From assembly GCA_030432595.1 (NCBI GenBank), contig JAUIGU010000007.1, forward strand, positions 1 through 64,000: a stretch of DNA of 64,000 bases. Reading direction: 5' to 3'. Below, in pieces: positions 1 through 64,000 of this stretch. The stretch is from Phycisphaerae bacterium (GTDB lineage Bacteria > Planctomycetota > Phycisphaerae > Phycisphaerales > Phycisphaeraceae). A model generated the notes under the pieces. That model saw nothing but the letters and a program-made list of their open reading frames with translations, ran no database searches and was not told the DNA's origin. Position 1 is the first letter of the stretch; every line of letters starts with the position of its first letter. A program made the translations under genes and the position numbers.

Positions 1-72
1 GGACACGTGGTGCTGCGTGAAGTGGGAGCCGCCGCCGCGTGGGACGAAGGTCCGGCCTTGGTGAAGGTGGCG

Positions 73-156
73 ATATAAAGCGGCCGACGGTGTCGGCCGT
101 TCGGGGCGCGTGGGTTTGCGAGCGCTCGACGGCGGCCACCGGCCGCCGCTTTATAT
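73..156. repeat. Nested inverted repeat with two internal hairpins
   Basis: A perfect 12-base arm at 73-84 (ATATAAAGCGGC) is repeated inverted at 145-156. Inside lie two independent hairpins: GGCCGAC/GTCGGCC at 82-98 and GGCGGCC/GGCCGCC at 131-147, each with a 3-base loop. Both outer arms read outward as TTTATAT, so they could be divergent -10 boxes. Function not established. Confidence 0.6.
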
Positions 157-176
157 GGCTGCCGGCTCTTTGACAA
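151..176 (+). promoter_or_regulatory. Putative -10 plus leader motif CTCTTTGACAA
   Basis: TTATAT at 151-156 is followed nine bases later by CTCTTTGACAA. The tmRNA promoter at 30134-30158 has the same layout: TATAAT, eight bases, TTCTTTGACAA. The leader motif resembles the boxA antitermination element of rRNA operons (E. coli GCTCTTTAACAA). The transcript would run into the small gene starting at 266. Confidence 0.4.
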
Positions 177-224
177 GTGAAGCAGGGGCGTGGTCGCTCC
201 ACACGGGCAAGGAGAGAAGAGAGA

Positions 225-249
225 AGCCCACGGACTGAATCCGTGGGCT
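225..249. repeat. Strong hairpin in the leader of the zinc-ribbon gene
   Basis: A perfect 10-base stem AGCCCACGGA/TCCGTGGGCT encloses the loop CTGAA, 16 bases before the GTG at 266. No T-run follows on the plus strand, so it is not an obvious terminator. It could be a REP-like palindrome or an mRNA leader structure. Confidence 0.5.
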
Positions 250-265
250 CGGGGCGCGTTCAACC

Positions 266-553
266 GTGCCGGTTCCGCTGGTCGATAGGGGCGGTGTGGA
301 CCCGCGCGACTACATCCTCGATATCCACGGGCTTGCGTCAGCCGACGAGTCGTCCGGCGACTCGCCCGGATCAGGCGCACCGAACGCCCGGCCGTGGATC
401 GCGATCCACTTCAAGTGCTGCCATGCCTACGCCCGGCTGTACCGCAACCGGGACGGCACCGCCTACGCCGGCCAGTGCCCCAAGTGCGGTGCCCCGGCCC
501 GCGCGGCCATCGGCGAGGGCGGCACCGACGCGCGGTTCTTCACCGCGGAGTGA
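266..553 (+). CDS. Small conserved zinc-ribbon-like protein
   Basis: This 95-residue soluble protein has no signal peptide or membrane segment. The C-terminal half carries CC (FKCCHAYARLYR) and a CPKCG pair about 20 residues apart, which would suit one zinc-binding knuckle, and it ends in the conserved-looking ARFFTAE. The N-terminal 45 residues are proline-, serine- and acid-rich. I recall similar short proteins in planctomycetes but know no function. The start is a GTG at 266; overlapping frames of similar length lack these motifs. It lies 42 bases upstream of dapF and may be co-transcribed with it. Confidence 0.65.
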   Translation: MPVPLVDRGGVDPRDYILDIHGLASADESSGDSPGSGAPNARPWIAIHFKCCHAYARLYRNRDGTAYAGQCPKCGAPARAAIGEGGTDARFFTAE

Positions 554-595
554 GCGGGCGCGGTCGGGTCACCGGACCCGGTAAACTCCCCGTGC

Positions 596-1480
596 ATGCC
601 CGTCCCCTTCGTCAAGATGCACGGCCTCGGCAACGACTACGTCTACGTCGACGGTTTTTCTCACGACGTGGAAAACCCGGGCGCGCTGTCGATCCAGATC
701 GCCGATCGGCATTTCGGCATCGGGTCCGACGGGTTGATCCTGGTGCTGCCGCAGCGCGACGGGGTGGATGCCCACTGCCGGATGCGGATGTTCAACGCCG
801 ACGGCAGCGAGGGGCAGATGTGCGGCAACGGCATCCGCTGCGTCTGCAAGTTCGCCCACGATCACGAGCTGTTCCCCGGTGCCCGCGACGCCAACCCGAT
901 GCGGATCGACACCGAGAACGGCGTGTTGACGCTGGACTACACGCTCGACGCTGCGGAGAAGGTCGAGACGGTCACGGTCGATATGGGCGAGCCGAAGCTC
1001 GAGCCGGACAAAGTGCCGATCAATCTTTCGCAGCTCGAGCCGACGGACCAGCCGCAGACGTTCACGCTCGACGCGGGCACGCACGGGCTGTTCGACGTGA
1101 CGTGTGTCTCGACCGGCAACCCGCACGGCGTGATCTTCGTCAATCACCTCGCGCCGATCAGCGAAAAGATGGCCACGCTCGGCTCGGTCCTGGAGCACCA
1201 CGCGGCGTTCCCGCACCGGGCGAACATCCACTTCGTCCGGGTCGATTCGCCGGACAACGTGCGGGTGCTGCACTGGGAGCGCGGCAGCGGCGCGACGCTG
1301 GCGTGCGGCACCGGCGCGTCGGCGGTGTGTGTGGCGGGCGTGCTCACCGGGCGGACGGGCCGAACCCTCACCGCGCACCTGCCCGGCGGAGAGTTGCAAC
1401 TTGAGTGGCGCGAGGCGGACAACCACGTTTACATGACCGGACCCGCGACGGAGGTGTACGCGGGGGTTTGGCCGGATTGA
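596..1480 (+). CDS. dapF: Diaminopimelate epimerase
   Basis: This 294-residue cytoplasmic enzyme interconverts LL- and meso-diaminopimelate in the lysine and peptidoglycan precursor pathway. Both catalytic cysteines are visible: Cys76 in QMCGNGIR and Cys237 in LACGTGAS. The N-terminal FVKMHGLGNDYV motif is also typical, and the length fits the family (about 275-295). It starts at an ATG 42 bases after the zinc-ribbon gene and converges on the Nudix gene with a 17-base gap. The presence of dapF agrees with a peptidoglycan cell wall, now accepted for planctomycetes. Confidence 0.97.
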   Translation: MPVPFVKMHGLGNDYVYVDGFSHDVENPGALSIQIADRHFGIGSDGLILVLPQRDGVDAHCRMRMFNADGSEGQMCGNGIRCVCKFAHDHELFPGARDANPMRIDTENGVLTLDYTLDAAEKVETVTVDMGEPKLEPDKVPINLSQLEPTDQPQTFTLDAGTHGLFDVTCVSTGNPHGVIFVNHLAPISEKMATLGSVLEHHAAFPHRANIHFVRVDSPDNVRVLHWERGSGATLACGTGASAVCVAGVLTGRTGRTLTAHLPGGELQLEWREADNHVYMTGPATEVYAGVWPD

Positions 1481-1497
1481 GTCAAGCGAGGGGAAGG

Positions 1498-2019
1498 TCA
1501 AACCCCGACATCGAGCGGGTTCTCCGGTTCACCGTCGGTCAACAACGCGGATAACAACTGCCCAAGCCGGCGTGGGGCGAAGGCTTCGCCTTGTTCTGTA
1601 GCGGTCTGGATGTCGTCGGCCGTCCACCAACGGTGGCCGTGGAGGTACATGAGTTCGTCCCGGGTCTGCTGGTCCGTGGTTGGTTCGCGGCGGTGCGTGC
1701 GGCAGACAAAGAAGTGTTCGTGCTGACGCAGCGTTCGGCCCAGCCAGGGGAACGTGTGGGTCCGGGTCCAGACGCATCGGCCCAGTTGCAGGTCGTCGAA
1801 GCCGAGCTCTTCGCGGGCTTCGCGCAGGGCCGCGTCGGCAAAGGTTTCGCCGCGTTCGCAGCCACCGCCGGGCGTGATCCACCAGCGCTTCGCGTTGCCC
1901 GGCTCGCCGCAGGACAGCAGCAATACCCGGCCGTCGGGATCAAGCAGGATCACCCGCCCCGCGTTGCGCTCAACAACGGATGCTTGCGTGTTTTCTTCGG
2001 ATGGCCCGCCGCCGGTCAC
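1498..2019 (-). CDS. Nudix hydrolase
   Basis: This 173-residue protein has a complete Nudix box. Read from Gly52, it follows GX5EX7REUXEEXGU through Glu58, Arg66-Glu67, Glu70-Glu71 and Gly73. Nudix enzymes cleave nucleoside diphosphates linked to another group, using Mg2+ held by the box glutamates. Substrate cannot be told; the compact form with WWITPGGG upstream of the box resembles MutT/ADP-ribose-type members. The start is a GTG whose first bases overlap the TGA of the upstream TPR/alpha-CTD gene (GTGA), so the two are probably translationally coupled. Confidence 0.9.
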   Translation of the reverse strand: MTGGGPSEENTQASVVERNAGRVILLDPDGRVLLLSCGEPGNAKRWWITPGGGCERGETFADAALREAREELGFDDLQLGRCVWTRTHTFPWLGRTLRQHEHFFVCRTHRREPTTDQQTRDELMYLHGHRWWTADDIQTATEQGEAFAPRRLGQLLSALLTDGEPENPLDVGV

Positions 2020-2936
2020 GCCTCGAGCTTACGCAGCGAGATACCGATCTCGGCCAGCTTTTCCTTGATCTCGACCAGCGAGGTCATGCCGAAGTTCTTG
2101 ACGCCCATCAGCTCGGCCTCGGTCTTCATGACCAGGTCGCCGATGGTCTGCACACCCAGCAGGGCCAGCGCCTTGCGGGCGCGGACGGAGAGGTCCATCT
2201 CGCCGACGCCGCGGTTGAGCAGTTCGTCGTCGCCGCCGGTCTCGGCGCGGAGCTGTTCGTAGACCTGCTGCTTGGCGAGTTCCTGCTGCTGCTCGACGGC
2301 CTGGCCAAGGCGCAGGCCCTTCTGGGCGAGCATGGCCTTGATCTCGTCCAGCGACGCGTCGCCGAAGTTCTTGAAGCTGCGGAGCTCGGCCTCGGTGACC
2401 TTGAGCAGGTCGCCCAGCGTGCGGATCTCCATCTTCCGCAAAGCGTTGCGGGTGCGGACGGACATCTCAAAGTCGGTGACCGGCGTGTCGAGCAGCGCGC
2501 TCTGCGACTCGTCGCGGCGTTCCTGCTCGTCGTCGATGAGCATGCCCTTGGACGCGAGGATGTCCTTGATGAAGAGGCGCGCCCGGGCGTGGTTGGGATC
2601 GGTCGCGAGTACCTGCCGGATGCAGCGCTCGGCCTGGGCAAACTTGCCGCGGTCTTCGTAGAGGATCGCGAGGTTGATCAGGGCGTTGAGCGGGGCGCGG
2701 GTCGCGCGGCAGCACTCTTCGTAGAGGTGGATCGCTTCGTCTTCCTCCCCGACCAGGTCGAGGTTGTAGGCCAGGCGGAAGCAGACCTGCATGTCCTCGG
2801 GGTCGGCGGCGTAGGCGGCCTCGTATTTCTCGATGGCCAGCATGCGGTCGCCCTGCTGCTCGGCGTCGAAGCCGGCGTCGAAGTACTTGCGGGCGGTGTC
2901 GGTGTCGCGGATATCGGCGGCGAGGGTATCGCTCAT
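2016..2936 (-). CDS. TPR protein with two RNA polymerase alpha C-terminal domains
   Basis: This protein has 306 residues when started at the ATG of MSDTLAAD; an upstream in-frame ATG at 2960 would add eight. Residues 15-125 form about three TPR helices pairs. Residues 150-212 and 240-303 each match the RNA polymerase alpha CTD (MSVRTRNALRKM and LSVRARKALALL, followed by GDLLKVTEAEL and the HhH-like NFGxxSLxEIK). The first copy keeps the equivalents of E. coli Arg265, Asn268 and Ser299, which contact UP-element DNA. There is no polymerase assembly domain. It may bind promoters or RNA polymerase as an accessory factor; that role is inferred from domains only. Confidence 0.85.
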   Translation of the reverse strand: MSDTLAADIRDTDTARKYFDAGFDAEQQGDRMLAIEKYEAAYAADPEDMQVCFRLAYNLDLVGEEDEAIHLYEECCRATRAPLNALINLAILYEDRGKFAQAERCIRQVLATDPNHARARLFIKDILASKGMLIDDEQERRDESQSALLDTPVTDFEMSVRTRNALRKMEIRTLGDLLKVTEAELRSFKNFGDASLDEIKAMLAQKGLRLGQAVEQQQELAKQQVYEQLRAETGGDDELLNRGVGEMDLSVRARKALALLGVQTIGDLVMKTEAELMGVKNFGMTSLVEIKEKLAEIGISLRKLEA

Positions 2937-3048
2937 GGTGCAGGCGGTCTCCGGGTTCAATTCGGTCGATCGGCGGGAACCCGGTACTATAGACGCGTCC
3001 GGCCGGCTTCCGCAAAGTGGGCCGGCCGGAACGGATTCGGTTCATGTC

Positions 3049-5919
3049 ATGTCTGCGGCCATCGCGGCCAGATTCCTGATGGAGCGGTACGTGCTTCAGC
3101 GTCCCTGGTTTGAGGCCCTCGAACCCCGCCGGCTACTCGCGGCGGACCCGGTGGCGGTGTTTTTCACCGACGTGACGGCGGCCCACGGGCTGGACCAGCA
3201 CCCCGGCGGGTCCGGCGAGTTCCACGCCGGCGGGGCCGTGTTCACCGACCTGACCAACGACGGCTACGCGGACCTCTACCTGCCGGCCGGGACGGTCTTC
3301 ACGGGCGGCCGGGTGAACGAGTTGTGGGTCAACGTTGATGACGGCAGCGGCGGCCGGACGTTTGAACGCGTGAGCAACGACGGCGGCGCGGCCGGGCCCA
3401 ACGGCGGGTCACGCTTCACCACCGGCGCGATCGCAGCCGACTACGACAACGACGGCGACCTGGACCTCTACGTTACCGAGTTCCAGGCCGACAACATCCT
3501 CTACAAGAACATGTGGGTCGAGGACGAAGCGGCCAATGGCGCGGCCAATCTGAGCCCGACGGACCTGCGGTTCGTGGACGTGACCGCCTCGACCGACCCG
3601 ACGCCGACCGACCCCGCCGGCGACATCCAGCACGGCCTCGGCTACGCGACCTTCCAGAACCCCGACCCCTTCTTCGGCAACGACCGGCTTGACGGCACGA
3701 TGGCCGCGGCGTGGGCGGACGTGAACCGTGACGGGTGGATCGATCTCTATGTCGGCAGTTGGGACGGCACCAACGGCGACCCGGGCACCGCCCGCGACGG
3801 GCAACTCGGCGAGCGCGACACGCTGTACCTCAACAACGGCGACGGCACGTTCACCGACGCGACAATGGGCACCAACCCGGTTGCCCCCGTTGGACCACTG
3901 CTCGACGACGGCAGCTTCGAGGCCGCGCTCTCCGGCTCAACCATCAGCAACAGCAACTGGTCGCTGACCGCGAACACGCCAGCGACCACCGGCACCGAGG
4001 CGGTGGCGTTTTTCCAGGCGCCGTGGGCATCGACTAGCGGCGGAACGGGCGTGTGGTTCCGCGCTTTTGCCGGAAGGCCGGGCGAGGCAGCGAACGGCAC
4101 GCTCACCCAAACAGTGACGGCCACCGAAGACGGCGGCTACACGCTCACGTTCGACGCCCGCGTGGAATCCAGCTTCGACGCCAACTCAATGCGCGTCACG
4201 ATTGCCTCTTCTGGCACCGGCGGCAGCGAGACCGTCGAGCTCATGCTTGAAGCCCCGAACGACGGGCAGTGGCGTAACTACAACGCGACCCTTACGGGCG
4301 TCACGGCCGGCGATTCGCTCACGGTCATGGCCGAGATGGTCGACGCGTCCGTCCTCGCCGGCGGGCCGAATCAATCCGCCCTGATCGACAACTTTGTTCT
4401 GACCCCGCCCGGCGGGAACAGTGGCGGCGGTTGGGAACCCGTCACCGGCTGGGCGTACCCCGACGGCAGCTTCAACGACCCGTCCGTGCCCGCTGAGTTC
4501 TCCGGCCTCAACGCGGTGCAGTTCGCCGACTTCAACAACGACGGCTGGCAGGACCTGATCGTCGCCACCATGGGCGGCGGCGGGGTCGGGCCCAACCGCG
4601 ACATCCTCTACGTCAACCGCGGCAACGACGAATCCGGCGAGTGGCTCGGCTACCACCTCGCGTCCTGGGAACTCGGCTTCGGCGGCAACGACTCGTCCGA
4701 AATGGGCGTCACCGTCGCCGACGTCGACAACGACGGCGACCTGGACTACTTCGCCACCGACGGCAGCACGACGCACTCGCTCTGGCTCAACCAGTTCGCC
4801 GACACGGGCGTGTTGTCGTTCGTCGAGACCTTCGTCCCCGCCGTGTTCTCCTGGGGGGCGAACTACCACGACTTCGACAACAACGGCCGCGTCGACCTGC
4901 TCATCGGCACGCAGGCGCAGCGCCCGCTGATCCTCCACCTCCAGGACACGGACGGCGTGCTGCACGAAGTCGCCGTGCCCGCCGGGCTGTCCGGCACCGA
5001 CCTCGCGCGGGCCGTCCTCGTCGCCGACTACAACCGCGACGGCTTCAGTGACGTGCTGATCTTCAACATCAGCAACGACACCGGCCGGCCGATCGAACTT
5101 TACGAGAATCTTTCTGCCGGCTTCTTTGCCGGTCTGCACTACCTGAACATCACGCTCGAGGGCGACCCGACATTGCCGGGCGACCTGAAGTCGACGCGCG
5201 ACGCGGTCGGCGCGGTGGTCCACGTCACGGGCGACTTCGACGGCGACGGCACGGTCGCGGCCGACGAAACCCGCATGGAGCAGGTCGTCTCCGGGCACAG
5301 CCAGGCGACGTCCAGCAGCAGCCTCGCGTTGGAGATCGGCACCGGCAAGGCCACCGAAGTCGATCTCCGCATCGTCTGGGCCAGCGGACGCGAGCACGTC
5401 ATCGAAGACGTCGCGACCGACCAGTTCCTTGTCTACAACGAGGGCGCACTGGCCACGCCGGCGTTGGCGGGCGACTTCAACAACAGCGGGCAGGTCGAAC
5501 AGGGCGACCTCGACCTTGTGCTGCAGAACTGGGGCCGCGACACCGACACGCAGGGCGTCCCGGCGGGCTGGACCGGCGACCCCGCGGACGGCCTGATCGA
5601 GCAGAGCGAGCTCGACCGCGTCCTGCAGAACTGGGGCAACACGGCGACGCCACCGCTCGAAACCGTCGCGACTTCGGCGGCCACCACCACAACAGCAGAA
5701 CAAAATACGTCAACCACACCGGCGCTTGCCCACGCCCAACGGGAGTCACGCCAACATCATCCGGCTCGCGGACGCATGCCGGAACGCATCGGGCGAACCG
5801 CGACGATACGAACCATCCTCGACCATGCAGAAGAGGAAGAATCGGAAAACAATCTTCTCAATGCACCACGACAGCGTTCAGTGCTTTATTCAAACCTGCG
5901 GCTGCGCGGGCGCGGTTAA
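3049..5919 (+). CDS. Surface FG-GAP/VCBS protein with ASPIC and dockerin-like domains
   Basis: This exported protein has about 956 residues from ATG 3049 (another ATG at 3079). It opens with LEPRRLL at residues 24-30, the LEPR-XLL motif of planctomycete surface proteins. FG-GAP/VCBS propeller blades follow, with calcium-type DxDxDG loops such as DYDNDGDLDLY and DFNNDGWQDL. A roughly 180-residue beta-rich insert (nt 3895-4435) interrupts the blades. Near the C-terminus come an ASPIC/UnbV-like segment (VDLRIVWASGREH) and a double dockerin-like repeat (QVEQGDLDLVLQNWG, IEQSELDRVLQNWG). It ends in a basic tail (LYSNLRLRGRG) instead of PEP-CTERM. Likely adhesive or carbohydrate-interacting at the cell surface. 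Confidence 0.85.
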   Translation: MSAAIAARFLMERYVLQRPWFEALEPRRLLAADPVAVFFTDVTAAHGLDQHPGGSGEFHAGGAVFTDLTNDGYADLYLPAGTVFTGGRVNELWVNVDDGSGGRTFERVSNDGGAAGPNGGSRFTTGAIAADYDNDGDLDLYVTEFQADNILYKNMWVEDEAANGAANLSPTDLRFVDVTASTDPTPTDPAGDIQHGLGYATFQNPDPFFGNDRLDGTMAAAWADVNRDGWIDLYVGSWDGTNGDPGTARDGQLGERDTLYLNNGDGTFTDATMGTNPVAPVGPLLDDGSFEAALSGSTISNSNWSLTANTPATTGTEAVAFFQAPWASTSGGTGVWFRAFAGRPGEAANGTLTQTVTATEDGGYTLTFDARVESSFDANSMRVTIASSGTGGSETVELMLEAPNDGQWRNYNATLTGVTAGDSLTVMAEMVDASVLAGGPNQSALIDNFVLTPPGGNSGGGWEPVTGWAYPDGSFNDPSVPAEFSGLNAVQFADFNNDGWQDLIVATMGGGGVGPNRDILYVNRGNDESGEWLGYHLASWELGFGGNDSSEMGVTVADVDNDGDLDYFATDGSTTHSLWLNQFADTGVLSFVETFVPAVFSWGANYHDFDNNGRVDLLIGTQAQRPLILHLQDTDGVLHEVAVPAGLSGTDLARAVLVADYNRDGFSDVLIFNISNDTGRPIELYENLSAGFFAGLHYLNITLEGDPTLPGDLKSTRDAVGAVVHVTGDFDGDGTVAADETRMEQVVSGHSQATSSSSLALEIGTGKATEVDLRIVWASGREHVIEDVATDQFLVYNEGALATPALAGDFNNSGQVEQGDLDLVLQNWGRDTDTQGVPAGWTGDPADGLIEQSELDRVLQNWGNTATPPLETVATSAATTTTAEQNTSTTPALAHAQRESRQHHPARGRMPERIGRTATIRTILDHAEEEESENNLLNAPRQRSVLYSNLRLRGRG

Positions 5920-5923
5920 GGCG

Positions 5924-7534
5924 TCACGGGACCAGCCGGTAGATCGCCACGCCGCAGTGCTGGCCGTCGGCGTTGCCCTCATAACCCACCAACAGCACCG
6001 GCTCGCTGATCCCGTCGATGCGGACCCACCGGGCGCACTCGGGCGCGGCGAGCCCGCGGTTCAGATCGTTGCGGTAGGCGGTGGGTTGCGGCTGCATGGG
6101 ATCGGTCGCGTCGATCAGGACCAGGCCGTTCTGCCGTTCGAGCGTCACGGCGAGCAACACGCGGCCGTCGGTCAGCGTCAGCGCCGCAAGGCCTTCGGGT
6201 TCGGGGCCTTTGTCGTCGCTGTGCGAGTCGGGTCCGCGGTCGGCGTTCTTGACGTCGAGGTTGTGGCGGTCGGGGTCGCGCTCAAACAGCCATGCTTCGA
6301 GCGAGCCGGTCCCGCCGAGGCGCTCGCCCGTGTCGGCGTCCCACAAGCTCACGCCGCGTGCCCCGGCAGCCACCACGGCGTCGAGCCGGCCGTCGCCGTC
6401 GGGGTCGCTGTCGGGGATCGAGAGTTGCAAACGCCCCAAGCGTGCCGGGTCACGCCGCGCGGCTTCGTCGATCCCGCTCTCCGACGACACGCCGGCGAAC
6501 TCGGCGGCGCGCTTCCGGTCGCCGTCGTCAACGCGGAAGTCGCCCTCGTCGGCCGTGGCGATGACGCGCCGCCCCGCCGCCTCGAACACCGCCAGCGTGT
6601 CGGGCATGGGCAGCGCCGAAACCTCGCTCGTGATCCGGGGGGCGCCGTCCTGGTCCGACGCGTCGATCGTGACCGGCACCGTGCCCAGCGGGAACAGCAC
6701 GGCCCAGCGCCGCCGCTCCGGATCGAAGACGCCGACAGCGTTGTTCTCCTGGAGCGTGACGTAGACGAGCCCGCCGTGCACCGCCGCGTACTCGGGCTCG
6801 ACGTGCCGGTACGGCTGGGTCGTGTCGGCGTCGTTGATCCGCAGCGCGTCGAGTTCGACGCCCGGGGCCATCGACCAGCGCGTGAACGGGAAGTCGCCGA
6901 CAAAACGCGCCGCTCCGATTTCGCCGGTCCCGGTAACGTCGCGCAGGTCGATCATCGAAACCGAACCCGGCGTGTCACGGTCGCCGCCAACCGTGAATTC
7001 ACCCTCGTTGACTACATAAACGCGTGAACCGTCCGCATCGAACACGACCGCATCCGGGTGAAACCCCGCCTCAATCGTCCACAAAACCTCGGCCGAATTG
7101 ACATCGAAGAACACGATCCACCCGCGCCGGGTGGCGCGGTCTTCCGGGATGACGGCGAGGACGCCGAACCCACGCCCGGCCGGGTCGAGCGCGGCGCTGC
7201 TGACCGACGCGAACGGCCCGCGCGCCGCGGCGAGCGCGTCCTCACTTAACTCGGCCCGTGGGGTCGGTTCCGCATTGCCGCCGAGGTCGTAAAGCCGCAC
7301 GCCGCGTGGCGCGGTCACCGCCAGGGTCTGCGAGGCTTCGTGGTAGTCCACGATCTCCCCGCCGTCGGGCAGCGGCAGTGCCGTCAACAATTCAAGCGAC
7401 GACCCCGACGCGTCGCGCGGCGGCGTCAGTGCAATGATCAGCCCGCATAGCCACAACCCGCCTCGCTTTAGGCGACGCAACCGCGGCTTTGTCGGCGGGT
7501 GACGGAGCAAATACGGCGGCGTGCCAGTGCGCAT
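5924..7534 (-). CDS. Choice-of-anchor I type secreted beta-propeller protein
   Basis: This protein has 536 residues from the ATG that overlaps the stop of the upstream pseudopilin gene (TGATG); a TTG one codon earlier is possible. A basic N-terminus and the hydrophobic stretch LWLCGLIIALT suggest export. The sequence is a long beta-propeller with phrases typical of the choice-of-anchor I family: TPGSVSMIDLRD, WSMAPGVELDALRIND, VEPEYAAVHGGLVYVTLQENN and PEGLAALTLTDGRVLLAVTLE. Family members are extracellular; the enzymatic role is unclear. No PEP-CTERM is present. The 3' end lies four bases from the convergent FG-GAP gene. Confidence 0.8.
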   Translation of the reverse strand: MRTGTPPYLLRHPPTKPRLRRLKRGGLWLCGLIIALTPPRDASGSSLELLTALPLPDGGEIVDYHEASQTLAVTAPRGVRLYDLGGNAEPTPRAELSEDALAAARGPFASVSSAALDPAGRGFGVLAVIPEDRATRRGWIVFFDVNSAEVLWTIEAGFHPDAVVFDADGSRVYVVNEGEFTVGGDRDTPGSVSMIDLRDVTGTGEIGAARFVGDFPFTRWSMAPGVELDALRINDADTTQPYRHVEPEYAAVHGGLVYVTLQENNAVGVFDPERRRWAVLFPLGTVPVTIDASDQDGAPRITSEVSALPMPDTLAVFEAAGRRVIATADEGDFRVDDGDRKRAAEFAGVSSESGIDEAARRDPARLGRLQLSIPDSDPDGDGRLDAVVAAGARGVSLWDADTGERLGGTGSLEAWLFERDPDRHNLDVKNADRGPDSHSDDKGPEPEGLAALTLTDGRVLLAVTLERQNGLVLIDATDPMQPQPTAYRNDLNRGLAAPECARWVRIDGISEPVLLVGYEGNADGQHCGVAIYRLVP

Positions 7535-8442
7535 CAATCCGTCGCGGGGCCCAGCGGGTCCCAGATGAGGTCGGTGCGGTTAAACCCGGGGTTGCCGGGG
7601 AAAACCTCGTCCTCCTTGAACAGGTCACGGCCGGCCTCGGTGACATACATGTAGTCGAACCACGAGCCGTGTCCGTCGGTGAAGAGGTAGTGCCCGCCGT
7701 CGTTGTGCCGACCGGCGACGCGCTTCCAGTTCGCCTTGCCGCGGTCCAAGTCACGGCCGGCGAAGGTGACGCCGTCGGGGATCTCGTCGTCGGTGGCCCG
7801 CATCTCGAGCATGAGGATCGTCGCGGAGGTCTGCGGGATCTTGTGCAGCGGCATGAGATTGGGGAACTTCTTGTTGACGTCGCCGTCCGCGGCCTGGTTC
7901 AACGAACGCGGCAGGGCCGAGCTGGGGACGTACGAGAAGAAAAACCACAGATCGCCAGGCGGAGGCGTTCCGCCCGACGAGCCAAAGGACGGATTGAGGT
8001 TGACGGCCGGCGCCGCGCCGCCGTAGCTGTTCTGGTACGGCGCGTTGTCGGGCACGTCGGACGAGGGGTCGAGGAAGATGCTGCCGCCGTCGGGCGGGAT
8101 CGGCACGGTGTCGGGGTTGGCGCCCAACTCGCGGTAGCTGGGCTGGTCGAGGTACGGCGGGACGACGTGTCCCCACCACATATCGACGCTGGCGTCGAGC
8201 GCGACATTGTCCGCCCCCGAGTCGCCGACCCAGGGCAGGTATTCGTTGCGGTCGGTGGCCGACGCCATCATGCCGATGCCCCACTGCCGGACGTTGGACA
8301 GCGACGCGAGCGACCGGGCCGTCCGCCGGGCCGCGCCCAGCGCCGGCAGGAGGATGCCGATCAGCAGCGCGATGATGGAGATCACCACGAGCAGTTCGAT
8401 AAGGGTGAAGCCGAGGCGGCGTGGGGTGTGTGGTGGTTTCAT
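7534..8442 (-). CDS. Pseudopilin-like protein (prepilin leader, H-X9-DG type)
   Basis: This 302-residue protein carries the prepilin peptidase site [10 protein letters not shown] at residues 10-18 and a single hydrophobic helix ([18 protein letters not shown]). The C-terminal NDGGHYLFTDGHGSWF fits the H-X9-DG signature of the large planctomycete pseudopilin family. The globular part is presumably periplasmic or surface-exposed and assembled by a type II secretion/type IV pilus machine. It is translationally coupled to the choice-of-anchor I gene, so the two may work together. The other pseudopilins in the window (37265, 49032) share the leader nearly residue for residue but differ beyond it. 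Confidence 0.9.
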   Translation of the reverse strand: MKPPHTPRRLGFTLIELLVVISIIALLIGILLPALGAARRTARSLASLSNVRQWGIGMMASATDRNEYLPWVGDSGADNVALDASVDMWWGHVVPPYLDQPSYRELGANPDTVPIPPDGGSIFLDPSSDVPDNAPYQNSYGGAAPAVNLNPSFGSSGGTPPPGDLWFFFSYVPSSALPRSLNQAADGDVNKKFPNLMPLHKIPQTSATILMLEMRATDDEIPDGVTFAGRDLDRGKANWKRVAGRHNDGGHYLFTDGHGSWFDYMYVTEAGRDLFKEDEVFPGNPGFNRTDLIWDPLGPATD

Positions 8443-8527
8443 CCTTGAGGCTCGAAGGCGGGAAACGGGAAGCGCGGCGAGGCGGGCCGCGATCCTCTCC
8501 TCCGGAAGTCACGTTCCGTGGCGGGGT

Positions 8528-9823
8528 TCAACGGCGGCCCGGACGCCGGCGCAATCCGCAAAGCCCAAGCAAGCCGAGCGCTGACGCGGCAACCGGTTCG
8601 GGCACCGAAGCGCCGGCGAAATCGGGCGCGGCGGTGTCGCCCCAGTTGCTCAACACCATGTCCAGTTCGGTCTGTTCGACCAATCCGCCGATGCTGTCGC
8701 CGGGCAGGCCCGCGAAGTTGGTCCAGCCGGTGACGTCCGAGACGTCGGTGTCGCCCCAGTTCTGGAGGACAAAGTCGAGGTCGGCCTGCTCGACCTGGCC
8801 GGAGTCGTCGTAGTCGCCCGCGATCGCGGAGGTCACCGGGACGCCAAGGTTCGATGCGCCCAAATGGTTGGTGACGATCGTGGCGTACTCGAACTGGTCG
8901 GTGGACGCCTCGACCGACCCGGTCTGGTCGCCGCCCGGGCCGTCGGCGGCGGAGAGGCGGAAGTCCGGCGGGTTGTCGGGCAGGTTCTCGAAGCCGGGCC
9001 GACGCAGGTCATCGGTCAGGTTGCCGACCCACCAGTCGCCCGACGTGCTGCCGGTGGAATCACCCAGGCGTGCGACGTACTCGAGCTCGAAGTTGACCGG
9101 GACGTACTCGGCACCGGGCTCGAGGTTGCTGTTTTGTCCGAAGCCAAAGTTGATGTCCGCGTAGACCCGGCCGAACTGCGCTTCGTCGGACTCATTGATC
9201 AGGCCGATGCCGTCAACGATGGACCAGCCCGTCGGCAGCGCGTCCAGGCCGTCGTTGCCCGTGTCCATGTCCTGCCCGAGGACGGGCGCGACGCCGCCGG
9301 CGTTGGGATCGACCGCGATCAGGAACGCGGTGAAGCCGGAGTTCTCCATGACCGGCGGGGTGCTGGCGGAGCTCCAGCCGACCGTGCTGGTCGCGGCCCC
9401 GTTCCCCCACGCGGTCTTGAATCCGTCCTGGAGCTGGTCGGTGGTGCCGGGCGCGACGACGTACGGGTTCGGGAGCGATTCGCTGAAGGCGCCCTGGCGG
9501 AGGACGAGGAAGCCGTTGGTCCCCAGCGCGGTGCCGTTGAGATCGAAGAACGCCTCGATGTCGCCCGCGTTGCCGGAGATGGTTCCGTTGCCGCCGTCCT
9601 GGCCCTCGTTCTCGAGAAACACGAGGTAGTGGTGGTCGAGGTTCAACTCGGGCGTGCCGCGCAGCTCGACGTATTCGTGCAGGCCGTCGCCCGTGGTCCC
9701 CGGCGGGTCGAAGAAGATCTCGTTGATGTAGAGCTCGCCGGGCACCAAGCCGGCGTGGGCCGAGCCGGCAAACACAAATGAAGCACTCAGGGCCAGGGTG
9801 GACGCGGTGGGGTGATGACGCAA
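8528..9823 (-). CDS. Lamin-tail-domain protein with dockerin-like repeats and PEP-CTERM
   Basis: I place the start at a TTG (LRHHPTAS) preceded by GGAAG, because a normal signal peptide follows (STLALSASFVFAGSAHAG); an ATG at 9886 would add 21 residues. The mature protein begins with a lamin-tail-like domain (LYINEIFFDPPG, HEYVELRG), then a double dockerin-like motif (QVEQADLDFVLQNWGDT, LVEQTELDMVLSNWGDT), then the sorting tail VPEPVAASALGLLGLCGLRRR. It is the last of three same-strand lamin-tail proteins. Expected fate: export, exosortase processing and retention at the envelope. Substrate unknown. Confidence 0.8.
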   Translation of the reverse strand: MRHHPTASTLALSASFVFAGSAHAGLVPGELYINEIFFDPPGTTGDGLHEYVELRGTPELNLDHHYLVFLENEGQDGGNGTISGNAGDIEAFFDLNGTALGTNGFLVLRQGAFSESLPNPYVVAPGTTDQLQDGFKTAWGNGAATSTVGWSSASTPPVMENSGFTAFLIAVDPNAGGVAPVLGQDMDTGNDGLDALPTGWSIVDGIGLINESDEAQFGRVYADINFGFGQNSNLEPGAEYVPVNFELEYVARLGDSTGSTSGDWWVGNLTDDLRRPGFENLPDNPPDFRLSAADGPGGDQTGSVEASTDQFEYATIVTNHLGASNLGVPVTSAIAGDYDDSGQVEQADLDFVLQNWGDTDVSDVTGWTNFAGLPGDSIGGLVEQTELDMVLSNWGDTAAPDFAGASVPEPVAASALGLLGLCGLRRRPGRR

Positions 9824-9899
9824 GGTGGACTTCCGTAATGGCGAAACAATGAATACGCCGGGCACTCCGGCCGGGCGTGACAACACGAACGGTTGCGCC

Positions 9900-10697
9900 T
9901 CAGAGCGACGCGCGGCGGCGCATCAATCCCCAGCCCGTTACGCCAAGTCCGAACATCAAGGCGAATGACGGCTCGGGCACAAACACGCCGGGCGAGCCGA
10001 TCGGGGGCAGGCCTTCGGCTGGCGGCACACCGGGCACCGCGTTGGCGGGCAAAACCCCTTCAAACGCGCCATTTACACCGACCACCGAGAGGTTGCCGGT
10101 CGCCGACGCGGGGTCGTTGAACTCCCAGGACGCACGGTTCGAGTTGGGGTAGCCGGCCTCATCGATCAGGACCATCGCCCCGGTCTCAAACGGCGTGCCT
10201 TCGTAAAGAAAGACGGACTCGCCGTTCTGGTCCAGGCCGTCGCCCGGGCCGCCGAAGGTGGCTTCGAGGAACCCGACCTGAACGGTGTCGACCGCCGCGC
10301 CCCAGATCGTGCGGAAGGCGGCGATGGCCTCGGACGCATCGGCGGAGTTGTAAAAGGTTTGGTTGATGGGGTCGTAGGCGTCGGCGTCGTAGTCGGTCAT
10401 GAACACCGCCGACTCGCCGGGCGCGAGCGAGGCCACGCCCTCGAACGTCGCGCCCGGCACGGGGATGCCGGTCGGCGCGTTCGCGGGGATCTCGGTGGTG
10501 CGGAGGAGGACCCGGTCGAACCCCGTGAAAGGCGTCGCCCCCAGGTTGGTCACTTCGATCCAGTCGGAGGTTGATTCTTCCCCGAGGAGTCCGCCAGGCC
10601 AGACCTCGGTGACGGCCAACTGCGCCGCCCCGGTCGCGGCCGTCGTCATCGAGAAGGCCCATACCGCCACGAACGAATTGCGTCGGAGTGTTTGCAT
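9900..10697 (-). CDS. Lamin-tail-domain PEP-CTERM protein
   Basis: This 265-residue exported protein has a signal peptide ending near TGAAQ, a lamin-tail domain (LAVTEVWPGG, SDWIEVTNLG) and a C-terminal PEP-CTERM tail (VPEPSFALMFGLGVTGWGLMRRR). It lacks the dockerin-like repeats of its downstream neighbour. It resembles the 10775-11440 product in its first 60 residues (ITEVxxG, SDW/DDWVEIT), so the two are probably paralogues. The ATG is well placed at the signal peptide. Function beyond surface display cannot be read. Confidence 0.82.
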   Translation of the reverse strand: MQTLRRNSFVAVWAFSMTTAATGAAQLAVTEVWPGGLLGEESTSDWIEVTNLGATPFTGFDRVLLRTTEIPANAPTGIPVPGATFEGVASLAPGESAVFMTDYDADAYDPINQTFYNSADASEAIAAFRTIWGAAVDTVQVGFLEATFGGPGDGLDQNGESVFLYEGTPFETGAMVLIDEAGYPNSNRASWEFNDPASATGNLSVVGVNGAFEGVLPANAVPGVPPAEGLPPIGSPGVFVPEPSFALMFGLGVTGWGLMRRRASL

Positions 10698-10722
10698 GTT
10701 GATCGCAACTCACGGGACCGAG

Positions 10723-10754
10723 AAAGCCCGGTGCCGCGTGAGGCAGCGCCGGGC
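10723..10754 (-). terminator. Probable rho-independent terminator
   Basis: GCCCGGTGC at 10726-10734 pairs with GCGCCGGGC at 10746-10754, nine pairs with one G-T. On the minus strand a short T-rich stretch (TTTCTC) follows. It sits just after the lamin-tail gene ending at 10775. Confidence 0.5.
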
Positions 10755-10774
10755 GAGATGCGTTGGTTTAACGC

Positions 10775-11440
10775 TCAGGCGCGGCGGCGCAACATCGCCA
10801 GACCGCCCAGACCGAGCAGCGCCGCGGTCGCGGGCTCGGGCACGGTGCCCGGCGAGCCGACCAACGTTGCTTCGTCGTTGGGCAGGCCGAGGTTGTCGTT
10901 GAAGAACGGGGTCGATTCGTACGCGCCGTTGACGCCGATCTCCGAGGGCACCCCGCCGGAGAACACGTCGACGGTCGCCAGCTCCGGGAACAACGGATCG
11001 TAGACATCGGCCCCGACGTAGTCGTACGAATCGACCACTCCGTTGCTGCTGTCCAGGAGGTAAACGGTGTCCGCGGATTGGCTCAGGCCGCCGCCGCCGG
11101 TCGCGGTGACGCGCTTGCCCGGGCCCCAGACGGCGCTGAACGCCTGGAAGGCGGCCTGGTCGGCGTCGGACGAGACCAGGATCACCAGCGACTGGTTGGG
11201 GTCGAGCGTGAACGCCGGGATCGGCCCGCCGTCGATGATGCTCATGCTCTCATCGTCGTAGAAGTAGTCACCGGCGGCCGCGGTGATCGTGGTGCCGCCC
11301 ACGTTGGTGATCTCCACCCAGTCGTCGGTGCCGTCTTCGCCGTCCAGCCCGACGTAGACCTCGGTGATTTCGAGCTGCGCAGAAGCGCTCACGGCAAACG
11401 CCGACGCCAGCAAAGCGCCGCCAAACATCGTCCACTTCAT
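10775..11440 (-). CDS. Lamin-tail-domain PEP-CTERM protein
   Basis: The start MKWTMFGG is chosen because AGGGAGGA lies eight bases upstream; the frame is open further upstream without a signal peptide. It gives 221 residues: a signal peptide ending ASASAQ, a lamin-tail domain (LEITEVYVG, DDWVEITNVGG), and the tail VPEPATAALLGLGGLAMLRRR. It is divergent from the zinc alcohol dehydrogenase gene, with a 17-base palindrome between them. Family knowledge: the lamin-tail domain in bacteria is found on secreted nucleases and surface proteins; no nuclease domain is present here. Confidence 0.85.
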   Translation of the reverse strand: MKWTMFGGALLASAFAVSASAQLEITEVYVGLDGEDGTDDWVEITNVGGTTITAAAGDYFYDDESMSIIDGGPIPAFTLDPNQSLVILVSSDADQAAFQAFSAVWGPGKRVTATGGGGLSQSADTVYLLDSSNGVVDSYDYVGADVYDPLFPELATVDVFSGGVPSEIGVNGAYESTPFFNDNLGLPNDEATLVGSPGTVPEPATAALLGLGGLAMLRRRA

Positions 11441-11535
11441 ATTCAATCCTCCCTGATGAGGGTTCGCGTCCCGGGGGCGTTTCACATCACGCTCCCAACG
11501 GGCGGGAACGTATGGACCGCGTATGAGCAACGCGC

Positions 11536-11552
11536 AAGCAAACCGTTTGCTT
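11536..11552. promoter_or_regulatory. Candidate operator palindrome
   Basis: AAGCAAAC and GTTTGCTT form a perfect inverted repeat around a single C, in the 223-base divergent region between the lamin-tail gene (minus) and the alcohol dehydrogenase gene (plus). Size and symmetry fit a LacI-type operator, but no regulator gene is adjacent. Confidence 0.45.
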
Positions 11553-11663
11553 ACGAAAAGCTGACAAACGCGGAGTTTTCCACAGGGCGTGCGGCGAGCG
11601 CCTCCGAATCACATGTCAACGTGCGCGTGTGTTTTAAGCGACGTTGTCCCTTATGATTGCGCG

Positions 11664-12752
11664 ATGTCAAGCGTCGAAACCATCTCGTCAACCCACCGGG
11701 CCGTTCGACTGCACGGCGCGAAAGACCTCCGCGTCGAGGACCTGCCCGCGCCCGCCCCACCCGCGCCCGGCGAGGCGCGCCTGCGCATCACCGCCGTGGG
11801 GATCTGCGGGTCCGACCTGCACACCTACCTCGACGGACGCATCGGCGACACGACAGTGGAGTCGCCCTTTGTCCTGGGCCACGAGTTCGCCGGCGTCGTG
11901 GAGCAAGCCGGGCCCGACACGTTCGACGCCCACGGAAAACCGCTGTCACCGGACACGCGCGTCGCCGTCGAACCCGCGCGGCCTTGCAAACGGTGTGAAC
12001 TCTGCGAGATGGGCCACCCCAACCTCTGCCCACACCACACTTTTGCCGGGGTGTTTCCGACCGAAGGCGCGTTCCAGCAGTGGCTCACCGTGCCGGGCGA
12101 CACGTGCTTCCCCGTACCGGACGCCCTCACCGACACACAGGCCGCGATGCTCGAACCGCTGGGCGTCGGCATCCACGCCGTCGATCTCGCACACATCAAG
12201 CCCGGCTACAGCGTCGCCATCGTCGGGGCCGGCACCATCGGGTTGTGCTGCCTGCAGATGGCCCGGCTCGCGGGCGCAGCGCCCCTGTTCGTGACCGACC
12301 GCCACGATTGGCGCCTGGATACCGCGAAACAACTGGGCGCTACGCCGATCCATATCGACGACACAAACCCCGTCGACGCCATCATGCAACACACAAACGG
12401 CCGCGGCGTCGATGTCGCGCTTGAGTGCGCCTGGTCGTCCGAAGACGCCGTCGCGCAGGCGGTCAATGTGCTGCGTCCGGGCGGTCGGCTCGTCGTGGTC
12501 GGCATCGCCGGTGACGACCGGCTGGTGTTCAACCACTCCGCTGTACGTCGCCGCGGCCTGACCATCGCGATGTGCCGACGGATGAAGCACACCTACCCCC
12601 GAGCCATCGAACTCACGCGCACCGGCCACGTCGATCTCGACGCCATCGTCACCGACCACCTCGGCCTCGACGGCGTCGCCGCCGCCTTCGACGACGCGTG
12701 TGCGTATCGGCCAGGGCTTATCAAGGCGGTGGTCCACCCCGACCGCCCTTGA
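11664..12752 (+). CDS. Zinc-dependent alcohol/polyol dehydrogenase (MDR family)
   Basis: This protein has 362 residues from the ATG of MSSVETIS. Catalytic-zinc ligand Cys lies in GICGSDLHTYLDG, followed by GHEFAGVV with its His-Glu pair. The structural-zinc lobe shows CKRCELCEMGHPNLC. The Rossmann motif is GAGTIGLCCLQMA. The closest look is to sorbitol/L-iditol or threonine 3-dehydrogenases, which oxidise secondary alcohols with NAD(P)+. Cytoplasmic. The gene stands alone on the plus strand, so the substrate cannot be assigned; a sugar-linked role would suit the carbohydrate-rich surroundings. Confidence 0.9.
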   Translation: MSSVETISSTHRAVRLHGAKDLRVEDLPAPAPPAPGEARLRITAVGICGSDLHTYLDGRIGDTTVESPFVLGHEFAGVVEQAGPDTFDAHGKPLSPDTRVAVEPARPCKRCELCEMGHPNLCPHHTFAGVFPTEGAFQQWLTVPGDTCFPVPDALTDTQAAMLEPLGVGIHAVDLAHIKPGYSVAIVGAGTIGLCCLQMARLAGAAPLFVTDRHDWRLDTAKQLGATPIHIDDTNPVDAIMQHTNGRGVDVALECAWSSEDAVAQAVNVLRPGGRLVVVGIAGDDRLVFNHSAVRRRGLTIAMCRRMKHTYPRAIELTRTGHVDLDAIVTDHLGLDGVAAAFDDACAYRPGLIKAVVHPDRP

Positions 12753-12825
12753 CCCCGCCGGCCCCGGTCACAAAGCACGGGCCCGCCGCCGTTCAACCCC
12801 CCGACGATCTGGCCGATAACCGGGT

Positions 12826-13470
12826 ATGACCGCCGCCCCTTCGACCGTGACCGCCGCAACGTCCGCGGACGTGCCCTCGCGCGAAAACGCCGCCGCGCCT
12901 GAGCCGGTGCTGACCGACGAGCACTTCGCGCAGCGTGACGCCGCCCGCCAGCGCCGAACCAAGATCGACCGGGCCGCCTACGTCGCGACCGTGAGCGCGT
13001 GGAGCCTCGCCGCGTTTGCCGCGTTGTCGCTGCCCTTTGCGCTCTTCAGCGTCAAAGGCGCGTTTGTCGCCATCGGGCTGGCGGTGTGCGCGTTCTTCGA
13101 GTTCCGCGGGCGCAACGGGCTGAAGCAACTCGACCCCGCTGCGCCTATCCGCTTGGCGTGGAACCAGTTCGCCCTGGCCTGCGTGATCGCGGGGTACTGC
13201 GCGTGGTCGGCCTACGCCGCGTGGACCGGCCCCAGCCCCTACGCCCAGGCCGTCGCCGCCTCGCCCGAACTCGCCGACACCCTCGCGCCCCTCGAAGACT
13301 TGATCCGCCAGGTCACCGCCGCGACGTACGGCCTAGTCGGCGTGCTCAGCGTCGCGTTCCAGGTCGGCGCGATCGCGTACTACCGCACCCGCCGGAAACA
13401 CATCGTCAACTACGTCGCCCAAACGCCGGCGTGGGTCTTGGCGCTGGACCGGCCTCGAAAGGCCGCGTAA
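12826..13470 (+). CDS. Membrane protein of unknown function
   Basis: This 214-residue protein starts with a 50-residue Ala/Thr/acid-rich cytoplasmic segment. About four membrane helices follow: near residues 52-75 (SAWSLAAFAALSLPFALF), 77-95, 112-132 (LACVIAGYCAWSAYAAW) and 165-186 (YGLVGVLSVAFQVGAIAYY). After the last helix comes RTRRKH, which suits a cytoplasmic C-terminus. I do not recognise the family. The ATG is 73 bases after the dehydrogenase gene on the same strand. Confidence 0.75.
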   Translation: MTAAPSTVTAATSADVPSRENAAAPEPVLTDEHFAQRDAARQRRTKIDRAAYVATVSAWSLAAFAALSLPFALFSVKGAFVAIGLAVCAFFEFRGRNGLKQLDPAAPIRLAWNQFALACVIAGYCAWSAYAAWTGPSPYAQAVAASPELADTLAPLEDLIRQVTAATYGLVGVLSVAFQVGAIAYYRTRRKHIVNYVAQTPAWVLALDRPRKAA

Positions 13471-13513
13471 GTACGCGCCGCATCGCGTTGCTGCTCCGCG
13501 TCGCCGCCGCGTC

Positions 13514-14374
13514 TCACTCCGAGCGCTCGGCCTCGACCTTCACGTTGTCGATTCGGTATTCCAGCTCGATATTGCTGGTCCCGATGTAGACCGTGTTGAA
13601 CGCCTCGACGACCGCGTCTTCCTGGTTCCGGCTCAGCGAGCGCCGGATGTGCGTCTCCCCGTTGATGTCCAGCACGAGTTCGTAGTCCGACGGTTGTTTC
13701 GATCGGTCGTCGTCGGCGAGGCGCTCGATCGAGAAACGGAGGTGGTAAGGCTCGTTGTTGCTCAGGGCCGCGTCCACCGAGTCTGTGTTCGCCCCGAACG
13801 ACTGGTTGTAGCTGCCGCCCAGCAACATCTTGTTCTGGTTGCCGCGGATGTCGGCCGTGGTCTCGTCGGGTTCGCCGACGTCGAGCTGCACGAAGTAGCC
13901 CTTGTCGTCTTCCGTCGTGGGCGTCGCGCTCGAATCTTCGGTCACCGGCGTGCCGCCGTCGTGGTAGAGCCCGAACCGGAACCGGCGTTCGTGTTGCACG
14001 CCTTCCAACGGCGACACCACGCGCACGTCGAAGCTGAGCGCAACGCGGTCGCCGACTTGTTCCAACGGCACCTCGGGAAACGTCGCCCCGATAAAACGAG
14101 AGGTCTCCCGATTGACCGTCACGCCCAGCGTGTTGCCCCGGCCGATCCCGTTCGTGTCGTCGGCGATGCTGATGGTCATGTCCGACGTGCCCCGGGCCGC
14201 GAACCACGCCGCGCCCACGTCGTCGCGGTTCTCGACCCGCTCCACCCGCCGACCATCGTTGTCCCGATCTCCGTCCCCGAACCCGTCGGCCAGCAGAACG
14301 ACCGGATCGGCGCTCACCGGCCCCACCACGCAGACCGACAAACTCAGAACGGCAACGGTCAAGATGAAACGCAT
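13514..14374 (-). CDS. Secreted protein with a lectin-like fold, unknown function
   Basis: This 286-residue protein has a clear signal peptide (FILTVAVLSLSVCVVGPVSA). The mature part is beta-rich and acidic. Phrases such as LLADGFGDGDRDNDG near the start, VALSFDVRVVSPL, RFRFGLYHDGG, LRFSIERLADD and the closing IELEYRIDNVKVEAE are the pattern of concanavalin-type laminarinase/LamG folds, in which DNVKV is usually the last strand. No catalytic pair is recognisable. No PEP-CTERM or dockerin repeat is present, so it is probably released or held by another route. Confidence 0.75.
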   Translation of the reverse strand: MRFILTVAVLSLSVCVVGPVSADPVVLLADGFGDGDRDNDGRRVERVENRDDVGAAWFAARGTSDMTISIADDTNGIGRGNTLGVTVNRETSRFIGATFPEVPLEQVGDRVALSFDVRVVSPLEGVQHERRFRFGLYHDGGTPVTEDSSATPTTEDDKGYFVQLDVGEPDETTADIRGNQNKMLLGGSYNQSFGANTDSVDAALSNNEPYHLRFSIERLADDDRSKQPSDYELVLDINGETHIRRSLSRNQEDAVVEAFNTVYIGTSNIELEYRIDNVKVEAERSE

Positions 14375-14449
14375 GGCGGGCCTTTCGTGAGGGTTCGCTT
14401 GAACAACCGACGGATGTTAGGCCAACTCGGCAGAGCCTACGATCAAGCC

Positions 14450-15352
14450 ATGCCCATGCCGTTGACTCCGAGGCGGAATCACCGCGCGACCCGCTTCCGC
14501 GCCTCGCGCTTTGCCGCAAAGGCGACGTTGTTGGCGATGGCTTCCTTGGGTACGGCCCTTTACGCCCCCGTCACCGCCGCCGAGCCCGCCATGACGCCCA
14601 CCGAGCCGCCCTTCCACGGCACCATCTTCATCGCGCCCGACATCTACCTCGACACCGACCCCTCGGCCTTCGACACGCTGACTTACGCCGGGCAGGCCGA
14701 ACGCGAGATGTTCGATCGCCGGCTCGATCGCGCCGCCACGATCAACGCGCACCTGTTCGACGCCACCTTCACGGACGGCTTGTCGCTGGAGGTGCGCGTC
14801 AACCCCGAGTTTGCCCGCGACCGGGCCGAATCGGTGGCACGCCGCTACCTCGTCGCCCTGGGCCAGTTGCCGACCGAGTTGAGGCGAAACCTGAGAACAT
14901 TCACCCTCCACGACGGCGACCAGTTGTTCGGCGGCGGCGGCCGGGACGTGTTGGTTCACACCGTGCAGGGCGAACGCTACGCCGAAGACGGCATCCTCAC
15001 CGAGACGCTCTTCCACGAAACCGTTCACGCGACCATCGACGAGCACTGCAAAGACGACCCGCGGTGGCTGGCGGCGCAGGAAGCGGACCCGACCTACATC
15101 TCGACCTACGCCCGCGACCACCCCGCCCGCGAGGACCTGGCCGAGTCGCTGCTGCTGTGCATCGCGATGTCGCAACGCCCCGAGCGCCTGCCCGACGGCA
15201 TGGCCAAGGTTTTGAGCGAAGCCATCCCGCACCGCCTGAGGTTCTTCGACGAACAGTTGGGTTGGAACATCGACCCGACCGCACCGCCGATGCCGGACAC
15301 CCCGCCCGAGTCGCGAGAGTCAGGCACCTCAACCCCGACCTCGTCGCCGTAG
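14450..15352 (+). CDS. Putative secreted zinc metallopeptidase (HEXXH)
   Basis: This protein has 300 residues from the ATG of MPMPLTPR; a second ATG lies two codons on. A basic start and a hydrophobic core (KATLLAMASLGTALYAPVTAAE) form a signal peptide. HETVH at residues 189-193, in GILTETLFHETVHATIDEHC, is a zincin motif, and a downstream Glu in REDLAESLLL could be the third zinc ligand. The rest does not match a peptidase family I can name. Its last 24 bases overlap the convergent dockerin/PEP-CTERM gene. Confidence 0.65.
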   Translation: MPMPLTPRRNHRATRFRASRFAAKATLLAMASLGTALYAPVTAAEPAMTPTEPPFHGTIFIAPDIYLDTDPSAFDTLTYAGQAEREMFDRRLDRAATINAHLFDATFTDGLSLEVRVNPEFARDRAESVARRYLVALGQLPTELRRNLRTFTLHDGDQLFGGGGRDVLVHTVQGERYAEDGILTETLFHETVHATIDEHCKDDPRWLAAQEADPTYISTYARDHPAREDLAESLLLCIAMSQRPERLPDGMAKVLSEAIPHRLRFFDEQLGWNIDPTAPPMPDTPPESRESGTSTPTSSP

Positions 15353-16294
15353 TTCCGCGCGGGCCCTGGAACGTGTGCGGTACGGGGGGAGGTCGAAGCG
15401 ACGGCGGTGCGAGACCAGTAGACCGACAACGATCAGCCAAGCCGTCGCTGGCTCGGGAACGGTCAGGCCGCGGACCACCGGTGCGGCCGTGGCCCCCCAA
15501 TTGAACAAAAGCGCGTCGTACTCGTTTTGATCCACCAGCCCGGTCGGCAGGTCGAACACCCAGCCGGCCGGCGCCCCGGTGGCGTCCACGTCCCGTCCCC
15601 AGTTGGCCAGGATCAGGTCGAGGTCGCCTTGCGCGACCTGGCCGTCGCCGTCGTAATCGGCAGGTAGAAAACCGACCACCCGCCCTTGGTCAACGCTCAG
15701 CAGCGGCAACGCCTGGGGGTCGTTGTTTTCGTGTGTAAAGAAGAACTGTGAGTTCGCCGAGGCGAAGTAACTGATCGTACCGGTCGCGTCCTCGGTAAAC
15801 GTGACCTGGCCAACAACAAAATCGACACGGTCTTCGATGAACACGCCGCCGGGCGGATACCATGCCTGAGAGATCTCGAACGGGTCGTTGAAGACGGCAC
15901 CAATCGTTTCAGGGTCGATATTGACGGCAGAGCCACCCAGGCTCAGGGTGCCAGCGGCGTTCGGGGCGTCGCTGCGCAGAGCCCCCTGGGCGACGAACGT
16001 GTCGAACGCCAGATCGGGGAACTCCGCGACCGCGCCGCTGGAAGGCGCGGTGTTGCTGGGGCCACCAAAAAAGTCGATGTTGATGATCTCGCCGCGGGTC
16101 AGTTCGACCAGGAACTGCGACCCGGTGTATTGGCCGACAAAGTCGATGCTAAACGCATTGGCGACAACCGATTCGCCGCTGCTCAGGGTTCCTGCGGTCG
16201 AAGTGATCTGGAGATCGGTGACTTGTGCCGTCGCGACGGCGCAAAGCGTCGATGCCATGACAAGTACAAGCGAGGCGGCGAGCAACCTACTCAT
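15329..16294 (-). CDS. Dockerin-like/PEP-CTERM exported protein
   Basis: This 321-residue protein has a signal peptide ending TLCAVATAQ, a beta-rich domain of about 200 residues, a double dockerin-like motif (QVAQGDLDLILANWGRD, LVDQNEYDALLFNWG), then VPEPATAWLIVVGLLVSHRRR. About 25 basic residues follow that tail, unusual for PEP-CTERM, which normally ends just after the arginines. Its ATG overlaps the stop of the upstream paralogue (ATGA). The two share motifs such as GQYTGSQFLVEL/GRYSGSQVLVSL, so this is a tandem duplication. Confidence 0.82.
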   Translation of the reverse strand: MSRLLAASLVLVMASTLCAVATAQVTDLQITSTAGTLSSGESVVANAFSIDFVGQYTGSQFLVELTRGEIINIDFFGGPSNTAPSSGAVAEFPDLAFDTFVAQGALRSDAPNAAGTLSLGGSAVNIDPETIGAVFNDPFEISQAWYPPGGVFIEDRVDFVVGQVTFTEDATGTISYFASANSQFFFTHENNDPQALPLLSVDQGRVVGFLPADYDGDGQVAQGDLDLILANWGRDVDATGAPAGWVFDLPTGLVDQNEYDALLFNWGATAAPVVRGLTVPEPATAWLIVVGLLVSHRRRFDLPPYRTRSRARAELRRRGRG

Positions 16295-17202
16295 ACCAAA
16301 CCTCCCCGCCGGCGTCCCGTGGTGAGCGCCAACAAGGCCAGTAAACCGAACGCTCCCGGTTCTGGCAACGCCGCAACCGCCTCCGATTCAAACTCGGTCC
16401 GCCCCCAGTTCAGCAGCACAGGGTCCAGTTCGTCGGCTTGAATCTGTCCACTCGGCGGATCGTTGACCCAGCCCGCGGGTACGCCGGCGACCTCGGCAAA
16501 CAGGCCCCAATTCAGCAGCACGAGATCGAGGTCCCCTTGTTCAACCTGACCGCTCCCGTTGTAGTCTCCGGTTCGCGAGAACGAAACATCGGTGGAGACA
16601 AGCATTCCATTGACGATCTCAAGAACGGGCATCCCGAAAACCGACCCGCCGCCGCGCGCGTAGAAGAACTCCCGGTCGGCCGACGCGAAATAATCAAACG
16701 TCCCGGCGGCGTCCTTGCTCAATGCCAGCCGCAGGACGTGCAGGTCGTCTTGATCCTCGATCGGCACTCCCGGGGGAGCGAGCCAGGTAGCAGCAAGATC
16801 GGTCGATGTCTCGACCCGCGTGGCTTGGGCCGGGTCCAGATTGACCGGACCCCCGGGGAAAATCGGCGAGCCATAGAGTTCCTGGCCCGCGTACCCACCG
16901 TGGGTGAAGTAGCTGTCCGCTGTGAGTTCAGGAAAGGCGGCAAGGGTTTCTTGGGATACCGCGATGTCCGAATCGGCCTCGAAGAGCGTCTCCTGGTTGA
17001 TCATCCCGCTCACGAGCGACACCAAGACTTGCGATCCTGAGTAACGGCCATCGAAGTCGATAAACAGGTCGTTGATGACCACCGGCCCCGTAGACCCCAC
17101 AGCTGTCGTGTGCTCGACGCGAAAGCCATCGACCTGCCCCCTCGCCAATGGCACGGAAACGATGACGGCACATCCCAGAATAAGTAAGCGGAAGACCTTC
17201 AT
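16291..17202 (-). CDS. Dockerin-like/PEP-CTERM exported protein, paralogue of the next gene
   Basis: The start MKVFRLLILG is chosen because the signal peptide begins there (LLILGCAVIVSVPLARGQ). It gives 303 residues: a beta-rich domain with GRYSGSQVLVSL and FDYFASADREFFYARG, the paired dockerin-like motif (QVEQGDLDLVLLNWGLF, IQADELDPVLLNWGRT), and LPEPGAFGLLALLALTTGRRRG. It is the first gene of a two-gene unit with its paralogue. tRNA-Thr lies 90 bases upstream on the same strand. Confidence 0.82.
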   Translation of the reverse strand: MKVFRLLILGCAVIVSVPLARGQVDGFRVEHTTAVGSTGPVVINDLFIDFDGRYSGSQVLVSLVSGMINQETLFEADSDIAVSQETLAAFPELTADSYFTHGGYAGQELYGSPIFPGGPVNLDPAQATRVETSTDLAATWLAPPGVPIEDQDDLHVLRLALSKDAAGTFDYFASADREFFYARGGGSVFGMPVLEIVNGMLVSTDVSFSRTGDYNGSGQVEQGDLDLVLLNWGLFAEVAGVPAGWVNDPPSGQIQADELDPVLLNWGRTEFESEAVAALPEPGAFGLLALLALTTGRRRGGLV

Positions 17203-17292
17203 CGCTCCGGTCGAATACGGGGGCACCTCCCAAGCCAATATGCAGAATATACCCGGCGAAACGCAAATCCCAAAGAAAACGCAAAGCTGGAA

Positions 17293-17365
17293 AGCCACCG
17301 GCCGGACTCGAACCGGCAACCGTCGCTTTACAAAAGCGGTGCTCTGCCAATTGAGCTACGGTGGC
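17293..17365 (-). tRNA. tRNA-Thr (anticodon UGU)
   Basis: The acceptor stem GCCACCG/CGGTGGC, D-arm GCTC/GAGC, anticodon loop TTTGTAA and T-arm GCCGG-TTCGAGT-CCGGC are all complete on the minus strand. The anticodon TGT reads ACA (Thr). The discriminator is T, and CCA is not encoded. The first anticodon-stem pair is a C-A mismatch; everything else pairs. Confidence 0.95.
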
Positions 17366-17456
17366 AGTCGCTCCATCGTAACCGCAGTGCGGACCGCCGG
17401 GGGATCCGCTCGTGGGGGCTGCTGAACTCAACTCTTTGTCGCGCCGCGTGCCCACG

Positions 17457-17483
17457 AAAACAGCCCGCGGTGGCCGCGGGCTG
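17457..17483 (-). terminator. Rho-independent terminator of the CHRD gene
   Basis: CAGCCCGCGG and CCGCGGGCTG form a perfect 10-base stem with loop TGG, followed by TTTT on the minus strand. It lies 35 bases after the CHRD/PEP-CTERM gene and upstream of tRNA-Thr. Confidence 0.8.
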
Positions 17484-17518
17484 AATCGGAAGTCGAGGTG
17501 CGTGAGCCGGCGTGTGCG

Positions 17519-18148
17519 TCAGGCGCATTTGCGGCGCGCGGCGGCCAGGCCCAGCGCGGTCGCGGTCAGCAGCGCCGCGGTCGCGGGTTCGGGGACGGCG
17601 ACGAGTTGGCCGCGGATCTCTCCGCTGCCCACGTTGGGCGTGTGGACGTTGAAGTAGAACGGCACGTCCTCGCCGGCGTTGGCGGCCAGCAGGGTCGCGG
17701 CGAAGCCGTTGAGGTTGCCGACCGGGTTGCCGTCGGCCGGCGACCAGGTGCCGGTGAAGGTGGTCGAGTTGTCGATGTTGAGGACGGCGGCGATGTCGTT
17801 GTCGAAGTCGTGGTCGGGGCCGAAGATGCCGTAGACGACGCCGCCGTTGACGCCGCGATCCTGGTTGTGGATGTGGAACCCGGTGGCGGCGTTGTTGTTG
17901 CCGTTGTTGATTGCCGCGTCGTAGTTGGTGAAATTGATCTGGTCGTTGATCGTGACCGAGAAGTCGAGGCGGAAGTCGCCGCCGCCCAGATCGACCAGGG
18001 TGGCGGCGGCGCTGCCGAAGGCGTCGGTGACGACGGGGCCGACTTCTTGGGCACCCTCCAGCGTGGCCACGAAATCAGTCGCCGCGTGAGACGTCAACGC
18101 GAAACTTCCCGCCAGCACGGCCGAGCATGAGTACAAAGCCAGTTTCAT
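17519..18148 (-). CDS. CHRD-domain PEP-CTERM protein
   Basis: This 209-residue protein has a signal peptide ending ALTSHAA and a single CHRD domain over residues 23-180. CHRD features are FVATLEGAQEVGPV at the start, GFHIHNQ in the middle and FYFNVHTPNVGSGEIRGQL at the end. CHRD domains occur in chordin and in bacterial surface proteins, probably in binding. The tail VPEPATAALLTATALGLAAARRK is a PEP-CTERM. AGGAAAGG precedes the ATG. It appears to be transcribed alone, ending at the terminator downstream. Confidence 0.9.
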   Translation of the reverse strand: MKLALYSCSAVLAGSFALTSHAATDFVATLEGAQEVGPVVTDAFGSAAATLVDLGGGDFRLDFSVTINDQINFTNYDAAINNGNNNAATGFHIHNQDRGVNGGVVYGIFGPDHDFDNDIAAVLNIDNSTTFTGTWSPADGNPVGNLNGFAATLLAANAGEDVPFYFNVHTPNVGSGEIRGQLVAVPEPATAALLTATALGLAAARRKCA

Positions 18149-18308
18149 TTTTGACCCTTTCCTCGCAGTGTTGAAAGAAACCCGAGATCCGCGGTCAGCC
18201 TGAACATGAACGATCCGAAACGGTCATTGAGCATAACCGCCGGGAGCCAATTCACAAAGGCCATCCTGGGAGCATTACGGGTTTCGCGGCGTTATAGATG
18301 CTAGGGAA

Positions 18309-18989
18309 TTACCCCTGCATCTCGCTGATAAACGCGTCGGCCTCGGCGATGCTGGCTTCCATGTCCGTGATCAGCGCATCGATCTCTTCGGACAGCTCGA
18401 CCTCGGTGCCCTTGAGCGACGCGATGGCCTGGGCGTTCAGATTGTGCTTGAGGAACAGCACCCGGCTGCGGAACTTGGTGAGCACCGGGCCCATCTTGTC
18501 TGCGGCCGCGTCCATCTTGCCGACCAGTTCGTTGTAGCTCGCGAGCGTCTGGTCGTAGAGCTTCTGGCTCTGCTGCTGGATCGACGGGTCGTCCTTGAGC
18601 AGTTCGATCTCGCCTTTCCATTCCTCGAACAGCGCCTTGGAGACGTTCTTGACCTGCTGGATCTGCTCGTGAACCGTTTCGGCCCGGCCTTCGCTGCGCT
18701 CGAGCTCCTTGTTGAGCTTGTTGTAGACGCGTTCGAGGTTGCCGCCGTCGAAGTTGGCGACTTCCTTGAACTGCTCGAGTGCGGAGACGAACTGCTCTTT
18801 GGCTTTTTCCTGGGCGTTGCGTGCGTCCTTGACGTCGTCGACGAGGCGTTCGCGCTTGGCGTACCCGCCGTAGTTTTCCCAGGCGTTGTAGTAGCCCTCG
18901 CGGACGGTCTGGCACCCGAGCGTGAATAGCGGCGCGGCGAGCGTGAAGGCGAGCAAGGCGGCGGTGAGGCGTTGGGCGGGCGATTTCAT
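18309..18989 (-). CDS. DUF2959-type coiled-coil lipoprotein
   Basis: Started at MKSPAQRL, this is a 226-residue lipoprotein with lipobox FTLGC after a hydrophobic core (AALLAFTLAAPLF). The mature part is almost wholly helical and charged (VDDVKDARNAQEKAKEQF, LNKELERSEGRAETV), as in the DUF2959 family, and ends DAFISEMQG. The family is envelope-attached with no known activity. The frame is open upstream but without a lipobox-bearing start. It ends 160 bases before the CHRD gene's promoter region. Confidence 0.85.
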   Translation of the reverse strand: MKSPAQRLTAALLAFTLAAPLFTLGCQTVREGYYNAWENYGGYAKRERLVDDVKDARNAQEKAKEQFVSALEQFKEVANFDGGNLERVYNKLNKELERSEGRAETVHEQIQQVKNVSKALFEEWKGEIELLKDDPSIQQQSQKLYDQTLASYNELVGKMDAAADKMGPVLTKFRSRVLFLKHNLNAQAIASLKGTEVELSEEIDALITDMEASIAEADAFISEMQG

Positions 18990-19051
18990 GGTGGGCTCCG
19001 GACAGGTTGAAGCGGCATCATAACCCCTGGGCTGCGGGATAACCCGTGGCG

Positions 19052-19933
19052 TCAGGCGAGCAGCTGGCCGAGCAGGCGGAGGCAGCCGTCGCGGTACGAC
19101 CCGCCGAAGTGCCAGAGGTGCGAGAGCAGGTGGTGCAGGCGGTACACCTCGACGCGGCGCTGCCAGCCGTCGGCGAGCGGGTTGGCCTCGTGGTATGCGG
19201 CCTCGAAGCGCGGCCCGAATCCGAAGAGCCGCGTCATGCCGAACTCGGCCTCGCGGTGGGCGAAACTGCACGCAGGGTCGTAGATCCAGACGCGGCCGGC
19301 GGCGTCGGCGCAGGCGTTGCCGGTCCAGAGGTCGCCGTGGATGAGCGTCGGCGGTTCGTCGGGGCCGGCGAGCAGGTCGGGGAGCCGGTCGGCGAGTTGT
19401 CGGCCGAGCCGGTTGACTTCTTTTTCCTTCGGCAGCGCATCCAGCAGCGGGAGCAGGCGTTGGTCACGCCAGAACCTGATCCAGTCGGCCGTCGTCGGGT
19501 TGGCTTGCGGGAGTCGGCCGAGGTAGGTGTCACAGGGGAACCCGAACCGTTCCGTGGTGCCGGCGCGGTGGAGCAACGCGAGCCCGTGACCGAGTTGTTC
19601 TTCGAAGTCGGCGGGCGGCGGGGCCGTGTCGATGGCTTCGAGAACCAGAAACGCGTTATTGACGGCCAAGACTTCGGGAATGCTCAGTGCGCCATCGCGC
19701 TCCGCGGCGTCGCTGAGCGCATTCAACCCCGCGGCCTCGGCGACGTAGAGGCCGGGCATGTTGGAGACAGCGCTTCCGTGGCCGGGCGTCTTGAGGAAGA
19801 CACGGCGACCGTCGGCAAGTTCGAGACGTTGCGCGTGGTTGATGTCGCCGCCGGCGACGGGCTTCGTTTGCGTGATGCGCGTGCCGAGCGCGGCTTCGAG
19901 CGGGTCGCGCAGCTCGGGCGGTAGGCCGCTCAC
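19052..19933 (-). CDS. Fructosamine kinase-like enzyme
   Basis: This 293-residue cytoplasmic protein belongs to the FN3K/aminoglycoside-phosphotransferase fold. Signs are PVAGGDINHAQRLELADGRRVFLK near the N-terminus (nucleotide loop and ATP-binding Lys), the catalytic loop LIHGDLWTGN, and the metal-binding Asp in IYDPACSFAHREAEFGM. FN3K enzymes phosphorylate sugars attached to protein amines so that the glycation is removed. The start is a GTG overlapping the TGA of the phosphatase gene (GTGA); an earlier in-frame ATG would overlap it by 49 bases. Coupling to a phosphatase suits a protein-repair pair, but that link is inference. Confidence 0.88.
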   Translation of the reverse strand: MSGLPPELRDPLEAALGTRITQTKPVAGGDINHAQRLELADGRRVFLKTPGHGSAVSNMPGLYVAEAAGLNALSDAAERDGALSIPEVLAVNNAFLVLEAIDTAPPPADFEEQLGHGLALLHRAGTTERFGFPCDTYLGRLPQANPTTADWIRFWRDQRLLPLLDALPKEKEVNRLGRQLADRLPDLLAGPDEPPTLIHGDLWTGNACADAAGRVWIYDPACSFAHREAEFGMTRLFGFGPRFEAAYHEANPLADGWQRRVEVYRLHHLLSHLWHFGGSYRDGCLRLLGQLLA

Positions 19934-20433
19934 GCGTGGGCTTGTTCCGGCATCACGTGGTCGAGGATGTGCGGGCACGCCGCCTCGATCATGTCGAGCA
20001 CGATCTCGAAGCCCGCCCCCCCGCCGTAATACGGGTCGGGCACGTCCGGCGGGCCGCCGCGGTTTTGCTGGTCGGGTGGCAGGAACGACCCGAGCAGTCG
20101 GATGTGTTCGGACGCGCCGCTGTTCAACGCTTCAAGGTCCGCGAGGTTTTCGCGGTCCATCGCGACCACGAGGTCGAAGCGTTCGAGGTCGTCGCGGTCA
20201 ACTTTGCGCGAGCGCTGGCCGGCCAGAGCGATCCCGCGGTTTATCGCGGCCTGCGTCATCCTTTTGTCGGGCGGGCTGCCGGCGTGGTACCCGATGGTGC
20301 CCGCCGAGTCGATGGCGATGCGCAGGGTCAGGCCGCGCTCGTCGACCAAACGCTTGAACACCCCCTCGGCCGCGGGGCTGCGGCAGATGTTGCCCATGCA
20401 GACAAACAGGACGGACGCGTCGGGCTCGACCAT
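19930..20433 (-). CDS. Low-molecular-weight protein tyrosine phosphatase
   Basis: Started at MVEPDASVLF, the protein has 167 residues. The phosphate loop CMGNICRS gives Cys12 as nucleophile and Arg18. The general-acid Asp lies in DVPDPYYGG near residue 134. The length is normal (about 150-165). Such enzymes remove phosphate from tyrosine or arginine on proteins. The open frame continues 28 codons upstream into repeat DNA, so I reject that extension. It forms a two-gene unit with the fructosamine kinase-like gene. Confidence 0.92.
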   Translation of the reverse strand: MVEPDASVLFVCMGNICRSPAAEGVFKRLVDERGLTLRIAIDSAGTIGYHAGSPPDKRMTQAAINRGIALAGQRSRKVDRDDLERFDLVVAMDRENLADLEALNSGASEHIRLLGSFLPPDQQNRGGPPDVPDPYYGGGAGFEIVLDMIEAACPHILDHVMPEQAHA

Positions 20434-20459
20434 GGACGGAGGATACGGGCAGACGATGT

Positions 20460-20790
20460 GAACCGCCAAGACGCCAAGAACGCCAAGTGCTGAGACATGG
20501 AATGTCACAGAGGTCACGGAGGTACAGACACACAGAGTGACCGTTTTTTTTGCCGCAGATTTATATAGATGGCGCAGATGAAAACATGAAGACGTTGAAT
20601 CAAGATGGACAGGATCGTCAGGATCAAGACAGAAAACAGGAGAAACGGATCCTGATCATCATGCTCATCCTGTTTCTGCCCGAATCTGCGCCATCTGCGA
20701 AATCTGCGGCAAAAACGCTTTGTCTGTTGCCTCCGTGCTATGTGTCTTTTGTGTGATGGCTTGAATCTGGCCTTGGCGTCTTGGCGGTTC
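20460..20790. repeat. Nested inverted repeat of four micro-repeat modules
   Basis: This 331-base imperfect inverted repeat fills the whole gap between the phosphatase gene and recG. The outermost 19 bases at 20460-20478 (GAACCGCCAAGACGCCAAG) recur inverted at 20772-20790. Moving inward, both arms carry the same modules in order: GCCAAG units, CACGGAGG/CACAGAG units, GCAGAT units (20551-20579 against 20683-20708, with AGATGGCGCAGAT shared exactly) and CAGGAT units (about 20604-20640 against 20645-20676). Each module is a short array with a period of about 8-11 bases. The stretch is less GC-rich than its neighbours. A 68-codon frame inside is a by-product. Confidence 0.85.
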
Positions 20791-20795
20791 GATCT

Positions 20796-22967
20796 TTACC
20801 CGACATCGATTAAACCAAGGCTTTCGCCGTGCTGGTGCAGCAGGACGCGGCGGAGCAGGGCGTTTGGATCGCTGGAGAAGCTTGGGTCGGCGTCGATCAT
20901 CGTCTCCGCGTCACGGCCGGCCATTTTGAGCAGGTCAAGGTCTTCGGGGATCTGCGCGAGGCGGAGCGGGACCGCGCCGGCCTGGCGGGTGCCGAAGAAG
21001 TCGCCCATTCCGCGGATCGCCAGATCGTGCTCGGCGATCTTGAAGCCGTCGTTGGTCGAGGCGATCGCTTCGAGGCGTTTGGTCGCGTCCTCGGTGGTCG
21101 GGTCGGCGATGAACACGCACAGCGGCCGGCGTTGGTTCGTGCCGCGCCCGATACGCCCTCGCAACTGATGGAGCTGCGCGAGGCCAAAACGCTCGGCGTG
21201 CTCGATGATCATCACGGTGGCGTTGGGGACGTCGACGCCGACCTCGATCACGGTGGTCGCGACGAGCACGGCAACCTCACCGGCGCGGAAGTCGTCCATC
21301 ACGGCTTGGCGTTCTTCGGGCGACATGCGGCCGTGCACCGCGCCGACGCGGTGGTCGGCGAAGAAGCGCTGGGCGAGCATGGCGGCGTGATCGGTCAGGT
21401 TTTTCAGGTTTTTGCCGTCGGGCTTGCTGGCTGAACTCTTTGAGCCGGGGGCGTCGCCGTCGATCGTGGGCACGACGACGTAGACCTGCTCGCCACGTTG
21501 CACCCGGCCGGCGGCGTACTCGTAGACCTCGTCGGCTTGCAGCGGCATGACCACGCGGTTGGTGATGGGCGTCCTGCCGGGGGGCAGCTCGTCGAGCGTG
21601 GAGACGTCGAGGTCGCCGAACAGGGTGAGCGACAGCGTGCGCGGGATCGGCGTGGCGGTCATGACCAGCGTGTGCGGGACGTCGGTTTTGTCCTCGCCGC
21701 CGCGCAGCGCAGCGCGTTGGCGGACGCCGAAGCGGTGCTGCTCGTCCACCACGGCGACCGCGAGGTCGTGGAACGCGACCGACTCGGACAGCAACGCGTG
21801 CGTGCCGACCGCCAAATCGAGTTCGCCCGACGCCAGCGCTTCGCGGTCGCCGGGGTGGTTGGCGGTGAACAGGTCGATCCGCACGTCCGAGCCCTCGAGC
21901 ATGCGCTGGATGGACGCGAAGTGCTGCTCGGCGAGCAGCTCGGTCGGGGCCATGAGCGCCGCCTGCTTCCGGTCGGCGACGGCGAGCAGCATCGCGTAGA
22001 GCGAGACCACGGTCTTGCCCGCGCCGACGTCGCCCTGCAGCAAACGGTTCATCGGGTAGCCGCGCTGGAGGTCGTTCGCGATCTCGGCCACGGAGCGGTC
22101 CTGCGCACCGGTGAGCGGGAAGGGGAAGCGCTTGCGGATATGCTGGTCGATCGCGTCGGAGAAGCGCAGCGGCGGGGCTTTGAGGTGGTGCCGGACGTGA
22201 GCGCGTTTGAGCGCGATGCCCAGCTGCAGCAGCAGCAACTCGTTGAACGCGAGTCTTCGGCGGGCGCGGCGGTGTTCGTCGGCGTCGGCCGGTCGGTGGA
22301 TCATGCGGAACGCTTCTGCGAGCCTGGGCATCTCGTGGTGCGCGATCAGTTCGCCGGGCACAGGGTCCTCGACCTGCGCGACGGCGTCGTCGAGGATGCT
22401 GTCGATGAGTTTGGCGATGATCGTGGAGGGCAAGCCGTCGGTCGCGGGGTAGACGGGTTGGAGTCGGTCTTCCCGGTTCGGCTCGTCCGCGGAATCATTG
22501 GCAGGCGATTCCGGGTCTTCGTCTTTTTTGACCTCGGCCCACTTGGCGTTGACCATCTGTGGGTAGTTCTGGAAGCGTTTGACCTTGCCCTGCACGTCGA
22601 GCGTCATGCCCGGGTGGAGCTTGTCGCGCAGCCACGCGGCATTGAACCAGGTGAGCAGGAGCGTGCCGGTGTCGTCGGAGAGCGTGGCCTCGAACCGCCC
22701 TTTTCGGCCGCGATGGGGTGGGCCGACCCAGCGTGTGTTTTCGACCGTGCCGCGCGCGGCGCCGACCGCGTCCTTGGGCAATTCATCGAGCGCAGCAATG
22801 TCGCCGACGGCGGCGTGGTGCTCGTAGCGCAGCGGGTAGTGGCGGAGCAGGTCGGTGACGGAGCGCAGGCCGAGGCGGTGGTAGAGCTTGACCCGCGCCG
22901 GGCCGACCCCTGGGAGTTCGGAGACCGGGGTGGTGGGTTTGAGGGTGGACGTCGGCGGGTCGGACAC
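20796..22967 (-). CDS. recG: ATP-dependent DNA helicase RecG
   Basis: This 723-residue enzyme remodels stalled replication forks and Holliday junctions. An HhH-like start (VSELPGVGPARVKLYHRLGL) and wedge/OB domain (YPLRYEH, VQGKVKRF) are followed by superfamily 2 helicase motifs: LLQGDVGAGKTVV (Walker A), VVDEQHRFGVRQR (DEQH box), MTATPIPRTL, and in the C-terminal half LVATTVIEVGVDVP, QLRGRIGRG and the TRG motif RGMGDFFGTRQAG. Length is slightly above the usual 690. A glycine/serine/lysine linker around GSKSSASKPDGKNLKN is an insertion. It lies 79 bases downstream of proS on the same strand. Confidence 0.97.
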   Translation of the reverse strand: MSDPPTSTLKPTTPVSELPGVGPARVKLYHRLGLRSVTDLLRHYPLRYEHHAAVGDIAALDELPKDAVGAARGTVENTRWVGPPHRGRKGRFEATLSDDTGTLLLTWFNAAWLRDKLHPGMTLDVQGKVKRFQNYPQMVNAKWAEVKKDEDPESPANDSADEPNREDRLQPVYPATDGLPSTIIAKLIDSILDDAVAQVEDPVPGELIAHHEMPRLAEAFRMIHRPADADEHRRARRRLAFNELLLLQLGIALKRAHVRHHLKAPPLRFSDAIDQHIRKRFPFPLTGAQDRSVAEIANDLQRGYPMNRLLQGDVGAGKTVVSLYAMLLAVADRKQAALMAPTELLAEQHFASIQRMLEGSDVRIDLFTANHPGDREALASGELDLAVGTHALLSESVAFHDLAVAVVDEQHRFGVRQRAALRGGEDKTDVPHTLVMTATPIPRTLSLTLFGDLDVSTLDELPPGRTPITNRVVMPLQADEVYEYAAGRVQRGEQVYVVVPTIDGDAPGSKSSASKPDGKNLKNLTDHAAMLAQRFFADHRVGAVHGRMSPEERQAVMDDFRAGEVAVLVATTVIEVGVDVPNATVMIIEHAERFGLAQLHQLRGRIGRGTNQRRPLCVFIADPTTEDATKRLEAIASTNDGFKIAEHDLAIRGMGDFFGTRQAGAVPLRLAQIPEDLDLLKMAGRDAETMIDADPSFSSDPNALLRRVLLHQHGESLGLIDVG

Positions 22968-23046
22968 GGGGGAAGTGTAAAGCGACGGGCGCGCAGGGCG
23001 TTGGCCTGCGGCTATCAGCGCGGAGAATGCTTGCTGTCGCAGGGTC

Positions 23047-25056
23047 TCAAGCGTTGAGCAGTTCCACCGCGATCTTCACGGCGTCCTGCAGCGGGACGGC
23101 TTCGCCTTTGGGGCCGTTGCGGCCGTCGCGGGCCTTGAGTTCGACGGTGGCGGTGTCGCCGGAGAGGCCCTTGTCGCCGACGGTGATGCGTAGCGGGAAC
23201 CCGACGAGGTCCGCGTCCTTGAACTTGACGCCGGGCCGTTCGTCGCGGTCGTCGATGATCACGTCGTAGCCCGCGTCGGCGATCTTGGCGGCGAGGTTCT
23301 TGCAGACGTCAGCGACCTGTGAGTCGTCGTCCCAAGCGATGGGCGTGATGCACACGGCGTAGGGCGCGATGGCGACGGGCCAGATGATGCCCGACTCGTC
23401 GTGTCCCTGGTTCTTTTCGCCCTGCGACTCGATGGCGGCGGCGAGCACGCGGTTGACGCCGATGCCGTAGCAGCCCATGAGCGGCGTGATCGGCTCGTTG
23501 TTTTCGCCGGTGACGGTGACGCCCAGGCCTTCGGTGTATTTGCGGCCGAGCTTGAAGACCTGACCGACCTCGATGCCGCGCGCGGCCTTGAGCGTGCCGC
23601 CGTCGTTGAGCGGCGAGGGGTCGCCGTCGATGGCGTTGCGCAGGTCCATGCAGACGAGGCGCTTGGGGTTGGGCTGGGACGTGTCGTTGCTTGTGTCCAC
23701 ATCCGGCGGCGGGGCGTGCTCGGGCCACAGGTGCGCATCGGCGTAGGCCGACCGCGGGTAGGCCTCGGCGTACACGGTGTAGGTCTGCGTGCCCGCGGCC
23801 CCCGAGCCGGGCGCCGCACGCCCGTCGGCGTCGATCAGATCACGCTGCCAGTTGAAGTGCTTGATGTGGTGATCGACCTCGTTCGCGCCGGTGACCCAGA
23901 AACCGCCCTGCGCCGCGTCGGGATCGACGGCGACGACGGTGTCGTCCCGCCCGACCGCGGCGTGCGGGCCGACGAAGCCGAGCTTGAACCCGTCGGCGGT
24001 CGCGAGTTTTTCCGGGGCCATGCCGGCGCGGGCACCTTCACCGAGAAACGCCTCGGCGACGGCCTTGAGTTTCTCGTCGTTCACTTCGTGGTCGCCGCGC
24101 ACGACGGCGAGCAGGTACCACGGGTTTTTCGCCTGCGTCGGGTCGGGGTCGTCGTCGGCCGCGGTCATGCAGCAGACGATGGTCTTCAGCATGTTCTGGG
24201 GCTTGAGCTTCGTGCCGAGCTGCTTCTTGAAGAATGTCTGCACGTCGTCAATGCCGGGGCAGTCGGGCGTGTGGACCTTTTCGATCTCGCCCGTGGGTTC
24301 GCCGGCGAAGTCGTGCGGCCGTGTACCGGTGCCGGCCTTCTCGAGGTTCGCGGCGTAGTTGCCCTTGTCGCTGCTGAAGATGGTGTCCTCGCCGACGGGC
24401 GTGAGCACGGTGAACTGGTGCGACGCCCGCCCACCCATTTCGCCGGTCTCGGCGTCGACGACGACGTAGTCCAGGCCGCAACGGTTGAAGATGCGTTCGT
24501 AGGCGGCGTACTGGTTCTCGTATTCCTCGTCGATGCCGCCGGGGCCTTCGATGTGGGTGTGGAAGGAGTAGCCGTCCGTCATGAGGAACTCGCGCGACCG
24601 CAGCACGCCGAAGCGCGGCCGAAACTCGTCGCGGAACTTGGTCTGGATCTGGTACACGCACTTGGGCAAATCCTTGTAGGACTTGATGCAGTGCCCGACC
24701 AGGTCGGTGATGACTTCCTCTGCGGTGGGCCCCAGCGCGGACGTGCGGCCGTGGCGGTCTTCGACGACGAAGAGGTTCTCGCCGTAGGCCGCGCGGCGGC
24801 CGGTGCGCTCCCACAGGTCGATGGGTTGCAGGCACGGCGTGACCACCTCCGCGGCCCCGGCGGCGTGCATCTCCTCGCGGATGATCCGGCAGACCTTCTC
24901 GAGCGACCGCAACCCCAGCGGCAGGTAGCCGTAGCTGCCCGACCCGAGCTTGTGGATCAGGCCCGCGCGGAGCATGAGCTGGTGCGAGGGCACCTCCGCG
25001 TCGCCGGGGGCTTGGCGGAGGGTGGGGACGAGCGTGCGGGTCCAGAAGTCGGGCAT
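23047..25056 (-). CDS. proS: Prolyl-tRNA synthetase, bacterial type
   Basis: This 669-residue cytoplasmic class II synthetase charges tRNA-Pro. The start MPDFWTRTLVPTLR is chosen as the normal N-terminus; the frame is open further upstream with low-complexity sequence. Motif 1 region is LGSGSYGYLPLGLRSLEKV. Motif 2 is TKFRDEFRPRFGVLRSREFLMTDGYSF. Motif 3 lies in CYGIGVNRVLAA. Between motifs 2 and 3 is the bacterial-type editing insertion (residues ~225-400). It is longer than usual (about 570), with extra segments around AAGTQTYTVYAEAYPRSAYADAHLWPEH in pieces that look lineage-specific. Confidence 0.96.
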   Translation of the reverse strand: MPDFWTRTLVPTLRQAPGDAEVPSHQLMLRAGLIHKLGSGSYGYLPLGLRSLEKVCRIIREEMHAAGAAEVVTPCLQPIDLWERTGRRAAYGENLFVVEDRHGRTSALGPTAEEVITDLVGHCIKSYKDLPKCVYQIQTKFRDEFRPRFGVLRSREFLMTDGYSFHTHIEGPGGIDEEYENQYAAYERIFNRCGLDYVVVDAETGEMGGRASHQFTVLTPVGEDTIFSSDKGNYAANLEKAGTGTRPHDFAGEPTGEIEKVHTPDCPGIDDVQTFFKKQLGTKLKPQNMLKTIVCCMTAADDDPDPTQAKNPWYLLAVVRGDHEVNDEKLKAVAEAFLGEGARAGMAPEKLATADGFKLGFVGPHAAVGRDDTVVAVDPDAAQGGFWVTGANEVDHHIKHFNWQRDLIDADGRAAPGSGAAGTQTYTVYAEAYPRSAYADAHLWPEHAPPPDVDTSNDTSQPNPKRLVCMDLRNAIDGDPSPLNDGGTLKAARGIEVGQVFKLGRKYTEGLGVTVTGENNEPITPLMGCYGIGVNRVLAAAIESQGEKNQGHDESGIIWPVAIAPYAVCITPIAWDDDSQVADVCKNLAAKIADAGYDVIIDDRDERPGVKFKDADLVGFPLRITVGDKGLSGDTATVELKARDGRNGPKGEAVPLQDAVKIAVELLNA

Positions 25057-25160
25057 GGCGGGGCCGGGGAGCGGGGGACAGGGACCGGGGAACAGGGAAA
25101 GCTGCCGGATGATATCGGCGGAGATTGCCGGGGAAGGATGCTGCGGTGTAGACTCTGTCG

Positions 25161-25400
25161 ATGAAGACGCCGCTACGGATGGCCGCGCGGGGATTGGTGG
25201 TGGGCTTGGGTGCGGGACTGGTGGGCCTGCTGCTGATCGGGGGGCCGACGGGCTGCCGGAAGTCGCCGGTGCCGAAGGACTCGCCGCGCTCGCCGTACGA
25301 GCGGTACGACGCGCTGCGCGGGCAGTCGGTGCCCAAGACGGTGCAGGACTCGTTCGGGCGGGAGCAGCCGAACCTGCGGGGGCGCCTCGGCGGCGGTTGA
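25161..25400 (+). CDS. Short putative lipoprotein
   Basis: This 79-residue protein has a basic N-terminus, a hydrophobic core (GLVVGLGAGLVGLLLIG) and the sequence GGPTGC, a weak lipobox since -3 is Pro. The mature part is about 45 residues, polar and proline-rich (SPYERYDALRGQSVPKTVQDSFGREQPNLRGRLGG). It ends with the kind of short conserved block I associate with small planctomycete lipoproteins. It is divergent from proS with 104 bases between. Function unknown. Confidence 0.6.
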   Translation: MKTPLRMAARGLVVGLGAGLVGLLLIGGPTGCRKSPVPKDSPRSPYERYDALRGQSVPKTVQDSFGREQPNLRGRLGGG

Positions 25401-25647
25401 GCCGTGGATACGTAGGCAATCTCGCTGGCCGTACGCCCCGACCTGTGCCGATCGATTCGCCGCTCGATCAGGAGGTGATCCCGATTTCGGTAGAGCGTCA
25501 CGCCCCCGGCAGTGCTGGCAAGCGCAGGCTTATCGGTTTTTTGACGCGTTTTTTATACCCGTGAACAGCGCCCGGCCGATGGAAATCCAGTCGTGACGTC
25601 GTTCCGACACTCGATCACTGTTTGAAGCGCCCGTTTCGGAACCCGCC

Positions 25648-26298
25648 TTGGCCTTTGATCAACGAACCATCCTGGTGCTCGCGGCCCTGGTTTTCGGCAT
25701 GTCCGTGACCTACGGGGTCCTGCGGGTGCTCGAGCCCGGGCAGGTCCCGCCGCTGGCCGGGGTCACCCTGATGAGCGTCGAGCGGACCGCCACCGCCCGG
25801 CCCGAGGACAAGCTGTTCGCCACCGAGGCCGAGCAGCCCTGGCAGGTCATCGTCGTCCACGACAGCCAGCAGCCCACCGGCAGCTACGACTCGGTCGATA
25901 AAGCCCACCGCCGCGCCGGCAAGAACGGCTGCGGGTACCACTTCGTGGTCGGCAACGGCACGGGCAGCGACGACGGCCGGATCGAGGTCGGCTACCGCTG
26001 GAAGTACCAACAGACCGGCGATTTCTTCGAGGGGCCCGAGGCCGAGGCCTTCAACCAGCGGTTCAAGACCATCGGCGTCTGCCTGATCGGCGACCTCGAC
26101 GCCGACGCCATGACCCCCGCCCAGGAGCGCGAGCTCACGTGGCTGGTCCAGCAGCTCACCGAGCGTTACGACATCCCGGCCGACCGGGTATTCGTGGACG
26201 CCGGCTCCAACGGCGACGGGACCGCCGCCCACTTCCCGTATTCCCGGTTTCGCCAGGCGATCGCCGCGGTGCCCTCGACCTCTTCGGCCGCCCATTGA
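25648..26298 (+). CDS. Membrane-anchored amidase/PGRP-like domain, degenerate zinc site
   Basis: This 216-residue protein has an N-terminal anchor (ILVLAALVFGMSVTYGVLRVL) and one N-acetylmuramoyl-L-alanine amidase-2/PGRP domain (WQVIVVHDSQQ, GCGYHFVVGNGTGS, KTIGVCLIGDL, TPAQERELTWLVQQL). These enzymes cut the bond between muramic acid and the peptide stem. The first zinc His is kept (VHDS). The usual GHRD is replaced by FVDAGS and the usual CPG by HFPY, so the zinc site is altered and activity is doubtful. The start is a TTG; an ATG at 25699 would cut into the anchor. Confidence 0.75.
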   Translation: MAFDQRTILVLAALVFGMSVTYGVLRVLEPGQVPPLAGVTLMSVERTATARPEDKLFATEAEQPWQVIVVHDSQQPTGSYDSVDKAHRRAGKNGCGYHFVVGNGTGSDDGRIEVGYRWKYQQTGDFFEGPEAEAFNQRFKTIGVCLIGDLDADAMTPAQERELTWLVQQLTERYDIPADRVFVDAGSNGDGTAAHFPYSRFRQAIAAVPSTSSAAH

Positions 26299-26573
26299 AC
26301 ACCGCGCCGACCGGGGCGTATCCGACAATCTACGGCGGGCAGGCAATCCGCAGCGGTTGTCCGCGTTGGCCAAACTGACGCAGGCCTGCGATTCGGGGAG
26401 GACGATGGCGTGGTTTTGCGCTCCGGCCCGCCCGTATCGTGTTGTTCCTTCGTGGGTTGTCGGCTAAAGTGGGCAAATACGTTATCCGGTCATTCCGGAC
26501 AACCCGACCCGGGCCCACGCCGACCGCGTGCCGTTGTAGGTACGCGGTGGACCCCGCCCTGCCAGCCTGACGA

Positions 26574-27485
26574 ATGGCGAACTTCCACCAAATCGCGGGC
26601 TACGACGTTGTCAAGAAGCTGGGCACCGGTGCCGGCAGTGTGCTTTACGCGGCCCGCGGCAAGGACGGCGGGAACTACTGCCTCAAACGCGTCTCCAAGA
26701 AGACGGCCCACGATCAGCGGTACATCGATCAGGCGGTCGCCGAGCACCAGATCGCCAGCAAGTTCGACCACCCGCAGATCCGCAAAAGCATCAAGCTCAT
26801 CAAGCTCCGCGAGCTCATCCGCGTGAGCGAGGTGGTCGTCGTGATGGAGATGGTCGACGGCCGCACGCTCGAGGAATACGAGCAGATCGACATGCTCACG
26901 ACCTGCCGGGTCTGCCGCAAGATCGCCGCCGCGCTCAAGCACATGCACGACCTGGGCTACGTCCACGCGGACATCAAGCCCAACAACATCATGATCGGCC
27001 GGGACGGCGAGGTGAAGATCATCGACTTCGGCCAGAGCTGCCCGACCAACACGGTCAAGGAACGCATCCAGGGCACCCCCGACTACATCGCCCCCGAGCA
27101 GGTCAAACGCAGCGCGATCACCGAGCAGACGGACGTCTTCTGCCTGGGCGCGACGATGTACTGGATGCTGACCGGCAAAAACGTGCCGACGGTGTTTACC
27201 CGACGCAATCAGGCCGGCGTCCAGCTCAAGACCGACGATTACAAGAAGGCGACCCCGCCGATCGACGTGAACCCCGACGTCACGCCGGCGCTGTCTTCGC
27301 TGGTGATGGACTGCGTGAACCGCCGGCCCGAAGACCGCCCCGACGGCATGCAGACCGTGATCGAACGCCTCGACATGGCCATCGCCCAGATCGAACGCAA
27401 CCGCAAGCTCGGCAAGGGCGCCGCGGGCACCGGTGCGGGCATGGACGACACCGACGCGGTGGGCCAGTCTTCCCGGCCGTCCTGA
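26574..27485 (+). CDS. Cytoplasmic Ser/Thr protein kinase (Hanks type)
   Basis: This 303-residue protein is a kinase domain with a short glycine-rich tail and no membrane segment or sensor domain, unlike most bacterial PknB-type kinases. Features are glycine loop LGTGAGSV (16-23), ATP Lys38 in YCLKRV, catalytic loop HADIKPNN (131-138, Ala for the usual Arg, so an RD-lacking kinase), DFG at 151-153 and APEQ at 173-176. A GTPDY motif marks the activation segment. Non-RD kinases often do not need loop phosphorylation. The start ATG follows a 275-base gap without genes. comEC follows 45 bases later. Confidence 0.92.
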   Translation: MANFHQIAGYDVVKKLGTGAGSVLYAARGKDGGNYCLKRVSKKTAHDQRYIDQAVAEHQIASKFDHPQIRKSIKLIKLRELIRVSEVVVVMEMVDGRTLEEYEQIDMLTTCRVCRKIAAALKHMHDLGYVHADIKPNNIMIGRDGEVKIIDFGQSCPTNTVKERIQGTPDYIAPEQVKRSAITEQTDVFCLGATMYWMLTGKNVPTVFTRRNQAGVQLKTDDYKKATPPIDVNPDVTPALSSLVMDCVNRRPEDRPDGMQTVIERLDMAIAQIERNRKLGKGAAGTGAGMDDTDAVGQSSRPS

Positions 27486-27530
27486 CCCTGGACGCGGACC
27501 CCGCACGCCGAGCGTTACGATCCCCGGGCC

Positions 27531-30092
27531 ATGTCCGGCCGCGCCGCCATTCCGGGAAACGAACAAAAATCGACGCCGCGGATGCGTGATGTCTGGCGTC
27601 CCGCCGGGCCGGTCGTCGCGGGCGTGTTGCTGGGTTCGACCGCGACGACCGCATGGGTCTGGCTTACTTTGGCCGCGGCGGCGATCTCCATGCTCGTGGT
27701 GCGGGCATTGAGGCAGAAGCGCACGCCCGGCGAAACAGAGGCTTTGATGCGGTGGGCCGGTGTGATCGCTGCGCTCCTGTTGATCGCGGCGTACGCGTCG
27801 CTGCGTCTGCACCACGTCCCGCGACAAACGGTCGAAGCGTTCCTGACCACCGACGGGCAGCTCGTCGAGGTCGCGGGCGTCGTTGAAGACACGCCACGGA
27901 TCCGCACCCCCGACGCCGGGTTCTTCGCCGACTTCAGCCACGAACGCCCGATCACGATGTGGACGCTGCGGCTGGACACGCGCTACCAGACCGACGGCTC
28001 CGCCGCCCCGCTCGCCGGCCGCGTGCTGGTCAAGGCCAACGAGGTCGTCACGCACGTCGAAGCCGGGCAGCGCGTCCGCATCCTCGGCTGGCTCGCCGAC
28101 GTCGGTCCCACAAAAAACCCCGGCGAGTTCGACTTCCGGAGCTGGCTTGCGCAGCGCGGCGTGGTCGGCCGCGTCACCGTCACCGCGCGAGAACACATCC
28201 AAATCATCGAGACAAATACCGCGACCTCCACGCTTTCACCCCGCCAACCCAGCGCCGCGCTCATCCGGGCCTGCGGCCGCTCGCTGTCCGCGGGGCTCGA
28301 AACCGAGCCGCAGCGACTGGCGCTGCTCGAGACGCTGCTGCTCGGCCGGGCCACCGACGCGTCGCTGGGCGACCTCCGCGACACCTTCCGCCGGGTCGGC
28401 CTCGCCCATGTGCTCTCGATCTCCGGCGCCCACCTGGGCATCCTCATCGGGCTCGTCTGGCTCGTCGCCCGCGCGATCTCCGGCCACCCGCAGCGCGTCC
28501 CCATCGCCGTGCTCATCTTCGTCCTGGCGTACACCGCCCTGCTGCCCGGCCGCGTGCCGATCATCCGCGCGACCATCATGGCCACGGCCCTGTTCCTGCC
28601 GCTCGCGCTGGGCCGACACGTCCCGGCGATCCGCTCGCTCGCGGTCGCCGCCGTGGTGGTGTTGCTCTGGCGTCCGGGCGAGTTGTTCGCCCCCGGCTTC
28701 CAGCTCAGCTTCGGCGCGGTCGGCGCGATCATGCTGTTCACCCGCCGCGTGTCCGAATGGCTCTGGCCCCAGCCGCTGGTGCCGCTGCGCAACCCCGGGT
28801 TGGCCGTGCTCGCCGGGCGCTTCGTGGTCGATTACTTCGCGGTCAGCCTCGTCGCGTTCGGCGCGGTGTTGCCGATCATCGTGTTCCACTTCGGCCTGGT
28901 CAGCCCGCTGGCGGTTTTGCTGTCGATGCTGGCTTGGCCGGTATTGGGGGCCGTGCTCGCGCTGGGCTACCTCAAGATGCTCGTCGGGCTCTTGCTCCCG
29001 AGTGCCGGGCTTCTTTTGTCGGGGCCGCTGGCGTGGGCGGCCGACGCGCTGATCAACCTCGCCCAACTCGCGGACACCTGGCCCGGCTCGTCGCTCGCGT
29101 TATCCCAACCCGTGAGCCTCGCCTGGACCGCGGCCGCGATGCTGTGCGGCTGGGCCTTGCTCGCCGGGCGATTCGGTTCTCACCGGCGCTGGCTTGCGGT
29201 GTGCATCACTGCGCTGATTGTCTGGCTGACCGTCGAACAGGGCGTCATCACCCGCCGGTTCCGCACGCCGCCGCCGCTCCAGGTCACCATGTTCGCCGTC
29301 GGCGACGGCTCTTCTTTCCTCGTGCGCTCGGCCGACCAAACCCTGCTCTTCGACTGTGGCTCGCAAGGCTATCCGCAGGTCGGGCAACGCAGCGTCGTGC
29401 CCGCGCTGCGCCGGCTCGGCGTGAACCGCCTCGACGTGCTCGTCCTTTCCCACGCCGACCTCGACCACTTTTCCGGCGTGCCGGAGGTGATTGAATCCGT
29501 GCCCGTGGGCCGCATCCTTGTCTCGCCCGAGGTGCTGACCGACGCGAAAGCCCGGCCCGACGGCGCGACCGCGTTCCTCCTCGCCTGGCTCGAAACGCAG
29601 CGTTTGCCGATCGAACCCGTTACTGCCGGCTGGTCCGAGCGCTTCGGTGACGCGAAACTCACCGCGCTCTGGCCCCCGCCGGGCCTCGACGCCGAGCGCT
29701 CCAACGACCACTCGCTAGTGCTGCGCATCGAGGCCGCGGGCCGCGCCGCCCTGCTCAACGGCGACCTCCAGGCCGACGGCACCGCCGCCCTGCTCGACCC
29801 CCAACATCCCCATCACGCCGAACTCAATGCCGACCTCACCGACCTGCCCCACCACGGCAGCTTCACCGAACACTCCCCCGCCTGGCTTGCGGCCGTGTCT
29901 CCGGAATATGTATTTCAATCTTCCGGCCCCGACCGCCTCCGCTTCGACGACTGGGCCGAGACGCTCAAACAGACTCAAACCACCCGCTTCGTCAGCGACC
30001 GCGCCGGCATGACCACGGTCACCTTCACCCGCGACGGCGAGATCGTGACCGAAACCTACATCAATCCGACACCGCTCAACCCGACCCCGTGA
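27531..30092 (+). CDS. comEC: ComEC/Rec2-type DNA uptake channel protein
   Basis: This 853-residue inner-membrane protein has the standard ComEC order. Two or three N-terminal helices come first, then a DUF4131/OB-like region (VEVAGVVEDTPRIR), a competence domain with many helices (HVLSISGAHLGILIGLVW; RVPIIRATIMATALFLPLALGR), and a C-terminal metallo-beta-lactamase-like domain (TMFAVGDGSSFLV, LSHADLDHFSG, LPHHGS). It forms the channel that takes single-stranded DNA into the cell during transformation. No other com gene is nearby, as is usual. Confidence 0.93.
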   Translation: MSGRAAIPGNEQKSTPRMRDVWRPAGPVVAGVLLGSTATTAWVWLTLAAAAISMLVVRALRQKRTPGETEALMRWAGVIAALLLIAAYASLRLHHVPRQTVEAFLTTDGQLVEVAGVVEDTPRIRTPDAGFFADFSHERPITMWTLRLDTRYQTDGSAAPLAGRVLVKANEVVTHVEAGQRVRILGWLADVGPTKNPGEFDFRSWLAQRGVVGRVTVTAREHIQIIETNTATSTLSPRQPSAALIRACGRSLSAGLETEPQRLALLETLLLGRATDASLGDLRDTFRRVGLAHVLSISGAHLGILIGLVWLVARAISGHPQRVPIAVLIFVLAYTALLPGRVPIIRATIMATALFLPLALGRHVPAIRSLAVAAVVVLLWRPGELFAPGFQLSFGAVGAIMLFTRRVSEWLWPQPLVPLRNPGLAVLAGRFVVDYFAVSLVAFGAVLPIIVFHFGLVSPLAVLLSMLAWPVLGAVLALGYLKMLVGLLLPSAGLLLSGPLAWAADALINLAQLADTWPGSSLALSQPVSLAWTAAAMLCGWALLAGRFGSHRRWLAVCITALIVWLTVEQGVITRRFRTPPPLQVTMFAVGDGSSFLVRSADQTLLFDCGSQGYPQVGQRSVVPALRRLGVNRLDVLVLSHADLDHFSGVPEVIESVPVGRILVSPEVLTDAKARPDGATAFLLAWLETQRLPIEPVTAGWSERFGDAKLTALWPPPGLDAERSNDHSLVLRIEAAGRAALLNGDLQADGTAALLDPQHPHHAELNADLTDLPHHGSFTEHSPAWLAAVSPEYVFQSSGPDRLRFDDWAETLKQTQTTRFVSDRAGMTTVTFTRDGEIVTETYINPTPLNPTP

Positions 30093-30133
30093 ACCGCCGA
30101 AGACTTTCCAAGGTATTCCGGGGTGTTCCGGGG

Positions 30134-30158
30134 TATAATGCTTGCAGTTCTTTGACAA
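30134..30158 (+). promoter_or_regulatory. ssrA promoter -10 and leader motif
   Basis: A consensus TATAAT lies at 30134-30139, 22 bases before the mature tmRNA start. After eight bases comes TTCTTTGACAA, which must be transcribed and then removed by RNase P. TTCCGGGGT occurs twice just upstream of the -10. No clear -35 is seen. Confidence 0.75.
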
Positions 30159-30160
30159 TC

Positions 30161-30556
30161 GGGGCCGACTGGAATCGACCGGACAGGGTCTGGTTGGTGG
30201 TCGCGCGTCGCGGAGCATCCAGGCCGCGTTAACAAGGATGCAAACCCATAAATGCCAACGATAACATCGCTGGTCGCATCGGCTTCGATAGCCCGGTGCG
30301 TCTCGCCGCCTAAGTTGATTCGATTCAACTAGCCGGCAACGTCCCCCGCTCGCTGGGCCCGTGGCGGACGGGGGATGAAAGACAACGGGCTCGCCCAAAG
30401 GCGGCGTCACAGCGCCCGCGGGTTAAACCACACTTTGACTAGGAGCACGAACGGCTGTCGACCGCCACGCGTGGTCCGAAATTCAACAATCGACTACACG
30501 CGTAGAAGCCACCTTCCAACTGTCTCGACACGGGGGTTCAAATCCCCCCGGCTCCA
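30161..30556 (+). ncRNA. ssrA: tmRNA (ssrA), one-piece
   Basis: The 5' end GGGGCCG pairs over seven bases with CGGCTCC at the 3' end, and the T-arm reads GGGGG-TTCAAAT-CCCCC. The tag frame runs from GCC at 30254 to TAA at 30311-30313 and encodes ANDNIAGRIGFDSPVRLAA, 19 residues plus the charged alanine. The terminal RLAA fits known degradation tags. It rescues stalled ribosomes with SmpB. CCA is not encoded. Length is about 396 bases, normal for one-piece tmRNA. Confidence 0.95.
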
Positions 30557-30562
30557 CTTCGA

Positions 30563-30621
30563 GCCACCCGTGAACATGTGCCGACAAACGTTGTCCGCGG
30601 TGTTCACCGGTGGCTTTTTTT
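30563..30621 (+). terminator. Rho-independent terminator of ssrA
   Basis: GCCACCCGTGAACA at 30563-30576 pairs with TGTTCACCGGTGGC at 30601-30614 with one mismatch and is followed by seven T. The loop is 24 bases. Confidence 0.85.
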
Positions 30622-31325
30622 CTGCGCTTGCCCGGCGTTGATCACGCGCCGGTGGTTCGTGCGGAGAACCCACGCACGAAAGATCAAGGTGGGACGAGTA
30701 CGCCCCTGCTTCACATGTCAAAGAACACCGTGTGCGCCTCTTGCGAGCCGGCGTGTCTCACGCCCGGCATCCGGGCCGACACGGCCCGGCTCGCTTCGAA
30801 ACATTCCGGGGCGGGACCGTCGTCACGATCCACAGACCCCCGGCCGGCGTCGGTTTTTCAACCCGCCGTCACCGCGCTTCGGATGGGACTCACTCGGGGG
30901 GTTCCGGCGGGAGGCGGCGTGCGATCGAAATCCATTCCGACTCACCCGCGTCCAAGGCCACACGGCAATTCGTGATTAAGGAACTCAAGCCCTCACCCAC
31001 CTGGCACCCACGCGGAGGCCACGCTCCACTCTCGCTGTATTGATTTTACCCGCGGGTCAATGCCGGCCGGCAAAGTGTCGGGCCAACCGTGCGCACGAAA
31101 CCGAAGCGCGAAGGGGGTGCCACGGTCGCTAGCGACGGTGCGGGCGAGTGAATCCTTGAGAGTTCTTGTTGACGGGAAGCACACGGTCGCAAGCGACCGT
31201 GGCACCCAACCCGCCAAGCGGAGGCCGGTCGTCGCTGTTTCACTCGAAGACGAACCCACGAACAACAGCGAGCGGGAGGCGGTCGGTGTTCGCCGTTGAT
31301 GGCTTGATCGAATTCCGATGCGCAT
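30622..31325. other. 704-base stretch without a recognised gene
   Basis: Frames of 80-130 codons exist here on both strands but none has a recognisable domain, ribosome site or signal peptide. The only structure I can support is the 93-base palindromic repeat at 31115-31207. The left 480 bases hold nothing I can name. Confidence 0.5.
31115..31207. repeat. Palindromic intergenic repeat, copy A
   Basis: The 93-base element starts with GGGTGCCACGGTCGC and ends with the inverse GCGACCGTGGCACCC. Each end also folds on itself (CACGGTCGC-T-AGCGACGGTG; CACGGTCGCAAGCGACCGTG). The middle contains GAATCCTT. The copy at 35468-35555 has the same ends and the same central octamer. Confidence 0.8.
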
Positions 31326-31364
31326 GAAAAAGCGGGGCGTCGCCGGTGTGGGCGGCGCCCCGCT
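31326..31364 (-). terminator. Rho-independent terminator
   Basis: AGCGGGGCG at 31331-31339 pairs with CGCCCCGCT at 31356-31364. On the minus strand the stem is followed by TTTTT. It lies 28 bases after the dockerin/PEP-CTERM gene ending at 31393. Confidence 0.8.
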
Positions 31365-31392
31365 CGAAAGCTCGCCGAAGCGCGGAGGAGGC

Positions 31393-32619
31393 TCAGCGTC
31401 GGCGATACAGGAGAAGGCCACCGAGGCTCAGCAGGGCAAGCGAGGCGGGCTCGGGCACGGCGCTGCCGGTGAAGTCGGGGGCGGAGGTGCTGCCCCAGTT
31501 CAGGAGCACGCCGTCCAGCTCGTTCTGGTCGACCAGGCCGTCGAAGCCGCCGCCGCCGGGGAAGTTGACCCAGCCGGTGACGTCGGAGACGTCGGTGTCG
31601 CCCCAGTTGGAGAGGACGAAGTCCAGGTCGGTCTGTTCGACCTGTCCGCCGTTGTCGTAGTCGCCGTTGATGCCGCCGCCGATGGCGGTGCGGACGAGGT
31701 TGCGGAGGTAGACGCCGTTGTCGACGTTGTTGGGGTCTTCGGCCCCGAAGTCGAGGTAGTCGATGGTCCACTCGTAGCTGAAGTTGGCGGTGCTGGCCGA
31801 GACGGTCGAGCCCTGGAGGAAGTTGGTGAACGCTTCGTCGCCGGTGAGCCGGCCGGCGTCGAAGAGGCGGATATCGCCGTTGGCGGGGTCGTAGTCCTCG
31901 ATGACGGAGACGTCGAGCGTGGCGCCCAGGAGGTCGAGCTGGTCATCGACGAGGACGGTGGAGATGCCGCCGCTGTCGATGGCGAACGACGCCATGGAGG
32001 TGCCGCCGTTGAAGCCCTGAAGGAAGCGCATGTCTTCGGTGCGGATGAGGGTGGCGTCGGAGCCAACGACGCGGAACTCGGCCTTGTTGAAGGCGCGGGT
32101 GTCGCGGCCGACGTGGATGAAGTTGGTCATGTTGTGCAGCGTGCCCGAGCGGACTTCGAGGATCGAGTCGGCGGACTCGGGCTTGTCGTAGGACAAGCGG
32201 ATGGTGCGCTGCGAGGTGAGGGTGCCGCCGTCGACGATGACGTGACCGGTGGCTTCGCCGTACATGCCCGCGTTGACCTCGCGGCCGATGCGGTTGTTGG
32301 ACTCACCGAGGTTGAGGACGCCGCCGGTCCCGATGGTGAGGGTGGTGGTGCCCGCCGCGCCCAGGACGCTGTCGCCGATCTGGAGTTCGCGGATGTCCTG
32401 GGCGGTGTTGAGGGTGATGTTGATGGGGGCGAAGAGTTCGGCGGCGCCGGGGCTGTCGAGGTCGGTGGTCGGCAGCGCGTCGCCGTCCCAGTTGAGCACG
32501 TTGGCCCAGGTGTTGTCGCCGGAGTCGTTGTCGAACTGGACGGCGGCGGCCGGGAGCGCGGCTGCGAGGGCCCCGGTGGTCAGGGCGATGCGGACGGAAT
32601 GCGAGATACGGTGGAACAT
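31393..32619 (-). CDS. Autotransporter-repeat-like exported protein with dockerin and PEP-CTERM
   Basis: This protein has 408 residues from the ATG preceded by AAGGAGAAGG. A signal peptide (IALTTGALAAALPAAAV) is followed by NTWANVLNWDGD and a beta-helix of short repeats (LTIGTGGVLNLGE, GHVIVDGGTLTSQ, DSILEVRSGTLHN), the pattern of passenger-associated-repeat proteins in planctomycetes. A double dockerin-like motif (QVEQTDLDFVLSNWGDT, LVDQNELDGVLLNWG) and the tail VPEPASLALLSLGGLLLYRRR close it. It should be a surface protein; no enzyme domain is seen. It lies divergently upstream of a XylR-type regulator gene. Confidence 0.85.
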   Translation of the reverse strand: MFHRISHSVRIALTTGALAAALPAAAVQFDNDSGDNTWANVLNWDGDALPTTDLDSPGAAELFAPINITLNTAQDIRELQIGDSVLGAAGTTTLTIGTGGVLNLGESNNRIGREVNAGMYGEATGHVIVDGGTLTSQRTIRLSYDKPESADSILEVRSGTLHNMTNFIHVGRDTRAFNKAEFRVVGSDATLIRTEDMRFLQGFNGGTSMASFAIDSGGISTVLVDDQLDLLGATLDVSVIEDYDPANGDIRLFDAGRLTGDEAFTNFLQGSTVSASTANFSYEWTIDYLDFGAEDPNNVDNGVYLRNLVRTAIGGGINGDYDNGGQVEQTDLDFVLSNWGDTDVSDVTGWVNFPGGGGFDGLVDQNELDGVLLNWGSTSAPDFTGSAVPEPASLALLSLGGLLLYRRR

Positions 32620-33092
32620 GCCTTCTCCTTTCAAGGATTGAGAACTGATTTCAAGCGGAGGTGGGAACGGGCCGGGCCGCGCGGGAGGGCGTCGGCAATG
32701 CCGGGAATCGGGAATGGCGCCAAGGCGCGGGGGCCGGGGGGACAAAGCGGTTGAGATGGGCTCGGAACGGACTGGCGAGGATGCGGGACTGCGGGAAACT
32801 TGGCGGAATTCGGGATCGGCCGCGTCAATCAATCAGGAGGCCATGAGGCGAACGACTGCGAAATCCACCGTGGGTCGGCGACAAAACCGCCCGCTCCCCA
32901 CAATTTACCAGCGCCGCGGGGCGCGGTCGGGTGAACCGCCTGTGATAATGCGGATTCGCATTTTGAGATCGCGTCGCTGGCGTTTCGAAGCCATTTGGCC
33001 GATGGGGTGGGGGCTGGACGCCGAAAACCGCGTTCGGCGTAGGTCGGCGGAGTCCGTACCATTGCCTCGTTTTACATTCTGCGTGAATCTGC
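32620..33092. other. 473-base divergent control region
   Basis: This gap separates the dockerin/PEP-CTERM gene (minus) from the first XylR-type regulator (plus). It holds the ribosome site of the former and an inverted repeat AATGCG-GATT-CGCATT at 32947-32962, a possible operator. No further gene is supported; several frames exist but lack recognisable features. Confidence 0.45.
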
Positions 33093-34262
33093 TTGGCTGA
33101 ATTCCCCCTCCGACCCCCGCGCCGCGTGGCCCTCATCACCGAGGCGGCGGTGGCGCCGCGCCGGCGGATGCTGGCGGGGGTGACGAAATACATCCGCGAG
33201 CACGAGCCCTGGGCGGTGTATCTCAAGCCGGCCGGGGCGGACAAATCGCTGCGGGAGTGGCTGGAGACCTGGCAGGGCGACGGGGTGATCGCGGCGGCGT
33301 TTCACGCAGAGGTGGAGGGTCTGTACGACCTGTCGATCCCGACCGTAGACATCGTGGGGTCGCTGGGCCACGACGTGGCGCCACTGGTCCACGCCAACGA
33401 CGTGTCGATCGGGCGGGCCGGGGCGGAGCACCTGCTGGAGCGCGGGTTCCGGCGGTTCGGGTTCATCGAAATCGACGAGCCGGAGGCGACGTGGTCGCAC
33501 GAGCGTCGGCAAGGGTTCGTGGAGGCGGTGGCGCAGCGCGGGTACGACTGCGAGGTGTACGGCATGCCGCGTCCGGTCGGCCAGGGCGGGCCGCAGCTCT
33601 GGGAGCAGCAGCAGCAGGCGCTGGCCGCGTGGATCCAGGCGCTGCCCAAGCCGGTGGGCGTGATGACTAGCACGGACCTGATGGGCCAGCAGTTCCTGGA
33701 GGCGTGTCTGCGGGCGGGGGTGATCGTGCCCGAGCAGGTGGCGGTGATCGGGGCGGACAACGACGAGCTGATCTGCGGGATCGCGTCGCCGCCGCTGTCG
33801 AGCGTGATCATCAACGACGAGCAGCGCGGGTACGCGGCGGCGGCGCTGCTGGACCGTTTGATGAACGGCGAGCCGCCGCCGGAGAAGCCCGTGTTCATCG
33901 AGCCGTCGGGCACGGCCGAGCGCGGGTCGACCGACATCCTGGCTATCGACGATCAGGCGGTGGTGCGGGCGCTGCGCTACATCCGCGACCACGCGTGCGC
34001 GAAGATCGGGGTGGACGAGGTCGTGGCCCAGGTTCCGCTGTCGCGCAGCGTGCTGGAACGGCGGATCAAGAAGGTGCTGGGGCGGACGATCAACGAGGAG
34101 ATCGTCCGGTTGCGTTTGAACACGGCCGTCGAACTGATCTGCGAGACCGAGCTGGACCTCAAGAACATCGCGTACAAGGCGGGGTTCCGCAGCCAGTCCT
34201 ACATGAACGCGGTGTTCCGGCGGAAGCTGGGGCGCACGCCGGGGTCGTACCGCGAAGTGTGA
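33093..34262 (+). CDS. XylR-type transcriptional regulator (sugar-binding domain plus AraC HTH)
   Basis: This 389-residue protein joins a LacI/PBP1-like ligand domain (RVALITEAAVAPRRRMLAG, HANDVSIGRAGAEHLLERGF, PEQVAVIGADND) to a C-terminal AraC helix-turn-helix pair (residues ~285-389: VDEVVAQVPLSRSVLERR, LKNIAYKAGFRSQSYMNAVFRR, GRTPGSYREV). E. coli XylR has the same layout and activates sugar genes after binding xylose. The start is a TTG because no ATG or GTG gives the full N-terminus. It converges on the pectate lyase gene, 16 bases apart, and likely senses a pectin-derived sugar; the ligand is inferred. Confidence 0.9.
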   Translation: MAEFPLRPPRRVALITEAAVAPRRRMLAGVTKYIREHEPWAVYLKPAGADKSLREWLETWQGDGVIAAAFHAEVEGLYDLSIPTVDIVGSLGHDVAPLVHANDVSIGRAGAEHLLERGFRRFGFIEIDEPEATWSHERRQGFVEAVAQRGYDCEVYGMPRPVGQGGPQLWEQQQQALAAWIQALPKPVGVMTSTDLMGQQFLEACLRAGVIVPEQVAVIGADNDELICGIASPPLSSVIINDEQRGYAAAALLDRLMNGEPPPEKPVFIEPSGTAERGSTDILAIDDQAVVRALRYIRDHACAKIGVDEVVAQVPLSRSVLERRIKKVLGRTINEEIVRLRLNTAVELICETELDLKNIAYKAGFRSQSYMNAVFRRKLGRTPGSYREV

Positions 34263-34278
34263 GCGGTCGGCGTTGGCG

Positions 34279-35415
34279 TCAGTTCGCGTGCTCGGTTTGA
34301 TCCAGCACGTTGTGGTCCGGCGCCCACTTCTTCTGCCACGCAGGGTACTCGTCGCTCAGCAGCGGGTCGGCCCGGCGGGAGTACCAGGCGTAGCCGTTGC
34401 GGCGTTCGGGGCTGACTTCTTCGAGTTTGTAGCGGATGGCGCTGTCGCGGTCGCTGAAGATCGGGCGGTCGGTGCCGAGTTCGTAGAACCGGGCCCACCA
34501 CACGTCGCCGGGGTCGTCGGTCTTAACGAGGAGGCGGTCACGCGAGCCGTCGGGCAGGGTCATGCGCTCGTAGGACACGCCCGTGAGTTTGACCTTGTCG
34601 AACCACGCGACGGCGCTCTGCACGGCCCGGATCACGTCGTCGCCGGGCTCGTCGATGCTCATGAGGAAGCGGATGATGTGCACCGACTCGGCGCCGCTGA
34701 GCGAGGGGTGCTCGTACGCCCGGGCCATCGTCGGCGCGAGCGTCTCGGCGTCGTGCTGGGCGCACCAGGCGGTGAGTTGGCCGTCGATTTTGACCTGCGT
34801 GTCGAGGATGGCCTGCACGCCGGCGTGGTAGGACGCGTCGGCCTTGTCGCGGACCGCCTCGGGCAGGAAGGTGTACGGCGCGTCGCCGTCCGCGATTTCA
34901 CGCATGAACTTGACGACGCGGGTCATGGCGTCGTCGTTGTAGGTGATCGCGTCGTGGTAGCCGCCGCGCAGCGGGTAGTACTGCGGCCAGCCGCCGTTGT
35001 CGTACTGGGCGTCGAACAGGTACGCCAGCCCGCGGTCGAAGGCGCGGCGGGTAGTGCCGTCGTCGGTGACGGTGATGACCCGGGCGAGGAACTCCAACTC
35101 GCCGATCGTCGCGTCGTTGTCGATGGTCGCGGGCTGGTCGCGGTTGGCGTCGAGGTAGTCGGCGGTGGGCGGGTCGGTCGGGTCGTAGTTCTTGTCCCAG
35201 CCGCCGCAGTCGCGCTGCCGGGCGAGGATGTTCTTCGTGACGGCGACGCCTTCGTCGGAGGTGAACCAGGCGTCGGGCTTTTCGAGGTACGGCTCCCAGT
35301 CGGCGGCGCGGGCGGCCGGCGTCGCCAACACCGCAAGCAACACGCCCAGAATCAAGCCAATCACCGGCAACTTCAGACCATGATCGGTGGTATTCAATTC
35401 GGAAGAGAGTTTCAT
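34279..35415 (-). CDS. Secreted pectate lyase, family PL10
   Basis: This protein has 378 residues from the ATG of MKLSSEL. A signal peptide (PVIGLILGVLLAVLATPAARA) is followed by the alpha-helical toroid of PL10: RQRDCGGWDKNYD, ATIGELEFLARV, YDNGGWPQYYPLRGGYHDAITYNDDAM, LTAWCAQHD, and RRNGYAWYSRRAD. The enzyme cuts polygalacturonate by beta-elimination, with calcium. The frame continues upstream through the palindromic repeat, so I reject that extension. It lies between the two XylR-type regulators; likely exported to the periplasm or outside. Confidence 0.92.
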   Translation of the reverse strand: MKLSSELNTTDHGLKLPVIGLILGVLLAVLATPAARAADWEPYLEKPDAWFTSDEGVAVTKNILARQRDCGGWDKNYDPTDPPTADYLDANRDQPATIDNDATIGELEFLARVITVTDDGTTRRAFDRGLAYLFDAQYDNGGWPQYYPLRGGYHDAITYNDDAMTRVVKFMREIADGDAPYTFLPEAVRDKADASYHAGVQAILDTQVKIDGQLTAWCAQHDAETLAPTMARAYEHPSLSGAESVHIIRFLMSIDEPGDDVIRAVQSAVAWFDKVKLTGVSYERMTLPDGSRDRLLVKTDDPGDVWWARFYELGTDRPIFSDRDSAIRYKLEEVSPERRNGYAWYSRRADPLLSDEYPAWQKKWAPDHNVLDQTEHAN

Positions 35416-35467
35416 CGAGGGGTTCTCAAAGTGATCAAAGAAAAGCGGGAGTGCAGCGCGGCGAGTT

Positions 35468-35555
35468 GGGTGCCACGGTTGCTTACAACCGTGCGAGTTC
35501 GAAGAATCCTTCAACCGCGGGGTTCGCGTCACGCTCGCAAGCGACCGTGGCACCC
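35468..35555. repeat. Palindromic intergenic repeat, copy B
   Basis: This 88-base element has the same ends as 31115-31207: GGGTGCCACGG at the left and GCGACCGTGGCACCC at the right. The left sub-hairpin is CACGGTTGC-TTACAACCGTG and the centre again contains GAATCCTT. It occupies the gap between the pectate lyase and the second XylR-type gene. Confidence 0.8.
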
Positions 35556-35706
35556 ACAAACATAACGATCCTTTCACTCCATACTCGCTGCGCCCGGACC
35601 GGGTTCATCTTGGCGACTGTAACCAGCGCGGGCAAAACCGCGATGGCCGCGGAAAACTGTAGAGATCGGGTCGCGGGGTCTTGGCCCGATCAGCCCCCTT
35701 CCCGCC

Positions 35707-36891
35707 TCACATCGCCCGCCGGTTCGTCGCCTTGTCCTTCCGGTACCGGCTGGGCGTCGTGCCCAGCCGCTTGCGGAACACCGCCCCGAGGTACTGCTGG
35801 TGCTGAAACCCCGCGATCTCGGCGACCTCCTGCAGCGGCAGCGTCGTCTCGCTCAGGAGCTGCTGGGCCCGCTTGATCCGCTGGACGATGATCGTGTCGT
35901 TCACGGTGTTGCCCAGCACCCGGCGGAAGCGGCGCTGCAGCACGCTCCGCGACAGGGGCACCTCCTTGAGCACGTCGTCGATGCCGATGCCGTCGCAGGC
36001 GTGCCGGCGGATGAAGCTGATCGCGGCGCTGATGTCCGGGTCGTCGATGGCCAGCACGTCGGTGGACTGCCGCGTGCTCACGCCCAGCGGCCGGATCAGC
36101 ACCGGGCCGGCCGGCGGCGGCTGCCCGTTCATCAGCCGGTGCAAGAGCTCGGCCGCGAGGTAGCCCTGGTGCTCGAAGTCGCGCATCACCGTGGACAGCG
36201 GCGGGTCGCAGATCTCGCACGTCGCCGAGTCGTCGTTCACACCGATCACCGCAAGCTCGTCGGGCACCGCGATCGCCGCCCGCCGCGCCGCGTTGAGCAC
36301 GCGGTCGGCCATGTCGTCGTTCTCGGCCAGCACCGCCAGCGGCTTGGGCAGCGGTTCCAGCCACGCCTGCACCTGCGCCTCGGCCTGGTCCCACGCGTGC
36401 GGACCCTCGAACTCCGCCCGCCCGTCGAACACGAACAGTTCGCCGCCCGACGCCGCGATTGCCGCGCGGAACCCTTCGCACCGGTCGTGCGCCCACGGCG
36501 AATCCGTCTGGCCGTAGAACCCGAAGCACTTGAACCCGCGGTCGATCAGGTGCTCCGCCGCGAGCCGACCGACCTCCACGTCGTCGCTGTGCACCAGCGG
36601 GATGTCGTGCCGCCGCCCACCGCCGCGCAGGTCCACCAGCGGCACGTTGGTCGAGCGCATGAGCTTCGCCGACGCGTCGTCGGTCGTGCGCCCGATGATC
36701 CCGTCGCCCTGCCACCCCGCCAGCCACTGCGGCATGCGGTCGTCGCGCATCGCAGGCATCCGGCACAGCGACCAGGGCCCGAAGTCCCGCACGAACCGCG
36801 CGATGCCCTGCAGGATCGACCGGTTCGACTCCAGGTAGCACAACAGCACCCGGGGCACCTTGCGCGGGCTGGCTCGGCGTTGCTTGCTCAT
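35707..36891 (-). CDS. XylR-type transcriptional regulator (second copy)
   Basis: This protein has 394 residues from the ATG of MSKQRRASPRK. An N-terminal PBP1-like ligand domain (RVLLCYLESNRSILQGIARF, HSDDVEVGRLAAEHLIDRGF, PDELAVIGVNDD) precedes a C-terminal AraC-type HTH (IDDVLKEVPLSRSVLQRR, LQEVAEIAGFQHQQYLGAVFRK, GTTPSRYRK). It is a paralogue of the regulator at 33093 with the same domain order. Its gene is divergent from the pectin-uptake operon, and the shared 373-base region contains a promoter overlapped by direct repeats. It is the best candidate for the operon's regulator. Confidence 0.9.
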   Translation of the reverse strand: MSKQRRASPRKVPRVLLCYLESNRSILQGIARFVRDFGPWSLCRMPAMRDDRMPQWLAGWQGDGIIGRTTDDASAKLMRSTNVPLVDLRGGGRRHDIPLVHSDDVEVGRLAAEHLIDRGFKCFGFYGQTDSPWAHDRCEGFRAAIAASGGELFVFDGRAEFEGPHAWDQAEAQVQAWLEPLPKPLAVLAENDDMADRVLNAARRAAIAVPDELAVIGVNDDSATCEICDPPLSTVMRDFEHQGYLAAELLHRLMNGQPPPAGPVLIRPLGVSTRQSTDVLAIDDPDISAAISFIRRHACDGIGIDDVLKEVPLSRSVLQRRFRRVLGNTVNDTIIVQRIKRAQQLLSETTLPLQEVAEIAGFQHQQYLGAVFRKRLGTTPSRYRKDKATNRRAM

Positions 36892-37264
36892 GGCAAAGGG
36901 CGGCGAGGGGCGAAGAACGAGAACCGAAAAAGAGCACACGCCACCCCCCGGAAGACACGGACACAACAATCCCCCGAACAGCCAACGCCCCGATCAGGAT
37001 ACCTATTGCTTCACCGACGGCAACCCAAAAAATCGGATTGAAATATCGATTGAAATCGTAAAATCCGAACCGGTAATATCTTATGCGCCGTCAAATCGAA
37101 TCCGATACCAGACCTGATTTCTACATATTTACGCGTTGTATTCATCGTTGCCGGGCCGGGTTCGCGGGGTTTTAATATGCGTGGATTCGGCATCTGATCC
37201 GTTTCTGTCTCGTTCACGATTCCCATCCCTGCCGGTGACACGGCCGTCGGAGGCACTTCTGATC
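36892..37264. other. Divergent control region of the pectin-uptake operon
   Basis: This 373-base gap is markedly AT-richer than its surroundings between about 37020 and 37145. It contains the plus-strand promoter at 37050-37079 and the repeats at 37031-37106. About 185 bases of leader then precede the ATG at 37265. No gene is seen. Confidence 0.6.
37031..37106 (+). promoter_or_regulatory. Promoter with overlapping direct repeats (candidate XylR-type site)
   Basis: TTGAAA (37050-37055) and TAATAT (37074-37079) are spaced 18 bases, a good sigma-70 promoter. GATTGAAAT occurs twice, at 37036-37044 and 37048-37056, a 12-base step that places the second copy over the -35. AATCGGATT (37031-37039) recurs inverted as AATCCGAT (37099-37106). 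AraC-family activators often bind direct repeats beside the -35. Confidence 0.55.
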
Positions 37265-38152
37265 ATGCAACCCCGCACCACCCCCGCCCGCGACCCGCGC
37301 GGCTTCACGCTCATCGAGTTGCTCGTGGTCATCTCGATCATCGCGCTCTTGATCGGCATCCTGCTGCCGGCCCTGAGCGCCGCGCGCAACACCGCCCGCG
37401 GCGTCGCGTGTCTGTCCAACGAGAAGCAGATCGGCATCGCCATGATGGTGTACGCCGACACCAACGACGAGCGCTTCGTCCCGCTGAAGATGCCGCCCCA
37501 GTTGCCCGGTGCCGACCCCGACGGGCCCTGGGGTTGGCCGTGGTACATGATGCTCAGCAAGACCGGCGTGTTCTCCGGGACGGACATCCAGAACCGCGAC
37601 ACCAGCAACCCGGTGCTCTGCCCCGGCGACGACGTCGCGCCCGACGCGCCCAACAACGAGCCCTACCACACCTGGTCCGGTCGCGTGAACAGCTACGGCG
37701 TCACCAACGTGACCTGCACGGACTGGCGCGACTACAGCTTCAGCCCGTCCGCGAACCCGGCCAACCAGTTCGACAATATCTCAACGCAGACGCCTGGCTA
37801 CCAGAAGATCCGCATCGCGATGGGCCAGGGCGGACCGCGGTTGAGCCAGATCAAGAACGCGTCTGAATTGGTCGTCGGCGGTGAGCCGGTCCAGATGGAG
37901 CGGCTCAACATCAACGAAGTCATCAATGGCAACCCCAGTGGTCGCGGCACCAACAACAACGACAACTGGGAATGGGGCCGGCACGGAGACGGCGAGATGG
38001 AGTGGATTCCGACCGAGAAGACCGGCGGCAGCACGAACGTCTTCTACGCCGACGGCCACGCCAGCGCGGTGCCGCGCGACCGCAACGAGGTCCTGGGCGT
38101 CAAGGAAGACGAGACGGACGACAAGACCGAATCGACGATGATGTATTGGTGA
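37265..38152 (+). CDS. Pseudopilin-like protein, first gene of the pectin-uptake operon
   Basis: This 295-residue protein has the prepilin leader [11 protein letters not shown] at residues 13-22 and one hydrophobic helix. The globular part ends with [12 protein letters not shown], the H-X9-DG-type signature. The type II secretion/pilus family fits export through a pseudopilus. It is followed one base later by the sugar-binding protein gene, so it belongs to the uptake operon. It may help to secrete or display pectin enzymes, or bind substrate; neither is proven. Confidence 0.9.
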
Positions 38153-38153
38153 T

Positions 38154-39596
38154 ATGCCGGATTCGGTGCCGACACCAGACCGCAGCCGTGAGCGGGTGTT
38201 CACCCTCAGCCGGCTGCTGCTGGGCAGCCTCGTGGTGCTCGTGCTGATCCCGTTCACCTGCACGGGCCGGCCGACGGGCGACGACAAGGTCGACCTGACC
38301 ATCTGGACGTCCTTCGACGACCCCGCGGAGGCGGGGTTGTTTCACGAGCAGATCGGCCGGTTCGAGGAGAGCCACCCCGGCATCCGCGTGAAGGTCGAGC
38401 AGGTCGGCGCGGCGCGGCGGGTGCAGAAGTATCTGGCGGCGATGCAGGCCGACGCGTGCGCGGACCTGGTGATCCTGCACTGGCGGCAGGTGCCGATCTT
38501 CGCGGCCAAGGACATGCTCGTGCCGCTGGGGCCGTACATCCAGCGCGACCAATACGACGTCGAAGACTTCTTCCCCAGCGCGTTGGAGGCGTACCGCTAC
38601 GGCGGCGAGCAGGCGGCGCTGCCGGAGAAGGGCTCGACCCACATCCTGTACTACAACAAGGACCTTTTCGATGAAGCGGGGATCGGCTACCCCGACGACG
38701 GCTGGACCGCGGACGACATGGTCGAGGCGGCCAAGGTGCTGACCAAGCGGGACGACGCCGGCCGGGTGACGCAGATCGGAGTGATCCCGCTGGACGCGCC
38801 GTCGTGGGTGTGGACGATGGGCGGGCGCTTCGCGGACGACGGGCTGGACACGCTTTATTTCACGGAGCCGGGGACGGTGGCGGCGGTCGAGTTTTTGTGG
38901 AAGCTGCGCAACGAGTGGCAGATCACCAGCCGGAACCTCAACGCCCGCGGGCAGGACGCGACGCAGGTGGACGTGTTCGAGAAAGGCGGCGTGGCGATGG
39001 CGGTGGGCGGGCCCTGGCACTTCGCGAAGTACGAGGGGATCACGGACTTTGACTGGGACATCGCGCTGTTCCCCCAAGGCCCGGGCGGCCGGCGGACGCG
39101 GTACGCGGCGATGGGCTACGGCATCTGGTCGGGCTGCGAGCACCCCGACGCGGCGTGGGAGGTGTTGAGCTTCCTGCTGAGCAAGGAGGCGATGACGCAG
39201 CGGCGCGCGGAGAGCTACCGCGACCTGCCGGCGCGGCGGTCGGTGGCACAGGGCGCGTTTGCGCAGCAGGAGACCCCGTTCGATCTGTCGGTGATGCTGC
39301 GGTCGCTGGACCCCGAGGTCGCGGACGTGATGGTGCTCCCGAAGCACGAGCAGTGGCCGTTGCTGGAGCGGATGTTCTACGAGGAGTTGGACCGGGCGAT
39401 GCTGGGGCAGGTGAGCCCCGAGGAAGCGATGCAGCGCGTGCAGGCACGGGCGGAGCGTTTGCTGGGCGCGACGCGTTACGAGCCGGGCGCGGCGGACTAC
39501 GCGGGGATGGCGCTGCTGCCTTTGGCGGGGCTGGGCGTGGGGGTGTGGTTTTGGCGGCGTGGCAGAGCCAAGACAGATGCGGGCGGTGCGGTTTGA
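38154..39596 (+). CDS. Sugar ABC transporter solute-binding protein with C-terminal membrane helix
   Basis: This 480-residue protein has an N-terminal export helix (LLLGSLVVLVLIPFTCTG) and a family 1 extracellular solute-binding fold: VDLTIWTSFDDPAEAG, GIRVKVEQVG, LPEKGSTHILYYNKDLFDEAGI, FEKGGVAMAVGGPWHF, GYGIWSGCEHPDAAWEVLSFLLS. Unusually it ends with a second membrane helix (YAGMALLPLAGLGVGVWFWRR), so it may be tethered at both ends. The operon context suggests binding of pectin oligomers or monosaccharides. The next gene starts inside its stop codon (TTGA). Confidence 0.9.
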   Translation: MPDSVPTPDRSRERVFTLSRLLLGSLVVLVLIPFTCTGRPTGDDKVDLTIWTSFDDPAEAGLFHEQIGRFEESHPGIRVKVEQVGAARRVQKYLAAMQADACADLVILHWRQVPIFAAKDMLVPLGPYIQRDQYDVEDFFPSALEAYRYGGEQAALPEKGSTHILYYNKDLFDEAGIGYPDDGWTADDMVEAAKVLTKRDDAGRVTQIGVIPLDAPSWVWTMGGRFADDGLDTLYFTEPGTVAAVEFLWKLRNEWQITSRNLNARGQDATQVDVFEKGGVAMAVGGPWHFAKYEGITDFDWDIALFPQGPGGRRTRYAAMGYGIWSGCEHPDAAWEVLSFLLSKEAMTQRRAESYRDLPARRSVAQGAFAQQETPFDLSVMLRSLDPEVADVMVLPKHEQWPLLERMFYEELDRAMLGQVSPEEAMQRVQARAERLLGATRYEPGAADYAGMALLPLAGLGVGVWFWRRGRAKTDAGGAV

Positions 39597-40567
39597 GGGC
39601 GGACGCGCCGACGAGTTCAGCGGCCGAGGCGTCGGCGCCGCGCAAGCGTCGCGGCCGGTTTCGCAAGTATCTGCCGGCCTACCTGTTCCTGCTGCCCAAC
39701 GGGGTCGGGTTTGTCGCGTTCATGCTCGTGCCGCTGGCGGTGTCGCTGGGGCTGGCGTTCACCGACTGGCAGATGCTCCGGCCCGAGGTGCGGTTCGTGG
39801 GGTTCGGCAACTTCGTGCGCCTGATCGGGTTTTCGTGGACCGAGGACGGCCTGGCCGCCAATGACCCGGACTTCTGGTACTTCCTGTTCAACACGCTGTT
39901 CTTGATGCTCGGCGTGCCGCTGTCGATGTTCGCGTCGTTGGGGCTGGCGCTGCTGGTGAACCACCGCCTGCCGGGCATCACGGTGTTCCGGACGCTGTTC
40001 TATCTGCCGACGATCTGCAACGGCATCGCGGTGTTGATGCTGTGGCGGCTGATGTTCCACGCGGACGTGGGGATGATCAACCAGGCACTGAGCGCGGTGG
40101 GGATCACGGGGCCGGACTGGCTGCAATCGACGGCGTGGGCCAAGCCCGCGCTGATCATCGTGGCGGTGTGGATCGCGGCGGGCGGGAACAACATGATCAT
40201 CTACCTCGCGGGGCTGCAGAACATCCCGCCGGAGCTTTACGAGGCGGCGGAGATCGACGGCGCGGGCAAGTGGGCGAGTTTTCGGAACGTGACCTGGCCG
40301 CAGCTCGCGCCCTCGACGTTCTTCATCTTCACGATGGGGATCATCGGCGGGTTCCAGGGCGGGTTCAACGCGGCGTACATCATGACCCAGGGCGGGCCGG
40401 CCGGCTCGACCACGACGATCAGCTACTACATCTACAACACCGCGTACGACGGGCAACTGCTGATGGGCTACGGCTGCGCGATCGCGTGGGTGCTGTTCCT
40501 GCTGGTGATGGCGGTGACGCTGGTGAACTGGCGTTTCGGCAAGGGCTCGGCCCTGGGGGACGGGTGA
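39593..40567 (+). CDS. Sugar ABC transporter permease (MalF-type)
   Basis: This protein has 324 residues from a TTG that overlaps the upstream stop (TTGA). The open frame reaches further upstream within the binding-protein gene, which I reject. About six membrane helices start with LPAYLFLLPNGVGFVAFMLVPLAVSLGLAF. The EAA loop that docks the ATPase reads EAAEIDGAGKWASFRNVTWPQL. The family partner of the next gene; together they would form the import channel in the inner membrane. Confidence 0.93.
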   Translation: MRADAPTSSAAEASAPRKRRGRFRKYLPAYLFLLPNGVGFVAFMLVPLAVSLGLAFTDWQMLRPEVRFVGFGNFVRLIGFSWTEDGLAANDPDFWYFLFNTLFLMLGVPLSMFASLGLALLVNHRLPGITVFRTLFYLPTICNGIAVLMLWRLMFHADVGMINQALSAVGITGPDWLQSTAWAKPALIIVAVWIAAGGNNMIIYLAGLQNIPPELYEAAEIDGAGKWASFRNVTWPQLAPSTFFIFTMGIIGGFQGGFNAAYIMTQGGPAGSTTTISYYIYNTAYDGQLLMGYGCAIAWVLFLLVMAVTLVNWRFGKGSALGDG

Positions 40568-40568
40568 G

Positions 40569-41507
40569 ATGAGCGAGCAGCCCCGCCGAGCGTCGGTGCC
40601 TAAGCGCGAGCAGGTCCGCCCGATCCGGGCGCTGGTGATCTATCTCGCGCTGTCGCTGCTGGCGGCGTCGACGGTGGTGCCGCTTTTGTGGATGGTGAGC
40701 ACGTCGGTGAAGCAGCCCGGTGTGCCGTATACGGACTTCCTGCCGGGGGTGCCCACGCTGCGGCATTACGCGGAGGCGTTGCAGCTCACACCGTTCTCGC
40801 GGTACTACGTGAACAGCATCATCATCGCGGTGGTGGTGACGCTGGGGCAGTTATCGACCAGCGCGATGGCGGGGTACGCGTTCGCGCGGCTGCGCTTCCC
40901 GGGGCGGGACAAGCTGTTCTTCGCGTACATCGCGACGATGATGATCCCCTCGGCGGTGACGATGGTGCCGCTGTTTATGATCCTTACGCGGGCCCCGATC
41001 TACCTCAACGACTGGCTGGGGACAGACTACTTCACGTCGGAGCAGTTCTTCCTGGGGCGGTGGTTCGCCGGCGTGCCGTTGGGGGCGGATTCGTACTTCG
41101 CGCTGATCGCGCCGCTGCTGTTCAGCCCGTTCGGGACGTTCCTGCTGCGGCAGTTTTTTATTGCGATCCCGCGGAGCCTGGACGAGGCGGCGATGCTGGA
41201 CGGGTGCAACGCGTTCCAGACGTTCACGCAGGTGATCCTGCCGCTGTCGAAGCCGGCGCTGGCGACGCTGGCGATCTTCACGTTCATGAGCGCGTGGGGC
41301 AACTTCCTGTGGCCGCTGATCATGATCAACGCCGAGCAGATGAAGCCGCTGCCGGTGGGGTTGGCAGGGTTCATCGGCGAGTACGCGACGAACTGGCCGT
41401 TGATGATGGCGGGGGCGACGATGATGCTGGTGCCGATGATTATCGTGTTCTTCTTCTGCCAGAGGTTCTTCGTGAAGGGCATCCAACTGGGGGCGGTGAA
41501 AGGTTGA
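40569..41507 (+). CDS. Sugar ABC transporter permease (MalG-type)
   Basis: This 312-residue inner-membrane protein has about six helices and the EAA loop DEAAMLDGCNAFQTFTQVILP. Its start is one base after the stop of the MalF-type permease. An insert of about 35 residues with YLNDWLGTDYFTSEQFF lies in a periplasmic loop. No ATPase gene is present in the operon, so a shared multi-sugar ATPase (MsmK-like) encoded elsewhere is expected. Confidence 0.93.
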   Translation: MSEQPRRASVPKREQVRPIRALVIYLALSLLAASTVVPLLWMVSTSVKQPGVPYTDFLPGVPTLRHYAEALQLTPFSRYYVNSIIIAVVVTLGQLSTSAMAGYAFARLRFPGRDKLFFAYIATMMIPSAVTMVPLFMILTRAPIYLNDWLGTDYFTSEQFFLGRWFAGVPLGADSYFALIAPLLFSPFGTFLLRQFFIAIPRSLDEAAMLDGCNAFQTFTQVILPLSKPALATLAIFTFMSAWGNFLWPLIMINAEQMKPLPVGLAGFIGEYATNWPLMMAGATMMLVPMIIVFFFCQRFFVKGIQLGAVKG

Positions 41508-41511
41508 GACG

Positions 41512-42324
41512 ATGACGCAGGGCGAGGCAAACAACACGATCGCGGGTACGCCGTTCGAGGTCGAGTTCGGCCGGGCCGGCGGCGCACCGCTACGGCTGGA
41601 CGTGTACCCGCAGGCGGCCGGCGCGGGTGCGCCCACGGTGTTGTATATCCACGGCGGCGGGTGGTGCGGCGGGGACAAGCGGGACGACGAGCCTTTGTTC
41701 GCGGCGCTCGCTGCGGCGGGGTTCGTGTGCGTGTCGCCGAACTACCGGCTGGCGCCGGAGCACGCGTGGCCGGCGTGTTTTGAGGATGTTTGTGCCGCGC
41801 TGGCCTGGACGTTCGAACACGCGGCGGGGCACGGCGGCGACCCGGACCACGTCACGGTGGCCGGGTATTCGGCCGGCGGCCACCTCGCGCTGCATCTGGC
41901 CGTCACGCAGCGCGACCCGCGCATCACGGGCATGGCCGGGCTCGCCGCGCCCAGCGACTGGGTGCTGGACAACTTCCGTCGGCTGGCCTTAAGCGAGAGC
42001 ATGCAGAAGCTGTTCGGCCAGGCGGAGGTCGATCACGCCGTGCTCGACCGGTTGTGGGACGCGTCGCCGATCAACCACCTGCACCCCGGCGTGCCGCGCT
42101 GCCTACAGATCCACGGCGACGCGGACCGGGCCGTGCCGATCAGCCAGGCCCGACACTTCCACGCCCGGCTTGAACAACTCGGCGTCGCGAGCGAGCTGCT
42201 CGAGGTGCCGGGCATGGATCACCACATCTACGAGCCGGCCGACCATCTGCCGGTGGTGACGGAACGTTTGATCGCCTGGATCCGCCACGGGATACCGAGC
42301 CCGACGACTGTCGATCGACACTGA
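41512..42324 (+). CDS. Alpha/beta-hydrolase esterase, HSL/BD-FAE-like
   Basis: This 270-residue protein lacks a signal peptide, so it is probably cytoplasmic. It shows the oxyanion motif HGGGW (47-51), nucleophile Ser120 in GYSAGG, and late Asp and His in HGDADRAVP and MDHHIYEP. PNYRLAPEHAWPA is the standard strand of the hormone-sensitive-lipase/BD-FAE group. In the pectin operon it may remove acetyl or feruloyl groups from imported oligomers. It begins four bases after the permease stop. Confidence 0.9.
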   Translation: MTQGEANNTIAGTPFEVEFGRAGGAPLRLDVYPQAAGAGAPTVLYIHGGGWCGGDKRDDEPLFAALAAAGFVCVSPNYRLAPEHAWPACFEDVCAALAWTFEHAAGHGGDPDHVTVAGYSAGGHLALHLAVTQRDPRITGMAGLAAPSDWVLDNFRRLALSESMQKLFGQAEVDHAVLDRLWDASPINHLHPGVPRCLQIHGDADRAVPISQARHFHARLEQLGVASELLEVPGMDHHIYEPADHLPVVTERLIAWIRHGIPSPTTVDRH

Positions 42325-42351
42325 ACCCCTAAACACGAGAGGGAACTTGAT

Positions 42352-44055
42352 ATGCCGCAAGCCGCTTTTGCACTGACCCTGCTGATGGTGATGTCCGCCA
42401 CGGCGTTGGCCGTGACGAGTGCCCGCGCTCAAAACGACCCTTTCCACATCGTGCTGGCCGGCGACTCGACCGTGACGGACCACGCCGGCTGGGGCACCGG
42501 GTTCTCGGGCAGCTTCCGCGATCACGTCACCGTGACCAACCTCGCCAAAGGCGGCCGCAGTTCCAAGAGCTTTCGCGACGAGGGATGGTGGCAGCAGGTG
42601 CTGGACGCCGAGCCCGACTATGTGGTGATCCAGTTCGGGCACAACGACATCCCCGGCAAGGGCCCGGAGCGCGAAACCGACGCGGCGACGACGTTCCGCG
42701 AGAACCTCGCCCGCTATGTGGACGAAGCCCGCGACGTCGGCGCGACGCCGATCCTGGTGACGTCGCTGGAGCGCCGCCGCTGGACGGACGACGGGCAATG
42801 GGCCCGCGAAACCCTGGCCGAATACGCGGAAGCGACGCGCGCGGTCGCCGGAGAAAAAGACGTGACGCTGATCGACCTGCACGCGCAGTCGATCGACGTG
42901 TACAAGTCGCTCGGGCCGGAGGCGGTCAAGGACCTCTCGCCGATCGAGGACGACGGCAAGGTGGACGAGACACACCTCAACGACTGGGGCGGCAAGCTCA
43001 TCGGGAACATGGTTGCGGACATGCTGCGGCGGGAGATCGACGCGTTCGATGAGGCGTGGGACTGGCGCGGCAACGCGTTCCCAGACGTGCGTGAGGGCAA
43101 GGAGAGGGAACGCCCGCTGACCCACGGCCCCAAGGAAACGCCGACGCCCAAGGGCGAATCGACGCTCGTGGTCGATCCCGACGCGACCGAAGACAGCGGC
43201 GCGTTCCGGACGGTGCAGGCGGCGCTGCTGGCCGTGCCCGACAACAACGCCGACCGCACCTTCATCGACATCAAACCGGGCATCTACTTCGGCCCGATCA
43301 TCGTCGGCCGGGAGAAGCAGAACGTCACCTTCCGCGGCCACGGCACCGACGAAACCATCTTGACCTACGCGCTGAACGTCAAGGCCCCCCTTTCCGACAG
43401 TCAGGGCTACTTCCTCAACGGCTGCGGCGTCACGGTGCTGGGCGACGGGTTCCACGCGGAGAACCTGACGTTCCGGAACACATCGGGCGACTACGGGCAG
43501 GCCATGGCGCTGCGCACCCAGGCCGAGCGTGTGGTGGTGAAGGATTGCCACCTGCTCGGCTGGCAGGACACGCTGTACACGCACTCGGGCCGGGCGTACT
43601 TCGAGAACTGCCACATCGAGGGCCGGGTGGACTTCATTTACGGCGGCGCGGCGGCGGTGTTCAAGGACTGCGTGATCAAGAGCAAGCGCGGCGGGTACGT
43701 CACGGCGTCGCGAGCACCCGAGGAGCAGCCGTTCGGGCTGGTGTTCATGGACTGCGAACTGGTCAGCGACGACGGCGTGCCGACGTTCCTGGGCCGGCCG
43801 TGGCGGCCGTTCGCGGCGGTGGCGTACCTGAACTGCGCGATGGGCGGCCACATCCGCCCCGAGGGCTGGGACAACTGGCGGAACCCCGACAACGAAAAAA
43901 CCGCACGCTACTCGGAGTACCGCAGCACCGGCCCGGGCGCGGCACCCGACGCCCGGGTCGCGTGGTCCCGGCAACTCACCGACGACGAGGCGGCCGCGTA
44001 CACGGTCGAAAACATCCTCGGCGGCGACGACGGCTGGGACCCGCGGGCCCGCTGA
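42352..44055 (+). CDS. Fused rhamnogalacturonan acetylesterase (CE12) and pectin methylesterase (CE8)
   Basis: This 567-residue exported protein (signal ending VTSARAQ) has two catalytic domains. Residues 30-235 form a GDSL/SGNH hydrolase of CE12 type: GDST with Ser39, GGRSS, FGHNDIPG and DETHLNDWG. Residues 260-555 form a right-handed beta-helix CE8: GWQDTLY (~residue 404) and GRVDFIYGG (~424) carry the two catalytic Asp, and LGRPWRPF the Arg. It would remove both acetyl and methyl esters from pectin before PL10 cuts. GAGGGAAC precedes the ATG. It is the last gene with a clear pectin role. Confidence 0.94.
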   Translation: MPQAAFALTLLMVMSATALAVTSARAQNDPFHIVLAGDSTVTDHAGWGTGFSGSFRDHVTVTNLAKGGRSSKSFRDEGWWQQVLDAEPDYVVIQFGHNDIPGKGPERETDAATTFRENLARYVDEARDVGATPILVTSLERRRWTDDGQWARETLAEYAEATRAVAGEKDVTLIDLHAQSIDVYKSLGPEAVKDLSPIEDDGKVDETHLNDWGGKLIGNMVADMLRREIDAFDEAWDWRGNAFPDVREGKERERPLTHGPKETPTPKGESTLVVDPDATEDSGAFRTVQAALLAVPDNNADRTFIDIKPGIYFGPIIVGREKQNVTFRGHGTDETILTYALNVKAPLSDSQGYFLNGCGVTVLGDGFHAENLTFRNTSGDYGQAMALRTQAERVVVKDCHLLGWQDTLYTHSGRAYFENCHIEGRVDFIYGGAAAVFKDCVIKSKRGGYVTASRAPEEQPFGLVFMDCELVSDDGVPTFLGRPWRPFAAVAYLNCAMGGHIRPEGWDNWRNPDNEKTARYSEYRSTGPGAAPDARVAWSRQLTDDEAAAYTVENILGGDDGWDPRAR

Positions 44056-44142
44056 CGGCACGGCCGGCCGGGAAAAAACATGCCTACGCTTGCCCGACCC
44101 CGACGCGCACGCCTATGCTGGGGCGTCACCTCGGCCGAATTG

Positions 44143-44154
44143 TTGTGATCACAA
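44143..44154. promoter_or_regulatory. Perfect 12-base palindrome before a PQQ-propeller gene
   Basis: TTGTGATCACAA is fully self-complementary and lies 18 bases before the ATG at 44172, touching the ribosome site AGGAAAGCAGGG. It could be an operator; the half-site TGTGA also resembles CRP/FNR sites, but the spacing does not. Confidence 0.35.
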
Positions 44155-44171
44155 GGAAAGCAGGGAACACC

Positions 44172-45356
44172 ATGCATCGACTGGCTCTCACCGTGGCGGC
44201 GCTCGCGCTGTCGTTTGCGACTTCCGTGTCTGCGACCGACTGGCCGCACTGGCGCGGGCCCCAGGCCGACGGACGCGTCCCCGACGCGCAGATCGACCCC
44301 GCCGCGCTTCAGAAAGCCTGGACCGCCGACGTCGGCGTCGGCTACAGCGCGGCGTCCGTCAGTGACGGCCGGCTGTACGTCGCCGGCTGGCGCGACGGGC
44401 AGGATGTCGTGCAGTGCCTCGACGCCGCGACGGGCGACGAGGTCTGGAGCCACGGCTACACGATCGCCAAGTTCGACAACATGCATAAAGGCGGCTCGGG
44501 CGGCACGCCCGTCGTGGGCGACGGCACGGTGTTCTACATGTACCGCGACGGCTCGGTCGTCGGGCTCGACGCCGCCACCGGCGACCAACGCTGGCACGTC
44601 CAGTTTGCGAAGGAACTCGGCGTCGATGCGCCGCGGTGGATGTTCACCGGCTCGCCGATGCCGCACGGCGGTGCCGTTTACATCGACGTCGGCCACATCC
44701 TCAAGCTCGACGCCGCCACCGGCAAACCGATCTGGACCAGCGAGAACTACGGCGCCGCCTACTCGACGCCGGTGATCTTCGAAAGCCACGGCCGGACACT
44801 GGTCGCGGCGTTCCCGGTGTACGGCCTGGTGATCCTCGACGCCGAGTCGGGGGAGGAACTGACCAAGCAGAAGTGGGAGACGTCGTACGGCGTGCACGCG
44901 GCGACGCCGGTGATCGACGGCGACGACATCTTCATCGGCTCGGGCTACGGCACGGGCGGCGCACGCTTCCACCTCAGCGACCAGGGCCTCTCGCCCGTCT
45001 GGGAAACCAAGCGGATGCGGACGCAGATGTCGACCGCCGTCCTGATCAACGGTTTCCTGTACGGCTTCGACGACACGCAACTGCGGTGCCTTTCGTGGGG
45101 GTCGGGCGAGGACACGTGGTCGGCCCGCGGGCTGGGGCGGGGTTCGCTGATCGCGGTGGGCAACCACTTGGTGGTGATGAGCGAGGGCGGCGAACTGGTC
45201 GTCGCCGAGGCCGACTCCGAGGCGTTCAAAGAGTCGCGCCGCATCCAGTTGTTCGGCGACAAGGACAACTGGGTCGCCCCGGTGTACGCCGACGGCCGGC
45301 TCTATTGCCGGTCGCCCGGGGGCGAACTGGTGTGCCTGAGCGCCGGCGGTTCGTGA
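44172..45356 (+). CDS. Exported PQQ-type beta-propeller protein
   Basis: This 394-residue protein has a signal peptide (LTVAALALSFATSVSA) and a WD-like PQQ/BamB propeller with DWPHWRGP at the mature N-terminus and blades such as LDAATGDEVWSHGY, LDAATGDQRWHVQF and LDAATGKPIWTSENYG. No catalytic-quinoprotein residues (such as Cys-Cys or full MDH features) are seen. It is a close paralogue of the next gene (same opening, same blade order). In planctomycetes such proteins are abundant and unassigned; cofactor binding is not certain. Confidence 0.85.
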   Translation: MHRLALTVAALALSFATSVSATDWPHWRGPQADGRVPDAQIDPAALQKAWTADVGVGYSAASVSDGRLYVAGWRDGQDVVQCLDAATGDEVWSHGYTIAKFDNMHKGGSGGTPVVGDGTVFYMYRDGSVVGLDAATGDQRWHVQFAKELGVDAPRWMFTGSPMPHGGAVYIDVGHILKLDAATGKPIWTSENYGAAYSTPVIFESHGRTLVAAFPVYGLVILDAESGEELTKQKWETSYGVHAATPVIDGDDIFIGSGYGTGGARFHLSDQGLSPVWETKRMRTQMSTAVLINGFLYGFDDTQLRCLSWGSGEDTWSARGLGRGSLIAVGNHLVVMSEGGELVVAEADSEAFKESRRIQLFGDKDNWVAPVYADGRLYCRSPGGELVCLSAGGS

Positions 45357-45406
45357 TTCATATGGGTTTGTTTTTCATGTTTTGATCTTCATCGAGAGGG
45401 TTCATC

Positions 45407-46621
45407 ATGCGTCGATGCTTCTTGGCGTTGCCGGCTGCGCTCGTTGTCTTCGCCGCCACCACTTCGGCCTTGGCCACGGACTGGCCGCACTGGCGCGGCC
45501 CCGCGCTCGACGGCGTGACGCCCGATGATCCGTGGGCCCAGGCTGGTGGAGTCGCCGAACCGACCGAGCTTTGGACGTCGGATGTCGGCATCGGTTACAG
45601 CAGCGTGGTCGTGCAGGACGGCCGGCTCTACACCGCCGGGTGGGTGGACGGCCGGGACTACGTTCGTTGCCTCGACGTCGCGACCGGGGACGAGTTGTGG
45701 CAGTTCGGCCACGAGATTCAGAAATACGACCAGCAGCACCAGGGCGGGTCCGGCGGGACCCCGGCGGTGGTGGACGGCAAGGTGGTCCACGTCTTCCGCG
45801 ACGGCCGGATGGTGTGCGTCGACACGGACGGCGGCGGCCTGCTCTGGGAGCGCGACCTTCCCGGCGAGCTCGGCGTGCAACTGCCGCACTTCGGCTTTGC
45901 CGGTTCGCCGGTGCCTGATGGCGAGTCGGTGTACCTCGACTTCGGCAAGCTCATCAAGCTCGACGTGAACGACGGGCGGACGATCTGGGCGTCGGAAGAA
46001 GACTACGGCGTGTCGTATTCCAGCCCGGTGCCGTTCACCGCCGCAGGGCGCGAGTTGGTGGCCGGCTTCCCGGCGTACGGGCCCGTGGTGGTGGACGCGG
46101 CCTCGGGTGACGAGGTCGGCAAATACCGCTGGGAGACGGAGTGGAACATGCACGCGACGACGCCGATCATCATCGGTGAGCGCGTCTTCATTTCGGCCGG
46201 GTCCAAGTCGGGCGGCGGGCTGTTCGACGTCACCGCCGACGGCATCGCGCCGGCCTGGGAGACCGGCGACATGAACAACGGCATGCCGACCAGCGTGCCC
46301 CACGACGGGTTCCTCTACGGCTTCGACGAGGCCCAACTGCGCTGCATCTCGCTGGAGGACGGAACGCGGCGTTGGTCGCAGCGCGGCCTGGGGCAGGGCA
46401 CGCTGCTCGTCGCGGGCGACCACCTGGTGATCCTCAGCGAAGAGGGCGAGCTCGTGGTCGCCCGGGCGACGTCGGAAGCGTTCGAGGAGGTGTTCCGCCG
46501 GGACCTCTTCGAGGGCAGCGACCACTGGGTCGTGCCGGTGGTGGTCGGCGACACGGTGTTCTGCCGCTCGCCCGCGGGCCCGCTGCTGGCCCTGAAATTC
46601 TCGCCGGCCGCGCCGCAATAA
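45407..46621 (+). CDS. Exported PQQ-type beta-propeller protein (tandem paralogue)
   Basis: This 404-residue protein has a signal peptide (LPAALVVFAATTSALA) and then DWPHWRGPALDGVTPDD, matching its neighbour's opening. Blades include LDVATGDELWQFGHE, VDTDGGGLLWERDL and LDVNDGRTIWASEEDYG. It differs mostly at the third and sixth blades. A spacer of 50 bases separates the two genes. Function as for its neighbour is unknown; a structural or binding role is more likely than catalysis. Confidence 0.85.
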   Translation: MRRCFLALPAALVVFAATTSALATDWPHWRGPALDGVTPDDPWAQAGGVAEPTELWTSDVGIGYSSVVVQDGRLYTAGWVDGRDYVRCLDVATGDELWQFGHEIQKYDQQHQGGSGGTPAVVDGKVVHVFRDGRMVCVDTDGGGLLWERDLPGELGVQLPHFGFAGSPVPDGESVYLDFGKLIKLDVNDGRTIWASEEDYGVSYSSPVPFTAAGRELVAGFPAYGPVVVDAASGDEVGKYRWETEWNMHATTPIIIGERVFISAGSKSGGGLFDVTADGIAPAWETGDMNNGMPTSVPHDGFLYGFDEAQLRCISLEDGTRRWSQRGLGQGTLLVAGDHLVILSEEGELVVARATSEAFEEVFRRDLFEGSDHWVVPVVVGDTVFCRSPAGPLLALKFSPAAPQ

Positions 46622-46747
46622 CCGGGCGGTTTACTCGTTACACCAATGTTTTGCGTGACCCGCGCCCGGCGACCTTTCGGCCCTGCTTTCACGTCAACGC
46701 GTTTCCGTTGTCCGTCCCAACGTCCATCCTGATCAGGAGTTAGCCCG

Positions 46748-48148
46748 ATGCATGCCTCCTCGCGACCGGCCCCGGTACTGACGCTCTGGACCGCCCTGCT
46801 GGCGGTGTTCCCCTTGACCGTCGCCGCCAGTGGCACGGCCGGCTGGCGCACGAACGGCACCGGCGCATACCCCGACGCCACGCCGCCGACGACCTGGTCC
46901 GCCGATCAGAACGTGGCTTGGAGCCAAGACCTGGGCGACTGGAGCAACAGCACGCCGGTCGTGTCCGGCGGCCGGGTCTTTGTGGGGGCCGAGCCGACCA
47001 AGCTCGTGTGCGTCGACCTCGCCTCGGGCGAAGTGCTCTGGGAGCGCGACAACAGCCTGGTCGATCTCCTCGACGATGCCGAGGCCGAGAAGGTGCACGC
47101 GGCGATGCAGGCGGCCAAGCCGAAGCTCGACGAGTTGCGTGAAGCCGAGTCGCGCCTGAGCCGGTTGCGCCGGGTGCTGCGGCGCGACCGCAACAACGCC
47201 GAAGCGCTGGCCGAGCAGGCCCAGTTGCAGGCACGCGTCGAAACGCTCAACGCCGAGTTGGCGGAGTTCTCGAAGTACGAACCTCCGCAGACTCACAACG
47301 ACAACGGCTACTCGTCCCCGACGCCCGTGACCGACGGACAGCGTGTGTTCGTGTTGTTCGGCAATGGTGTGGCCGCCGCCTACGACATGGAAGGCAACCG
47401 GGCGTGGATCAAACAGGTCGGGGAAGCAGGCCTGCGGTGGGGCATGAGTTCTTCGCCGGTTCTCATCGACGGCGTTCTGGTCCTTCAACTCGGGGAACTC
47501 GTCGGCCTGGACCCGACGACGGGTGAAGAACTTTGGCGCACTTCCTCGGCGGAGTCGTACGGTTCGCCCATCGGGTTCGAGATCGACGGCGTCCCGGTCG
47601 TGGCGAGTTCCGGCGGCATCGTGGTGTCTCCCAAGACCGGCGACGTGCTCGCGGACTTGAACGACACCCTCGAATACTGCGCCCCGGTCTGGAAAGACGG
47701 CGTGCTCTACTTCATCGAGGGCGACGCCAAGGCGTACAAGCTGACGACCAGCGACGGCCGGATCGAGGCCGAACGGCTGTGGTCGTCGGAGCTTTCGGGC
47801 GACCGGTACTACGCCTCGCCGATCATCCACGACGGGTTGATCTACGCGGTGACGCGCGGCGAGGAGATGTGGGTCCTCGACGCCGATTCGGGCGACGTGA
47901 TCTATTCGAAAGACCTCGAGCTCAACGGCCCCAAACCCAACAGCGCCTACACGTCGGTCACCCTCGCCGGCGACCAGCTCTACATCGGGTGCATGGGCGG
48001 GACCACAGTGGTGGTCGCGACGGGCCGCGAGTTCCGCGAGTTGGCCCGCAACGACCTGGACCGCTACCGCAGCTCGCCGGTGTTCGTGGGCGACAAGATG
48101 CTCATCCGCGGGCTGGAGAAGCTGTGGTGTATTCAGGCGGATTCGTGA
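46748..48148 (+). CDS. Exported PQQ-type beta-propeller with coiled-coil insert
   Basis: This 466-residue protein has a signal peptide and PQQ blades (LVCVDLASGEVLWERDN, LVGLDPTTGEELWRTSS, WVLDADSGDVIYSKDLE). Between blade one and two lies a helical insert of about 75 residues, rich in Ala, Glu, Leu and Arg (residues 110-180), probably a coiled coil; this is not in the two upstream paralogues. It ends at a bidirectional terminator, so it closes this transcription unit. Confidence 0.85.
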   Translation: MHASSRPAPVLTLWTALLAVFPLTVAASGTAGWRTNGTGAYPDATPPTTWSADQNVAWSQDLGDWSNSTPVVSGGRVFVGAEPTKLVCVDLASGEVLWERDNSLVDLLDDAEAEKVHAAMQAAKPKLDELREAESRLSRLRRVLRRDRNNAEALAEQAQLQARVETLNAELAEFSKYEPPQTHNDNGYSSPTPVTDGQRVFVLFGNGVAAAYDMEGNRAWIKQVGEAGLRWGMSSSPVLIDGVLVLQLGELVGLDPTTGEELWRTSSAESYGSPIGFEIDGVPVVASSGGIVVSPKTGDVLADLNDTLEYCAPVWKDGVLYFIEGDAKAYKLTTSDGRIEAERLWSSELSGDRYYASPIIHDGLIYAVTRGEEMWVLDADSGDVIYSKDLELNGPKPNSAYTSVTLAGDQLYIGCMGGTTVVVATGREFRELARNDLDRYRSSPVFVGDKMLIRGLEKLWCIQADS

Positions 48149-48171
48149 ATCCTGGCCCGTCCAACACGAAA

Positions 48172-48201
48172 AAAGCCGCGGCGTCTTGGCGCCGCGGCTT
48201 T
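48172..48201. terminator. Bidirectional rho-independent terminator
   Basis: AAAGCCGCGGCG and CGCCGCGGCTTT form a perfect 12-base stem around TCTTGG. A-runs precede it and T-rich bases follow, so it can end both the PQQ gene (plus) and the pseudopilin gene (minus) that converge here. Confidence 0.9.
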
Positions 48202-48225
48202 CGCTTTTTCAACGGGTACGCGGCT

Positions 48226-49032
48226 TCAGTCGCCGGCGTCGGCCGTCTCGAATACCGTGCGGATCAGGAACAGCGTCGAGGGGTCCAGCGCCGAGGCCGG
48301 CTCGACGGTGTAGCGGTCGTCGGTGTTGCGGAAGGTCGAGGCGTGGCCGTCGTCGAACATGACGTTCGAGGATTTGGACTCGTGGTTGGTCTGCCCGAAG
48401 TTGCCGTCCATCGGCTCGAAGATCTGGTCCATGACCAGCGCGGTGATGCGGTCGCCGTTGGAGTTGGTGTCGAGGTTGTCGAGGTTGGTGCTCATGACGC
48501 CGACGGCGCCGTCGTTGTTGCCGTGCCGGTAGTAGTAGCTCGTGGTCGAGGACGGCTCGGTGTTTTCGTCGCGGAACGACTCGAGCTGGAACGGGATGTC
48601 CTGCTCGTTGGCGTCGGGGCAGAACATGATCTCGGGGGTGTCGCCGAGGTAATCGTCGATGACCAGGCCCAGGGCGTAGGGCATCTGGTCGCCGTTGGCG
48701 CTGTTGCGGACGGAGATGAAGCTGGTGATCTGCCCGTCGAGGAAGACGCGGGTCGGGTTGTCGGCGCCGGTCGGCTTGGTCGGGTCGGGCGAGAACGCGA
48801 CGGTGTAAGGGATGTGGCGGTCGAAGTCGCCGGCGTAGGCGGTCATGGCGATGCCCATCTGCCGGAGGTTGCTCAGGCACGCGGCCTGGCGGGCGGCGTC
48901 GCGCGCGGCACCCAGTGCCGGCAGCAGGATGCCGATAAGCAGCGCGATGATCGAGATGACCACGAGCAGTTCGATGAGCGTGAACGCGCGGGCCGGGCGT
49001 GCGAAAAGTCGGGACGGGGTGGCGTGATTCAA
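48226..49032 (-). CDS. Pseudopilin-like protein
   Basis: This protein has 268 residues from a TTG at 49032 ([10 protein letters not shown]), chosen because AGGAG lies eight bases upstream and the leader is short, as in its relatives. The prepilin site is [11 protein letters not shown] and the helix is [17 protein letters not shown]. The C-terminus has [12 protein letters not shown], the H-X9-DG-like end. The open frame continues a further 98 codons upstream without support. Convergent with the PQQ gene, it is probably independent of both PQQ groups. Confidence 0.85.
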
Positions 49033-49109
49033 GGCGGTGCTCCTAAGACTGAAAGTAAAATCAGGGACAACGTCGGACTCGAACCACGGCGGACGGATCA
49101 CCGCGGGAC

Positions 49110-49131
49110 TATACTTGTGAGACCGAGTATA
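49110..49131. promoter_or_regulatory. Inverted TATACT/AGTATA pair in a divergent gap
   Basis: TATACT at 49110-49115 and AGTATA at 49126-49131 are inverted with ten bases between, in the 155-base gap between the pseudopilin (minus) and the PQQ gene (plus). They may be two facing -10 boxes or a single operator. No clear -35 is seen. Confidence 0.35.
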
Positions 49132-49187
49132 TCCCCGCCGGGCCGGAACGCACGACCTTTTCTCCAAACCCATTCTGGACACGGACG

Positions 49188-51533
49188 ATGAGAAGCCTCT
49201 CCCCCCTCGCGGCCGCCCTGGGCATCTTCCTGACCGCCGGCGTGGCGACACATGCCGCCGACTCCGCCGCACCCGACGGCTGGCTCGAATGGCGCGGGCC
49301 GTCACAGGACGGCCATGCCGACGCAACGAACCTCCCCGACCAGTGGAGCGAGGGCGGCCCGAACGATTTGTGGACCCTCGACCTGGCCGGAGCCGGCACG
49401 CCCGTGTTCGCGCGGTACGCCGACGGCACCGAGCAGATGGTCGTGTGGGGCTTCCGCGGCACCGGGCCGGACCTCGTTGAAGTCATCGCCGGCGTCGATC
49501 CCGCGACTGGCGACGTGCGTTGGGAGTGTGAATACGCGGACTTCATCTCCGACATCATCTACAACCGCTACTCCATCGGCGCGCCGTCGATCGACCCCGA
49601 GACCGGCTGGGCGTTCGTCATGACCAGCCCTGGGCTGCTCGTCGCCATCGACCGCGACGGCGAAGAAAAGTGGCAGGTCTCGATGATGGAGACCTACGGC
49701 CGGCTCACCTTCCCCAACGGCCGCACCGGCAGCCCGACCATCGATGGCGACTGGGTCGTCGTCAACGCCATCACCAGCAACTGGGGCAGCGAGGGCCCGG
49801 CCCGCAACCGCTTCTACGCGTTCGACAAAAAGACCGGAAACCTCGCGTGGTCCAGCGACCCCGCGGTCGGCCCGCCGCTGCTCAAGGACAGCTCGTTCTC
49901 GACGCCGACTTACGAAACCCGCAACGGCCGGCGGCTGTTCTACGCCGGCACGGGCGATGGTTTTGTGGTCGCCGCCGACGCGCGGACCGGTGCGCCGGTG
50001 TGGCGGTACCAGATGGCGCTGGGCGGCGTGAACGCCTCGCCCGTGATCTACCTCGGCGACCCGGACACGCCCGACGACGACCTGCTGATTCAGGTCCACG
50101 GCAAGGAGAACGTCAACGACTCGGGCCGCGGCTTCATGGCCGCGATCAAGCTCCAGGCCGTGACCGACGCGGCGCTGTCCTCCGACGAGCCGCTGGTGCT
50201 CGACGACTCGCACATCGTCTGGCGGAACAACGATGTCAGCATGTTCACCAGTTCGCCCACGCTGGTGGACGGCCGCGTGTACCAGTGCACGCTCGAAGGC
50301 AACCTCGTCTGCATCGACGCCGCGTCCGGTGAGACGGTCTGGAGCGAGAAGCTCGCGACCTCCCAGTTGCACGCATCGCCGCTGTTTGCCGACGGAAAGC
50401 TGTACGTGCCGATGTGGAACGACGGATTGTTCATCGTTGAGCCTTCGGACGGCGGCGCGAACGTGCTGGCGCATATTCCGCTGGCGGGCAAGAGCATCGG
50501 GTCGCCGTCCGTGTACCGCGGCGTGGTCTACGTGCACACGACCGAAAAGCTCTACGCGATCGGGCAGCCGCAGGGCGACGCGTCGGTGTCGGCGTGGCCC
50601 GACGACGGCGAAGCGTCCGGCAACGAAACGGGGCAGGCCGTGGCGCTGCGGGCGTTGCCGGCGGAGGTGTTACTGCGTCCCGGACAGTCGCAGGGTTTCG
50701 ACGTGGTTGAGATCGACGGCATGGGTCGGGGTTTGAACGGAGTCACCGGCGCAACCTGGGAAAAATTCATCCCCCCCGCCGCGCGGGTGCGGGCCGAGAT
50801 GAACGCGTCGTTCGCCGACGGAAAACTCACCGCCGACGACGCGCTCGAGCCGTCCGCCGGCGCGTTCAAGGGCACGGCGAACGGGCTGTCGGACGTGATC
50901 CGCGGGCGCGTGCTTCCCTCGCCGCCTTACGCGGAGGATTTCGAGGGCTTCGCGCTTGATGAAGCAGACCGCGCCGGCGAAGCGTTCGCGTACCCACCGC
51001 TGCCGTGGATCGGGGCCCGGCTGAAGTGGGAGGTCCGCCCCGACCCGACGAACCCGGACAACCAGGTTTTGTCCAAGACGTTGGACCGTGTGCTGTTCCA
51101 GCGGTCGACCGTGTTCCTCGGGCACGCCGACGACGCGGGCTACACCGTGCAGGCCGACGTGATGAGCGACGGCAACCGCCGCAACAAGTCGGCTGGCGGC
51201 GTGGTGGTGCAGCGATACAACGTCGTGCTTCTGGGGAATGCGCAGCAGCTCGAGGTCAGCTCGAACCACGAGCGCGTGAAGGTCGCGGTGCCGTTCAAGT
51301 GGGACGTGAAGCGCTGGTACACGGTCAAGGCGACCGTGGACGTCCACGACGACGGCAGCGGTGTCGTCAAGGCCAAGGCCTGGCCCGCCGACGATGCTGA
51401 ACCCGCCGACTGGACGATCGAAGTCCCCGTGTCTCTGGCCCACACCAACGGCAGCCCCGGGCTGTTCGGCTTCTCGCCGCAGGCCCGCCTGCCGGTCTAC
51501 CTCGACAACGTGAAGGTGTACCCCAATGAGTAG
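49188..51533 (+). CDS. Large exported PQQ-type propeller with lectin-like C-terminal domain
   Basis: This 781-residue protein has a signal peptide ([18 protein letters not shown]) followed by [13 protein letters not shown] and PQQ blades over residues 30-460 ([54 protein letters not shown]). Residues 575-781 form a beta-sandwich ([56 protein letters not shown]), as in laminarinase/LamG folds. This architecture suggests glycan binding. Its last eight bases overlap the next PQQ gene, so it probably heads the 14-kb plus-strand run. Confidence 0.85.
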
Positions 51534-53121
51534 TTTCTCCCTCCATCGTGTGTTCCGACGCTTCGCGTTGCCGACGACCGCCGCGCTGGGTGTTGTGTCA
51601 TCGCTCGGTTCGTTCGCCCTCGCCGACGACTGGCCGATGTGGGGCAACACGCCGCACCGCAACATGGCCGCGCCGAACGCGACCGGGGTTCCGGTGGACT
51701 TCGATCCCGGGCGCGTGATCGGGCGCTCCGACGAGATCGACACGTCCACCACCAAGGGCATCAAGTGGATCGCCAAGCTCGGCAGCCAGTCGTACAGCAA
51801 CCCGACCATCGCCGGCGGGCGCATCTACGCCGGCACGAACAACGAGTCCCCGCGCGACCCGAAATACAAGGGCGACCGCTCGGTGCTCTACTGCTTCGAC
51901 GAAGCCACGGGCGAGCTGCTCTGGGAGTACAACGGCCCGAAGCTGGGCGCGGGCAAGGTCAGTGACTGGGAATACCTCGGCCTGTGCTCGACCGCCGCGG
52001 TGGACGGCGACCGCGTCTACATCGTCACGAACCTCTGCGAGGTCGTCTGCCTCGACGTCAACGGCATGGCCGACGGCAACCAGGGCGTGCAGGACGAGGG
52101 CACGCACCTGGCCGGCGGCGGCAACCCGCCGATCGAGATGGGCGACAAGGACGCCGACATCCTTTGGCGCTACGACATGCGCGAGGAGTTGGGCGTGTTC
52201 CCGCACAACGTTACCAGCACCTCGCCGCTGGTCATCGGCGACACCGTGTACGTCGCCACCAGCAACGGCGTCGATTGGTCGCACATCAACATCCCCAACC
52301 CGCTGTGCCCCGCGCTGATCGGCCTGGACAAGAACACCGGCGAGCTCATCGGCGAAGAAGGCGTCGGCGTCAGCCAGCGCGTCATGCACTGCAACTGGTC
52401 CAGCCCGTCGTTCGCGGACCCGGTGACGGATGAGTTCCCCGAGGGCCGGCCGATGATCGTCTTCGGCGCCGGCGACGGGTTCACCTACGGCTTCGACCCG
52501 GTTGCCCAGCCGGACGAGGACGACTTTTTGATCTTCCCCGAGCTGTGGCGGATCGACTGCAACCCGCCCGGCTACCGGTTCGACGAGAGCGGCGAGCCGA
52601 TCAAGTACGCGACGCCGCCCGGCCCCAGCGAGCTCATCTCCACGCCGATCTTCTACGAAGGCAAGGTCTACGCCGCGATCGGCCAGGACCCCGAGCACGG
52701 CGAAGGCGTCGGCGCACTGACCTGCATCGACCCCACCCTCGAAGGCGACATCACCGACACCGGCGGCATCGTCTGGCGTTACACCGACATCGACCGCACA
52801 ATCTCGACCCCGTCGGCCGCGGACGGGCTGATCTATGCCGCCGACTACTCCGGCAAGGTCCACTGCCTGGACGCAACAACCGGCGAGGTGCAGTGGGTCC
52901 ACGACACGCACGGGCACATCTGGGGCTCGACACTCGTCGCCGACGGCAAGGTCTACATCGGCAACGAGGACGGGTACCTCACCGTGCTCAAGGCCGGCCG
53001 CGAGTTTGAGCTGCTCAACGAGATCGAGTTCAGCTCGCCGATCTACGGCTCGCCGGTCGTGGCCAACGGCGTGATGTACGTGATGTCGCAGACGCACCTG
53101 TTTGCGTTCGACACGGAGTGA
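51526..53121 (+). CDS. Exported PQQ-type beta-propeller protein
   Basis: This 531-residue protein has a signal peptide ending FALADD and opens with DWPMWGNTPHRN, close to the GGTPxRN motif of planctomycete PQQ proteins. Blades include CFDEATGELLWEYNG, LDKNTGELIGEEGVG and LDATTGEVQWVHDTHGH; several Cys (for example LCSTAA and MHCNWSS) may pair. It starts eight bases before the stop of the previous gene, a strong sign of coupling, and 41 bases before the DUF3311 gene. Confidence 0.85.
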   Translation: MSSFSLHRVFRRFALPTTAALGVVSSLGSFALADDWPMWGNTPHRNMAAPNATGVPVDFDPGRVIGRSDEIDTSTTKGIKWIAKLGSQSYSNPTIAGGRIYAGTNNESPRDPKYKGDRSVLYCFDEATGELLWEYNGPKLGAGKVSDWEYLGLCSTAAVDGDRVYIVTNLCEVVCLDVNGMADGNQGVQDEGTHLAGGGNPPIEMGDKDADILWRYDMREELGVFPHNVTSTSPLVIGDTVYVATSNGVDWSHINIPNPLCPALIGLDKNTGELIGEEGVGVSQRVMHCNWSSPSFADPVTDEFPEGRPMIVFGAGDGFTYGFDPVAQPDEDDFLIFPELWRIDCNPPGYRFDESGEPIKYATPPGPSELISTPIFYEGKVYAAIGQDPEHGEGVGALTCIDPTLEGDITDTGGIVWRYTDIDRTISTPSAADGLIYAADYSGKVHCLDATTGEVQWVHDTHGHIWGSTLVADGKVYIGNEDGYLTVLKAGREFELLNEIEFSSPIYGSPVVANGVMYVMSQTHLFAFDTE

Positions 53122-53162
53122 GGCCCGGCCCGTTCTGATTTCTTCCCCTCGGTTGGATCGTC

Positions 53163-53438
53163 ATGCAGAAGGTTGTCTGGATTCTCGCGTTGTTGCTCCT
53201 GGTGCTGCACCAGGACTTTTGGGCATGGAGCGACCGCACGCTGGTGCTGGGGTTCCTGCCGATCGGGCTGGCGTACCACCTTGTGTTCTCGTTGGCGGCC
53301 GCGGGGCTGTGGCTGGCGGCGGTGAAGCTTGCGTGGCCCAGCGAGATCGAAGCGTGGGCCGACGCCGTCGATGAACCTGACGGAGCAACGGGGGCCAATG
53401 ATGCCGGCTCGAGTCCTTCCGGGGGGGCGACGCGATGA
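53163..53438 (+). CDS. DUF3311-type small membrane protein
   Basis: This 91-residue protein has two membrane helices (VVWILALLLLVLHQDFWAW; LGFLPIGLAYHLVFSLAAAGLWLAA). The pattern HQDFWAW and LPIGLAYH fits DUF3311. DUF3311 genes normally sit before sodium:solute symporters, as here, and are thought to be accessory subunits. Its stop overlaps the ATG of the symporter (ATGA). The C-terminal 30 residues are polar. Confidence 0.85.
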   Translation: MQKVVWILALLLLVLHQDFWAWSDRTLVLGFLPIGLAYHLVFSLAAAGLWLAAVKLAWPSEIEAWADAVDEPDGATGANDAGSSPSGGATR

Positions 53439-54985
53439 GCCCGATCCCGCTGTACGTCGTCGGGGCGTACCTCTTGCTGCTGTTGGGTTTGGGACTGATG
53501 TGCAGCCGGTTCTTCCGTGGCACCAGCGGCGACTTCTTTGTCGCGTCGCGCAGCATCGGGCCGTTCGTGCTGCTCATGAGCGTGTTCGGCACGACGATGA
53601 CCGCGTTCGCGCTGGTCGGCTCGACGGGCAAGGCGTACGCCGACGGCATCGGCACCTACGGGCTGATGGCCAGCAAGTCCGGACTGATCCACTCGGCGAT
53701 CTTCTTCCTGGTGGGCATCAAGCTCTGGGCGATCGGCAAGCGGCACGGGTACGTCACGCAGTGCCAGTACTTCCGGGCGCGGTTTGGCTCGGACGCGGTG
53801 GGGTACGTGCTGTTCCCGGTGCTGGTGCTGCTCGTGATCCCGTACCTGCTGATCGGCGTGCTGGGCTCGGGCGCGGTGGTGTCGGGCGTGACGCGCGGCA
53901 TGTTCCCCGACACGTTCGCCAACGGCGCGGTGCCGGCGTGGATCACGGGCGGGGTGGTGTGCGGGGTGGTGACGGTCTACGTGATGCTGGCCGGCGTGCG
54001 CGGCGCGGCGTGGGCGAACACGTTCCAGACGCTGGTGTTCATGACCACGGGCGTGATCACGTTCGTGCTGATCGCCAAGGCGCTAGGTGGGCCGGTCGCG
54101 GCGAGCGAGGCGGTCGAAGCGAACGCGCCGTCGAAGCTGATGCGCACCGGCGAGATCGGCAAGTGGCAGTTCGCAAGCTACTTCTTCATCCCGCTGTCGG
54201 TGGGCATGTTCCCGCACCTGTTCCAGAACTGGCTCACCGCGCGGTCGGCCAAAACGTTCCGACTCACCGTCGTGGCGCACCCGCTCTTCATCATGATCGT
54301 GTGGGTGCCGTGCATCCTGATCGGCATCTGGGCGGCGGGCATGCCGATCGGTATCCCCGAAGAGAGGCAGAACGCCGTGCTGGGCGCGATGGTCGGAAGG
54401 CTGCTGGAGAATCCTTGGCTGACCGGGCTGCTCACTGCGGGTGTGCTCGCAGCGATCATGAGTTCGCTGGATTCGCAGTTCATGTGTCTGGGCACGATGT
54501 TTACCAACGATATCGTGCTGCACAAAGTTGGGCCGGACCGACTGACTGACAAACAGACACTGTGGGTCGGTCGGGCGTTCGTGATCGGGATCGTGGTGTT
54601 GACGTACGCCGTGTCGCTGGTCGCGCAGGGGCAGGCGATCTTCCCGTTGGCGGTGTGGTGCTTCAGCGGATTCGGGGCGCTGTTCCCGGTGGTGGTGGCG
54701 GCGGTGTACTGGAAGCGGGCGACGGCGGCGGGCGTGATCGCGTCGGTGGTCGTCACCGCGGTGGTGTGGTTCGTTCTGTTCGCCCGGGCGGGATACGGAG
54801 GTGAGTCCTTGCTGTTTGTCGAGTGGTTGAGTTCGGAAGGTCAGGAAGACGGCGTGATGCCCGCGACGGTGATGTTCGCCGCGTGCCTGGTGACGCTGGT
54901 GGGTGTGTCGCTGGCGACGCAGCCGCCGGACAGCAAGACCGTCTCGCGGTTCTTCCCGAAAGCGTTGCAGGGGGTGCCGCAGTGA
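53435..54985 (+). CDS. Sodium:solute symporter (SSS family)
   Basis: This 516-residue inner-membrane protein has about 13 helices. Family signs are VASRSIGPFVLLMSVFGTTMTAF near helix 2, the sodium-site region GLLTAGVLAAIMSSLDSQF, and GIVVLTYAVSLVAQGQ. SSS proteins take up sugars, amino acids or carboxylates with Na+. It overlaps both neighbours (ATGA before, GTGA after), so it is coupled with the DUF3311 protein and the ligase. The substrate is unknown; a carboxylate used by the ligase would be consistent. Confidence 0.92.
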   Translation: MSPIPLYVVGAYLLLLLGLGLMCSRFFRGTSGDFFVASRSIGPFVLLMSVFGTTMTAFALVGSTGKAYADGIGTYGLMASKSGLIHSAIFFLVGIKLWAIGKRHGYVTQCQYFRARFGSDAVGYVLFPVLVLLVIPYLLIGVLGSGAVVSGVTRGMFPDTFANGAVPAWITGGVVCGVVTVYVMLAGVRGAAWANTFQTLVFMTTGVITFVLIAKALGGPVAASEAVEANAPSKLMRTGEIGKWQFASYFFIPLSVGMFPHLFQNWLTARSAKTFRLTVVAHPLFIMIVWVPCILIGIWAAGMPIGIPEERQNAVLGAMVGRLLENPWLTGLLTAGVLAAIMSSLDSQFMCLGTMFTNDIVLHKVGPDRLTDKQTLWVGRAFVIGIVVLTYAVSLVAQGQAIFPLAVWCFSGFGALFPVVVAAVYWKRATAAGVIASVVVTAVVWFVLFARAGYGGESLLFVEWLSSEGQEDGVMPATVMFAACLVTLVGVSLATQPPDSKTVSRFFPKALQGVPQ

Positions 54986-56091
54986 GCGCCGCCACGACCG
55001 CCACCGCCGACCGCCTCGACGACCTCGTGAAACAGGCCGACGCCGCACGCGACGAACACCTGCGCGCGATGGTCGCGTGGCACTTCACACCCAAGACCGG
55101 CACGCCGTTCTGGCTCGACTGGGCCAAGGAGCACGGCGTTGACGCGGTCAAGGCCGTGCAGACCTTCGACGACCTCAAGCAGTTGCCGCGCTTCGAGGAC
55201 GAGTGGCTACGCCACCAGCCGCACGCGCGGTGGATCCCCAACGCCTACGCGGGCCGGCCGTTCAAGGTCTTCGAGACCGGCGGCACGACCGGCATGCCCA
55301 AGCAGCGCATCAGCTGGGAAGACCACCTCACCGACTACTCGCAGTTCAGCGAGCGGCTGGACCAGTTCTTCCCCGGCAAGTTTCCGCGCGGCGCGGCGTG
55401 GATGATGCTCGGGCCCACCGGCCCGCGTCGTCTGCGGCTGGCGATCGAACACCTCGCCAACGAGCGCGGCGGGTCGTGCTACTTCGTCGACCTGGACCCG
55501 CGGTTCGTCAAGCGCGCGATTGCCGAGGGCCAACCGCGCATCGCCCAGCAGTACATGCAGCACGTGATCGATCAGGCGGCGACGATCATCCGCCACCGCG
55601 ACGTGGGCTGCCTGTTCGCGACGCCGCGTCTGCTCGAAGCGCTCGGCGAGCGCATGAGCCTGCCGGACGCGGGTATCTCGGGCGTGTTCTGCGGGGGCAC
55701 GTCTATGACGCCGCAGGTGATCCGCTTCCTCTGTGAAGAGGTGCTCGAAAACAAGGCGGCACTGGCCGCGACCTACGGCAACACGCTGATGGGCCTCGCC
55801 ATCGCCGAGCCGGTGACGGCCGAGAACGGGTACCGCCTGACCTATCATGCGCCCGAGCCGCGGGCGATCCTCCGCGTCGTGGACAAGACGGACGAAGAAA
55901 CGCCGGTGGACTACGGACAGTGGGGCCGGGTCGAGCTGACGACGCTGACCAAAGAGTTCTTCATGCCGCGCTTCCTGGAGCGTGACGAGGCGGTGCGGTG
56001 CAAGCCGTTCCCGGGCCTGCCGTGGGACGGCGTGGGCGACGTGCGGCCGCTGGGCTGGGAAACCAAGAAGACCGTGGAGGGCGTGTACTGA
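54982..56091 (+). CDS. AMP-forming ligase of the PaaK/LuxE type
   Basis: This protein has 369 residues from a GTG inside the symporter stop (GTGA). The adenylation motif ETGGTTGMPK lies at residues 98-107, followed by MMLGPTGPRR and VFCGGTSMTPQVIRFL. It is shorter than phenylacetate-CoA ligase (~430) and near LuxE (~370), with little of the C-terminal swivel domain. Such enzymes activate an acid as adenylate and pass it to CoA or a protein thiol. Its coupling to a LuxC/ALDH-like gene by TGATG suggests a two-part carboxylate reductase. Confidence 0.8.
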   Translation: MSAATTATADRLDDLVKQADAARDEHLRAMVAWHFTPKTGTPFWLDWAKEHGVDAVKAVQTFDDLKQLPRFEDEWLRHQPHARWIPNAYAGRPFKVFETGGTTGMPKQRISWEDHLTDYSQFSERLDQFFPGKFPRGAAWMMLGPTGPRRLRLAIEHLANERGGSCYFVDLDPRFVKRAIAEGQPRIAQQYMQHVIDQAATIIRHRDVGCLFATPRLLEALGERMSLPDAGISGVFCGGTSMTPQVIRFLCEEVLENKAALAATYGNTLMGLAIAEPVTAENGYRLTYHAPEPRAILRVVDKTDEETPVDYGQWGRVELTTLTKEFFMPRFLERDEAVRCKPFPGLPWDGVGDVRPLGWETKKTVEGVY

Positions 56092-57500
56092 TGGTGTTCG
56101 ACGTCCCGGTGCTGCGCTTCGGCGAGCCTTACGAGAGCATGGAGACGCTGCCGGTCGTGGACCCGCGCACGGGCGAGACACTCGCGCTGGTGGGCCAGGC
56201 AAACAGCGGGCTCGTTAGGCGCGACTTGCTGAAAGTTCGCGAAGCGCGGGCGGCGCTCGAGGCGTTGTCGTGTTCCGAGCTGATCGCCATGTGCGCCAAA
56301 GCGGGCGAATCGTTCATGACCGGCACACTCGGCGGGATGTCGGCCGAGCAGTACGTTACGACGCTTTCGCGCACGAGCGGGCTGCCGCATGTCATGGCCC
56401 GGCGGAACATGGCGAAGATCAACACAGTGCTCTCGGGCATGGACGGGATCCTGCGCGGGCTGACGCGCGGGCTCGACCTGTCGGTGCTGGACGAAGGCGT
56501 CGGTGAGCAGGCGGGCGTGCCCGTGAGCTACGCGGCGACGGGCACGGCGTTGGGCGTGGTGCTGCCGAGCAACTCGCCGGGCGTGAACTCGATCTGGCTG
56601 CCCGCGGTCGCGCTCAAGACGCCGGTGATGATCAAGCCCGGGCGCGAAGAACCGTGGACGCCGCTTCGTCTGATCCACGCCTTGATCAATGCGGGCGTGC
56701 CGAAGCAGGCGTTCGGCTTCTACCCCACCGACCACGACGGCGCGGATTCATTGCTCACGCGCTGCGGGCGCGGGATTCTTTTTGGTGACGACAAAACCAC
56801 CCGACGTTACGCCGACAACCCCGCCGTCGAGAAGCACGGCACGGGGCGCAGCAAGGTCATCCTTGGCGACGACACGGCCGAACACTGGCGTGACCACCTC
56901 GACGTGCTGGTGTCGTCGGTGCTGGACAACGGCGGGCGGAGCTGCATCAACGCGTCGTGCATCATCACGCCCCGCCACGGCGACGCGATCGCGCAGGCCC
57001 TGGCCGAACGCCTCGACGCGGTGAACCCGAGCGACCCGGCCGACGATGACGCACGCCTCAGCGCGTTCGCCAACCCCGCGTTCGCCGAGTACATCGACGC
57101 GGCGATCCGCGGCGGCCTCGAGTCGCCGGGCGCAACCTTGATGACCCGCGCCGAGCGCTACATCCAACAAGACGGCCGGCACTACCTGCTGCCCACCGTG
57201 GTGCGCTGCGACGACCTGGACCACCCGCTGGGCAACACCGAGTTCATGTGCCCGTACGCGAGTGTCGTCGAGATGCCGGTGTCAGAGGCCATCGAGCGCA
57301 TCGGCCCGAGCCTGGCCGTGACGTTCATCGGCGGCGACGAATCGCTGCAGCGCCGCTTCATCGACCACCCCGACATCGACCGCCTGAACCTCGGCTCGCT
57401 GCCGACCAGCCGCGTCGAGTGGGACCAGCCGCACGAGGGCAACCTGTTCGAGTTCCTCTACCGCCGGCGGGCGATCCAGCGCACCGCCACGCCTGTTTGA
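56091..57500 (+). CDS. Aldehyde dehydrogenase superfamily enzyme, acyl-reductase type (LuxC-like)
   Basis: This 469-residue protein starts at the ATG of TGATG. ALDH features are IKPGREEPWTP (Lys182 of the cofactor site), LDNGGRSC with Cys285 as catalytic thiol (standard FxNxGQxC), and EFMCPYASVVEMP near the C-terminus. The usual Glu of ALDHs (in ELGGK) is replaced by a HGTGRSKV segment, as expected for acyl-thioester reductases. It would turn the activated acid from the previous enzyme into an aldehyde, with NAD(P)H. The reverse (oxidative) direction cannot be excluded. Confidence 0.85.
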   Translation: MVFDVPVLRFGEPYESMETLPVVDPRTGETLALVGQANSGLVRRDLLKVREARAALEALSCSELIAMCAKAGESFMTGTLGGMSAEQYVTTLSRTSGLPHVMARRNMAKINTVLSGMDGILRGLTRGLDLSVLDEGVGEQAGVPVSYAATGTALGVVLPSNSPGVNSIWLPAVALKTPVMIKPGREEPWTPLRLIHALINAGVPKQAFGFYPTDHDGADSLLTRCGRGILFGDDKTTRRYADNPAVEKHGTGRSKVILGDDTAEHWRDHLDVLVSSVLDNGGRSCINASCIITPRHGDAIAQALAERLDAVNPSDPADDDARLSAFANPAFAEYIDAAIRGGLESPGATLMTRAERYIQQDGRHYLLPTVVRCDDLDHPLGNTEFMCPYASVVEMPVSEAIERIGPSLAVTFIGGDESLQRRFIDHPDIDRLNLGSLPTSRVEWDQPHEGNLFEFLYRRRAIQRTATPV

Positions 57501-57517
57501 GTTTTGCAGGCCTAGTC

Positions 57518-58714
57518 GTGACCCAAGCCACCCGCGACATCCCGCACGTCACAAGTCCTCCCGTCGGCGGGTTCGACCACACGCCGCGCACGCGCCTTGT
57601 GTTCGGCAACGGCGTGATCGACCGCCTCGGGCAACTCGCCCGCGAATGTGTTTCCGGCGACCGCGCGGGTCCGGTCTTGCTGGTGACCGACCGTGGCCTG
57701 GTGGACGCCGGCCACGCCGATCGCGCGAAGCAGATCCTCGAATCCAGCGGCTTGGGTGTCGAAGTGTTTGCCGACGCGCACGAAAACCCGACCACGGACG
57801 ACGTAGACGCGTGCGTGGCGGTCGCGAAGTCGGTCGAACCGGTGCTGATCGTGGCGCTGGGCGGCGGCTCGGCGCTGGACACCGCGAAGGGCTGCAACTT
57901 CATTTACACCAACGGCGGCGCGATGGCGGACTACCGCGGGGTCGGCAAAGCGAGCCGGCCGATGCTGCCGTTGATCGCCGTGCCCACGACCGCGGGGACC
58001 GGGAGCGAAACGCAATCGTTCGCCCTCATCGCCACCGCGGACACGCACGAGAAGATGGCCTGCGGCGACCCGAAAGCCGCGGCCCGCGTCGCGCTGCTCG
58101 ACCCCGAGTTGACGACGACCCAGCCCCAGGCCGTCACCGCCGCGACGGGCATCGACGCGATCGCGCACGCGGTCGAGTCGTTTGTCTGCACGCGGCGCAA
58201 CGCCGTGTCCACGCTCTACGCCCGGGAATCGCTCAAGCACACGCTGCACCAGCTCCCGGCGGTGCTGGCGGACGGAAGCGACCTCGACGCGCGCGGCGCC
58301 ATGCTCTGGGGGGCGTCGCTGGCGGGGCTGGCGATCGAGAACAGCATGCTCGGCGCCGCCCACGCCGCCGCGAACCCGCTGACCGCGACGTACGGGCTCA
58401 TCCACGGCCGCGCCGTCGGCGTCATGCTCCCGCACGTGATCCGTTTCAACATGAACGATCCCTTGACCCGTGCGCTCTGCGCCGACCTTGCCCACGCGGT
58501 CGGCCTGACCGACGGCGGACACTTAGCGGACATGGTCGAAACCCGCATCGCGGGATGTGGTTTCGCGACCAACCTCAAGGAACTGGGCTACCCCGTCGCG
58601 GCCCGTGCGGAGTTGGCTCGGCAAGCCGCGACGCAGTGGACGGGAACGTTCAACCCGCGCCCGGTTGACGCCGCCGCCTTCGAAGAACTCTATTCAGACG
58701 CCGGCTTGAACTGA
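57518..58714 (+). CDS. Iron-containing alcohol dehydrogenase
   Basis: This protein has 398 residues from a GTG (TQATRDIPHV) 17 bases after the previous stop; a longer open frame upstream is the neighbour's shadow. Features are LGGGSALDTAKG (nucleotide site), PTTAGTGSE, the metal ligands in GIDAIAHAVES and GAAHAAANPL...GLIHGRAVGVMLP. Family III enzymes interconvert aldehydes and alcohols with NAD(P)H. Downstream of an acid-to-aldehyde module it would complete reduction to an alcohol. Cytoplasmic. Confidence 0.92.
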   Translation: MTQATRDIPHVTSPPVGGFDHTPRTRLVFGNGVIDRLGQLARECVSGDRAGPVLLVTDRGLVDAGHADRAKQILESSGLGVEVFADAHENPTTDDVDACVAVAKSVEPVLIVALGGGSALDTAKGCNFIYTNGGAMADYRGVGKASRPMLPLIAVPTTAGTGSETQSFALIATADTHEKMACGDPKAAARVALLDPELTTTQPQAVTAATGIDAIAHAVESFVCTRRNAVSTLYARESLKHTLHQLPAVLADGSDLDARGAMLWGASLAGLAIENSMLGAAHAAANPLTATYGLIHGRAVGVMLPHVIRFNMNDPLTRALCADLAHAVGLTDGGHLADMVETRIAGCGFATNLKELGYPVAARAELARQAATQWTGTFNPRPVDAAAFEELYSDAGLN

Positions 58715-58762
58715 GTGGTTCCGCCAGTCCCGCGTTCGCGACCGCCCTCCCTATCATGGACC

Positions 58763-59899
58763 ATGAAACACAGCGGGCACACTTCATGTCGAGCGTACGG
58801 ACTGACGGTCATGGCCGTCTTACTGGTCCACGCCTCAACGAGCGCACAGGATTGGGCCTGGCCGCGCGGTGATGATCACAACCGCGGGATCGCGAACGTT
58901 CAGCTCGCCGACGCGTACGAAGTCGCGTGGATCTACGAAGCCGACGCCGCCGTGCAGTCGGCCCCCGTGGCGAAGGACGGCCGGGTCTACCTCGGCCTCG
59001 GCGACGGGGCCCTGCGATGTCTCGACGCAACCAACGGCGACCGGCTCTGGGAATACCGGACCGGCGGGATGATCGAAGCTGACCCGCTCCTGGTCGACGG
59101 GACCGTCTTCATCGGGTCCGCCGACATGAAGATCCACGCCGTCGATGCGGCGGACGGCCAGCCCAAGTGGACCGCGGAAACCGGCGACCGCATCGCCGGC
59201 GGTGCGACCTTTGTCCCTGCGGGGCAAGCCCACCCGTCGCTGGTGGTGGTCGGCAGCTTCGACAACCATGTCTACGCCTTCAACGCGACGACCGGCGACC
59301 CCGTCTGGTCCTACGAAACCGCCAGCTACATCAACGCCCAACCGGCCTACGACGACGGACGCATCGTGGTCGGCGGGTGCGACGGGTTCCTCTACACCCT
59401 CAGCGCGCTCGACGGCAGCCTGATCGGCCGGGTGGAGCTGGGCGGCGAGATCGTCAAGGCGGCCGCCATCACCGACGGCGCCGCGTTCATCGCCCACTAC
59501 CGCAACGAGTTCTGCCGCATCGATCTCGAGGACCAGGCCATCGACTGGCGTTTCACGGACCGCGACTTCCCGTTTGTGTCCGCACCGGCGATCGATCAAG
59601 GCCGGGCCGTGTTCGGTTCGCGTGCCAGACGGCTTTACTGCGTCGAGATCGAGGAAGGCGACGAGCTCTGGGCCTACCGCACCCGCGCGAACATCGACGC
59701 CGCCCCGGTCATCGCCGGCGACCGCGTGGTCGCGGCATCGACCGACGGCCGCATCCACATCGTGGACCTGCACACCGGCGAGCCGGTCTGGTCGTACGAA
59801 CTGGGCGGGAACCTCGTCGCGGGCCCGGCGGTGTTCGGTGACATGCTCGTCATCGGCAACGACGACGGCCAGGTGTTCGCGCTGACCGCCAAAAAATGA
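58763..59899 (+). CDS. Exported PQQ-type beta-propeller protein inside the biosynthetic operon
   Basis: This protein has 378 residues from the ATG of MKHSGHTS. The signal peptide is YGLTVMAVLLVHASTSAQ. Eight PQQ-like repeats follow, very regular: LDATNGDRLWEYRT, VDAADGQPKWTAET, FNATTGDPVWSYET, VDLHTGEPVWSYEL. It is shorter and more regular than the five PQQ proteins upstream, resembling BamB more than quinoprotein dehydrogenases. Its stop overlaps the radical SAM start (ATGA). A periplasmic protein in an otherwise cytoplasmic pathway is odd. Confidence 0.85.
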   Translation: MKHSGHTSCRAYGLTVMAVLLVHASTSAQDWAWPRGDDHNRGIANVQLADAYEVAWIYEADAAVQSAPVAKDGRVYLGLGDGALRCLDATNGDRLWEYRTGGMIEADPLLVDGTVFIGSADMKIHAVDAADGQPKWTAETGDRIAGGATFVPAGQAHPSLVVVGSFDNHVYAFNATTGDPVWSYETASYINAQPAYDDGRIVVGGCDGFLYTLSALDGSLIGRVELGGEIVKAAAITDGAAFIAHYRNEFCRIDLEDQAIDWRFTDRDFPFVSAPAIDQGRAVFGSRARRLYCVEIEEGDELWAYRTRANIDAAPVIAGDRVVAASTDGRIHIVDLHTGEPVWSYELGGNLVAGPAVFGDMLVIGNDDGQVFALTAKK

Positions 59900-61272
59900 A
59901 AGGCCGCATGCCGCACGATATCCAACAAAACAAACAAGATTCGGGCGACCACGCGCTCCCCGTCGTCGAAGAATCCAAGGCGACGGAGGCCGGCAACTAT
60001 TTTGTCTCGAACTACCCGCCCTTCTCGCTCTGGACGCCGGGCCACGTCTCGACGCTGATGGACCGCCTGCAGACCCCCGACGACCGGGAGCGCACGACCG
60101 GACTCTACGTCCACATCCCGTTCTGCCGGAAGCGCTGCCACTTCTGCTACTTCCGCGTCTACACCGACAAGAGCCGCAACGAGGTCAGCGAGTACCTGGA
60201 CGCCGTGACCGACGAAGCGGCCTGGCTCGGCGATACGCCGTATGTGCGCGGCAAGAAGCTGCGTTTCGTTTACTTCGGCGGCGGGACGCCTTCGTTTCTG
60301 TCGGAGTCACAGCTGGATGATTTGTTCACCGCGTTGCGTGAGCGCTTCGACTGGTCCGAGGTTGAAGAAGTCGCCTTCGAGTGCGAGCCCGGCACGCTGA
60401 CGCCGCGCAAGCTCAAGAAGCTCAAGTCCCTCGGCGTGACGCGGCTGTCCCTGGGCATCGAGAACTTCTCCGACGAGATCCTCGAACACAACAACCGTGC
60501 CCACCGGACCCAGCAGGTGCAGGCCGCGTACGACGGCGCCCGCGACGCCGGGTTCGAACACATCAACATCGACCTGATCGCGGGGATGATGGGCGAGACC
60601 GACGCGAACTGGCGTCACTGCATCGAGCGCACGCTCGAATACGAGCCCGACGCGATCACCGTGTACCAGATGGAGATCCCGTACAACACGACGATCTACA
60701 AACAGATGCGTGAGTCGGGCAAGACCATCGCGCCCGTGGCGGACTGGGACACCAAGCGCCGCTGGGTCGCCGAAGCGTTCACGGCGTTCGAGGACGCCGG
60801 CTACCACATCGGCAGCGCCTACACGGCCGTGAAGGACGCGCAACGCGTGAAGTTCATCTACCGCGACGAGCTGTGGGCCGGCGCGGACATGCTCGCCCTG
60901 GGCGTGTCCAGCTTCGGGCACGTCGGCGGGGTTCATTACCAGAACCAGCACGACATCGTGCCTTACATGTCGGCCGTCGCCGCCGGCGACCCGCCGGTGT
61001 ACCGCGCCTTGCCGGTCGGCGACGAAGAGCTCTTCCTGCGGCAGTGGATGCTCCAGCTCAAACTCGGACGGGTCAATCGATCCGACTTCGTCGAAAGGTA
61101 CGGGATCGACCCGTTCACGCGGTTCGCCGAGTTGTTGGGGACCTACGCCGACGCGGGCTACCTCACGATGGACGGCGACGACCTCGTGTTTACACGCGAG
61201 GGTTTGCTGCGGGTGGATCGCCTGTTGCACGCGTTCTTTCCCGAAGAGTTGAAGGGCGTGCGATATGCCTGA
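59896..61272 (+). CDS. Radical SAM enzyme of the HemN/HemW type
   Basis: This 458-residue protein has the cluster motif CRKRCHFC (Cys77, Cys81, Cys84) after YVHIPF, exactly the HemN/HemW setting. SAM-binding strands are [11 protein letters not shown] and [13 protein letters not shown], then [13 protein letters not shown]. It lacks the fourth Cys (CxC) of HemN oxidases, so a copro-oxidase role is unlikely. A 65-residue N-terminal extension and a C-terminal winged region ([17 protein letters not shown]) occur. HemW-like members serve in heme handling; others are methylases. It overlaps its neighbours by four and eight bases. Confidence 0.88.
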
Positions 61273-61828
61273 GCCTTCGGCCCGCACGCTGCAGTCCGCC
61301 GACTTCGGCCCCCTGGCCGCGTTGTTCGGCGAGCCGGTCCACGGCGAGGTCATCTCTGCGGACGACGTGCCGGAGCCGTGCCACGGCTTGTTGGTCCACG
61401 ACCGGGATATGACGTCCACGCTCGAGTCGTTCTGCGGCCAGCAACTGCGGGTCGAGGTCCTCGGGAAGCGCGTCGAGGACGACCGGCTGTGGCGGCGCGT
61501 GCTCCTGGTCGGCGTGCAGGACGGACGGCTGGTGGAGTTCGGCGCGATCCGTATCGAGTTGGCGGCGCTGCCCGAGGCCGCGCGGGCCGAGGTGCTGGCG
61601 TGCGAGACGCCCCTGGGCGCGATCCTCCACGCCCACAGCGTTTCGTTTCGGTCCGCGCCGACGGCTTTTTTCCGTGTTCACGGCGGCCCCGGGCTCCCGT
61701 CGGCCCTAAGGTCTTTTAGTCGTGACGCCGCGAACACCGAGCTTTGCCTGTACGGACGCCGAAACACCCTGAGCCTGACGGACGGCCGCGTGATCGCGGA
61801 CATCGTGGAAGTCCTCCCGCCGCTCTGA
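61265..61828 (+). CDS. Chorismate lyase-like (UbiC fold) enzyme
   Basis: This 187-residue protein follows E. coli UbiC along most of its length: LLVHDRDMTSTLE (UbiC LLLEDSMTKRFE), LWRRVLL with Arg77/78 (UbiC YWLREILL, catalytic Arg), TPLGAIL (TPLGRYL), LCLYGRRNTLSL (GLWGRRSRLRL) and the terminal VEVLPPL (TELFLP, catalytic Glu). UbiC turns chorismate into 4-hydroxybenzoate and pyruvate. A related chorismate-derived benzoate (3-hydroxy) is also possible. The start overlaps the radical SAM gene by eight bases. No other ubiquinone genes are near. Confidence 0.75.
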   Translation: MPEPSARTLQSADFGPLAALFGEPVHGEVISADDVPEPCHGLLVHDRDMTSTLESFCGQQLRVEVLGKRVEDDRLWRRVLLVGVQDGRLVEFGAIRIELAALPEAARAEVLACETPLGAILHAHSVSFRSAPTAFFRVHGGPGLPSALRSFSRDAANTELCLYGRRNTLSLTDGRVIADIVEVLPPL

Positions 61829-61847
61829 CGCATGTCCACCGAAAACC

Positions 61848-63134
61848 ATGAGCGAGAACAACTACGAGTTTGACGCCGTTGTGCTGGGCGGCGGTCCCTG
61901 CGGGGCGACCGCCGCCGCGGTGCTGGCCCAGCACGGCCGCCGCGTCGCGGTGCTCGAAAAGGCCCGGTTCCCGCGGTACCACGTCGGCGAATCGCTGTTG
62001 CCCTACTGCTGGTTCACGCTCGACCGCATCGGCATGATCGACAAGATGAACGCCGCGGGGTTCATCAAGAAGTACAGCGTGCAGTTCGCGTCGATGAGCG
62101 GGCGGATCAGCACGCCGTTCTATTTCGAAGACCACTTCGATCACCCTTCGTCACAGACGTGGCAGGTGACACGCAGCGTCTGGGACCGGATGATGCTCGA
62201 CAACGCCGCCGAGTTGGGCGCGACGGTGTTCGAAGACACGCGGGCCAAGTCGCTGGTGTTCAGCGATGACGGTGCCAACCGGGTCGTCGGCGTCGTCGCC
62301 GAACGCGAAGGCGAAGAGACCCGATTCGAAGCCCCCCTCACGATCGACTGCACCGGCCGAGACGGCTTCGCGATCAACAAACTCGGTTGGCGCAACCGGG
62401 ACCCGCAGCTGGGCAAGACCGCGGCGTGGACGTACTACCGCGGTGGTAAACGCGGGACAGGCCGCGACGAGGGGGCCACCACCGTGGCGTACCTGCCCGA
62501 GAAGGGTTGGTTCTGGCACATCCCGCTGCCCGACGACGTGATCAGCGTCGGGATCACGGCCGAGTCGTCGTACCTGTTCCGGGACGGCCGAGATATGCAC
62601 ACGATCTTCGCGCGCGAGATCGGGCTCAACGCCTGGATGGCCGACGTCATGGCCCCGGCCGAGCAGTTCGGCGAGTTCTGGGTCACCGGCGACTACTCGT
62701 ACCGCTCGAAGCACGCAGCGATGGACGGGCTGGTCCTTGCCGGGGACGCGTTCGCGTTCCTGGACCCGGTGTTTTCGTCGGGCGCGTTCCTCGCGCTCAA
62801 GAGCGGCGAGATGGTCGCCGACGCCGTCCACGCCGCGCTCGAAGCTGGAGACACCGCGGCGGCCCGTTTCGGGGTGTATGCCGAAGAGCTGTGCGCCGGG
62901 ATCGAAGCGATGCGCCGGCTGGTTTACGCGTTCTACGACGAGGGGTTCAAGTTCGGGCTGTTGCTGGACAAACACCCGCACCTGCGTCCGGCGTTGACCG
63001 ACTGCCTCATAGGGAATGTGGACCGCGACTTCGAACCGCTCTTTGACGCCGTCGCCGAATTCGCGGAGGTCCCGGGACCGCTGCCTTACGGCCGACCGTT
63101 GGCGACCGCCGACTCGCCGTCCGCCCCCGCTTGA
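61848..63134 (+). CDS. FAD-dependent halogenase-like monooxygenase
   Basis: This 428-residue protein has FAD motif GGGPCG (14-19), FPRYHVGESLLP (41-52) as in phenol-type flavin halogenases, and the halogenase signature WxWxIP exactly, WFWHIP at 221-226. Lys74 or Lys75 in GFIKKY is placed where halogenases carry their catalytic lysine. GDAFAFLDPVFSSG is the second FAD motif. Related sequences also include reductases without halogenase activity. It follows the UbiC-like gene by 19 bases and fits a phenolic substrate. Confidence 0.75.
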   Translation: MSENNYEFDAVVLGGGPCGATAAAVLAQHGRRVAVLEKARFPRYHVGESLLPYCWFTLDRIGMIDKMNAAGFIKKYSVQFASMSGRISTPFYFEDHFDHPSSQTWQVTRSVWDRMMLDNAAELGATVFEDTRAKSLVFSDDGANRVVGVVAEREGEETRFEAPLTIDCTGRDGFAINKLGWRNRDPQLGKTAAWTYYRGGKRGTGRDEGATTVAYLPEKGWFWHIPLPDDVISVGITAESSYLFRDGRDMHTIFAREIGLNAWMADVMAPAEQFGEFWVTGDYSYRSKHAAMDGLVLAGDAFAFLDPVFSSGAFLALKSGEMVADAVHAALEAGDTAAARFGVYAEELCAGIEAMRRLVYAFYDEGFKFGLLLDKHPHLRPALTDCLIGNVDRDFEPLFDAVAEFAEVPGPLPYGRPLATADSPSAPA

Positions 63135-63157
63135 ACCGGCTAGATGCCCTCACGCCT

Positions 63158-64000
63158 ATGCGTATCGTTCAACTCACGCCCGGCACCGGCAACTTCCATT
63201 GCGGTGGTTGCCTGCGCGACGAGGCGTTGATCAAGGCGCTGCGTCAGCGAAACCACGACGCGGTGATGCTCCCGCTTTATCTGCCCACGGTGCTCGACTC
63301 GGACCACCGCAACGATGATTCCACAGCGCCTTCCGGAAGTGCGGCCGAGGTGCCGGTGTTTTTTGGCGGCGTCAACGTTTATCTCCAACAGAAGTCCGGG
63401 CTGTTCCGGCATACGCCCCGCTGGTTCGATCGGTTCTGGGACAACCGCTGGCTGCTGAAGAAGGCGGCCGCGCGTTCCGGTATGACGCGCGCCCGAGACC
63501 TGGGTGAGATGACGGTCTCCATGCTTCAAGGAAGGCACGGCCGGCAAGTCAAAGAGCTGGACCGTTTGCTGGACTGGCTGGAGAATCAGGGCAAGCCCGA
63601 CGTGGTCTGCATCTCGAACGCGCTGTTGCTGGGCATGGCCGGCAGTATCCAGGATCGTCTGGGCGTTCCCGTGGTCGGCACGCTCCAGGGCGAGGACGGG
63701 TTTCTCGACAGCCTTCCGGAGCCGTGGCGGCAAGATGCGTGGGCACTGGTCGCGGAGTCCGCCCGGAAGACCGACGCATTGATCGCGGTGAGCCCGTACT
63801 ACGGCAAGATCATGTCGGACCGGCTCGGACTTTCATTGGACGCCATCGACGTGGTTCAGAACGGCATCGACGCCTCCGACATGCCCGCGGAACGCCGCCA
63901 CGAGCAGACCGGGCTCACCCTCGGATACCTCGCACGCCTCTGCGAAGTCAAAGGGCTGCGGATGCTGGTGGAAGCGTTCATCCGGCTCAAACAGCGGCCA
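63158..64000 (+). CDS. Glycosyltransferase family 4, partial (cut by window end)
   Basis: The first 281 residues are seen, from an ATG 23 bases after the halogenase-like gene. The opening MRIVQLTPGTGNFHCGGCLRD and DALIAVSPYYGKIMSDRLGL, VVQNGIDASDM and LGYLARLCEVKGLRMLVEAF are GT4 (GT-B fold) features; the last is the donor-site hinge. Such enzymes move a sugar from a nucleotide donor onto an acceptor. No signal peptide. As the last seen gene of the operon it may add a sugar to the pathway's product. The C-terminal third lies outside. Confidence 0.88.
   Translation, partial: MRIVQLTPGTGNFHCGGCLRDEALIKALRQRNHDAVMLPLYLPTVLDSDHRNDDSTAPSGSAAEVPVFFGGVNVYLQQKSGLFRHTPRWFDRFWDNRWLLKKAAARSGMTRARDLGEMTVSMLQGRHGRQVKELDRLLDWLENQGKPDVVCISNALLLGMAGSIQDRLGVPVVGTLQGEDGFLDSLPEPWRQDAWALVAESARKTDALIAVSPYYGKIMSDRLGLSLDAIDVVQNGIDASDMPAERRHEQTGLTLGYLARLCEVKGLRMLVEAFIRLKQRP

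Follow-up and report, generated by a model that had tools for sequence, protein, structure and literature searches.

A four-layer nested inverted repeat between recG and a phosphatase gene, probably a gene-less derivative of GxxExxY elements

The window, the whole 64,000-nt stretch of DNA that was analysed, carries a 331-bp palindromic element (20460–20790) between recG and a gene for a low-molecular-weight phosphotyrosine phosphatase. Both genes are read from the minus strand, with the element 5 bp 3′ of the recG stop codon and 26 bp 5′ of the phosphatase ATG. Features of the region are given below, with the basis of the assignment in parentheses.

19930–20433, minus strand: low-molecular-weight phosphotyrosine phosphatase gene, downstream gene (PF01451)
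20460–20487, plus strand: layer A, left arm, GAACC and three CGCCAAG units at a period of 8–9 (strict three-unit A arm)
20505–20538, plus strand: layer B, left arm, units CACAGAG / CACGGAGG / CACAGAG (module marking)
20547–20579, plus strand: layer C, left arm, units CCGCAGAT ... GCGCAGAT (inverted-repeat search)
20597–20625, plus strand: layer D, left arm, CAGGAT units (inverted-repeat search)
20626–20647, no strand: terminal loop of 22 nt without ORF (inverted-repeat search)
20648–20676, minus strand: layer D, right arm, CAGGAT units (inverted-repeat search, 76%)
20684–20715, minus strand: layer C, right arm, three CGCAGAT units (inverted-repeat search)
20720–20758, minus strand: layer B, right arm, partly degenerate, with a CACGGAGG unit on the minus strand (inverted-repeat search, module marking)
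20772–20790, minus strand: layer A, right arm, two clean CGCCAAG units (19-nt exact match with the left arm)
20791–20795, no strand: 5-bp gap between the element and the recG stop codon (sequence)
20796–22967, minus strand: recG, upstream gene in the direction of transcription (ORF annotation)

The element is a nested inverted repeat of four layers, built from GCCAAG, CACAGAG, CGCAGAT and CAGGAT units (modules A to D). Exact matches were found between the outer arms (19 nt, 20460–20478 and 20772–20790) and between two inner pairs (16 nt, 20547–20562 and 20700–20715; 13 nt, 20567–20579 and 20684–20696), while the innermost arms (20597–20625 and 20648–20676) are 76% complementary. Folding of the strand predicted one long hairpin of −171 kcal/mol, as against −110 ± 5.6 kcal/mol for shuffled sequences (z = −10.9), and none of 100 shuffles reached this stability; arm matches and fold together place the structure well outside chance expectation. 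A first-pass annotation had described a four-family nested inverted repeat with 19 identical outer bases, and both statements are borne out by the arms and the fold. The mirror order that it gave was likewise recovered (A-B-C-D / d-c-b-a), although in the right half module B and the third A-arm unit are degenerate, as was the lower GC content of the element (49%, as against 67% for the window and 68% for the 1 kb on either side). No PF13366/TIGR04256 gene lies between the arms, and a search of 20460–20790 with the Rfam covariance models gave no match at E ≤ 1. The first-pass placing of the element before recG had to be corrected: recG, a minus-strand gene, ends at 20796, and the element lies 3′ of it. 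A link to the action of RecG on cruciform DNA, also suggested there, was rejected because sister elements sit behind many unrelated genes.

The same annotation had proposed a search of the whole genome for the modules, a lone copy to be counted against its reading. Across the 4.39-Mb genome, 136 partial matches to the window element were obtained at about 36–38 loci; the best reached 74%, and no near-identical recent copy was found by this search. At about 36 loci the modules form A-only, C-only or D-only hairpins and mirror nests of varied order, those marked being A around C, C around A (L043, L052), A around B, and A around C around D. A further outer module, F (CACCGAT/CACGGAT), is present at L036, L051 and L058, and folding of the sister loci predicted nested stems. 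A second module lay inside or around a strict three-unit A arm at about 13 of 17 loci, a figure from a four-module query in which nesting may be over-counted; by a rough estimate, random intergenic landing would place well under 1% of insertions in the loop of another element. Insertion into loops therefore looks preferred or strongly tolerated. No consistent direct repeat indicative of a target-site duplication was seen at the ends, the exact ends being uncertain in most loci.

Several other arrangements were noted alongside these loci. Module-A arms in the window's genome also enclose about 0.6–0.9 kb of other sequence, as if cargo had been caught: L042:1847–2455 holds a 136-aa ORF with no Pfam match, and L047:2082–3017 holds pentapeptide-like ORFs. 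A 6-kb stretch in another genome (L367, G076:C85:18300–24300) is rich in arms of the A, CACAGAG and CGCGGAG types, most of them pointing the same way, and resembles a pile-up of half-palindromes. A separate repeat of about 75 bp (L294:18602–18698, near C43:48.6 kb) is matched more than 20 times in the same-genus genome, at identities of 73–87%. A single reverse transcriptase was found in the window's genome (L085, G000:C19:102115–102849); it has a group II intron maturase domain, and no arms were seen near it.

Comparison with related genomes at the insertion site, which had also been proposed, was possible with one genome of the same genus (G001) at four sites. At the recG-phosphatase site this genome has the same two genes separated by a 65-nt gap and lacks the palindrome, which supports the earlier suggestion that the stretch may have come from elsewhere. 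At C17:102322, an ABCD palindrome, the gap is 54 nt in G001 versus 405 nt, and at C43:31754, where C surrounds A between two tightly linked genes and the element follows the upstream stop codon almost directly, it is 17 versus 204 nt. At C17:106909 an F palindrome is common to both genomes and an inner C palindrome is confined to the window's genome, so that layers can differ in age; the comparison shows that a nest can lack its inner layer and still have the outer one. Any single site could reflect loss in G001; gain is favoured because all four sites point in one direction and their contents are mutually unrelated. In the same contig, an IVP-family gene without flanking arrays (L084, C17:111941–112246) occupies DNA that is also conserved in the genome of the same genus and is possibly a domesticated copy.

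GxxExxY proteins often begin with translated short repeats. The window's genome encodes 7 GxxExxY (PF13366) and 10 IVP (PF05635) genes, most of them with inverted micro-arrays on both sides, and GxxExxY is present in 52 of 81 genomes of the window's class. Inverted arms of three units bracket 62 of 66 GxxExxY genes, compared with 0 of 30 control recG flanks. By sample, bracketing was seen for 28 of 29 genes in the class, 6 of 7 in the window's own genome and 28 of 30 in other phyla, where the genomes had been chosen for containing module A and took in cyanobacteria, Verrucomicrobia, Lentisphaerae, Acidobacteria, Chloroflexi, Methylomirabilota, Bacteroidetes, Proteobacteria, Myxococcota and FCPU426. 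An earlier remark that similar short-period motifs lie between genes in diverse bacteria agrees with the distribution of the 17-mer ACCGCCAAGACGCCAAG, which occurs in at least 116 stretches from many phyla; in many of these the arm recurs inverted within 30–250 nt.

From 59 elements an arm grammar could be derived, consisting of three 7-mers C-R-C-N-R-A-K at a spacing of 8–10 nt, inverted at both ends (unit consensus C-R-C-(A/G)-(G/A)-A-(G/T)). Three units are present in 81 of 118 arms, with spacings of 8, 9 and 10 nt in 69, 107 and 32 cases, respectively. Modules A (CGCCAAG), B (CACAGAG/CACGGAG), C (CGCAGAT) and F match this consensus; module D (CAGGAT) has the same period and lies outside it. 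Within the window element, layers A and C give strict arms on at least one side, layer B agrees by its units with a degenerate right arm, and layer D does not conform. Judged from sequence, at least three of the four layers (A, B and C) thus have the end structure of GxxExxY elements, with layer D a related array. D-type arms flank none of the 66 GxxExxY genes, and a partner gene for layer D was not found among them. The statement of the first-pass annotation that such a palindrome has no known function is fair as regards the literature; its arms can nevertheless be assigned as the ends of GxxExxY elements.

Arms and genes also correspond in detail. For 36 elements the element's own right arm was the best match among 65, where 1 would be expected. 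Distances between proteins and between units covaried (Mantel r = 0.44; when one member of each pair came from the class and the other from another phylum, r = 0.46; 0 of 5000 permutations reached either value). Because the unit sequence follows the protein, arms and gene travel together, and the comparison shows their joint inheritance across phyla. Asparagine versus threonine or serine in the QxxxY motif tracks the last base of the unit, N occurring with non-G. As a specificity code (N in QxxNY, non-G last base) this was set aside, since it reflects only about three independent changes on the tree and is not independent of descent; it is suggestive only. Among plasmids GxxExxY was found in 7 of 72,556, and no homologues were found in viral contigs and phages. 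Two GxxExxY elements (L070, L262) and an IVP element (L081) were noted behind homologous upstream genes at different places, the element types differing and the sites being alike.

By Pfam, GxxExxY (PF13366) is a PD-(D/E)XK family, and the residues GxxE, D, ExK and QxxxY are invariant in it. This set is known from Cas4/RecB-type nucleases. Of two GxxExxY proteins run through PADLOC, one showed only a weak similarity to Cas4b (E 0.002), short of a match to a defence model, and a sequence search against solved structures found no significant relative.

Module-A arms were found around GxxExxY genes in Tolypothrix (L344), Flavobacteriales (L350) and two further genomes, G088 (L365) and G076 (L366). 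Of these, G088 belongs to the window's own family and has the highest A-arm count, 74. GxxExxY genes in the window's own genome have B- and C-type arms and none of A type, and the A copies there are without a visible helper. Gene-less forms can, on the evidence of G076, arise by internal deletion: in this genome a gene-less copy adjoins an intact element, the left arm and gene start being identical, about 360 bp gone, the gene end identical, and the right arm and flanks nearly identical to those of the intact copy. This copy plainly reads as an internal-deletion derivative that arose after tandem duplication. Genome G089 has a pair of copies separated by 5 kb, which align at 78% only over the gene and right arm; the alignment ends exactly at the outer end of the right arm, and the flanks are unrelated.

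Placement was examined for the 59 full elements, in most of which the left arm begins no more than about 16 nt from the stop codon that ends a co-oriented gene; annotated examples lie between fabD and fabG in Sphingomonas parapaucimobilis and after radA in Bacteroides finegoldii. At L365 the start codon can directly follow the arm, from which expression by read-through from the upstream gene seems likely. Nearness to stop codons may mean survival and not targeting, because such gaps are short.

The reading that we prefer, with a probability of about 0.68, is that 20460–20790 is a non-autonomous, gene-less, MITE- or REPIN-like derivative of GxxExxY elements, nested by loop insertion. Four palindromic elements would have inserted in succession, each newcomer into the loop of an element already there. 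GxxExxY, alone or within a complex, would recognise the triple units at both ends and pair the two ends, and its nuclease site might then make the cut. Gene-less copies would be moved in trans by GxxExxY, with the loops of existing hairpins perhaps favoured, or safest, as targets. The host most probably carries the element as neutral ballast in the recG-phosphatase mRNA; an effect on mRNA processing is possible.

The chief competitor, which we consider unlikely, is a mobile hairpin family in which GxxExxY is a mere passenger or regulator, the mover being a host enzyme, another transposase or a reverse transcriptase acting on any hairpin. The genome does contain candidates of this kind (three genes resembling Y1 transposases, and the reverse transcriptase with its group II maturase domain), and the module-A arms around other sequence at L042 and L047 would suit it. 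So would the unrelated IVP four-helix bundle family, which is bracketed by different inverted arms: perfect-heptamer arrays lie on both sides of 30 of 38 IVP genes from the class sample and the window's own genome, each gene with its own heptamer (L264–L292, L075–L083). However, the arm grammar is specific to the gene family, with CRCNRAK units at 8–10 nt for GxxExxY and 7-nt arrays for IVP, the unit sequence tracks the GxxExxY protein across phyla, and its catalytic residues are invariant.

A hairpin maintained by the host at the RNA level between recG and the phosphatase gene, whether as a terminator, an mRNA stabiliser or a site of RNase III processing, is improbable. The fold is very stable, and elements of this kind are always intergenic, just behind stop codons, where the hairpin would form in the mRNA. 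Against this stand the empty site in the same-genus genome, the patchiness of module A, which only 8 of the 81 genomes of the class contain (arm counts from 0 to 74), and the failure of Rfam to match. Differences compatible with G-U pairing, moreover, are not in excess on the gene strand (57 versus 50), and this lack of strand asymmetry gives no sign of RNA-level selection. Construction in place by template switching and slippage, with no mobile element involved, can be all but dismissed: micro-repeats and palindromes are slippage-prone and some arrays exceed three units (G063, G083; partly possibly coding), but identical 17-mers and tri-unit arms recur in unrelated phyla paired with a gene, the G089 copies have sharp ends, and whole units are present or absent between relatives.

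A wider proposal, somewhat less likely than not, is that GxxExxY proteins are a new class of DNA-mobilising enzyme. In this proposal a Cas4/RecB-like PD-(D/E)XK nuclease would read a cognate 7-mer, three per end, in a fold-back hairpin, and would carry both the gene encoding it and hairpins without a gene into intercistronic gaps and into older hairpins at their loops. The IVP four-helix family, which is unrelated, would act as a second driver alongside it, one with heptamer ends, and the two might explain many orphan short-period repeats of bacteria (heptamer repeats, CACAGAG/CGCAGAT arrays). For many bacterial genes the annotation goes no further than "GxxExxY protein" or "four helix bundle protein", and intergenic repeats of short period have long been reported without a source. 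The association of 62 of 66 against 0 of 30 gives both a likely identity, as the gene and the ends of one element, and opens to testing the question whether DNA could be moved by a small PD-(D/E)XK nuclease through recognition of arrays in hairpin arms. Annotators should take care over gene boundaries, as an overlap between an arm and the start or end of the gene is frequent.

Among known systems, heptamer repeats have been described as TAACTGA in Beggiatoaceae and cyanobacteria (PMC4679880) and as GGGAATC in Xanthomonas and GGGGAYT in Nostoc, with about 70 inverted pairs in Xanthomonas (PMC4692102). As far as the cited portions of these two papers go, such repeats resemble the present arrays in being intergenic, of short period and patchy across phyla; they differ in being perfect 7-mers described without a link to a gene, and are closer to IVP-type arms than to the window element. 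The Xanthomonas/Nostoc and Beggiatoaceae arrays may, on the same portions, belong with the IVP-type arrays. IVP itself resembles Avd of diversity-generating retroelements (PMC10053308; NCBIfam). Intervening sequences of 23S rRNA with the S23/IVP protein (PMC4990558) are similar as hairpin-ended inserts with one small ORF in the loop, and the IVP family of the class has the same inverted-array layout. The window element, in contrast, lies between protein genes (recG and the phosphatase gene) and not in rRNA, its loop has no ORF, and its layers are of the GxxExxY and not the IVP type.

The window element has the features of a MITE, namely terminal inverted repeats, no coding capacity, several copies and presence or absence among relatives. 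The internal-deletion derivative, the empty sites and the patchy copy number strengthen the likeness. It differs in lacking a known DDE or Y1 transposase, in having ends at which no consistent target-site duplication was seen, in terminal repeats that are micro-tandem arrays and in nesting within loops. REPINs and their RAYTs (PMC3116915) are small extragenic hairpins formed from two inverted conserved ends, and the window element shares this form, with many extragenic copies; in both systems the same ends flank a gene thought to act in trans, and gene-less copies outnumber genes. Here the gene encodes a PD-(D/E)XK nuclease (PF13366) and there a Y1/HUH transposase; three 7-mers per arm replace one REP palindrome, and the hairpins nest. 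A Y1 gene (PF01797) in the RAYT role was not found in the genome, its three weak matches lacking such arms in the flanks inspected. REPINs moved by RAYTs (PMC3116915) are the closest working counterpart. In the open-licence literature, no paper was found that ties GxxExxY or IVP genes to repeats or describes tri-unit arms or loop-nesting. Provisionally, the small non-autonomous hairpin element is of a known kind, and the link to a nuclease, the tri-unit arms and the nesting in loops are new.
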